From positions 1-31,212 of IMG/VR virus record IMGVR_UViG_3300045009_000107: a stretch of DNA of 31,212 nucleotides; one strand, 5' to 3'. Made by a program: the position numbers and the translations under genes. This document shows, one piece after another, positions 1-31,212 of the stretch. The notes beneath the pieces were generated by a model. The model was not told the DNA's origin. It ran no database searches and saw only the letters and a list, made by a program, of their open reading frames with translations. Position 1 is the stretch's first letter. Each line of letters opens with the position of its first letter. The stretch is from a virus.

Positions 1-262
1 GAAATTGTTTCTCTTGAAAGGGGTCTTTTGTTGGCTAATAAATGGGCTTTGGCTTTGCCTGAAGGAGTTAGGCAAGTTCCCCAACCATTTTTTTCTGCCC
101 ACGCAACTGCTCTTTTTGCAGCATTTACCGCAGCTTGTGGATAATCATTATATGACTGAACCATTGCAACCCTAATTGCTGCCCATGCTTTTTGTGCTTT
201 TTCTTCTGTATCGTATATGCACGATCCGTTTCCTATTCTATATTTTCCGTTGCTGCATTTGA
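1..262. repeat. Left copy of the terminal direct repeat
   Basis: This segment aligns without gaps to 30951-31212. Bases 136-262 are identical in both copies (127 bases). Bases 1-135 differ at 15 positions, changing six codons of the encoded protein (for example Q to P, E to R, M to L). A 127-base exact repeat at the end of an assembly is what a circular or terminally redundant molecule gives with a 127-mer graph; that is an inference. The divergent outer part looks like a second strain variant joined at the same node, though a real second gene copy cannot be excluded from this sequence. Confidence 0.9.
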
Positions 263-1265
263 TGACTGGCATGTAGATTAGTTTACTATAAATGCTGTTT
301 CTTTTAGAATTTATCTGTTTAAAGTTATAATGTTTTGAGCAATAGTCAAAAAGCTCTTGTCCTAAGCCTATTCTCATCTGCTCATCTTTCAAAAGAGAAT
401 TTATATGCTTATACCAATCAGCCTGATTGTTTACATAAAGAACAGGCAAATCTTTGTATGGATGAACATTTGAAACTATGGCAGGATTCTTCTTAGCAGC
501 AGTTTCCAAAACCTTTAGATTTGATTTCATTCCGTTAAACTTAGATTCAACCAGAGGAATAAGGCACACATCAGAATCTGCATAGGCTGCCATATACCTC
601 GTTACATCTGTGTATCTGTAAATATGCGTATCAAGTTTTCTACCTGCAGAGAAATAATATGCCATGTAATTCCAAATGTCCCCCTCGCTTTCATTATATC
701 CTGCCAATATCATTTTAACATTCTTGCCAATCAATCTTTTAAGAGGCTCTTTCAGAATCTTTAAATCCTTTTCATGTGTTCCACTACCTGCCCAGAATAG
801 CCTGAGTTTATCTGATTCTATTTTATTATCCATAAACTGCTCTTCTCCATATGGCAGGGCATTAGGCAAAATCTCTACATTAGAATTATATTGATAAATT
901 GCCTCTGCAAGTCTTTCATGAGTGCAGGTATTCAGGTCTGCTAGTTTTATATATTGCAAAATCCTGTCTGTTATGCCATTAGCCTGATATCTCTGGTATA
1001 ATACATGAGATGCATCCAACTGCCAAAAATCATCATTATCAACTACTAATTTGAATCCATACTTTTTTCGCCAATCTATGATGTCCTGAATGTTTATATC
1101 AGCCAGAAACCTATTCATCAAGAATATATCCCAACCTTTTGCCACTATCTCCTCACTAAGAGTATCTGTGATCAGACAGTAGTCTTTCTGCATATGCACC
1201 AAAGGCAACATTATTCTGTGGTAACCAACCCCTGAATATTTACTTGTTATGGCTAATATTTTCAT
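1..1265 (-). CDS. Glycosyltransferase (GT4-like, GT-B fold) fused in frame to a phage structural-type domain; 3' end outside window
   Basis: The ORF starts at ATG 1265 and is open through position 1, about 421 codons. Residues 1-331 look like a GT-B glycosyltransferase of the GT4 type: an N-terminal MKILAITSKYSGVGYHR segment, VVDNDDF near residue 74, EILPNALPYG near 131, RLFWAGSGTHEKD near 155, and the nucleotide-sugar part SKFNGMKSNLKVLETAA near 241-257. It would transfer a sugar to DNA, a virion protein or a host surface; the acceptor cannot be told. From M332 (ATG at 272-270) the same frame runs on without a stop into MPVIKCSNGKYRIGNG and the domain described at 30245-31212. M332 could also be an internal start. 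The start overlaps the preceding gene by ATGA, so it sits at the end of the early operon. The left-edge sequence is a diverged variant of the copy at the right end. Confidence 0.82.
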   Translation of the reverse strand, partial: MKILAITSKYSGVGYHRIMLPLVHMQKDYCLITDTLSEEIVAKGWDIFLMNRFLADINIQDIIDWRKKYGFKLVVDNDDFWQLDASHVLYQRYQANGITDRILQYIKLADLNTCTHERLAEAIYQYNSNVEILPNALPYGEEQFMDNKIESDKLRLFWAGSGTHEKDLKILKEPLKRLIGKNVKMILAGYNESEGDIWNYMAYYFSAGRKLDTHIYRYTDVTRYMAAYADSDVCLIPLVESKFNGMKSNLKVLETAAKKNPAIVSNVHPYKDLPVLYVNNQADWYKHINSLLKDEQMRIGLGQELFDYCSKHYNFKQINSKRNSIYSKLIYMPVIKCSNGKYRIGNGSCIYDTEEKAQKAWAAIRVAMVQSYNDYPQAAVNAAKRAVAWAEKNGWGTCLTPSGKAKAHLLANKRPLSRETI

Positions 1266-1555
1266 TTTTTTGGTCTGCCCCTTTTTTTAGTTACATGTAC
1301 AGTTTCTTGTACAATCGGCAAACTCTGAATTACCTCTTGTGGCAAACTCAGATAGTAGTTGTAAAGTCTTTGGAGCATTTCCATTACGCAACTGCTGCAC
1401 CATTTAGTTAAAACAAACTGAGGATCAAGATATGATTTATAAATATGCTCATACATATTCATTTGATGAATGTCTAGATTTCTGACATATCCATTTTGGA
1501 CAGTATGGTAGTTTCCAATATTTTCCTTAAGATAATCTTTGTGCTCTTGTTTCAT
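1262..1555 (-). CDS. Small phage protein with a WCxxC motif and a basic AT-hook-like C-terminus
   Basis: This gene encodes 97 residues of unknown function. The middle has a phage-typical block, YLDPQFVLTKWCSSCVMEM, with two cysteines spaced CxxC, followed by a tyrosine-rich helix. The last residues, TKKRGRPKK, resemble an AT-hook (core RGRPKK) and suggest DNA binding, but this is a short-motif match only. The start overlaps the stop of the upstream membrane protein by ATGA, and its own stop overlaps the glycosyltransferase start by ATGA, so translation of all three is probably coupled. Small proteins of this kind recur in Bacteroidota phages (recognised from memory). Confidence 0.75.
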   Translation of the reverse strand: MKQEHKDYLKENIGNYHTVQNGYVRNLDIHQMNMYEHIYKSYLDPQFVLTKWCSSCVMEMLQRLYNYYLSLPQEVIQSLPIVQETVHVTKKRGRPKK

Positions 1556-1794
1556 ATTAATATTTTATATAATTTGATCATTGTATTTCTTGCCAATGGA
1601 GCTACTACCCCTGCAGTAAACATATAAAATGCAATGTGTGTGAATATATCAGGCAGAAAGAATAATAAAAGTGCTACCCATGCAGCCAGACATGAGGAGC
1701 AGTTAAACGGCTTAAAATTTAGTTTCCATTTCATGTGGAACATATGTATCTCAGTAAAGAACAGAGCAAACATTACAGATGCTATTAATATCAT
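1552..1794 (-). CDS. Small integral membrane protein of unknown function
   Basis: This gene encodes 80 residues with about two to three hydrophobic stretches: residues 1-17 (MILIASVMFALFFTEIH), about 32-50 (containing SSCLAAWVALLLFFLP) and about 53-68. The FNCSSC motif at the edge of the second stretch places two cysteines at a membrane boundary. It probably sits in the inner membrane. The start overlaps the stop of the MazG-like ORF by ATGA and the stop overlaps the next start by ATGA. It could be a host-modifying early membrane protein; nothing visible marks it as a holin, and it lies far from the endolysin. Confidence 0.72.
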   Translation of the reverse strand: MILIASVMFALFFTEIHMFHMKWKLNFKPFNCSSCLAAWVALLLFFLPDIFTHIAFYMFTAGVVAPLARNTMIKLYKILI

Positions 1795-1949
1795 TTTTTT
1801 AGTTTTTCAATATACAATATGGCATCCATTAACTCCTCTTGTAAATGGTTTAGCCATTGTGTAAAATTTAAATCATCTTTAACCAATGTAGTACCATATT
1901 TTTTTAATTCATGGCTCCTGTTATATAATTTATCTATAACCTCTTGCAC
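1791..1949 (-). CDS. Short MazG-like nucleotide pyrophosphohydrolase-type protein (GTG start)
   Basis: A 52-codon ORF with no ATG at its N-terminus; the best start is GTG at 1949, four bases after the sigma-factor stop. The product begins VQEVIDKLYNRSHELKKYG and continues with WLNHLQEELMDAILYIEKL. This matches a common phage family whose members read KYG-TTL, then WLQH-LQEELMDA-YLEKL, with the acidic EExxD metal site of MazG-like all-alpha NTP pyrophosphohydrolases (family recalled, not searched). Only one EExxD helix is present, so enzymatic activity is uncertain. It could act in dNTP pool control during replication. The TGA stop overlaps the next gene's ATG. The frame is open slightly upstream inside the sigma gene, so an unusual upstream start is possible. 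Confidence 0.72.
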   Translation of the reverse strand: MQEVIDKLYNRSHELKKYGTTLVKDDLNFTQWLNHLQEELMDAILYIEKLKK

Positions 1950-1953
1950 TATA

Positions 1954-2457
1954 CTATCCTCTGATTTTTTTTCTAAGTTTATTTTTAGTCTGGTTTAAAG
2001 TCCTTATTATACTCATATAAGGTATCCTTAACTTTTTGCTTAACTCTCTCGCATTTCCATTGAACTCAAATGCATACAATCTAAAAATTTCTTTCTGATA
2101 CCAATAAAGTCCCTCCAAGTGATTTAATATTCCCTCTGTTATATCTATTTCTTTTACATCCTCTTTTTCTATCTCAACCCACTCCACAAAATCCCTGTAC
2201 TTCCCATAAAATTTTTTATCTGTAGATTGTACCAAGTTCAGCATTATTCTGACTATGTAAAATCTTAATTGTTTTTTATCATAAAGATCAATCAATTTCT
2301 GATGATCCAACTCTGCTAAAATCAGGAAAACCTCACTTTTCAAATCATCCTGCAATTCCACAGGTTTCATTTTAGAGATAGCCTGATTCACTTCTTTACT
2401 GTTCCAGAACTCTGTCAGTATCTTATTACGCAAACTCTCCAAACTCACCAAACTCAA
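1954..2457 (-). CDS. Phage sigma-70-like (ECF-type) transcription factor
   Basis: This gene encodes 167 residues. The N-terminal half has a region-2-like block with DDLKSEVFLILAELD (about residues 37-51), then RFYIVRIMLNLVQS, resembling the core-binding helix pattern DLxQExFL of ECF sigma factors. The C-terminal half is region-4-like: YQKEIFRLYAFEFNGNARELSKKLRIPYMSI, a helix-turn-helix with a basic tail (KNKLRKKIRG). It probably directs host RNA polymerase to phage late promoters. The gene overlaps the upstream VRR-NUC gene by 32 bases and ends 4 bases before the MazG-like ORF. Sequence divergence makes the sigma assignment moderate rather than certain; a plain helix-turn-helix regulator is the alternative. 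Confidence 0.72.
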   Translation of the reverse strand: MSLVSLESLRNKILTEFWNSKEVNQAISKMKPVELQDDLKSEVFLILAELDHQKLIDLYDKKQLRFYIVRIMLNLVQSTDKKFYGKYRDFVEWVEIEKEDVKEIDITEGILNHLEGLYWYQKEIFRLYAFEFNGNARELSKKLRIPYMSIIRTLNQTKNKLRKKIRG

Positions 2458-2803
2458 TTAAAATGGGTTTGCCTTCATCCTCTGTACATATATAAGCCTT
2501 CCCCCCACATGTAGCAACATCATGCAACCTGCTGACCTGTTCTGGCTTTACTGTATCTCCAATTTTTTTAACTTCAACTGCAACATAAATACCCTTTGAA
2601 TCATAACCTTGAAGGTCTGCCCATCCTTTTTCAATAGTTCCCTTTCTTTTTCTGACAGGAATATTGTTCACTCTGTTGAGCCTTACACCCTGTTTTTCCA
2701 GATGCTGCTTTGCCCATTTTGTAAGTTCTGAGGCTGACAGTTCCTTTGTGGATGTCAGGGTCAAACCTAGAATGTGGGCATTCTTTACTTCCTGTTTTGC
2801 CAT
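2426..2803 (-). CDS. VRR-NUC family endonuclease
   Basis: This gene encodes 125 residues. The PD-(D/E)XK-like core is visible: KGWADLQGYDSKGIYVAVEV followed by KK, giving an acidic residue in GWADL, then EVKK, with a downstream glutamine (KPEQVSRL). A further strand follows (GGKAYICTED). This is the layout of phage VRR-NUC domains, which cut branched or structured DNA and often stand in for Holliday-junction resolvases in replication modules. The N-terminal segment ASELTKWAKQHLEKQGV is the usual helix preceding the nuclease core. The position among replication genes fits recombination or resolution of replication intermediates. The C-terminus (GEFGEFA) overlaps the sigma-like gene. Confidence 0.82.
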   Translation of the reverse strand: MAKQEVKNAHILGLTLTSTKELSASELTKWAKQHLEKQGVRLNRVNNIPVRKRKGTIEKGWADLQGYDSKGIYVAVEVKKIGDTVKPEQVSRLHDVATCGGKAYICTEDEGKPILIEFGEFGEFA

Positions 2804-2853
2804 TGTATTTTGTTACTGTATAAAATCCAAAAAAATTGTAACACCTCATAAAG

Positions 2854-3525
2854 TTACATTAAAGTTTTGAAATATTCAGCAACTGCCATTCTTCGACAAT
2901 TTAATTCCATCTGCTCATCATCCTCGAGAATCTCTTTCATTTGCTTTTTCTCTTTATGGTTAGCATATCTGAATTTCTCTCTAATAGCATTCTCTGTTCT
3001 TTCCAGAGTTCCCTCGAAATCTGTTATTATTTCTCTTTTGTATAGAATATTGAAACATCTCAATCCATTAAAAATATGCTCCCAATCTTTATTTCTTTTG
3101 TATATCTCAAATGAAGTTTGAAGGATTTCATCATCAGATACTTTTGGAGCTTCTATTTTTTTTGTTTCTGGGATAGGCTCAGAAACATAATTCAATCTAA
3201 CCCATCTGGCATAACTGCACATCATTCTGGATAAGTAAATGACTGAGAAGTTTTGGAAAGTTTCCGCAACCTCATCCAATTTGTTTTTAGCACACAACTC
3301 GAATGCTAGATCAAACTCTCCAATAGGTAGGTTACCATAATCTACTTTTATCATTTTTGACATATACTTAAGCTCAAACTCTGAAGGCAGCCTTTCACCT
3401 TTTATACCTAACAGAATCATCCCTTTAGTAATTATTTTCAATATATCCTGAGAATCCGAATCCATCAGTTTTGGACTGTTCCTCGCTTTTGAGATTAGCT
3501 GCGACTCTGTTAAATAAGTCCTCAT
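2854..3525 (-). CDS. Phage replication-module protein of unknown function
   Basis: This gene encodes 223 residues, mostly alpha-helical and charged, with no enzyme motif that I recognise. The segment YGNLPIGEFDLAFELCAKNKLDE, then FQNFSVIYLSRMM, is typical of a Bacteroidota phage family found beside replication genes (recognised from memory). The C-terminal third is a charged helix (NHKEKKQMKEILEDDEQ). A helicase-loader-like role is possible but only inferred from position. With the ATG at 3525 the gene overlaps its upstream neighbour by 101 bases. Alternative ATG starts at 3465 and 3420 would reduce or remove the overlap, so the N-terminus is unsure. Confidence 0.72.
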   Translation of the reverse strand: MRTYLTESQLISKARNSPKLMDSDSQDILKIITKGMILLGIKGERLPSEFELKYMSKMIKVDYGNLPIGEFDLAFELCAKNKLDEVAETFQNFSVIYLSRMMCSYARWVRLNYVSEPIPETKKIEAPKVSDDEILQTSFEIYKRNKDWEHIFNGLRCFNILYKREIITDFEGTLERTENAIREKFRYANHKEKKQMKEILEDDEQMELNCRRMAVAEYFKTLM

Positions 3526-4093
3526 ACATTTGCATTTTATTTTGTTTGTTAAAGTTATTTTTAAAATTTGAATTATTTATCCAAATTGACAACATTTTTT
3601 GTTTCCAATTTTTAACAGGCTTTCCCTCCGCATCATGCCAATCCGCAACCTCATAGTAATGAAATGCTTTTTTAGCCTGTTCTGTTGTTGATCCTTTTTC
3701 CAGAAAATAATCCTCAACTTCAGATAATGTTGGTTTTGTTTTATTTTTAATTCTATTTATATTTTCATTTGCATTTTCCATATGCTCTACCATATGCTTA
3801 GGCATATGCTTAATTTTAGCATTGTTTCTCCTTGATTCTGTATATTTAGATCGTTTCTCAGACTCCTCACACATTCTTTTGTTAATATAAAATCCATCTA
3901 TATTTTTAAATTTTTCATAAACATCTTGAACATATGTTTTGCATATGCTCAACATATCTTTTTCAGAAAGTTTTCCTTTTTGATGCTGTAAACAAAGCAG
4001 CCTAATATACATCCCTACCTCCTCATTTGTCATAGTCATTGTACCACTTAAAAAATCAGATGTGTATAATAGCACAGCAGGGTCTTTTGCCAT
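3425..4093 (-). CDS. DUF1376/YdaU-like phage replication protein
   Basis: From the ATG at 4093 the product is 222 residues. The N-terminus MAKDPAVLLYTSDFLSGT plus EEVGMYIRLLCLQHQKGKL has the DUF1376 pattern of phage replication initiators, a winged-helix-like DNA-binding region. After a basic, asparagine-rich linker, the C-terminus (PTLSEVEDYFLEKGSTTEQA to WKQKMLSIWIN) is the short helical domain often found at the end of phage replication proteins. The frame is open upstream to 4180, but those 29 residues do not fit the family and cross a hairpin, so 4093 is preferred. It probably acts with the DnaA-like protein just upstream at the phage origin. A terminator-like hairpin and a run of nine T residues lie directly before the start. 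Confidence 0.78.
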   Translation of the reverse strand: MAKDPAVLLYTSDFLSGTMTMTNEEVGMYIRLLCLQHQKGKLSEKDMLSICKTYVQDVYEKFKNIDGFYINKRMCEESEKRSKYTESRRNNAKIKHMPKHMVEHMENANENINRIKNKTKPTLSEVEDYFLEKGSTTEQAKKAFHYYEVADWHDAEGKPVKNWKQKMLSIWINNSNFKNNFNKQNKMQMYEDLFNRVAANLKSEEQSKTDGFGFSGYIENNY

Positions 4094-4145
4094 AAAAAAA
4101 AATCCTAAAGGGATTGGAAGGGCAATTTCCGCACCCATTAGGATT
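4094..4145 (-). promoter_or_regulatory. Hairpin with T-tract abutting the replication-protein start codon
   Basis: Arms 4138-4145 and 4101-4108 form a perfect 8-base inverted repeat (AATCCTAA / TTAGGATT). It encloses a smaller GGGT/GCCC stem, and on the transcribed strand nine T residues (4102-4094) run straight into the ATG at 4093. The shape is that of an intrinsic terminator with no spacer to the gene. It could attenuate transcription into the replication gene, or fold over its start and control translation. The function is inferred from shape only. Confidence 0.5.
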
Positions 4146-4193
4146 GTTGATGTTTTAGATAATGATGATTGCCCCATCATTTCTACAAATATA

Positions 4194-4628
4194 CTAAATT
4201 AATTGCAATTTAGAATCCAATAAAATTTTAGTCTGACTGTATTTTTCTGCGAAATGCTCATCTATATCTATCAGGTTTTTACAGGTCTTTATGCTATGTA
4301 AAATTGTTGTATGATGCATATTCAAACCTAAATGTTCGCCTATCTCTTTAAGAGTTAGATCAGTATATTGCCTGAGCATATACACAGCACAATGCCGAGC
4401 ATCAGCAACTCGCTGCCTCCTGCTATGTTCTGTGCAATCTGTATTAAATACATCGTTAACTGCTATGATTATTTCCTCAGCAGGTCTGCGTTTATGCCTT
4501 GCTATTCTCTCAACTACAGGGAATTGATCTAATAGTTTCTCAAGTTTGCCGATCATTTCGTAATGATTCTTGATGATAGATTGGATAAAATTTCTGGTAA
4601 TTGATTTAGCTGATTCGGTATGTTTCAA
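4194..4628 (-). CDS. DnaA domain IV-like DNA-binding protein
   Basis: This gene encodes 144 residues. Residues about 60-130 resemble the C-terminal DNA-binding domain of DnaA: SRRQRVADARHCAVYMLRQY matches the basic helix, DLTLKEIGEHLG matches the helix-turn-helix entry, and MHHTTILHSIKT matches the DnaA signature that contacts the DnaA box. The AAA+ ATPase part of DnaA is absent. It could mark the phage origin, recruit host DnaA or compete with it, or act as a regulator. It is translationally coupled (4-base overlap) to the small gene upstream and precedes the DUF1376-like replication gene. The domain is clear; the role is inferred. Confidence 0.82.
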   Translation of the reverse strand: MKHTESAKSITRNFIQSIIKNHYEMIGKLEKLLDQFPVVERIARHKRRPAEEIIIAVNDVFNTDCTEHSRRQRVADARHCAVYMLRQYTDLTLKEIGEHLGLNMHHTTILHSIKTCKNLIDIDEHFAEKYSQTKILLDSKLQLI

Positions 4629-4831
4629 AATGGTAAATCGTTTTTAGTTTTTTCGTAAATAGTAAATTGCTCGTTTCCAAATTTGTCTTTTTTCTGACTT
4701 AAAAAACAGACATATTTATCATATGTTTCTCCATTCTTTATTGAAAGTTCTAAAAATTCACCTTTTTTTCCTTGTTTCTTAGTCAGAAAAATACCTTTAG
4801 CAAAGTTCGGTTTCTGTGAATTCTGTTCCAT
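4625..4831 (-). CDS. Small early protein of unknown function
   Basis: This gene encodes 68 residues, lysine-rich, with a predicted beta pattern: KGIFLTKKQGKKGEFLELSI then GETYDKYVCFLSQKKDKFGN then EQFTIYEKTK. The alternating pattern resembles small single-strand-binding or DUF736-like phage proteins, but I do not recognise a family. The start lies 35 bases inside the upstream gene and the stop overlaps the DnaA-like gene start by 4 bases, so it belongs to the replication operon. Confidence 0.68.
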   Translation of the reverse strand: MEQNSQKPNFAKGIFLTKKQGKKGEFLELSIKNGETYDKYVCFLSQKKDKFGNEQFTIYEKTKNDLPF

Positions 4832-4997
4832 CTGTTATTTGATTTAAAAATTTAGACTCTTTAGTTGGGTTCTTGTCCCATTCATCTAACATATTTAGCA
4901 TCTCAAAATATCTGCCTTTGCTATACCAAATGTGATGATAAATTTTTGCCATAATAAGCATTCTTTCCTGTGTTGGTAGTAGTTGGTAAGATTTCAT
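4797..4997 (-). CDS. Small early protein of unknown function
   Basis: This gene encodes 66 residues and is aromatic-rich in the middle (MAKIYHHIWYSKGRYFEMLN). No family is recognised. ATG 4997 overlaps the stop of the upstream gene in an ATGA arrangement, which supports the start and suggests coupled translation. The internal ATG that begins MAKIYHH is an alternative start. Location between the annealing-like and DnaA-like genes places it in the replication operon. Confidence 0.62.
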   Translation of the reverse strand: MKSYQLLPTQERMLIMAKIYHHIWYSKGRYFEMLNMLDEWDKNPTKESKFLNQITDGTEFTETELC

Positions 4998-5359
4998 AAT
5001 ATCTGAATTTTTGCTTTTTCAAATGAAATTAACGTTCTGATTGCATCTATCTGGTGAACAGCAGCTGAGCAGCACCTTTCAAATCCTGTTTTTAACTTGT
5101 TCCAATCTTTTGATTTTGCTTTGATCATCATATTGAATGTAGAGGCTGAAAACTTTTCTAATAAATCCAAATTCATTTTGCATTCAATATCTACAACTTC
5201 ATCTATTCTGTATTGACATTCAGTCATGTAATTACCTGCTCTGGTCATAAGGATTGAGAGATTATTTAACCTGTCAATTAAGCCCTCTGGTTCTTTAGGC
5301 AAAGGCTGCTCAAGATACTTAATCATTCTCTGATAGTGATCATTGTATTTATCCAACAT
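4994..5359 (-). CDS. Helical phage protein of unknown function in the recombination/replication operon
   Basis: This gene encodes 121 residues, predicted mostly helical. The block LIDRLNNLSILMTRAGNYMTECQYRIDEV resembles a recurrent Bacteroidota phage protein found next to annealing-type recombination proteins (from memory), with a pattern of a long helix, then a short linker, then helices containing KSKDWNKLKTGFERCC. No catalytic motif is seen. It overlaps the upstream gene by 11 bases and the downstream gene by 4 bases. A partner or accessory protein of the upstream annealing-like protein is a guess from position. Confidence 0.68.
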   Translation of the reverse strand: MLDKYNDHYQRMIKYLEQPLPKEPEGLIDRLNNLSILMTRAGNYMTECQYRIDEVVDIECKMNLDLLEKFSASTFNMMIKAKSKDWNKLKTGFERCCSAAVHQIDAIRTLISFEKAKIQIL

Positions 5360-5954
5360 TCTCTTTGCGTTTTAAAGTTTTCTTAATGTCAGTTTGAGAA
5401 TAATTCATGCCCATTGCAATCCTATCTTTATCTTCAATCTGGTTTTGCTGTAGATTTAGCAAAGCTTTTCGGAAATCCTCATTTTTTACCAATGCTTCTA
5501 TCCTGATTGCGAGTTGTTCCTTTTGCCTTTCCTCATAGGTTGTATTCTCTAACAGAGTTAACAGGTATAGTCTGTTTTCTTCTCCTACCTCATCAATGGG
5601 TTCTTTGGTTCTATTTATAGCTTTCTCTAATTCATCAGCAGATGCAATGCCTGTATCTATTCCAATACAAGCCATTGCACAAGCTCTACCTACTGCAGAG
5701 GTTTCTGCATTCTCCAATGCCGATGTGTAATTTACTTCTTTGTAATTGTCTGATTCAATTTCCTGAGCGTGACCTGTGTAGATGAAATCTCTGTCATCTC
5801 CTCTAATTGTTAGTTTGGCTTTTACTACCCACATTCGCCTCTCAGCAAAATACTGATAGTCTGTTTCAATGTTGTACTCATAATTTTCATTAAGCCATTT
5901 GATTCTCTCGTGTACAGGGACATAGTCCTTTCCTTTAATTTTTACTGTTTGCAT
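5349..5954 (-). CDS. Single-strand annealing-like (Rad52/ERF-type) recombination protein, candidate
   Basis: From ATG 5954 the product is 201 residues. It starts MQTVKIKGKDYVPVHERIKW, then a beta-rich part with VVKAKLTI and YTGHAQEI, then VNYTSALENAETSAVGRACA and IGIDTGIASADELEKAI. The AxENAETSAVGRAxAxxGIG pattern resembles the conserved core of Rad52/ERF-family annealing proteins, followed by a charged helical C-terminus. It probably binds single-stranded DNA during phage recombination and replication. The frame could start at TTG 5975, but that codon lies inside the promoter -7 element, so ATG 5954 is chosen. It is the first gene of the early operon. A related but functionally different phage DNA-binding protein is possible. 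Confidence 0.65.
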   Translation of the reverse strand: MQTVKIKGKDYVPVHERIKWLNENYEYNIETDYQYFAERRMWVVKAKLTIRGDDRDFIYTGHAQEIESDNYKEVNYTSALENAETSAVGRACAMACIGIDTGIASADELEKAINRTKEPIDEVGEENRLYLLTLLENTTYEERQKEQLAIRIEALVKNEDFRKALLNLQQNQIEDKDRIAMGMNYSQTDIKKTLKRKENVG

Positions 5955-5972
5955 AATAATTGGTTTAGGTTT

Positions 5973-6004
5973 CAAATATATAAATTATTTGTTAAATGGA
6001 AAAA
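5973..6004 (-). promoter_or_regulatory. Candidate early promoter (Bacteroidota -7 type)
   Basis: On the minus strand TATATTTG (5980-5973) matches the Bacteroidota -7 consensus TAnnTTTG, 18 bases before ATG 5954. About 20 bases upstream the -33 position holds a T-rich stretch (TTTTTC near 6001-6004) instead of a clean TTTG, so the match is partial. It lies in the 275-base gene-free control region (5955-6229) directly before the early operon. Confidence 0.5.
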
Positions 6005-6025
6005 TTTATTTTTGTACCAATTACC

Positions 6026-6068
6026 ACAATAATTCAGCTTATGTTTAGTTTTATTTATGAATTATTGT
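6026..6068. promoter_or_regulatory. 11-base perfect inverted repeat in the early control region
   Basis: ACAATAATTCA at 6026-6036 and its exact reverse complement TGAATTATTGT at 6058-6068 are separated by 21 AT-rich bases. It lies just upstream of the candidate early promoter. It may be an operator for a dimeric regulator or part of an origin. No T-tract follows either arm, so a terminator is unlikely. Confidence 0.45.
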
Positions 6069-6130
6069 TGCACTAATAGTATAAAAAAGAGCAATATATC
6101 GCCCAAAATATAGGCTTTTTGGTCTATATA

Positions 6131-6171
6131 TGACACATTAAGTGTTGAAAAGTGCGTTTTATGACACTTTT
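6131..6171. promoter_or_regulatory. Cluster of GACAC/AGTG half-sites (two dyads), candidate operator
   Basis: Four related half-sites lie within 41 bases: TGACAC (6131), AGTGTT (6141), AGTGCG (6151) and TGACAC (6162). They form two overlapping dyads: ACAC-attaa-GTGT (6133-6145) and AAAAGTG-10 bases-CACTTTT (6148-6171). The dyad centres are about 20 bases apart, two helical turns. This is the layout expected of tandem repressor operators. The XRE protein at 24590-24811 is the only obvious candidate binder. Confidence 0.5.
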
Positions 6172-6210
6172 AATTACGCAAAAATGTAAATGATAATATT
6201 AATTGGCAGA

Positions 6211-6241
6211 TAAAAAATTCCCCCTGTACTTACAGAGGGAA
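6211..6241 (-). terminator. Intrinsic terminator ending the late operon, overlapping the spanin stop
   Basis: On the minus strand TTCCCTCTGT (6241-6232), loop AAGT, ACAGGGGGAA (6227-6218) form a 10-base stem with one T-G wobble, followed by a run of T. The stop codon of the spanin gene (6230-6232) lies at the loop edge, so translation would run into the hairpin. It separates the virion block from the early control region. Confidence 0.82.
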
Positions 6242-6712
6242 CTTTAACCAACTATTACGAATCGCAAAAATAACTATTAAACAAGATACAAGTAAGTAAA
6301 ACCATAGTTTAAATTTCCTCACTCTTTGCAACTTGGTTTCCACATCCTTTAACTCTTTCTTTAATTTTTCAACCTCTTTAATATGAGCAGTTTCATGGTT
6401 CTGGTAATCTCTGTGCAGAGTTTCCATCTCTTTTTGATGCCTCATTTTTAAGGCTTCAATTTTAGCAGTATTTTCCTGCGTTTTAATGACTTCTTTTGTC
6501 AGGGTAATGGTTTTGCTTGGTGGGCAAATTACAGGCAATATAGATTCCTCAAAATGAACCAGAATGGTATCAGGAGCTGCCTGAATAGTATCTATTACTA
6601 AAACCTCTTTAATTTCTTCTTTAATAGGGAATTTTTCAGCACAGGTTTCTGCAAGTTTTTTCTGAGAAAGGCATCCTGTTAGAAATAAACTAAAGATCAA
6701 TAATTTCTTCAT
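6230..6712 (-). CDS. Candidate unimolecular spanin (lipoprotein with C-terminal membrane anchor)
   Basis: This gene encodes 160 residues. The N-terminus MKKLLIFSLFLTGC is a lipoprotein signal with the lipobox LTGC (Cys14). Residues about 75-130 form a charged coiled coil (KTQENTAKIEALKMRHQKEM, then KELKDVETKLQRVRK). The C-terminus has one membrane segment (LWFYLLVSCLIVIFAI, about 136-151) and a short tail. A lipid anchor at one end and a transmembrane helix at the other is the topology of a one-piece spanin, as in phage T1 gp11, which bridges outer and inner membranes and fuses them in lysis of a diderm host. It is the last gene of the late operon. A lipoprotein of other function is the alternative. 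Confidence 0.7.
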   Translation of the reverse strand: MKKLLIFSLFLTGCLSQKKLAETCAEKFPIKEEIKEVLVIDTIQAAPDTILVHFEESILPVICPPSKTITLTKEVIKTQENTAKIEALKMRHQKEMETLHRDYQNHETAHIKEVEKLKKELKDVETKLQRVRKFKLWFYLLVSCLIVIFAIRNSWLKFPL

Positions 6713-7076
6713 CTTTGAAATTTACTCCATTTACCCATCCCTTCAAAAAAAGGTATTGATCTAACCCATCAGGATTAACCACCTCAATAATTTTAAATTC
6801 AATCTCTTTATCTAATAATGATTTTAGACCTTCGTTTATCTTTTTAATACCCTCTTTATTAAATTTATAGTTACCTTTTTCGTCTAATATAAGGTTTCCT
6901 TTATCGTCTACTGAGGCATTATCTAATCTGATGTCCTCAATGTGAGCTTGATATTTATCAATGCAAGGCTTTAAAATATCATAAATCTTTTTAAGTTTCT
7001 TTTGTGCTTTAGTTGTTTGATCTCCTAAATTGTAGGCAATCATGTTAGCAGTTTCGATTAATTGTTTATTAGTCAT
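6690..7076 (-). CDS. Phage protein of unknown function (DUF1617-like, tentative)
   Basis: This gene encodes 128 residues. The N-terminal helical part (ETANMIAYNLGDQTTKAQKK then LKKIYDILKPCIDKYQ) is followed by a short beta-like segment with repeated DDKGNLILDEKGNYKFN, and a C-terminal KSLLDKEIEFKI. This order resembles small phage proteins with a DUF1617-like layout, but I hold that loosely. It overlaps the spanin gene start by 23 bases, and lies between fibre accessories and the lysis protein. A tail or assembly role is possible from location only. Confidence 0.68.
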   Translation of the reverse strand: MTNKQLIETANMIAYNLGDQTTKAQKKLKKIYDILKPCIDKYQAHIEDIRLDNASVDDKGNLILDEKGNYKFNKEGIKKINEGLKSLLDKEIEFKIIEVVNPDGLDQYLFLKGWVNGVNFKDEEIIDL

Positions 7077-7103
7077 AAATTAAAATTTGTGCTAATTTAA
7101 CCA

Positions 7104-7421
7104 TTAAAACGGATTCGGCAAAATTTCAGTTTTAGGAGCTTTCTGCTCATTAATTATATTTTCTAATGCTCCATCTATTGTCCGCATATTTAATCCTGCC
7201 TCAAGCCATTGGATAACCTGCTCCTCAGTAATCTGATCATATGGAGTATAATTGTCAGGATCAGGCTCACCGCAAATAAAGGTAGCTGAGTTTGATGCCT
7301 TATTTTTATCCTCCTCAGCATTACGAATCCACTTTATGTATTTAACTACATTTTCAAGATTTCCCTCCATAGGGTAAACCTCAAAAGCATCTGCAGTAAA
7401 TTGCCATGTATAATTTATCAT
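7104..7421 (-). CDS. Small tail-region protein (DUF7936-like, tentative)
   Basis: This gene encodes 105 residues, beginning MINYTWQFTADAFEVYPMEG and containing NVVKYIKWIRNA, then EPDPDNYTPYDQITEEQVIQ and WLEAGL. The pattern of a Trp-rich beta start, VVxxIxW, a Pro/Asp segment and YDQxTEEQVIxWL is common to small proteins near fibre genes in aquatic phages. They are thought to be virion or fibre-associated; the function is unknown. Its ATG overlaps the stop of the 29-residue ORF upstream by ATGA. Confidence 0.72.
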   Translation of the reverse strand: MINYTWQFTADAFEVYPMEGNLENVVKYIKWIRNAEEDKNKASNSATFICGEPDPDNYTPYDQITEEQVIQWLEAGLNMRTIDGALENIINEQKAPKTEILPNPF

Positions 7422-7507
7422 GCTAATTTACTTTTTAATTCTTCTATTTGTGCTTGTTGCTCTTTTATTGCTTCTACCAACGCTTTCAGTTGTAATAGTT
7501 TATCCAT
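7418..7507 (-). CDS. 29-residue coiled-coil peptide
   Basis: ATG 7507 opens one base after the stop of the upstream gene, and the TGA stop overlaps the next ATG (ATGA). The product MDKLLQLKALVEAIKEQQAQ continues IEELKSKLA, a clean heptad-like amphipathic helix. Tiny coiled-coil peptides of this sort often follow fibre genes in phages. Exact junctions on both sides and the composition support a real gene; the function is unknown. Confidence 0.6.
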   Translation of the reverse strand: MDKLLQLKALVEAIKEQQAQIEELKSKLA

Positions 7508-7508
7508 T

Positions 7509-7796
7509 TTATGCTTCTATTATTAAATTAAGCTGCTCACAGATATATTCATAGGCAGCGTAATTGATGTCGCCGCTTTGCCCCAAGGATGTATAGTCAG
7601 CACCGCTTATGCTAGTATTGCCTTGCGCTAGGGTTTGCTTTTGCTGATCTTCGCCCTCGCCAGTAACATTACTGATTTGCCAGTAAAACTGTGCATAGTC
7701 GCTTAAATTGTCATTAACTATACTAGCGTCAATGTAGTTGCCGCTTGCTTCCTCGCCATTAGTCCATATCTGAACTGGTTGAATTGAATATCCCAT
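7509..7796 (-). CDS. Fibre-adjacent virion protein of unknown function
   Basis: This gene encodes 95 residues, acidic, with a regular pattern of polar and aromatic residues: MGYSIQPVQIWTNGEEA, then a segment YAQFYWQISN, then GADYTSLGQSGDINYAAYEY. Its base composition looks richer in GC than its neighbours. It starts 15 bases after the fibre stop. A tail-fibre accessory or tip protein is plausible by location; no family is recognised. Confidence 0.68.
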   Translation of the reverse strand: MGYSIQPVQIWTNGEEASGNYIDASIVNDNLSDYAQFYWQISNVTGEGEDQQKQTLAQGNTSISGADYTSLGQSGDINYAAYEYICEQLNLIIEA

Positions 7797-7811
7797 TTTT
7801 TTATTTTTATT

Positions 7812-10800
7812 TTATGATGTATTTACTGTAGCCAAATAATATGTCGTTCCGCCTACGTTTAATTGAATATACTGTGAATTATTCAAAGTAACGCCAGCAC
7901 TTGCCACTCTTTCGCCAAATTTCCAGGCTGCAGCGGTTCCCCCACTAGGCGCACCTGTGGTTATACTTCCACTTGTCTTTACTGCGGTTATTGAGGTGTT
8001 TCCTAATCTTATAGTATTACTTCCTTCCCCTCTTCCACCACTTCCTATCACTATCTCATTGGTGTTTCCACTTGCACTTGAACGAGTGTCATAGCCTAAA
8101 TAGATAGAGTTGTTAGAAGTTTGATTAGCTCCTCCTGCATTGGTGTAAAGACCTGCTTCCACTCCCATTGCAGAGTTCAAATACCCTGTGGTGTTGTAGT
8201 AAAGAGCATACACTCCCATTGCAGAGTTGAAATACCCTGTGGTGTTGTAGTAAAGAGCATACACTCCCATTGCAGAGTTTTGATACCCTGTGGTGTTGGA
8301 GTAAAGATCAAACGCTCCTATTGCAGAGTTGAAATACCCTGTGGTGTTGGAGTAAAGAGCAAACGCTCCTATTGCAGAGTTTTGATACCCTGTGGTGTTG
8401 GAGTAAAGAGCAGACACTCCTATTGCACTATTATATGAACCTAAATAAGAAGCACCACCCTCTGTTCCTGATGATAAACCACCACCACCAATAAAGATGT
8501 TTGCACCATCACTTCCTGAACCATAATATGTACTAAATACTCTTGCTTGTCCGTTACTGTTGAGGGAAAAGTTGCCACCCACAACTTGCAACCTTGCACC
8601 ATTATCTGCTGTTGTAGTTCCCACAAGTACATTCCCCCCACTTGTGATTGTCATTGCTCTAGTAAATGAACCACCTGACTTTATATATGTTTCATAAAAA
8701 CCATTCGTTGTCAGGTTAAACCCAAAACCTTTATCATCAGCTTGATTTGCAAATTGAATCTGCAATCCACTTCCATAAGTATCAGATAAATCTTTTGATA
8801 CTACAAACATTTTAGCTTTCTGCCCTGTACCCCCTGCATCTATTTTAAATGAAGTTCCTGCTATGATACCTTCTCCTGTGTTTCCTGATGATGGGGAATT
8901 AGCAGTTAAGTTATTTGTTGCTTGTACTGCCCCCCCACTTGTTACATTAATCCTTGCTGAACCACCAGTCCATATTGTAAAAGCACCAGTTAATCCAGAT
9001 GAACCTCTCATGTTACCACAATAAACTGGATTTGCGGTATCAGTAAATTCTATTGCTGAATCATAAGGACCATTATCAGTGTATATTCTCATGTAATTAG
9101 ATGCAGATGCGCCTCTATAAACTTGAAGTTTGTAACTAGCTCCAGCGTCTGTTGTTGTATTCCCGATTAATACATTCCCCCCACTTGTTATACGGAGTCG
9201 CTCGGTATTGTTAGTACCAAAAGCTAAGTTTCTTGCACCTCTTGCATTGATACCGAACATATTAGTACCACCGTCACCAAATATTTGCTGTGCAGTACCA
9301 ATATCAGCAATAATAGTACCGCTTGTTTGCCATGTCATATAACCGCCATTAGCTGCGGTAGAATTAATATCACCAACTAATCCATTAGATGTTGATAGGT
9401 ATAATTCTTTTGCCGTTACAGATGAACTAAACGTAGCACTTGTAGCTGATATACTACCTAGAAAAGTACCACTATCTGTAAATGAAGCCATATTTCCATA
9501 AACAGTCCCAGATGCATAAATATCTCCATTTACATAAAGCCTATAAGCAGATATAGGATCAGCACCTATACCAACTTTTTGTCCATCACTTATAGTTATT
9601 GCTCTTGTACTATTTGTAGCAAAACTTAAAGTATTTGCAGCACTTAAATACATTCCATTTGTAGGAACAGTTGAGCCTGTTGGGATAAATGCAGTTGCAG
9701 TTGAAGTGCTTGACATTAAGCTGCTTGTACCATTTAATGCTCCAGTAAGAGTACCGCCTGATAAGGGTAAATAAGCTGTAAGTCCAATCTCAGCCGCAGT
9801 CCATGCTACGTTTGCAGAACCATCAAAAGATTTTGCAGTTCCGTTTATTGTAAAGTTTCTTGCAGTAGTTAAAGTTGCTGCACTTCCAGTTGTGTTTTGA
9901 TTAAGTGTAGGTATATCAGCAGCTACTATTGCCCGAAATGTTGGACTTCCCGCTGCACCATTAGGAGCTGCAAAAAAAAGGTTTGCAGTTTGTGAACCAA
10001 ATGCCGCTTGTTTATTATTAAAAGTTGTCCAATCCGCACTGCTCAAAGCGCCTCTATTTGTCGCACTTGCAGTTGGCAAATTAAATGTATGGGTTGTATT
10101 AGCAGAGCTTATACCAAAGTCAGTACCAGTAGTTCCTACCGCAAAAGTCTGTGTTGATGCTGTTAAACTGTTTAAAGATGTTAAAGCTGCACTTAATTTA
10201 TTATTAAATGTTGTCCAATCTGTTGATGTCAAATATCCGTTAACCAATCCTGTAGCAGCAGGGATAGAAACTGTATTAGTTGATCTACTTAAAGGAGCTG
10301 AGAATGTCAAAGGCTGCTCTGGAGTATATCCTAAAACAGTTGCTATAGATTTATGTTCCCAAAGCTGAGATGTGCTATTGTAAAAAATCCCATCATTATT
10401 GTTAGGATTGAGTGCATCAACATTATGCAATTCATCTAATTCTACCCCGTTTTGCACCTTAACCTCAATGACACCATTAACTGCATTCTGTGTTGTTACA
10501 ATACCTACATAAACTAAATGAATGGGAGCATAAGGTTTAGTGCTCGTTACTGCTCCTGCAGTAGTTCCTGACAAATATAACTGAGTTCCTGCATCATATG
10601 CTGATGTATCAACCCCTGTAATTTGTCCGACAATAACAACAACTCCATTAGAGTTATTTGCTATATCATCCTGAACTAAACCAAGTGTCTGAGCTGATGT
10701 AGCATCTCCTGTTGCTATAGCTTTTGCAATTGTTGGATGACCTGCAGTAGCTCCATTGATAAAAACTACAGTTCCTTTATTTATGGTTGCTCCTGAGTTA

Positions 10801-11537
10801 TTTCTAACCTGTAGGATTAATTTATTAGATGAAGTAAAAGAAGGGAAAACAGTATTTACCCAATATGATCCATTGTATCTTAAATAGTCATTTGTCGCTG
10901 CAGATGTAATTGCTACATCCCCAAGTTGATCAATATTATAATCCCCCTCCTGAGCTAATATCGTTCCTGTTCTACCAAATACACTTGAAACTGCATTGCT
11001 GTTCAGAGATTTTTGCCATATAGTTCCGTTATAAATAACCCAATCTCCAACCGCAAAACTAATCGCTCCGCTACCTAAATTCTGTGAACCTGCAACATTA
11101 ACCAAATAAACATCTCCATTATCACCTGTGCCATCCGCCAGAGTTGGAGTATTAGTTGATGCATTCCATGTACCCTTATATTCCATGACTGATGAAGGCA
11201 ACTGAGCAGCAGGAATCTTCCCACCTGAGTCCAATGTTGCAATACCATTAGCCAATCCAAAACCATAAGTACCTGCAAAATTTCCATTAGTCAACTGAGG
11301 GACACCTGTTCCCAAATTGGTAAGAGTTAAACCTCCTGTAGTTATTGGATCGGTTGTAGTATCTCCGTTATCTGTAACCTGCTGTAAAGTAACTGATGCC
11401 TGAGCACCAATCAAATTAGCAACCTGCAGCCATGTCATCTTTTTTAGCTGCCCTGTGATGGGATCGCCTATTGTAGTTAAATCACTTGTCTGAGGATTTA
11501 CGTTAGTGGCTAATTGATTTATTTTTTTAGACTCCAT
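7812..11537 (-). CDS. Long tail fibre / receptor-binding protein with tandem repeats
   Basis: This gene encodes 1241 residues. The N-terminus (MESKKINQLATNVNPQTSDL) is the usual virion-attachment start of Bacteroidota phage fibres. The middle contains collar-like and beta-helix-type segments, for example DWTTFNNK twice (about residues 440-510), and recurring fibre motifs with GGNVLIGNTTTDAG and GGNVLVGTTTADNG. Residues about 1041-1126 are five 17-residue repeats of the form NSAxGxxxLYxNTTGYx, similar in style to the left-handed roll repeats of YadA-type heads. The C-terminus (GEGSNTIRLGNTSITAVKTS to the end) shows no clear Peptidase S74 chaperone. It is probably a trimer that recognises the host surface. 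It is the longest gene in the window. Confidence 0.88.
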   Translation of the reverse strand: MESKKINQLATNVNPQTSDLTTIGDPITGQLKKMTWLQVANLIGAQASVTLQQVTDNGDTTTDPITTGGLTLTNLGTGVPQLTNGNFAGTYGFGLANGIATLDSGGKIPAAQLPSSVMEYKGTWNASTNTPTLADGTGDNGDVYLVNVAGSQNLGSGAISFAVGDWVIYNGTIWQKSLNSNAVSSVFGRTGTILAQEGDYNIDQLGDVAITSAATNDYLRYNGSYWVNTVFPSFTSSNKLILQVRNNSGATINKGTVVFINGATAGHPTIAKAIATGDATSAQTLGLVQDDIANNSNGVVVIVGQITGVDTSAYDAGTQLYLSGTTAGAVTSTKPYAPIHLVYVGIVTTQNAVNGVIEVKVQNGVELDELHNVDALNPNNNDGIFYNSTSQLWEHKSIATVLGYTPEQPLTFSAPLSRSTNTVSIPAATGLVNGYLTSTDWTTFNNKLSAALTSLNSLTASTQTFAVGTTGTDFGISSANTTHTFNLPTASATNRGALSSADWTTFNNKQAAFGSQTANLFFAAPNGAAGSPTFRAIVAADIPTLNQNTTGSAATLTTARNFTINGTAKSFDGSANVAWTAAEIGLTAYLPLSGGTLTGALNGTSSLMSSTSTATAFIPTGSTVPTNGMYLSAANTLSFATNSTRAITISDGQKVGIGADPISAYRLYVNGDIYASGTVYGNMASFTDSGTFLGSISATSATFSSSVTAKELYLSTSNGLVGDINSTAANGGYMTWQTSGTIIADIGTAQQIFGDGGTNMFGINARGARNLAFGTNNTERLRITSGGNVLIGNTTTDAGASYKLQVYRGASASNYMRIYTDNGPYDSAIEFTDTANPVYCGNMRGSSGLTGAFTIWTGGSARINVTSGGAVQATNNLTANSPSSGNTGEGIIAGTSFKIDAGGTGQKAKMFVVSKDLSDTYGSGLQIQFANQADDKGFGFNLTTNGFYETYIKSGGSFTRAMTITSGGNVLVGTTTADNGARLQVVGGNFSLNSNGQARVFSTYYGSGSDGANIFIGGGGLSSGTEGGASYLGSYNSAIGVSALYSNTTGYQNSAIGAFALYSNTTGYFNSAIGAFDLYSNTTGYQNSAMGVYALYYNTTGYFNSAMGVYALYYNTTGYLNSAMGVEAGLYTNAGGANQTSNNSIYLGYDTRSSASGNTNEIVIGSGGRGEGSNTIRLGNTSITAVKTSGSITTGAPSGGTAAAWKFGERVASAGVTLNNSQYIQLNVGGTTYYLATVNTS
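8161..8415 (-). repeat. Five 51-base tandem repeats inside the tail fibre gene
   Basis: Units start at 8161, 8212, 8263, 8314 and 8365, each 51 bases (17 codons), with high identity. The codon after GGGTAT varies CAA, TTC, CAA, TTC, TTG in protein order (Q, F, Q, F, L), and the SAIGA / SAMGV variants split the array into two groups. The alternation suggests that a 102-base pair of units was duplicated. The array stays in frame, so copy-number change would lengthen or shorten the fibre by 17 residues per step. Confidence 0.92.
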
Positions 11538-11539
11538 AG

Positions 11540-11977
11540 TTATTTAATTGGAACTTGACACCTATCATTAATTAATGGTAAAGTTAAATTTACATCTGCT
11601 CTTACACCTGCCAAATAATCTGGATCACTTTCCGTAAAATACTCTAGAGCTATTGTATCAGGAGCATCCCAAATATTTGTCTGATTTCTAATCTGTGCAA
11701 CAATATCTCCGCAAATCTGAGTCATATCAGATAATACCTCTTGACCTTCTGTATCCTGCAACTGCCTGTCCATGAAATAAAGGCTAAATCTAAACTCAAT
11801 CTGTTTAGCAAGAATATTAGAGCTCTCCAGAGTTATAAACATTGCAGGATATGTTACATCCTCTTGGCTTAACCTATTATAAACCTCACCATAATACACA
11901 AAGTTAATTTGTGCGTGGTTGTTTCCGTAATTTGTTATTTCCTTTATTACTTGGTTTAATGTTAGTGTTGTTGCCAT
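11540..11977 (-). CDS. Head-tail connector / tail completion-type protein
   Basis: This gene encodes 145 residues. The pattern MATTLTLNQVIKEITNYGNN, YPAMFITLESS, EFRFSLYFMDRQL and YLAGVRADVNLTLP fits the small neck or tail-terminator proteins placed between connectors and tail genes in phages. It would join the head connector to the tail. It lies directly downstream of the probable adaptor protein and 2 bases upstream of the fibre gene. The assignment is from layout and fold pattern, so moderate. Confidence 0.65.
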   Translation of the reverse strand: MATTLTLNQVIKEITNYGNNHAQINFVYYGEVYNRLSQEDVTYPAMFITLESSNILAKQIEFRFSLYFMDRQLQDTEGQEVLSDMTQICGDIVAQIRNQTNIWDAPDTIALEYFTESDPDYLAGVRADVNLTLPLINDRCQVPIK

Positions 11978-12027
11978 TTTTCCGCAGATAAATTTTTAAT
12001 TTCTGTTGATTTTTTAAGTTAGCTTGT

Positions 12028-12630
12028 TTACTCATAACAGCAAAGTGGATTATTTCCTTGATAAATATATTTAAAGTTTTTTTCTACAGGTTTGCCTTCA
12101 CAACAAGTATCATCTCCCAGATAGATAGTTGAATTATATCCATCATGCTCTGGTCTGACAACATCAATCCCTGATCCCCAATTGAGATACAGAGGAAAGT
12201 TTCCAATTGATGATTGCTGTTTCAGATACTTTATCAGCCTTTGCTTATAGAACTCAGCTCTTGATTTATATCTATTTGCTACATCAATCATGTCTTGCAT
12301 AGATGTACTCTCAAAATTATCCCCTGTTTTTTTCAGCAATCCCTTGTTATAATATTGGAAACTGAGTCCCTGAGGCAGCTCACTTAAGACAAAGTTTACA
12401 AGAGTATCAACTATATAATCATTCAATAAAGTTACTTCACCTTGAGTTAGATCATTAGCCTGAATACCTGCCTGTAATCTGTTGTAAAGAGCACTACCCA
12501 ATGCAGGTAGAATATAAATGTCCTGAGCAGCTTTTATTTCTGGCAGGATCAATTTATCATCTACATTGTTATGCAGTCCTGTCCTATCTTTGATAGTATC
12601 AACTGATATGAATAATATGTTTAAACTCAT
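12028..12630 (-). CDS. Head-tail adaptor-like protein (DUF6712-like)
   Basis: This gene encodes 200 residues, largely helical. The block LILPEIKAAQDIYILPALGS, then LYNRLQAGI, is the usual core of Bacteroidota phage adaptor proteins of the DUF6712 type, followed by helices with NFVLSELPQGLSFQYYNKGL and RYKSRAEFYKQRLIKYLK. The C-terminus contains two cysteine pairs (CCEGKP and CCYE). It probably binds the portal ring and forms the neck. It starts one base after the portal gene stop. Confidence 0.72.
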   Translation of the reverse strand: MSLNILFISVDTIKDRTGLHNNVDDKLILPEIKAAQDIYILPALGSALYNRLQAGIQANDLTQGEVTLLNDYIVDTLVNFVLSELPQGLSFQYYNKGLLKKTGDNFESTSMQDMIDVANRYKSRAEFYKQRLIKYLKQQSSIGNFPLYLNWGSGIDVVRPEHDGYNSTIYLGDDTCCEGKPVEKNFKYIYQGNNPLCCYE

Positions 12631-12631
12631 C

Positions 12632-14434
12632 TTATTTTCTTGTTACAAGGTTTTCTTTCCATTCATGTCTGCAAAATGGAGTATGTTTTGCAGGGTTTGA
12701 TCCTTTGACTGTGTACCAACCACCTCCTCTATCCCAAACAGAATATCCGAGTCTTGCAGTCATTTGCTCAATCTCTGATCTGCTGTACATTTTCTTTCTG
12801 CCGTTTGATTGTTTTTGGCTCATCAGATATTTGCAGAATGGTCTGCTCGTTGGTTTATCACTATCGCTAAATCCTTTTCTCCATTCGTAGGTATATCTAA
12901 TCAAAAACTCAGTTGTTTTAGGTTTAATTTTTTCCACTATGTCTTTCAAAGGCTCTGTAAGATTTCTTTCTGTAACAATGTTAGAATCTATGCCCTCTCC
13001 AATAACAATATCTTTGACAGCTATGTATCCTTTCTCAGCAAGGAGGTTCATAATTCTTTTAATGACTCCTATTTCCTCTTTGAGAACCTCAGCAATAATC
13101 TCTGGAGTGATTCTCTTGTCCTTAGAAATCAAATCCAAAATATTAGCCTGTAATTGGCTTACATCAGCAAATGAAATCTGCTCATCAAATACACTCTTTT
13201 TTCTCCATACATTAAAATTATCATCACTCTCTCCCAAATCATCCAGAATAGAGAAATCAAAATCCTGCTCCTCAAATTGAGCTGTGTTCACCTCTGGATT
13301 TACCTGAGGCTGATATTTACTCATATCAATTCCAAGCTTCTCAATAATCCATTTTTTAGGAGCAAGTTGCAAAATAGTTGACTCACTAAATTCTATGCCT
13401 ACAGGCTCAGTAGGTATAATCTTTAAATCCTCTGGATAACCTGCATATCCTGCCAACATATTGAATGCAGACTCGAGGAATATTTGTTTTCCGTTAACAT
13501 ATGTATTCTTAAAAATCTCATAGCCATCTCTCATCTCTGTTCTTGTTCCCAACTGACCTGCAACCGCAATGCCAAAAATGGATGGAGTAGTTACCTGATG
13601 ACCTGAAAATATGTTTGTCTGGATCAACTGATCTACCTGTCCAAAATCTTCTTTTGTCAAATCTGATTGCCCCAAATCATCTATAATTGGTTTTCTGGAT
13701 GCATCGTTGACAAATGCCAACATATACTTAATCCCATCGGCTCCTGTGTATGTATTTTTAAACTTATTGTGTACAACTCTCTGTTCCTCAGGTGAAGGCT
13801 CCCCATTAGGAAGGGTAATAAGTTTACTCGCAGAAAATCCTGTTTTTGCATTTCCTAAAACGTGTTTAGAAACCTCAATATCACTTTCAATATAGTTAAG
13901 AGCTCCAAAGTATGCAGGCAGCGTGTAAACTCCTCCATTTGGTCTGTATTCCTTTAAGTAAAGGATTTGTTTGCCCTGTGGATTCTTGGGATTAAATGCA
14001 GGATAAACTATATATTTTTCCTTAGAATCTTTCCAATCCTCTTTATACCAGAACTGAGTATTATCTTTATTTGTTCTCAATTTAGTATAATCGCAATGCC
14101 AAATCTCACTCACCTTGCCAATACCCCAAATAATCTCTAAAAATGCCCCTCCAAATATTTCGATGTCCAGAGATACCTTTCTGGTTAGATCATCCAGACA
14201 TTCGCTTCTATTAGGCTGATCTATGAATCCCTGAGCTGTTCCTGTCCAACCATTTCCTGTAATGTAATGAACCTTATTTCTAATGATGGCATTATGTTTA
14301 GCAGATTTGTTTAAAAGTTCAACAAGGTAATTAGGATAGTCATTCCTGTCCCCATATTGGATATAGCCTTCGCCCTTTTTCTCCTTGTATTCAGGTTGTT
14401 TGGCTTCCGCAAACTGTACTAAAATAAAATTCAT
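12632..14434 (-). CDS. Portal protein fused to a winged-helix and a C-terminal CRHEW domain
   Basis: This gene encodes 600 residues. Residues 1 to about 380 are portal-like: IQYGDRNDYPNYLVELLNKS, then AIIRNKVHYITGNGW, GGAFLEIIWGIGKVSEIWH, and LGTRTEMRDGYEIFKNTY, the usual order in Bacteroidota phage portals. After an acidic linker, residues about 425-475 form a winged-helix-like segment (ILDLISKDKRITPEIIAEVL to RIMNLLAEKGYIAV). Residues about 535-600 carry a conserved phage domain: RPFCKYLMS, YSRSEIEQMTARLGYSVWDR and CRHEW, whose Cys/His residues may bind metal. The portal forms the dodecameric DNA channel; the extra domains may contact head-assembly partners. Its start overlaps the upstream stop by ATGA. 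Confidence 0.87.
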   Translation of the reverse strand: MNFILVQFAEAKQPEYKEKKGEGYIQYGDRNDYPNYLVELLNKSAKHNAIIRNKVHYITGNGWTGTAQGFIDQPNRSECLDDLTRKVSLDIEIFGGAFLEIIWGIGKVSEIWHCDYTKLRTNKDNTQFWYKEDWKDSKEKYIVYPAFNPKNPQGKQILYLKEYRPNGGVYTLPAYFGALNYIESDIEVSKHVLGNAKTGFSASKLITLPNGEPSPEEQRVVHNKFKNTYTGADGIKYMLAFVNDASRKPIIDDLGQSDLTKEDFGQVDQLIQTNIFSGHQVTTPSIFGIAVAGQLGTRTEMRDGYEIFKNTYVNGKQIFLESAFNMLAGYAGYPEDLKIIPTEPVGIEFSESTILQLAPKKWIIEKLGIDMSKYQPQVNPEVNTAQFEEQDFDFSILDDLGESDDNFNVWRKKSVFDEQISFADVSQLQANILDLISKDKRITPEIIAEVLKEEIGVIKRIMNLLAEKGYIAVKDIVIGEGIDSNIVTERNLTEPLKDIVEKIKPKTTEFLIRYTYEWRKGFSDSDKPTSRPFCKYLMSQKQSNGRKKMYSRSEIEQMTARLGYSVWDRGGGWYTVKGSNPAKHTPFCRHEWKENLVTRK

Positions 14435-14805
14435 TCTCTTATTTTATAAGTGTCTGTTGTTGTATATTCCGTAAATATGGTAGCTGATTGGTTTAACATC
14501 ATAATTCCACTTTCCAACAGGTTTAATCCTGCAGGATTTGTGTTCGTTGTACTTGTCTGCTCATACATTTGATAATCCCATTGACCATTCAGGCTGCTGC
14601 CAAAATAGTCATTTACCACTATTTGAAATTTATTGAACCTGTCCTTATACTGACTAATATCCGTATTATTTAGCTTGACAAATTTAACCTGTTGATTGCT
14701 ACTCCTATTGGTAAACACAAACAAATAATTAGGACTCTGCAATAACTGTTTTTCAGTCAAAGTTAAATAAATATGTTGAGTCTGACCTTTTGTTAACTGT
14801 ATCAT
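14431..14805 (-). CDS. Virion-module protein of unknown function
   Basis: This gene encodes 124 residues, beta-rich: MIQLTKGQTQHIYLTLTEKQ, then NYLFVFTNRSSNQQVKFV, and WDYQMYEQ followed by LNLLESGIMML. The WxYxxYEQ ... LESGxM pattern is common in Bacteroidota phages beside portal or tail genes and is probably a structural beta-sandwich protein. It follows a terminator behind the tail tube gene, and its stop overlaps the portal start. Confidence 0.7.
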   Translation of the reverse strand: MIQLTKGQTQHIYLTLTEKQLLQSPNYLFVFTNRSSNQQVKFVKLNNTDISQYKDRFNKFQIVVNDYFGSSLNGQWDYQMYEQTSTTNTNPAGLNLLESGIMMLNQSATIFTEYTTTDTYKIRE

Positions 14806-14836
14806 CTACTATAAATGCAGAAAACTCTAGTATTTA

Positions 14837-14867
14837 ACAAAAATGCCCCACCTAAATGGCAGGGCAT
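14837..14867 (-). terminator. Intrinsic terminator after the tail tube gene
   Basis: On the minus strand ATGCCC (14867-14862) pairs with GGGCAT (14848-14843), with an inner CC/GG pair, and TTTTTG follows. It lies between the probable tail tube gene and the next gene, so it should cap or reduce transcription behind an abundant product. Confidence 0.72.
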
Positions 14868-14888
14868 ATGAAAAATCCACAATATATA

Positions 14889-15410
14889 TTAAGCACCTGC
14901 AGTAGTTAATTGATCTGCCACATTTGAGTTAACTGCAGGAGCAAGTTCTGGCTCTTTGCCTGTGAAGGTCAAAGTATAACCTGATCTATCTCCTTCAGCT
15001 GTACCTGTTCCAGATGAACCTGCTGTGATGTCAAGTCCTCTTGTCAATCCAAAGTACCAATATTTTCCGTTATTATCTTGAACTACAGCGACCAACAGAT
15101 TCTTAGCCAACAACAAGATTTCATTTCTTGTATTAGCTTGTAGTTTATTCAGAACAATAGTAAGCTCCTGCTGATAGAAAATAGTTCCGTTTTCAACAGA
15201 TGCATTTATGTTTTCAACAACTCCAGATGTAGCCTTAACCAACTCATATTTGTAAAATCTCTTTCCAGAATTTTTAGTCAGAGCAGTCATAACTCCACCA
15301 GAAACAGTAAAAGAGGCAACATCTTGAGCTGCCATGAAGTACACCTCTGTAATACCACCTAAGGAATCTTTACAGTCTAATGTGTAGCCTTGCGTAAGAG
15401 CACAAGCCAT
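14889..15410 (-). CDS. Probable major tail tube protein
   Basis: This gene encodes 173 residues. It begins MACALTQGYTLDCKDSLGGI and goes on EVYFMAAQDVASFTVSGGVM, with later QQELTIVLNKLQANTRNEIL and a glycine/alanine/serine-rich end with TLTFTGKEPELAPAVN. The beta-rich pattern, the conserved TLxxxGKEP-type end, the size and the flanking terminators fit a highly expressed tail tube subunit of a Bacteroidota siphophage. It follows the major capsid gene directly. A head decoration protein is the main alternative. Confidence 0.7.
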   Translation of the reverse strand: MACALTQGYTLDCKDSLGGITEVYFMAAQDVASFTVSGGVMTALTKNSGKRFYKYELVKATSGVVENINASVENGTIFYQQELTIVLNKLQANTRNEILLLAKNLLVAVVQDNNGKYWYFGLTRGLDITAGSSGTGTAEGDRSGYTLTFTGKEPELAPAVNSNVADQLTTAGA

Positions 15411-15430
15411 ATTATTCAGTTTTTAAAATT

Positions 15431-15454
15431 ATAAAAATGGGAGTTTTAGCTCCC
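15431..15454 (-). terminator. Intrinsic terminator directly after the major capsid gene
   Basis: On the minus strand GGGAG (15454-15450), loop CTAAAA, CTCCC (15443-15439) form a short GC-rich stem followed by ATTTTTAT. It starts seven bases after the capsid stop codon (15461-15463). It probably lets the capsid message end before the tail tube gene part of the time. Confidence 0.72.
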
Positions 15455-15460
15455 CATATA

Positions 15461-16414
15461 TTATACAAGGACAAATTTCACAACTTCATCAGGGAATGCA
15501 ATGTTCACACCCATTTTGAACTCAGAAACAAAACGTACTTGATCAGCTTCTTTTGCGTAAAAAATTTCAAATTTTTCTTCTTCGTTCAAAAGATCAGTAC
15601 CCAAGAACATATTTGATAATCTTAAAGCATAAGCCTTGTTTGTTCCGTTCAAACCTTGTACTGCAATAACTTTGATTGAAGTACCCGGAAGAATAAACTC
15701 ACTATCAGCTTTCACATCTATTGAGTAATGAAACTGATTTGCATTTTTTAGTGCAACTGTATAAGTTCTGAACAAATCTTGACCGCAGAAAATAGTCATA
15801 TCATCTGCAGCTACAACTTGTGCAGGGATTGCTTGATAAATGCCATCAAAAATGCTGATTACGTTTGCAGCAGTAATGTTTTCCAAAGGCGCACCTGAAA
15901 TATAAGTTGATACGTTTGCAGCAACTACTCCTGCGGCAGCACCGATCAATTTAACCAAACCGTCAAATTTGTTAAGGTTCACGTTACCAGATGCGGTATC
16001 GCCTTGCCACAAAGAAGTTTCAAGTTGTGCAGCAATCTTTTTAGCTTTCTTATCAGAAAATTCTTGCTCAAAAGGGATGTTATCATACATTGAACCAGTT
16101 GGCAAAGCTTTCTGCAAATATTTGCTTTCAAGGTCTTTTGGACAAAGTGACTCATTAACTTTAATTTTACCGACAGTTACAGTTCTCTGTGTAATAGAAG
16201 TTGAACCTGATGCTGTAAAACCGCATGATCCACCGCTTTGGAAAATTGCGTCTGTTTCCATAATATTGATGGTTTCTGCGGACTTGACTCCCACCATCAC
16301 ATTACCTGCACTTTTGATCAAAGATGCAGTTTTAGCACCCAACACAGAAGATGTAACTAAAAGAGCTTCATTTTGCTCTGTATAGGCTGCAAGGGTTGAT
16401 ACATCAAATGCCAT
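15461..16414 (-). CDS. Major capsid protein
   Basis: This gene encodes 317 residues. It begins MAFDVSTLAAYTEQNEALLV and contains a metal- or disulphide-free capsid-like core: GGSCGFTASGSTSITQRTVT, CPKDLESKYLQKALPTG, EQEFSDKKAKKIAAQLETSL and WQGD, then a C-terminal beta-rich part with IKVIAVQGLNGT and RFVSEFKMGVNIAFPDEVVK. The order is like that of HK97-fold capsid proteins of Bacteroidota phages, in particular the WQGD turn and the final VKF strand. It lies directly after the scaffold-like gene and protease-like gene, and before a terminator and the probable tail tube gene, as expected for the shell protein. Confidence 0.87.
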   Translation of the reverse strand: MAFDVSTLAAYTEQNEALLVTSSVLGAKTASLIKSAGNVMVGVKSAETINIMETDAIFQSGGSCGFTASGSTSITQRTVTVGKIKVNESLCPKDLESKYLQKALPTGSMYDNIPFEQEFSDKKAKKIAAQLETSLWQGDTASGNVNLNKFDGLVKLIGAAAGVVAANVSTYISGAPLENITAANVISIFDGIYQAIPAQVVAADDMTIFCGQDLFRTYTVALKNANQFHYSIDVKADSEFILPGTSIKVIAVQGLNGTNKAYALRLSNMFLGTDLLNEEEKFEIFYAKEADQVRFVSEFKMGVNIAFPDEVVKFVLV

Positions 16415-16420
16415 TTTAGT

Positions 16421-17008
16421 TTATTTTTTATTGTTTAAAATTGCGTTGCGATATTTATTAAGTCTTTCTAATTTAATGTCTTTTGTTGCTTCGAACTTGA
16501 ATGATTGTGGCATCTCGATTGGGTCAGCCTGTGGAACTTTTGCCATTTCCTCAATTAATTCAATTACTTGCGAAAATCCTGTTTTTGATTTGTTTTCAAG
16601 TGCTTCAAGTTTAGCTATCAAAGCAGCATTAATAATTTCCATGTTAGAAATCTTTGACTGAAATACAGCAGCCATTTCTTCTATTTTCTTATCCATTTTC
16701 TTAGACTCAACTTCAACATCTACATTTTCTTGTTCAGGTTTTTCGGCTTTCTCAATCTCAACAATTTTACCTTCAAGTGTTGAAATTTGTGTACCATCTG
16801 CAAGTTGATGCTTACCATCAGGTGCATTTGAACCATCTTTAAGTTTAACTTCACCTCCTACTTCAAGGGATGAAATCATAACCTTTGTACCATTTGCTAA
16901 TGAATATTCTGCAAAATCTGCAGATTTTACATCCTCAACAGGTTTTTCTTTTTTTGGCATATCCTCGAATAATGCCTTAATTTTTAGTATTGCCTCTTTA
17001 GCGTTCAT
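16421..17008 (-). CDS. Head scaffold-like protein
   Basis: This gene encodes 195 residues, highly charged. The N-terminus MNAKEAILKIKALFEDMPKK is helical, followed by a beta-like segment (SLANGTKVMISSLEVGGEVK, LADGTQISTLEGKIV) common to Bacteroidota phage scaffold proteins. A coiled-coil runs from about residue 105 to 160 (ESKKMDKKIEEMAAVFQSKI). The C-terminus has a basic segment LERLNKYRNAILNNKK, as in scaffolds that bind capsid subunits. It lies between the protease-like and capsid genes, the usual position for a scaffold, and would be absent from the mature virion. Confidence 0.78.
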   Translation of the reverse strand: MNAKEAILKIKALFEDMPKKEKPVEDVKSADFAEYSLANGTKVMISSLEVGGEVKLKDGSNAPDGKHQLADGTQISTLEGKIVEIEKAEKPEQENVDVEVESKKMDKKIEEMAAVFQSKISNMEIINAALIAKLEALENKSKTGFSQVIELIEEMAKVPQADPIEMPQSFKFEATKDIKLERLNKYRNAILNNKK

Positions 17009-17037
17009 ACTTTATTTTTAAATGATTAATAAATAAA

Positions 17038-17628
17038 TTAGTTATCACTTAGCGATGATAAAATTTTTTTTATCTTGTCAAGCATCTTTTGATCCTTAGA
17101 TTTTGATTTGTTATATTCAAAGATTCCCTCCACAGAAAATCCTTTCACTTCTCCATTTTTTACCTTCTCCCAAGTTGCATCATCCTCAACTTTGAATGAG
17201 CCAAACCATGATCCATCAGGAGCATCCTCAAAACCTTTCATAGGTGCAATTCCTCTATATTTATCTGATATGAAAGATTCAAACATAACAACTCCATCTA
17301 CTTTTTTAGAAGGATCGTGATCGATGTTCACATTAGCCTGATATCCTTTTTTAAAAAACTTTTGCGCAATTTTAAAAATAGTGTCCTTGCTAACTATAAC
17401 ATAGTAATCACCATGAGTGTCATCACTCCGATAAATTGGAGTATCAGCCAACATAAGAGCACCGCTAATAATACGTTTATCTTCAGAAACAATTTCAAAT
17501 TTAGCATTTTCTTTAAATGCATTCCAATTCTTTTGAATTGCTGGTCTATGAACCAATGCAACAAAGTTAACCTCAGCATCATCATTCAGATCATCTGAGA
17601 TCATTAATTCAAATATTGGCAATTCCAT
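17038..17628 (-). CDS. XkdF-like prohead serine protease
   Basis: This gene encodes 196 residues. The start ELMISDDLNDDAEVNFVALV, followed by HRPAIQKNW, is the signature of XkdF-like phage proteins, which are putative prohead serine proteases. Next come GALMLADTPIYR, NVNIDHDPSKKVDGVVMFES (a His in the DH/HD position) and VKGFSVEGIF with the serine (GFSVEG) near residue 167. A His/Ser pair of this kind fits the prohead protease fold. The lysine-rich tail (KSKSKDQKMLDKIKKIL) may bind scaffold. It precedes scaffold and capsid genes, as in many phages. It would process the scaffold during head maturation. Confidence 0.82.
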   Translation of the reverse strand: MELPIFELMISDDLNDDAEVNFVALVHRPAIQKNWNAFKENAKFEIVSEDKRIISGALMLADTPIYRSDDTHGDYYVIVSKDTIFKIAQKFFKKGYQANVNIDHDPSKKVDGVVMFESFISDKYRGIAPMKGFEDAPDGSWFGSFKVEDDATWEKVKNGEVKGFSVEGIFEYNKSKSKDQKMLDKIKKILSSLSDN

Positions 17629-17663
17629 AATTATAAATGTTTAAATTTTTAAATAATATCAAC

Positions 17664-19652
17664 TTAGCGAAATCTTGCCCTTTGTCTGATAGCCTGTATT
17701 CTCTGTTGATTAGTTGTCATATCTGTTTCTACAACATATGCCCTTACCGCTTGATTGCCCAGAGCATTGATAGTAGATTGATTTAACTGTGTCAATTGAG
17801 CCTCTGGAATTGCAGGAGTCATAGGAGCACCTCCTCCAACATTTGGAATACTAACTCCAGATGCACCTCCGCTATCAGGGTTATTTATTTTCTGGATTTG
17901 TTTGGCTGTATTTGCAACAATAGATGCGATTGATAGGACGGTTGATGCTGTGTTTATTCCTACAAATGGTTGCCCTGCGGTTGTAGGGAATTGACTGAGT
18001 GCTTTAGCATTGGCTATTCCTAAGTTAGCAATTATTTTACCTATTGCTCCTGCCTGTTCAACTACCAATCCTGCAATCTGGACTCCTTTACTTTTCTCAA
18101 ATAGCTGTTTTGCTAATCCTGCAGCCTGTCCAACAATATCAATGTAAGCCATCTGGATTGATGCCTTATGTTCTTTCTCAGCTATTTCAGTTGCAATCCT
18201 ATCCTCAGAAAGTTTTTTTATTTTCATGTTATAGTCCTGCTCTGATATTTGCTTTTTGTTAAATGCATCTTTTAATAAAATCTCTTCATCATCTAAAGCC
18301 TTTTTCCTGACTGCAAAAGTCTCTCTTTGATTATTTGCAAGATTCTCCAGATTAGTTAAGTTTCTATTTAGGAATGACTGAGTTATGTCACTATCATATT
18401 GTTGTATCTGTGCAGCAACCTCTCTTTTTTTATTAGCTAAATCATCTTCTGCCTGTTCTCTTGCCAAAGTTCCTTTATTGTGATTGTTTACAATATCCTC
18501 TAATCTCTTTAACTCAATAAGATTCTCTTCAATATAAATTTGTTTTTTAACCTTTAATCTCTCTATCTCATCTTTAATATTTTCAGCAATAGCCTTTCTC
18601 TGATCAAACGCAAGTTTATTCTGACTAGCTATCTGAATTTTAGTTATCTCCTGCTGTTCTCTACTTAGGGCATTTACATTAAGTAATTGCTCTGATCTTT
18701 TACCTGTATATTTCTCCTCAACATCAGCAAGTTCACCCTGAACCCTTATCCTCTCAGCTATAAGTTCATTATTAACTCCAAACAGCTTTATCTCTTTATT
18801 TATCCTGTTTAGTCTCTGACCTATCAATGCCCTCTCTGACTTTTCTCCCTCATCGAGAACTTTTGCCAATTGGTTATTTGCCTGAATCCTTTCATCAATA
18901 CTCCTTGTATCATCATCTCTGATTTGTCTTAACTTTTCTGCCTCAATTTCATTTTGTTTTATTGCATTCAATAGATTAGCCTCTGCAATATTTTGATCAC
19001 CTATTGCTTTAGTTAAAGTCTTTGCCTGCTCAAGTTTATTGCCAAAATAATTACCTGCAGCATCGGACAAATTGTTTATTGCTTTAGCTGATTTATCAAA
19101 AGAATTATTTACACCTGTAGCAACATCAACTAACTCTTTTCCAAATTTCTTTCCAGATTCTGCAGCCTCTTTAAAATTTCCTGTGAAAAGATTCTTTAAT
19201 GTCTGACCTAATAAACCAGCAGCCTCAATTATTGATTCAAATCTCTCAATGATATTTTCTTTTATTAATTTACCAAGCTGCTTAACATATTCCTGAGGAT
19301 TCTGAAATACATCTTTAATAAATTTAACTACCTTATCAGCATTATCTACAATAAGGCTAACAAGATCACTAAGTACAACATTAAGAAAATTTAATGCTGT
19401 ACTAAATGCATCTGCAACCTTTTGATTTCTACCAAGTACATCTTTAAAATATTGAAAACCTTGAACTATTGCAGTTATAACACCAAGACTCTTTAGAAGG
19501 CTGCCTATTTTACGAAATGATGAACTCGCTGCAGCCTCAGCTTTCTTAGCATTAGTGCCAATATTCTCTACACCTTTACCAAGATCATCAACCTTTTTTG
19601 AGGCATCCCCTGTTCTGACATTTACATTAATTTCTAAATTCTGTTTTGCCAT
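17664..19652 (-). CDS. Tail tape measure-like protein
   Basis: This gene encodes 662 residues. The start (QNLEINVNVRTGDASKKVDD, then KAEAAASSSFRKIG) is the usual tape-measure beginning, with a hydrophobic stretch LLKSLGVITAIVQGFQYF at about residues 52-69. Residues about 215-480 are a long charged coiled coil (for example NELIAERIRVQGELADVEEK). The C-terminal part has hydrophobic, Ala/Gly-rich segments (AAGLAKQLF, VGINTASTVLSIASIVANTA) and a flexible GGASGVSIPNVGGGAP linker. It would set tail length and help DNA entry. At about 1.5 angstrom per residue it would span roughly 100 nm. It starts in a TAATG overlap with the baseplate gene upstream. Confidence 0.83.
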   Translation of the reverse strand: MAKQNLEINVNVRTGDASKKVDDLGKGVENIGTNAKKAEAAASSSFRKIGSLLKSLGVITAIVQGFQYFKDVLGRNQKVADAFSTALNFLNVVLSDLVSLIVDNADKVVKFIKDVFQNPQEYVKQLGKLIKENIIERFESIIEAAGLLGQTLKNLFTGNFKEAAESGKKFGKELVDVATGVNNSFDKSAKAINNLSDAAGNYFGNKLEQAKTLTKAIGDQNIAEANLLNAIKQNEIEAEKLRQIRDDDTRSIDERIQANNQLAKVLDEGEKSERALIGQRLNRINKEIKLFGVNNELIAERIRVQGELADVEEKYTGKRSEQLLNVNALSREQQEITKIQIASQNKLAFDQRKAIAENIKDEIERLKVKKQIYIEENLIELKRLEDIVNNHNKGTLAREQAEDDLANKKREVAAQIQQYDSDITQSFLNRNLTNLENLANNQRETFAVRKKALDDEEILLKDAFNKKQISEQDYNMKIKKLSEDRIATEIAEKEHKASIQMAYIDIVGQAAGLAKQLFEKSKGVQIAGLVVEQAGAIGKIIANLGIANAKALSQFPTTAGQPFVGINTASTVLSIASIVANTAKQIQKINNPDSGGASGVSIPNVGGGAPMTPAIPEAQLTQLNQSTINALGNQAVRAYVVETDMTTNQQRIQAIRQRARFR

Positions 19653-21706
19653 TAGAATGTTTTTTCAATTGCCTTTAATAAACTAATTTTTGTTGTTGTA
19701 TAATCCATAGGGTTATAACCTTCTATAGTGTTGAGCCTGAATAGAACACCATCTATCCAGATCAATTTTCCAAAATCTAGATTATAAATATCAATGGTAT
19801 TAAGTAGGGCATTGCAGGTAAGAAGTTTTGAATCCTTGTCTGTGATCTCTGCCATATAATCCGAGTAGAATGCATTGAACAGATTTGTAGTTGGATATGT
19901 AGTTGCCTGAAAATATACTTCTTTTGGCGCTCCAAAGTTTATATCATTAGATGGATTAAATGGATCATCTAAATGTCCGACATAAGTGTAAGTAGTTACA
20001 TTGCTTTGTTTATTTGTTTGTCCATCTTTAATTGAATAACCTGTCATGCCTGTTATATATTTAGCCTGAAATATCCTTATATTGAAATCAATTGATTCCT
20101 CTATCCCTCCTGATGCTACCTTGTAGATAGCAGGATAAATTTTATCTGTATCTGTTTTTCTATACAAAACAGATGATGAAAAAATTACCTCTGTGGTGTC
20201 AATATCTTTAACAAAATCAAATTCAGAATCATATATCCTGTCGCCATAACCTTCTGCATATTTCTTTCTGTAATTTTCATTGTAAACATCGTTGTCTTGT
20301 TTATACTTAAATTGATAATATCTTGCATTAATTTCACTCATTGGTTTAATGCTCATTGGCTTTCCTCTGTCAATTTTATTAGTCCAATCCTCAGTAACTC
20401 CTGAATAAAAGTTTATGTAAGGTTTTATTATAATTTTTTTCTCCTCCACAGGATCATCATAAACATAAAGGTTTAGCATTTTACAAATTGACAAAAAGAA
20501 ATCCTTTTGAAATATTCCCTGCGGTAGTTGCTTATCAAATTGTATTGTTTCCCCATAGTTAATAGGAACATCAGTTACTGCACTTGTTACAACTTCCAAA
20601 TATCCAGTATCAATTTGATATGATGTTGCCTCACTTGATACAAATGCATTTATAGTATTATTCAAATTTAAAGTAGTTGAATATGTAAGATTAGCATATA
20701 ATATTGCAGGTTCTGAAAAAACAGGTATTATAACTGAATCTACATTGCTACCATTTACCTGTAAACTTACTGTAACTTCTGTAACAGGAGATGGATCAGG
20801 ATAAACATCATTTATATATCCATCTAAATTCAAATTTATTGTACAAGCAATAGATGTTGAATTGTTATATTTATATGAGTTTCCTACCAATGTAAAATTT
20901 CCTAAAATAGTAGGAGTAAAATCAGGATAATTATCTGTGTAATAATTTTGAACATTAGCAGTTGCGTAAAACCCTTGATTAGATGTATTTGATAGTGTTT
21001 TTTTATTTGTAGGAATAAATAATCTATTAAATAATGCATTACTTAGATATGGAAAATCCCAAGTATATCCAGACTGAATTCTTATTTTTTCGAGCATCTC
21101 TTTTACCTTGTAACAAGGTCTAAAAGCTCTAAAATCAAAATCAACTTTATTTGTACTTACATTTCCTATGTCAATTAAACCATAAACAATTGCTCTGTCT
21201 GCGATTGGACTCGATTGATCTGTTATATGTGCTACTGTCCATGTTTCATTATATGAACTATATTGATTATATCCTCCACCAGAAACAGTAGATAAATCTT
21301 CAAGTCTATTGTTTCCCAGAGCTGAAATAAACCCTCCTAATTCACCAAAAACTGCACATTGGTACTCTATGGCTGATCCATCTTTAACAATCTCTAAAAG
21401 CCTTAAAACCCCTTTAAATATCTGTATTTTGTCAATAAAGATTCTACAGTTTGCAACCTTTGAGGCATTAAAATTATACCCTACATTTGGCTCAGTATCA
21501 TCTGTGATATTTGCGTTTCCCAGATCAAACACAAAACCAAATATTTTGTTGTTATTAGCAGTACCTGTAATGTTAATGGTTTTGCTGAAACTTGTATTCC
21601 TTGAACCAAAGTCCTCAATATCATCAATGGCATAACTAAACTCAGTTGATATTTCATCAACCAAGTCCAACTTATTATCCTCAACATAAATCTCTGTACT
21701 AATCAT
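19652..21706 (-). CDS. Large tail/baseplate protein of Bacteroidota phages
   Basis: This gene encodes 684 residues. The N-terminus (MISTEIYVEDNKLDLVDEIS, then YAIDDIEDFGSRNTSFSKTI) and KIQIFKGVLRLLEIVKDG are typical of a Bacteroidota phage tail family. A region about residues 395-425 (QLPQGIFQKDFFLSICKMLN, LYVYDDP) is the most conserved part of that family. The C-terminus (LDFGKLIWIDGVLFRLNTIE) resembles the end of tail hub or distal tail proteins. It probably forms part of the tail tip. Both ends are coupled to neighbours (ATGA upstream, TAATG downstream). The exact baseplate role is inferred. Confidence 0.72.
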   Translation of the reverse strand: MISTEIYVEDNKLDLVDEISTEFSYAIDDIEDFGSRNTSFSKTINITGTANNNKIFGFVFDLGNANITDDTEPNVGYNFNASKVANCRIFIDKIQIFKGVLRLLEIVKDGSAIEYQCAVFGELGGFISALGNNRLEDLSTVSGGGYNQYSSYNETWTVAHITDQSSPIADRAIVYGLIDIGNVSTNKVDFDFRAFRPCYKVKEMLEKIRIQSGYTWDFPYLSNALFNRLFIPTNKKTLSNTSNQGFYATANVQNYYTDNYPDFTPTILGNFTLVGNSYKYNNSTSIACTINLNLDGYINDVYPDPSPVTEVTVSLQVNGSNVDSVIIPVFSEPAILYANLTYSTTLNLNNTINAFVSSEATSYQIDTGYLEVVTSAVTDVPINYGETIQFDKQLPQGIFQKDFFLSICKMLNLYVYDDPVEEKKIIIKPYINFYSGVTEDWTNKIDRGKPMSIKPMSEINARYYQFKYKQDNDVYNENYRKKYAEGYGDRIYDSEFDFVKDIDTTEVIFSSSVLYRKTDTDKIYPAIYKVASGGIEESIDFNIRIFQAKYITGMTGYSIKDGQTNKQSNVTTYTYVGHLDDPFNPSNDINFGAPKEVYFQATTYPTTNLFNAFYSDYMAEITDKDSKLLTCNALLNTIDIYNLDFGKLIWIDGVLFRLNTIEGYNPMDYTTTKISLLKAIEKTF

Positions 21707-22911
21707 CTGAATTGTGAGTTAATGTATTTACTTACCTCAATATCAATCTCAAAATTAAATATCTTGTCAGCAGCCTGTACCTTAAATGTGTAATTTGAAC
21801 TCTGCACAGTTACAGGGAAATATGCACCCAAAACCTCAATGTAGCAGATACTTGAAGCCACCAACTGAGAAAGCCATGTGTAATCTTGTTCACTAACCCA
21901 ATCACTAATCAAATGGAATCTGTCTTTGTGTTGTATCGCATAGTTTAAAGCTGTTTCGTTATATCGGTTATAAATATCAACATTTTTCATCTGGTTGCCA
22001 GATAGCTGCCAATCATTTCTTCTGTATGAACTCCTTTGAAATTCTGAACTCCTCCGATTGACTAGTGCAAACTTCATAGTGTCCCAACCGCCTAACCTAT
22101 TCAGAAAATGCAGATTAAATTGTTTATATTTAGGATAACATTTTTGCCTAATTTTTAAAACTCTGGAAACCGCTACTCCTCTTTTCAGGTAAAAATTATA
22201 TCCATATGTTGAATCTGTTATGATATTTGATCCTGCCCATGTGTTAACGTGTTCTGCCTGTAGGTTAAACAAGTTCATTTCCCCTGCAAGGCTTATATTA
22301 GCACTTACTGTAGTCAACACCTGCTCAGCAGAATTTACAACCTCAACCCATGCAGAATAAGCTCCCCCTGTCTTTTTAAAATAGGTAGCATAGAAATTAT
22401 CCCCAAACTCAATCCCAATATCATCTGTTTCCCTTTCAGTCAGCCAATCATCTGAGAAATTTTCAATCAGAAGATTATCATAATAATTTGACAAGACTAA
22501 TGGAGTATTATCGTTGATTGCCAAAATATCCGCAAACAATGGAGGATAGAAGTTATAAGAGCTAAATTCTCCAGATGCCATATTTCGAGTAATTGTGCCT
22601 GTTACCTCCTCACCCACAGCCACATTATAAGTTACTTTTAATTTGTCATTAGAGGCAACAAGAATAGAGTTCCCTGAAGGTTCAAAATAGTTACTAACAT
22701 ATGCCCTTACAATTGGACTCGCATTGAATATCCCATAACTTCCTGATGGATCAGGGAAAACTTTTACAGTAGATACTATGTTTCCATTTACCCTTACATC
22801 GTAAACAAATTTAAAATTAGTAGTCCCTGAGTTTGTAGAACTCGAAACAAACCACAAATCATCATGCAAGGATGCATATGTAACAGGACTATCTGTTATC
22901 GTTATTGCCAT
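21703..22911 (-). CDS. Tail/baseplate structural protein
   Basis: This gene encodes 402 residues, beta-rich. It begins MAITITDSPVTYASLHDDLW and includes YPPLFADILAINDNTPLVL, KQFNLHFLNRLGGWDTMKFA, LVNRRSSEFQR and LISDWVSEQDYTWLSQLVAS. The FLNRxGGWDT pattern is one I recognise from tail genes of Bacteroidota phages, where it accompanies the larger baseplate protein downstream. The product is probably a tail-tip component. It overlaps the upstream gene by 23 bases and the downstream gene by ATGA. No catalytic motif is seen. Confidence 0.7.
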   Translation of the reverse strand: MAITITDSPVTYASLHDDLWFVSSSTNSGTTNFKFVYDVRVNGNIVSTVKVFPDPSGSYGIFNASPIVRAYVSNYFEPSGNSILVASNDKLKVTYNVAVGEEVTGTITRNMASGEFSSYNFYPPLFADILAINDNTPLVLSNYYDNLLIENFSDDWLTERETDDIGIEFGDNFYATYFKKTGGAYSAWVEVVNSAEQVLTTVSANISLAGEMNLFNLQAEHVNTWAGSNIITDSTYGYNFYLKRGVAVSRVLKIRQKCYPKYKQFNLHFLNRLGGWDTMKFALVNRRSSEFQRSSYRRNDWQLSGNQMKNVDIYNRYNETALNYAIQHKDRFHLISDWVSEQDYTWLSQLVASSICYIEVLGAYFPVTVQSSNYTFKVQAADKIFNFEIDIEVSKYINSQFR

Positions 22912-23578
22912 ATGTTCTTATTGTTAATTGAAAATCTGTTTCAACTGCAATAGCCACCCCATTCAGGAAATCCTGATCAAATGTCTGTTGAAATGCTTTA
23001 TCAAAAAATCCTGTTCCCCTTATTCCATCTCGTTTAATTGCAGTAGCTATCTGGAAAGGTAGTTTTCGCCTACTCGCAGCAGCATTAGACATTGCAGACA
23101 AACTCCTTTTTTTCTTGGTAGATGCACTCAATGTTACTTGTTCAGTCTTTGTACTTATTTTTGCATTGTCTAGCCATTTAATTATCGCATTAGCCATGAA
23201 ATATCCTACCCTTTTAGTCTTAAACTTGTATTTGCCTGTGTTTGGTTTAGGATTTGCATTCATGCCTCCAACACCTCTTACACCCTGATTTACAAAATCA
23301 TAGTATTTGATTTGTTTGCTACCTTTGGCATAACCTACCTCTAAAGTGGTCTGTACAGAATCCCCATATGAAATTTCGAAAGGAATATCATAAAGATCAC
23401 CTGTAGAGATTGATCCATCAACTTCCAAATTCTGTTTTACTAATGTCTGAAACTGCCTACCTGCTGCATTTAAAAAGGCTTGAAGTACAGGCAGATTATT
23501 CTCATCTACAATATTGTAGCCATCTTGAAATCTGTCCAAAAACTTCTCAGCTATGAAGGCAGCCTGTTCTTTCCGCAT
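22889..23578 (-). CDS. Virion-module protein, probably tail or neck
   Basis: This gene encodes 229 residues: an N-terminal helical part (MRKEQAAFIAEKFLDRFQDG, LPVLQAFLNAAGRQFQTLVK), a beta part with IPFEISYGDSVQTTLEVGYA, a conserved-looking YFMANAIIKWLDNAKI, a basic serine-rich linker, and a C-terminus IAVETDFQLTIRTYG. It starts about 35 bases after a terminator and heads the virion operon. It could be a tail completion protein; no family is firmly recognised. Confidence 0.65.
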   Translation of the reverse strand: MRKEQAAFIAEKFLDRFQDGYNIVDENNLPVLQAFLNAAGRQFQTLVKQNLEVDGSISTGDLYDIPFEISYGDSVQTTLEVGYAKGSKQIKYYDFVNQGVRGVGGMNANPKPNTGKYKFKTKRVGYFMANAIIKWLDNAKISTKTEQVTLSASTKKKRSLSAMSNAAASRRKLPFQIATAIKRDGIRGTGFFDKAFQQTFDQDFLNGVAIAVETDFQLTIRTYGNNDNR

Positions 23579-23613
23579 ACTTATAAATGAGCAAAATTGA
23601 GGATATTATCTCA

Positions 23614-23643
23614 GAAAAAACCCCTGTATAAAAATACAAGGGT
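23614..23643 (-). terminator. Intrinsic terminator upstream of the virion operon
   Basis: On the minus strand ACCCTTGTAT (23643-23634), loop TTTT, ATACAGGGGT (23629-23620) form a 10-base stem with one T-G wobble, followed by TTTTTT. It lies between the 41-residue ORF and the first virion gene at 23578, so it separates the methyltransferase/regulator block from the virion block. The rest of the 121-base gap holds nothing else that I recognise. Confidence 0.85.
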
Positions 23644-23699
23644 ATACAAAACAACCGCAATAAAAAACTTTAAAAACAAATTCTGCAATAAAATCTATT

Positions 23700-23825
23700 T
23701 TAGTAAATGACATCCACAGTATTAAAATAAGTCGTCCTCCCGTCTAAATCCCCCAATTTTAATTTCATGTCCAAATTTTTCAGCATTCTGGTATTATCCG
23801 TATAATATAAAATTTTAATCTCCAT
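23700..23825 (-). CDS. 41-residue ORF coupled to the tail chaperone-like gene
   Basis: ATG 23825 shares its A with the TAA stop of the upstream gene (TAATG). The product is MEIKILYYTDNTRMLKNLDM, then KLKLGDLDGRTTYFNTVDVI and Y. No family is recognised. Position right after a chaperone-like gene and the coupled start recall the small second product of tail assembly chaperone pairs, but there is no evident frameshift signal, so this is only a thought from layout. Confidence 0.55.
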   Translation of the reverse strand: MEIKILYYTDNTRMLKNLDMKLKLGDLDGRTTYFNTVDVIY

Positions 23826-24532
23826 TATCTTTTTAAATAGTCCCTTTCTGCCTTTAAATATGACAGATCATTTAGAAACTGCATACATGGTAACTCATAG
23901 GCTTGATTTAAAGATATAATTTCGTGTTCAGCTACAATTTTTACACAATAATGCCATCCATAAAATTCAACAAATCTATTACCTCCTCGCATACTCTGCT
24001 CCTCCATCTGTTCATCTACATCCTCATAAAGTCCCTTGAAATTGGAATCTAAATCACTTACAACTTTTATAAATTTACTAACACTATAGTAAACATCCAA
24101 AAATTTAGCACTCTGAATGTCATCCGCATAGTCCGAGTGCTTAGATGCATTATACTTTTTTTTAAATATCCCAAAGTTTAAAGGGTAAACCATAGAGGCT
24201 GCTAATTTATGCAGGTTCTGAATTACATCTTTTGCAAACACCTTTGTTTCTATGTATCTGGCTGTGTTTATTTGGGAAATATCGTAATTACAGATGTATC
24301 TATTCTTTGCAGTCCTAATGTATTTCACAGGATAGCCTTTGATCTCAGTCAGCAGAAAATACATTTTTTTTATTTCCTTGCTCAGTCTTTTAAAAGGGTA
24401 TTTTTCAACAGCAGCCTCAGTATCATTGTTGATAATAGCTATTATCTTGGTAGCATTACCAATAATATCCCCACCTGTTAAGATAGGCTCAAGTTGTTGA
24501 TATTGAAATACGTTTAAATCTTTCCATTCCAT
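23825..24532 (-). CDS. Tail assembly chaperone-like protein
   Basis: This gene encodes 235 residues, mostly helical. The N-terminus MEWKDLNVFQYQQLEPILTG is typical of tail assembly chaperones of Bacteroidota phages, which begin with a W-x-D-L/I-T-xx-Q-xx-x-L pattern. Later parts include KRLSKEIKKMYFLLTEIKG, RTAKNRYICNYDISQINTAR and a C-terminal YELPCMQFLNDLSYLKAERD. Such proteins bind the tape measure during tail assembly. It lies upstream of the tail genes, which agrees. The exact family was not verified. Confidence 0.65.
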   Translation of the reverse strand: MEWKDLNVFQYQQLEPILTGGDIIGNATKIIAIINNDTEAAVEKYPFKRLSKEIKKMYFLLTEIKGYPVKYIRTAKNRYICNYDISQINTARYIETKVFAKDVIQNLHKLAASMVYPLNFGIFKKKYNASKHSDYADDIQSAKFLDVYYSVSKFIKVVSDLDSNFKGLYEDVDEQMEEQSMRGGNRFVEFYGWHYCVKIVAEHEIISLNQAYELPCMQFLNDLSYLKAERDYLKR

Positions 24533-24615
24533 CTATAATCAATGAAAGTGTAAATAGCTATTATAACTATTGGGAATGTCAATAGTAGGCTAATAGGCAG
24601 CAACATCCAATACAT
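24514..24615 (-). CDS. 33-residue single-pass membrane peptide
   Basis: An ORF in the frame between the XRE gene's end and the next gene's start: MYWMLLPISLLLTFPIVIIA, then IYTFIDYRWNGKI. It has one strong membrane segment (about residues 3-24) and a basic C-terminal end. It overlaps the XRE C-terminus by 26 bases and the chaperone-like gene by 19 bases. It fills an otherwise empty 57-base gap. It may be real or chance; the composition is the main support. Confidence 0.42.
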   Translation of the reverse strand: MYWMLLPISLLLTFPIVIIAIYTFIDYRWNGKI

Positions 24616-24811
24616 CAGATGCTTTAACTTTGATCTCAATCTGTAATGTCTTTCCCATTGCATCAAAGATTTTCGTAATGACTGATAGTCTGGGATTAGA
24701 GCCATTTTCAATTCTGTTAATAGAAACAAAACTTATGCCTGATTTCTCAGCAAGTTGTTTCTGGGTTAAGTTTAGTTTTTGTCTTTCTTTTTTCAATAAT
24801 TGTCCGATCAT
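24590..24811 (-). CDS. XRE-family helix-turn-helix regulator
   Basis: This gene encodes 73 residues. The XRE helix-turn-helix is complete: LLKKERQKLNLTQKQLAEKS (helices 1-2), GISFVSINRIENGSN (recognition helix), and PRLSVITKIFDAMGKTLQIE (helices 4-5). It has no extra effector domain, so a small DNA-binding regulator, either a phage repressor or an antitoxin-like protein. The coupled 61-residue protein upstream (4-base overlap) gives a two-gene unit reminiscent of HipB-like or toxin-antitoxin pairs, but the partner shows no toxin motif. Possible target: the half-site cluster at 6131-6171. Confidence 0.85.
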   Translation of the reverse strand: MIGQLLKKERQKLNLTQKQLAEKSGISFVSINRIENGSNPRLSVITKIFDAMGKTLQIEIKVKASDVLDVAAY

Positions 24812-24993
24812 ATTTCTGCTTGTTTTATGACTTCCGTTGATTTAATGCATTTGTTTTCATTTATGAAGTCATAGTATTCAAGTGCTTTTTCTTCTTTGCT
24901 CGTTCCTGATCCTGTAACATACTTTCCATCAAGCATAATGAAATACCATACTTCGCCAATAAAATTTACTTCTTTGATTAATTCTACTTTCAT
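24808..24993 (-). CDS. Small protein coupled to the XRE regulator
   Basis: This gene encodes 61 residues: MKVELIKEVNFIGEVWYFIM, then LDGKYVTGSGTSKEEKALEY, then a C-terminal YDFINENKCIKSTEVIKQAE. The WYxIxLDGxYVxGSGTxxEEKALExYxxI pattern recurs in small Bacteroidota phage and mobile-element proteins (from memory); the function is unknown. It starts 15 bases after a -7-like TATATTTG and its stop overlaps the XRE start by 4 bases. Confidence 0.72.
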   Translation of the reverse strand: MKVELIKEVNFIGEVWYFIMLDGKYVTGSGTSKEEKALEYYDFINENKCIKSTEVIKQAEI

Positions 24994-25008
24994 AATAGTT
25001 AATTTTTA

Positions 25009-25016
25009 CAAATATA
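25009..25016 (-). promoter_or_regulatory. Candidate -7 element before the regulator unit
   Basis: On the minus strand TATATTTG (25016-25009) matches TAnnTTTG and lies 15 bases before ATG 24993. No good TTTG is seen at the expected -33 distance, so it may be weak or need an activator or the phage sigma factor. The leader that follows resembles the leaders at 5954 and 26378, ending in TATTATG. Confidence 0.38.
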
Positions 25017-25025
25017 AATAATATT

Positions 25026-25322
25026 TTAATACAATTCTTCCTGCCTAAATCTTTTTTCTTCTTTATGTCTTGCATAATAGCTATCACCCCGTAATTCAGG
25101 ATTTTCTTCTTGTATCTTCTGTCTTGCCCTTCTAATAGATTCAGGGTTTGATAATTTACCTTCTGAAAATAACTTTAAAAACTCAATTGCCATTGTTTTG
25201 TCTTTACCAAGCAATAAAAGTTCTCTCCACCAAATGTTTGCGATCAATGCCTGATCGTTGTCCCTTAAATGCTTTTTGTGTGTGAGCAAGTAAATGATGA
25301 TTTCTTTGTTATGTAGTTTCAT
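25026..25322 (-). CDS. Phage protein of unknown function (DUF-like, NDQxLIANIWW motif)
   Basis: From ATG 25322 the product is 98 residues. The block HLRDNDQALIANIWWREL, followed by FLKLFSEGKLSNPESIRRAR and QKIQEENPELRGDSYY, is a pattern I know from many Bacteroidota phage proteins of unknown function; the part SNxESIRRxRxKxQEExPxLRG is the most conserved. It is helical and basic and may bind nucleic acid. An upstream ATG at 25355 would add 11 residues inside the methyltransferase gene; the chosen start fits the family better and overlaps that gene by 14 bases. Confidence 0.75.
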   Translation of the reverse strand: MKLHNKEIIIYLLTHKKHLRDNDQALIANIWWRELLLLGKDKTMAIEFLKLFSEGKLSNPESIRRARQKIQEENPELRGDSYYARHKEEKRFRQEELY

Positions 25323-26295
25323 ATTTTTGAATCGTTTTAAAAATTTCATAAGCAATTTGCGGTACTATGGCATTTCCTCCTGCTTTAATTGATTCGTTTC
25401 TCCATTTAGGAAAGGTAATAAAGTCCAATCTGTTGGAAAGCCCATCATCTCCAATACAAAGTGGGGAGACAGATGGAAACGAGTCCCAAACATTTCGTTC
25501 ATTTGAATACCCAAATCGTCTCCCTTCCAATTCTCCGTTTTCCAATGCATATTCTTGTCCGATGTTCTTGGAGTATGTAGAAGTTTTCCTCTTAATACCA
25601 TTCTTGTTAGACTGTTCTGGCTGTCCACTTTTCCAGCTTTTTCCGATTCTGTTGCACAAGGTGTTGGCAGCATCCCATTTCTTGCTATGTCGTTCAGACT
25701 TGGACCGAATCTCATCCCATCCTTTGGTCTGATGTTCACAAAACTTCCGTTCATAAATTTCAATTCCTTGCCGTTGTTTACATTCTCTGCCATTCCATCC
25801 ATTGTTTTTGGAGTAGGCAACAAACCAAACCCTGTCTCTTCGGTGCGGTGCATTGACGGATACAGCTGGCAGTACATACGGCCACACTTCGTACCCCTCA
25901 GCTTCCAAGTCAACCTGCACCTCGTGGAATACCAACCCTCTATTCCAATTAATAAGGCCGTAAACGTTTTCGCCCACAACCCAACTTGGCTGAATTTCCC
26001 TAATTGCTCTAAGCATTTCTGGCCAGAGGTGTCTCTCATCTTCTTTGCCAAGTCGCTTTCCTGCGCTTGAGTATGGTTGGCAAGGGAATCCTCCTGTGAG
26101 AATATCAATTTTGTTTGCATATTTAGTGAAGTCTGTTTTTGTTATGTCAGTAAAAGATTCTGTTTCAGGCCAGTAATATTTTAAGACCTTTTGGCAAAAC
26201 TCATTCCATTCGCAATGAAACACATTTTCCCACCCCATCCATTCAGCTGCAAGATCAAATCCACCTATGCCACTAAATAATGATCCATGATTCAT
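25309..26295 (-). CDS. C5-cytosine DNA methyltransferase
   Basis: This gene encodes 328 residues with the motifs of m5C methyltransferases in order: motif I LFSGIGGFDLA (6-16), motif IV GGFPCQPYSSAG with catalytic Cys72, motif VI ENVYGL (near 109), motif VIII HRRDRVWF (near 152), and motif X GNAIVPQIAYEIF (near 309). It would methylate cosines' equivalent cytosines in phage DNA at the C5 position, probably to evade host restriction. No restriction enzyme gene is adjacent. The segment between motifs VIII and X is basic, asparagine-rich and low in complexity, with a recurrent YSKNxG, and is overlapped by a long ORF in another frame. The region looks richer in GC than its neighbours, hinting at recent acquisition. 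Its start overlaps a 28-residue ORF by ATGA. Confidence 0.93.
   Translation of the reverse strand: MNHGSLFSGIGGFDLAAEWMGWENVFHCEWNEFCQKVLKYYWPETESFTDITKTDFTKYANKIDILTGGFPCQPYSSAGKRLGKEDERHLWPEMLRAIREIQPSWVVGENVYGLINWNRGLVFHEVQVDLEAEGYEVWPYVLPAVSVNAPHRRDRVWFVAYSKNNGWNGRECKQRQGIEIYERKFCEHQTKGWDEIRSKSERHSKKWDAANTLCNRIGKSWKSGQPEQSNKNGIKRKTSTYSKNIGQEYALENGELEGRRFGYSNERNVWDSFPSVSPLCIGDDGLSNRLDFITFPKWRNESIKAGGNAIVPQIAYEIFKTIQKYETT
25365..26120 (-). CDS. Long alternative-frame ORF inside the methyltransferase gene, conserved-looking
   Basis: This 251-codon ORF lies wholly within the methyltransferase gene, shifted by one base. The product has protein-like features of its own: TSGQKCLEQLGKFSQVGLWA (31-50), LIGIEGWYSTRCRLTWKLRG (57-76), repeated L-P/H-T-P boxes at 101-104, 151-154 and 181-184, and a C-terminal LSPHFVLEMMGFPTDW (217-232). 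I recall phage proteins with the same order (LPTP boxes, then LNPxxVExxMGFPxxWT), some of which seem to be free-standing genes. The conserved methyltransferase DNA could produce this pattern as a by-product, so expression is unproven. The internal ATG at 26120 has no clear ribosome-binding site. Function unknown. Confidence 0.4.
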   Translation of the reverse strand: MQTKLIFSQEDSLANHTQAQESDLAKKMRDTSGQKCLEQLGKFSQVGLWAKTFTALLIGIEGWYSTRCRLTWKLRGTKCGRMYCQLYPSMHRTEETGFGLLPTPKTMDGMAENVNNGKELKFMNGSFVNIRPKDGMRFGPSLNDIARNGMLPTPCATESEKAGKVDSQNSLTRMVLRGKLLHTPRTSDKNMHWKTENWKGDDLGIQMNEMFGTRFHLSPHFVLEMMGFPTDWTLLPFLNGETNQLKQEEMP

Positions 26296-26378
26296 AAACA
26301 GTATTTATCTTGAAGTAATCCAATAATGATTGATCCAATGATCAATGCTAAAATTAAGTTTAATATTTCCTTTTTCAT
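26292..26378 (-). CDS. 28-residue membrane peptide leading the methyltransferase operon
   Basis: ATG 26378 follows a good promoter by about 19 bases. The product MKKEILNLILALIIGSIIIG, then LLQDKYCL, has a lysine-rich start and one hydrophobic helix. Its TGA stop overlaps the methyltransferase ATG (ATGA), so it may act as a leader peptide that couples translation into the methyltransferase, or as a small membrane protein. The exact junction supports translation. Confidence 0.6.
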   Translation of the reverse strand: MKKEILNLILALIIGSIIIGLLQDKYCL

Positions 26379-26397
26379 AATATTTGATTTTGTCTAT

Positions 26398-26429
26398 CAA
26401 AAATAAACCTTTTTTTAATTTCCACCAAA
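26398..26429 (-). promoter_or_regulatory. Bacteroidota-type promoter driving the methyltransferase operon
   Basis: On the minus strand TTTG (26429-26426), a 20-base spacer, and TATTTTTG (26405-26398) fit the -33/-7 consensus TTTG-N19-21-TAnnTTTG exactly. It lies in the gap between the large terminase stop (26448) and the first start downstream (26378), placing transcription start near 26390 and a short AT-rich leader. Confidence 0.72.
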
Positions 26430-26447
26430 TATTTCTTAAACTTTTTT

Positions 26448-27593
26448 TTAAAGAAAATTATACTTACCTGATCCTGCCTTAAAACTCATGTTATGATAGG
26501 CAAGAGCAAGTGCCATAACGCAATCATCGTGAAACCCAGAAGGTGCTGAATATTTGACCCCTGATACGGAGTATTGATATACAAATATCTCTAATTCATT
26601 GACTATCAAACCATCAGGATAACCTATCAATCCTGAATGTATTGCCGTCTGCAATCCGACCATTAGCTGCTGTTTTGAATTTTGAGTAAATTTCAATCCC
26701 TGTATTATCAGTCCTGCTCTTTGCAAGTCCTCGAAGATCGGATCACCTACCCCTGTTGAATCGATTATAATAGGCTTTTTAGGCAATTTAAGGACTTCTT
26801 GCTTCGTGGAATACCAATCCCTTTGGAAACGATCGAAATAGGCAACATTGCCTTCTAAATCCAATCCTATGATAACAGTCCAATCATGCGACTTGGCAAG
26901 ATCAATTCCGAAGTACACAGGTTCTTTTATGCTCATTGGTCGAATACACTTGTGTATATGCTCTGTTACAAATGGATTAGATGCGTTTTCCATCGGGTTA
27001 GCCATGTATTCTTGTTCAAATACAGAAGGTGGTAATTGGATTTTGGCTTCATCTATTTCAGCAGGATCAATATAAGGATTATCATAGGTTGTGTATTTAA
27101 AGCTTTTCCAATCCTTTTCACCTGATTTCATATACAGGCTATAAAAGTAATTTTTACCCCGTGGTGTTGACAGGAACATTGCCCAACCTTTATAATCAGT
27201 TAGGGTAGGTCTGATTGAATTTAACCACCCTTGTTCAAGATGCGGAATAAAAGATGCTTCGTCAATAATCACTCCATTAAACTTTCTGCCTCGCAAATTG
27301 TCTAATCGTTCCCCTGTAAAAAACTCAACCATTCCCCCATTCGGAAAATATATTTTTAAATCTTTTTTCGGATAAGGTAAAGCTGATCCTAACTTCTCGT
27401 AAAACTGTTTAGCTAATTTATAAGTCGGTGTAATGTATGCTATCTGCTGACCTTTGATTGCGGACTTTACTAATTTGATTTGACATAACTCTGACTTACC
27501 AAACCTTCGCCCACACATGACCACAATAAACCTTGATTCTGAATTAAGGATTGGTTTCTGATTGATATGTGCAGAACTAAACTCAATTCTCAT
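26448..27593 (-). CDS. terL: Terminase large subunit
   Basis: This gene encodes 381 residues. The ATPase half has Walker A GRRFGKS (28-34), an arginine-containing IAYITPTYKLAKQFYEKL, Walker B GVIIDEAS (about 109-116) and motif III-like AMFLSTPRG. The nuclease half has FGIDLAKSHDWTVIIGLD (first acidic residue near 225), IIDSTGVGDP and FHDDCVMALALA, as in RNase H-fold terminase nucleases. It pumps DNA into proheads and cuts the concatemer. It is slightly shorter than many terminases, but both domains are complete. Its start overlaps the small subunit stop by ATGA. No portal follows it: a promoter and the methyltransferase operon do. Confidence 0.95.
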   Translation of the reverse strand: MRIEFSSAHINQKPILNSESRFIVVMCGRRFGKSELCQIKLVKSAIKGQQIAYITPTYKLAKQFYEKLGSALPYPKKDLKIYFPNGGMVEFFTGERLDNLRGRKFNGVIIDEASFIPHLEQGWLNSIRPTLTDYKGWAMFLSTPRGKNYFYSLYMKSGEKDWKSFKYTTYDNPYIDPAEIDEAKIQLPPSVFEQEYMANPMENASNPFVTEHIHKCIRPMSIKEPVYFGIDLAKSHDWTVIIGLDLEGNVAYFDRFQRDWYSTKQEVLKLPKKPIIIDSTGVGDPIFEDLQRAGLIIQGLKFTQNSKQQLMVGLQTAIHSGLIGYPDGLIVNELEIFVYQYSVSGVKYSAPSGFHDDCVMALALAYHNMSFKAGSGKYNFL

Positions 27594-27970
27594 AAAATTG
27601 TCTTGCCTTCAATAAAGACAACTTCCACTTTATTATCTGTGTTTATGTCCATCTGTTCTTTAGGCTTTCCGTAAACTCTTGTTAGTAATGTTTCAAGTGA
27701 ATACAGACTTCCTTTTTCAAGGCTCTTTCTCATTGCATTGGCTATTGTCTTTTCAAGAACAGTTGCCTTCGGATTATCCCACACCTCTTTTAATTCCTCC
27801 AAATCCATTTGAAACATTACCTGAATAGTATCGTTAATCTCAGATAACTTATACCCTTGCTCCCTTAAAAGAGTAACATACTTTTTCGGTCTGCCATTCG
27901 GATTACCTGATTCACCCTTCTCCCATTGTTGTATAGCTCCACCATGTTCCTGTTCGATCTTTTTTGCCAT
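27590..27970 (-). CDS. Terminase small subunit-like protein
   Basis: This gene encodes 126 residues. It opens with a basic segment (KGESGNPNGRPKKYVTLLRE) of the GNPxGRPK type found in phage DNA-packaging proteins, followed by helical parts including LSEINDTIQVMFQMDLEELK and ATVLEKTIANAMRKSLEKGS. The C-terminus LETLLTRVYGKPKEQMDINT is typical of small terminase subunits of Bacteroidota phages. It would recognise the packaging site and regulate the large subunit directly downstream. It starts 2 bases after the HNH gene stop. Confidence 0.83.
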   Translation of the reverse strand: MAKKIEQEHGGAIQQWEKGESGNPNGRPKKYVTLLREQGYKLSEINDTIQVMFQMDLEELKEVWDNPKATVLEKTIANAMRKSLEKGSLYSLETLLTRVYGKPKEQMDINTDNKVEVVFIEGKTIL

Positions 27971-27972
27971 TG

Positions 27973-28254
27973 TTAATCCATTGTTTTAAAATAAGGTTTG
28001 CCATAAATTTCTATAAATCTTTGATGTGTTTGTTTAAGCAGTTCAATGTACTCTTTTTTATCACCATATTTTTCATGACACGTCCGACATACTGCCATCA
28101 GGTTTTGTATCTTGTCTTTATCTTTTCCGCCACCCATACCCCTGCAATTAATATGATGAATGTCATTAGCTTTATCACCGCATACTTCACACCCAATAAA
28201 ATCATCAATGCCATAATCAAAGTATTTAATATAAATTTGCGTATGTTTCTTCAT
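27973..28254 (-). CDS. HNH endonuclease
   Basis: This gene encodes 93 residues. The HNH core is clear: CEVCGDKANDIHHINCRGMG, with two CxxC zinc knuckles (CEVC and CRTC), the catalytic HH at IHHIN, and the asparagine/histidine part KIQNLMAVCRTCHEKYG. Size and position right before the terminase genes match phage HNH proteins that help the terminase cut cos ends, as in HK97 gp74. So it may act in packaging, not homing. It overlaps the upstream HExxH gene by ATGA. Confidence 0.92.
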   Translation of the reverse strand: MKKHTQIYIKYFDYGIDDFIGCEVCGDKANDIHHINCRGMGGGKDKDKIQNLMAVCRTCHEKYGDKKEYIELLKQTHQRFIEIYGKPYFKTMD

Positions 28255-28547
28255 TTTGTGCCATCCTGTAAAGGCTGATGCACTTCAGGTTCAATTCTTC
28301 TGTAATGCTCTGACCACAATATTTTAGTTAAAGTTATTGATTTATTTTCAATTTGTTCTTCTGATGCTTCAGAAAATAATATATGCAGCACTTCGTGAAT
28401 AACGATTTCCAAATGCTTTTTTGATTTGACCGAAGGATCAATTTCGATCAACCCATCAGAATGTGCAATACCCCATGCTTTTTCTTTGCCAAGTTTTCGG
28501 TATTTAATTCTGATTTTTGGAATTGGATTATTCAACTTTAACTTCAT
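28251..28547 (-). CDS. Small protein with an HExxH metallopeptidase-like motif
   Basis: This gene encodes 98 residues. A helix VIHEVLHILF (about residues 50-59) carries HExxH, the zinc-binding motif of metallopeptidases. Before it comes a basic beta-like part with IRIKYRKLGKEKAWGIAH and GLIEIDP. The size and order recall minimal SprT/ImmA-like or phage metallopeptidase folds, though the third ligand is not certain (Glu in ASEEQIENK is possible). It is coupled to the HNH gene and overlaps the gene upstream by 20 bases. Substrate unknown. Confidence 0.72.
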   Translation of the reverse strand: MKLKLNNPIPKIRIKYRKLGKEKAWGIAHSDGLIEIDPSVKSKKHLEIVIHEVLHILFSEASEEQIENKSITLTKILWSEHYRRIEPEVHQPLQDGTK

Positions 28548-28725
28548 CTTTCATTTCTAACAAATCAGGTCTTTCCAAATCTGAAACTTCTAATTTATTT
28601 TTACCTCGTACCTGTGCCAATGCCCTTCTGTAAATATTTTCCTTAATTTGTAACTCTTGCAGCTTTTTGACCAAAAACACTTCCTGTTCTTCGATGCTCA
28701 TTTTATTTATTTTTTTTGGTATCAT
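28528..28725 (-). CDS. Small charged protein of unknown function
   Basis: This gene encodes 65 residues: MIPKKINKMSIEEQEVFLVK, then a helical charged stretch (KLQELQIKENIYRRALAQVR) and an acidic C-terminus DLERPDLLEMKDEVKVE. It is predicted coiled coil. ATG 28725 overlaps the exonuclease stop by 4 bases, which supports the start. No family is recognised; an internal ATG (MSIEEQEV) is the alternative. Confidence 0.65.
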   Translation of the reverse strand: MIPKKINKMSIEEQEVFLVKKLQELQIKENIYRRALAQVRGKNKLEVSDLERPDLLEMKDEVKVE

Positions 28726-29450
28726 TTGTCAGTTTTTGTATGGTATTTATTACAAGTTTTACATTTATACATTATTTTAACAACACCTGTTACAGTTGTT
28801 CTTGTCAAATTTCTAATTAAATCATCACTACCACATTCAGGACAAGTACCACGATATGCACCAAATAAAACACCATAATGACTTTTTGCTTCAATATGAT
28901 TGTTCAAATGCTTAAAAACCTTTTCCAAAAGTACAACATCATTTTTACAATACTTAATCATTTTATCCATAGCAACTTTATCGTTTTCCAACAAAATGCT
29001 TTTCCACAAATCAAACTCTGTCTTTATTTTACCTCCAATTCCTAAATAATTAGCAATGTAATTAAGTCTATTTGAATTAAACTTAAATTTATTTCGTGCT
29101 ATTTTCAACGTATCAATGGTTGTATACTTCGGAAACATTTCAATCCTATGAAACAGACATCTTGTCCTGATCCATGCCAAATCAAATCTATCCCCATTAT
29201 GACCAACCATTTCAGTTGCCTGATTAGCAACTTCAATGAAATCTTGCAGCATCTTTTTATCAGATTGTTTGCGATCCCATCTCAAACCATAAGTATCCTT
29301 TTCATCTTCCCACTTGTAACAAATACAAATAATTGATCTTTCCTTTATGATATTTGAATAATCAATATTTTTTTTAAAACCTGTTTCCCAAAACAAACCG
29401 ATGTTTGGACTTGTTTCGATATCAAAGAATAACCTTCTGCGTTTTGTCAT
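28722..29450 (-). CDS. 3'-5' exonuclease of the DEDD/RNase H-like class with a C-terminal zinc ribbon
   Basis: This gene encodes 242 residues. Exonuclease motifs appear in order: motif I FFDIETSP (8-15), motif II EMVGHNGDRFDLAWIRT (near 80-96), and motif III MIKYCKNDVVLLEKVF (near 163-178), which ends in YCxxDV. This is the layout of phage and YprB-like exonucleases related to PolB exonuclease domains. The C-terminus adds a zinc ribbon: CPECGS and CKTC (about 203 and 231), uncommon for a minimal exonuclease and likely for DNA or protein contact. No polymerase domain is present. It is coupled to the endolysin gene by a 4-base overlap, so replication/repair and lysis functions share one transcript. 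Confidence 0.85.
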   Translation of the reverse strand: MTKRRRLFFDIETSPNIGLFWETGFKKNIDYSNIIKERSIICICYKWEDEKDTYGLRWDRKQSDKKMLQDFIEVANQATEMVGHNGDRFDLAWIRTRCLFHRIEMFPKYTTIDTLKIARNKFKFNSNRLNYIANYLGIGGKIKTEFDLWKSILLENDKVAMDKMIKYCKNDVVLLEKVFKHLNNHIEAKSHYGVLFGAYRGTCPECGSDDLIRNLTRTTVTGVVKIMYKCKTCNKYHTKTDK

Positions 29451-29908
29451 TTATAAGGAATGAGCTTTGTTTTGCCATTTTCTTTTATAGCTTTCAACAC
29501 TTGATTCCTCTGATTACCATTCGCACTATAACTAACATGAACCCAATCAGGATTTTTGTCAGTACCAAATTCCCAGATTAATTGGTCAAATGATAATTTA
29601 TCTTTAATAAAATTAAATATTTCTTTGTTAGAAAGTGTAGTCCCATCCATATCAATGTCTAATGCTTCACCTGTACTGTGTTGTGAATGTGTTGCACCAC
29701 CAATAGCTGCATTTAAAGATTGTGAACGGTACCCACTACTAATGCGGATTGACTGCCTGAAATTTAAACGTATTGGCTCAAATATATTTTCCGCTATCAG
29801 CTGCAGATTCTTAATATGTTCTACAGTTGGCATATTTAAAATACCTCTGCGTTTTGCAGATTCACTCCTGATGATTTCAGACAGTTCTAAGTGTTCAGAT
29901 AGTTTCAT
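29447..29908 (-). CDS. Endolysin, peptidase M15 family
   Basis: This gene encodes 153 residues. It has the M15A motifs: SSGYRSQSLNAAIGGATHSQ, then HSTGEALDID, with the His-Asp zinc pair (SxHxxGxAxD), and WVHVSY with the last zinc ligand. The start (LSEHLELSEIIRSESAKRRG) is the common beginning in Bacteroidota phage M15 proteins. No signal peptide is visible, so release by a holin or membrane protein is expected; two small membrane proteins lie directly upstream. It would cut the peptide cross-bridge of peptidoglycan. Confidence 0.92.
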   Translation of the reverse strand: MKLSEHLELSEIIRSESAKRRGILNMPTVEHIKNLQLIAENIFEPIRLNFRQSIRISSGYRSQSLNAAIGGATHSQHSTGEALDIDMDGTTLSNKEIFNFIKDKLSFDQLIWEFGTDKNPDWVHVSYSANGNQRNQVLKAIKENGKTKLIPYK

Positions 29909-30090
29909 TTCTTAAATATCTTTTCAGCAGTTGTTAATCCTAAAAAACTGGCACCCATAAATGCAAGTGCAGATATTAATGTATCTCCACCCCTATGAAA
30001 TAACTCTATGCAAAGGCAAACTGTAATTGCAAATCCGCACAATCGCTTCATGCTCAATCTGTTATTGTCCTCTGTAAAAAATTGCCTCAT
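29905..30090 (-). CDS. Small membrane protein, holin candidate
   Basis: This gene encodes 61 residues. The start MRQFFTEDNNRLSMKRLCGF is followed by two hydrophobic segments (FAITVCLCIELF about 20-31, and LISALAFMGASFLGLTTA about 38-55) and a basic end KIFKK. The FFTEDNNRxSMxRL beginning recurs in small Bacteroidota phage membrane proteins. Two membrane segments and position directly upstream of the endolysin (4-base overlap) fit a class II-like holin. Functional proof is lacking. Confidence 0.75.
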   Translation of the reverse strand: MRQFFTEDNNRLSMKRLCGFAITVCLCIELFHRGGDTLISALAFMGASFLGLTTAEKIFKK

Positions 30091-30245
30091 TTCTTTTTTT
30101 CATGTTTAATCTTATAAACATTATAAACGATTGTAGAAAGTCCAACCACAATTGTAACCAAGTTTCCAATTTCGCTAATTGTTATGTCTGCCCATATTTT
30201 TGAAATAAAAGTTACTATACATAACGTAATACTATTCTTATCCAT
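30087..30245 (-). CDS. 52-residue membrane protein upstream of the holin candidate
   Basis: ATG 30245 shares its A with the stop of the upstream gene (TAATG), and its TGA overlaps the next ATG (ATGA). The product MDKNSITLCIVTFISKIWAD continues with SEIGNLVTIVVGLSTIVYNV, and ends basic (KIKHEKKK). It has an amphipathic start and one clear membrane helix (about residues 26-42). It may be a second holin, an antiholin or a pinholin-type partner. Both junctions support translation. Confidence 0.68.
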   Translation of the reverse strand: MDKNSITLCIVTFISKIWADITISEIGNLVTIVVGLSTIVYNVYKIKHEKKK

Positions 30246-31212
30246 TATTGATTTTTTTGATATTTAGGATGATCTTTTGGTAATAAATCATAATCTGTTA
30301 TGTATTTAGCATTATCAGGTCTGCCATTTTTTAATAAATATAAAAACGCATTAACTCTTGCAAATGCCCATTGTTCTGCTGATTGTACCTTCGGTGAATG
30401 AGATGTATTATATGCTCCCAAACCTCTTTGAAATACAGATTTTAAAGCACCAAGTGATGCCCTACCATTTTTGATATTGCTTTCTTTTTCATTAAATTCT
30501 TTGACTTTATTTTGTAAAGTCTTTTCTTGTTCTGCGCTTACTTCTGCACCACGTTTACCTGAAGCATCACCTTTTGCTGATCCTTCTCCTTGAGGATTTT
30601 TATTTGGTGTATCTGATTTGGGTGCTTTTGGTGAACTCTTTATTCCACCCTTTTCACCTACTTCAGCCAATTCATTTTTATGATATAAATACTGACTATC
30701 ATTTGTATGTGATGCACCTGTCATCAATCGACCTGAAGCATCACGATGGGTTGCACCTGTCCATAAAGTTCCATCAATTAAATAGTGTGGTAAGTTTTCT
30801 GCAAAGTTTCCTTGATTTATTTGTTCAAGTTTGTTTTGAGCCCATTCTATTCCTGCCTGTCCGCCCCATGCGTCAACTGCTAAACCTCCACAACCTTTTG
30901 AATATGGAACATCTTTATATTGCAAATGCCTTGCAAATGATGCCATTCTTGAAATTGTTTCCCTTGAAATAGGTTCTTTGTTGGCTAACATATGTGCTCT
31001 GGCTTTGCCTGTTTGAGTTAAGCAAGTTCCCCAACCATTTTTTTCTGCCCACGCAACTGCTCTTTTTGCAGCATTTACGGCAGCCTGTGGATAATCATTA
31101 TATGACTGAACCATTGCAACCCTAATTGCTGCCCATGCTTTTTGTGCTTTTTCTTCTGTATCGTATATGCACGATCCGTTTCCTATTCTATATTTTCCGT
31201 TGCTGCATTTGA
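30245..31212 (-). CDS. C-terminal half of the glycosyltransferase fusion: phage structural-type protein; 5' end outside window
   Basis: The frame is open to the right edge; ATG 31114 is only an internal methionine, since IKCSNGKYRIGNGSC lies upstream in frame. Visible blocks: AVNAAKRAVAWAEKNGWGT; ARAHMLANKEPISRETISRM; KDVPYSKGCGGLAVDAWGGQ, resembling the C-terminal part of some prohead-associated proteins (RMxSxFARH, then GGxAxDAWGGxxG); GTLWTGATHRDASGRLMTGA; a flexible, Ser/Gly/Lys-rich linker; and a C-terminal DUF5824-like domain (SVFQRGLGAYNTSHSPK, QWAFARVNAFLYLL, KYITDYDLLPKDHP). Joined across the repeat, it continues the glycosyltransferase ORF at 1265 in frame (656 residues in all). Role: unknown, probably virion-associated. 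Confidence 0.78.
   Translation of the reverse strand, partial: KCSNGKYRIGNGSCIYDTEEKAQKAWAAIRVAMVQSYNDYPQAAVNAAKRAVAWAEKNGWGTCLTQTGKARAHMLANKEPISRETISRMASFARHLQYKDVPYSKGCGGLAVDAWGGQAGIEWAQNKLEQINQGNFAENLPHYLIDGTLWTGATHRDASGRLMTGASHTNDSQYLYHKNELAEVGEKGGIKSSPKAPKSDTPNKNPQGEGSAKGDASGKRGAEVSAEQEKTLQNKVKEFNEKESNIKNGRASLGALKSVFQRGLGAYNTSHSPKVQSAEQWAFARVNAFLYLLKNGRPDNAKYITDYDLLPKDHPKYQKNQ
30951..31212. repeat. Right copy of the terminal direct repeat
   Basis: This segment matches 1-262 without gaps. The last 127 bases (31086-31212) are identical to 136-262; the preceding 135 bases differ at 15 positions. If the identical part is collapsed, 263-31212 forms a circle of 30950 bases, and the minus-strand ORF stays in frame across the join. 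See the left copy for the alternatives. Confidence 0.9.

Follow-up and report, generated by a model that had tools for sequence, protein, structure and literature searches.

A phage C5-cytosine methyltransferase gene with a conserved nested frame that most likely encodes its recognition subunit

In canonical C5-cytosine DNA methyltransferases (MTases) the recognition region and motif IX are situated between motifs VIII and X of one chain. M.EaeI, like M.EcoHK31I, is a natural two-polypeptide enzyme of this class. For M.EcoHK31I, Lee, Kam and Shaw are said to have described in 1995 a small ORF nested in another frame of the large one, both proteins reportedly being necessary for methylation in vitro. 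The large polypeptide of M.EcoHK31I (YGGCCR) comprises motifs I–VIII and X, with the recognition domain also assigned to it, and motif IX is located in the small polypeptide (PMC3404938). Another way of dividing the enzyme is represented by M.AquI (CYCGRG), in which the second polypeptide carries the recognition region together with motifs IX and X and the genes overlap little (PMC3404938).

The phage gene analysed here is contained in IMG/VR virus record IMGVR_UViG_3300045009_000107; the whole stretch of 31,212 nucleotides, positions 1 to 31,212 of that record, is referred to as the window. To judge from sequence comparison, it is highly probable that two proteins written in nested frames of this gene jointly make up one C5-cytosine DNA methyltransferase, the second protein being translated in its own right and pairing with the first.

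Layout of the two frames

The MTase frame, termed alpha, codes for a protein of 328 aa in which motifs I, IV, VI, VIII and X and the catalytic domain fold of the PF00145 family are all present (Table 1). The protein departs from the usual single-chain form, since the recognition domain and motif IX are not located in the same chain; this function is apparently relocated to the product of a second ORF, termed beta. Beta comprises 251 codons in the +1 frame, begins at alpha codon 59 and ends shortly after motif IX, leaving motif X in alpha. Both ORFs are situated exactly where an earlier reading made from the sequence alone (the sequence-only reading) had placed them, and the boxes listed there for beta were found at the same residues: LPTP at 101 and 151, LHTP at 181 and MGFPTDWT at 226. 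The alpha frame carries boxes of its own, YSKNNG at residue 161, YSKNIG at 241 and YSNERN at 263, and spells DDGLSNRLD opposite beta motif IX. No clear Shine-Dalgarno sequence is seen ahead of the beta ATG in the window.

Table 1. Position of the two nested frames and their motifs in the window.
Feature	Position	Strand	Evidence
Alpha, motifs I–VIII and X, without motif IX	25309..26295	-	PF00145, E 2.6e-49 (Pfam search); hhalign; M.HhaI superposition
Beta, proposed recognition/motif IX subunit	25365..26120	-	phrog_1008; long +1 ORF in 63/63 homologues; purifying selection
Alpha motif I (LFSGIGG)	26260..26280	-	Sequence; invariant or nearly so in homologue alignment
Alpha motif IV (PCQPYS), catalytic Cys72	26068..26085	-	Sequence; P71, C72, Q73 invariant in homologue alignment
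Alpha motif VI (ENV)	25963..25971	-	Sequence; invariant in homologue alignment
Alpha motif VIII (NAPHRRDR)	25831..25854	-	Sequence; A149, P150, H151, R153, R155 invariant in homologue alignment
Alpha "shadow" of the recognition region, residues 161-282	25450..25815	-	dN/dS 0.78-1.28; AlphaFold pLDDT < 50 at 167-282
Beta recognition (TRD) region, LPTP/LPTP/LHTP boxes, residues 95-216	25473..25838	-	dN/dS 0.14-0.18; in-frame single-chain MTase match
Beta motif IX (LSPHFVLEMMGFPTDW), residues 217-232	25425..25472	-	Profile alignment to canonical motif IX; both frames constrained
Alpha motif X (AGGNAIVPQIAYEIF)	25339..25383	-	Sequence; predicted helix, pLDDT ~90-95; G307, N308, A309, P312 invariant

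An ORF of 109 aa (25026-25355, minus strand) is located 3' of the MTase gene and overlaps its 3' end by 47 bases; it has no match in Pfam or PHROG. A Pfam search of the immediate neighbours of the alpha/beta gene brought up no restriction endonuclease. A small helix-turn-helix protein (PF01381; 24590-24811, minus strand) lies directly 3' of a 61-aa protein (24808-24993, minus strand), with their ends overlapping, and these two could be a toxin-antitoxin-like or regulatory pair. Farther away, 7812-11537 (minus strand) codes for a tail-fibre-like protein of 1241 aa with short tandem repeats (ALYSNTTGYQNSAIGA...) near its C terminus.

Openness and selection in the two frames

Two sets of homologues were gathered from viral contigs, with beta as the query for one and alpha for the other. 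The alpha-seeded set was collected with the MTase frame alone, and therefore carries no selection for an open beta frame. A long +1 ORF is nevertheless present in all 63 distinct homologues of this set, where the +1 frame is open over a median of 269 of 333 codons, versus 39 for the +2 frame. Under a null model in which synonymous codons were shuffled within each gene (300 shuffles per gene), the observed +1 length was reached by no shuffle in 55 of the 63 genes and by three or fewer in 61; the +2 frame of the same homologues is as open as its shuffle null. For the window gene by itself, 18 of 20,000 synonymous shuffles gave a +1 ORF of the observed length. Canonical C5-MTases from the same bacterial genomes contain no full-length +1 ORF, two of nine having one of 146-157 codons. 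The open +1 frame is not a matter of chance. The three antisense frames, on the other strand of the 63 homologues, are not open beyond synonymous shuffles; antisense ORFs 25367-25732 and 25555-26070 (both plus strand) thus look incidental and were rejected as extra overlapping genes.

Selection was measured by an overlap-aware dN/dS, in which substitutions are scored by their effect in both frames (the OLGenie principle, implemented in our own script with Jukes-Cantor correction). The method is simple, SS sites are few and the sequence pairs are partly dependent; with this scope, the +1 frame had values of about 0.7-1.0 where the frames do not overlap in a first pass over 54 pairs, and close pairs gave, over the recognition region, 0.11 for the +1 frame versus 0.59 for the MTase frame. 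A position-resolved pass over 41 pairs with bootstrap intervals placed alpha at 0.10-0.14 over motifs IV–VIII, at 0.78 (0.62-1.06) and 1.28 (0.96-1.77) in the recognition region, at 0.24 at motif IX and at 0.10 beyond the beta stop. For beta, the recognition region gave 0.14 and 0.18, the stretch from alpha codon 105 up to motif VIII gave 0.25-0.37 and motif IX gave 0.21; the +1 "dN/dS" beyond the limits of the overlap came to 1.2 and 0.83, as expected of a non-coding frame. The alignment filter retained columns by alpha-frame identity, which biases against seeing alpha relaxed.

Between motifs VIII and IX, the alpha frame evolves almost neutrally (0.8-1.3) and purifying selection on the +1 frame is strong, so that the MTase frame is carried along as a passenger over roughly 100 codons. 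In beta, the first ~45 residues, located over motif IV, show little constraint at the amino-acid level (1.25, interval 0.77-2.18), which leaves the exact beta start uncertain; alpha-synonymous changes over this part are rarer (0.40) than outside the overlap (0.85).

The sequence-only reading had seen the MTase frame as giving way in the overlap, and the near-neutral alpha values over the recognition region bear this out. It had also named stops in the second frame of homologues and a second-frame dN/dS near 1 as signs of a by-product; the +1 frame is open in the homologues, and its dN/dS is 0.14-0.21 over the recognition region. An origin of the open frame in codon usage and composition, with its boxes as shadows of MTase motifs, could account for the pairing of beta boxes with MTase boxes (VADTDS with LPTPTA, DDGLSxRLD with MMGFPxxWT) and draws on the higher chance openness of GC-rich members, exemplified by RcPacific, where 132 of 2000 shuffles reached the observed length. 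Such an origin is scarcely credible, being refuted by the synonymous shuffles, which fall short of the observed +1 length, by the opposite dN/dS in the two frames, with the MTase frame the shadow-like one over the recognition region, and by the existence of in-frame beta homologues outside the nested setting, described below.

Identity of the beta protein

Beta has no match in Pfam or NCBIfam, and its HMM retrieved nothing from PDB sequences at E <= 10. It matches the PHROG family phrog_1008 ("DNA methyltransferase") with E 2.5e-20, as do all 92 aligned homologues. The alpha profile aligns with canonical MTases over motifs I–VIII only (hhalign, E 4e-37), and the sole alignment of the beta profile to canonical C5-MTases falls on motif IX (LSPHFVLEMMGFPTDWT versus RKMTPREWARLQGFPEDFK, E 0.011), a match that is weak when taken by itself (E 0.006-0.011). 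Motif IX is found in none of the 63 alpha proteins. Its strict pattern occurs in 60 of the 63 beta proteins, with MGFATDW in one more; the two beta proteins without a scored motif IX were cut short, apparently by the motif X pattern applied.

The strongest link for the identity of beta comes, on profile comparison, from phages and plasmids of actinobacteria. In Gordonia phage Jabberwocky, gp4 (444 aa) unites motifs I–VIII, LPTP boxes, motif IX (RLNAAFAEWMMMLPAGHV) and motif X in a single chain and a single frame, and a plasmid-encoded MTase of Streptomyces violaceusniger likewise carries a similar motif IX and motif X in frame. Tandem-split versions exist as well: gp78/gp77 of Mycobacterium phage Eagle and gp69/gp70 of Jarcob are each a pair of separate ORFs. 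Searched with the beta profile, Jabberwocky gp4 scores 2e-12 in hmmsearch and 97% with E 1.5e-11 in hhalign, and the S. violaceusniger MTase scores 2e-5, both single chains being hit between motifs VIII and X; the second members of the two tandem pairs, Eagle gp77 and Jarcob gp70, are found too. LPTP repeats could inflate the hmmsearch values for these four targets (7e-18 to 2e-5), the alignment nevertheless extending through motif IX. Decoys in the same search, consisting of alpha proteins and canonical MTases, have E > 0.7. These matches indicate in-frame homology between beta and the part of single-chain MTases that comprises the recognition region together with motif IX.

Among the roles suggested for beta by the sequence-only reading, that of a target-recognition accessory fits these matches best. 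The free-standing relatives mentioned there exist in part: homologues outside the nested setting are found, in tandem or fused form, in actinobacteriophages, but most phage relatives that look free-standing are nested ORFs too, at loci where a single frame was annotated.

Since motif IX is absent from alpha, and beta has an in-frame match to the recognition region as well as to motif IX, the gene most likely specifies a C5-MTase of the M.EcoHK31I type, with two subunits written in nested frames and beta very probably the DNA-recognition part of the same enzyme. Alpha would bring the AdoMet/catalytic domain (motifs I–VIII) and the C-terminal motif X helix, the segment between motifs VIII and X being a near-neutral, probably unstructured linker. 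Beta, translated from its own internal start in the +1 frame, would fold onto alpha as the partner in a heterodimer and contribute the target-recognition region and motif IX in trans. The complex would methylate phage DNA, probably as a protection against host restriction, as general knowledge of phage MTases suggests. The constraint on beta in Bacteroides loci with TGA stops in alpha also speaks for this two-subunit model.

The AlphaFold model of alpha, built with 92 homologues, is mostly confident over residues 1-165 and 310-328, and both ends superpose on M.HhaI (VIA-align, Z 21, 187 residues aligned). The pLDDT falls below 50 over residues 167-282, and this middle part of alpha is predicted to be disordered. 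Beta modelled alone gave a poor result (AlphaFold, pLDDT 61), with no PDB match and meaningless Foldseek hits; the same would be expected of a subunit folding upon its partner, and the model is therefore no evidence either way.

The lack of a Pfam match and of a confident fold, together with an intact beta in some Bacteroides loci where alpha is interrupted, would also suit a genuine protein of unrelated function, such as anti-restriction or regulation, overprinted on the MTase. This is very improbable, because beta is homologous in frame to the recognition segment of single-chain MTases and because alpha, in complementary fashion, lacks motif IX. Recoding offers another route to a complete enzyme: ribosomes translating alpha could slip into the +1 frame once past motif VIII, perhaps returning to the alpha frame for motif X, and so produce one chain and no separate beta. 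The resulting order, alpha (I–VIII), beta (TRD, IX), alpha (X), would restore that of Jabberwocky gp4. Two opposite shifts would be required, however, the +1 frame is already open and constrained well ahead of motif VIII, and the Eagle and Jarcob pairs are separate tandem ORFs, which makes recoding improbable.

Spread of the nested pair and comparison with known enzymes

The same arrangement occurs, as far as sequence searches tell, in hundreds of phages and prophages. The nested pair was seen in Lacticaseibacillus, Paenibacillus, Bacteroides, marine, N15 and K1G loci, in Salmonella, Cronobacter, Edwardsiella, Rhodobacter, Xanthomonas, Pseudomonas, Microcystis and cyanophage loci, and also in phage Lc-Nu, P. 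larvae phages and Bacteroidota prophages. In phage N15 the gene with this layout is gene 58. A scan of genome contigs with the beta sequence alone retrieved nothing; an alignment-based scan retrieved 80 loci from bacterial genomes, nearly all of Bacteroidota, with the beta frame intact in about 70. In tblastn searches, one GC-rich beta as the query matched 267 phage records and the second Jarcob gene matched 571.

GenBank mostly records one frame. Both ORFs are annotated in Paenibacillus phage Leyra (LEYRA_61/62) and Escherichia phage K1G (ORF31/ORF30, "Mte8-like"), and these pairs are labelled methyltransferase or Mte8-like with no subunit role given. The beta family as a whole is catalogued under "DNA methyltransferase" or "Mte8-like" (phrog_1008; AUS03898.1, which is LEYRA_62; ADA82276.1, which is K1G ORF30) and, despite the methyltransferase label, lacks catalytic motifs. 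The overlap of these ORFs is not discussed in the relevant passages of the two related papers, and no reports of overlapping-frame phage MTases were found in the open-licence literature. This kind of arrangement is already known; what may be new is how widely it occurs and how neutral the MTase frame is over the recognition region.

In several Bacteroides loci TGA stops occur in the alpha shadow region, and most of these loci have no motif X, with beta open and constrained. Loci L239, L240, L241, L245, L246 and L247, from Bacteroides and Parabacteroides genomes, have such a TGA-interrupted alpha and a beta under purifying selection, and are possibly a further-split or decaying state. A match on a Citrobacter amalonaticus plasmid (L256, 2917-3816) is a nested-gene remnant in which alpha is broken and beta continues into unrelated sequence; it looks like a decayed copy and was rejected as a restriction-modification relative. 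A Klebsiella aerogenes plasmid match has phage-type gene surroundings and no annotated restriction enzyme adjoining it.

Taken as one joint proposition, it is rather probable that dual-frame coding is the standard design of a very large group of phage C5-MTases, in phages of Bacteroidota, Bacillota, Pseudomonadota, Cyanobacteria and partly Actinomycetota, that their recognition half lies in the +1 frame with the MTase frame above it a near-neutral passenger, and that the nested, tandem-split and single-chain forms represent different states within one evolving system. On this view the annotations of hundreds of phage MTases would cover half an enzyme. Should the enzyme need both frames, expressing only the annotated phage C5-MTase of the nested type ought to give an inactive or non-specific product, and the recognition code would have to be read from the +1 frame; this would also explain the widespread, unexplained phage family phrog_1008/"Mte8-like". 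The locus is an unusually well-replicated case of a long nested overlap in which one frame is almost neutral over about 100 codons, yet retained. With fused, tandem and nested states to compare, it provides a natural experiment on how overlapping genes arise and resolve.

Among catalogued families, phrog_1008 takes in beta, its name being silent on the second-frame position in an MTase gene. Jabberwocky gp4 has recognition boxes and a motif IX of the same kind as beta, and the S. violaceusniger MTase shares the kind of motif IX; unlike alpha and beta, both are one chain in one frame, with motifs I–X in order. As in M.AquI and Eagle gp78/gp77, the C5-MTase is most likely divided here into catalytic and recognition parts. 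The second polypeptide of the Eagle type of tandem MTases, however, consists of the recognition region with motifs IX and X, with little gene overlap, and here, unlike in these tandem enzymes and in M.AquI, the alpha frame retains motif X and encloses the beta ORF.

The natural precedent for this layout is M.EcoHK31I, likened here by description and not by sequence. It differs from the present locus in that recognition is assigned there to the large subunit and is placed here, by selection and homology, in the small one, and in that the present gene belongs to a phage and has no endonuclease close by that Pfam detects. As in M.EcoHK31I, the large polypeptide alpha has motifs I–VIII and X and lacks motif IX, motif IX is found in the small polypeptide beta (E 0.011 to canonical and 1.5e-11 to single-chain MTases), and the small ORF is nested in another frame of the large one, as is reportedly the case in M.EcoHK31I.
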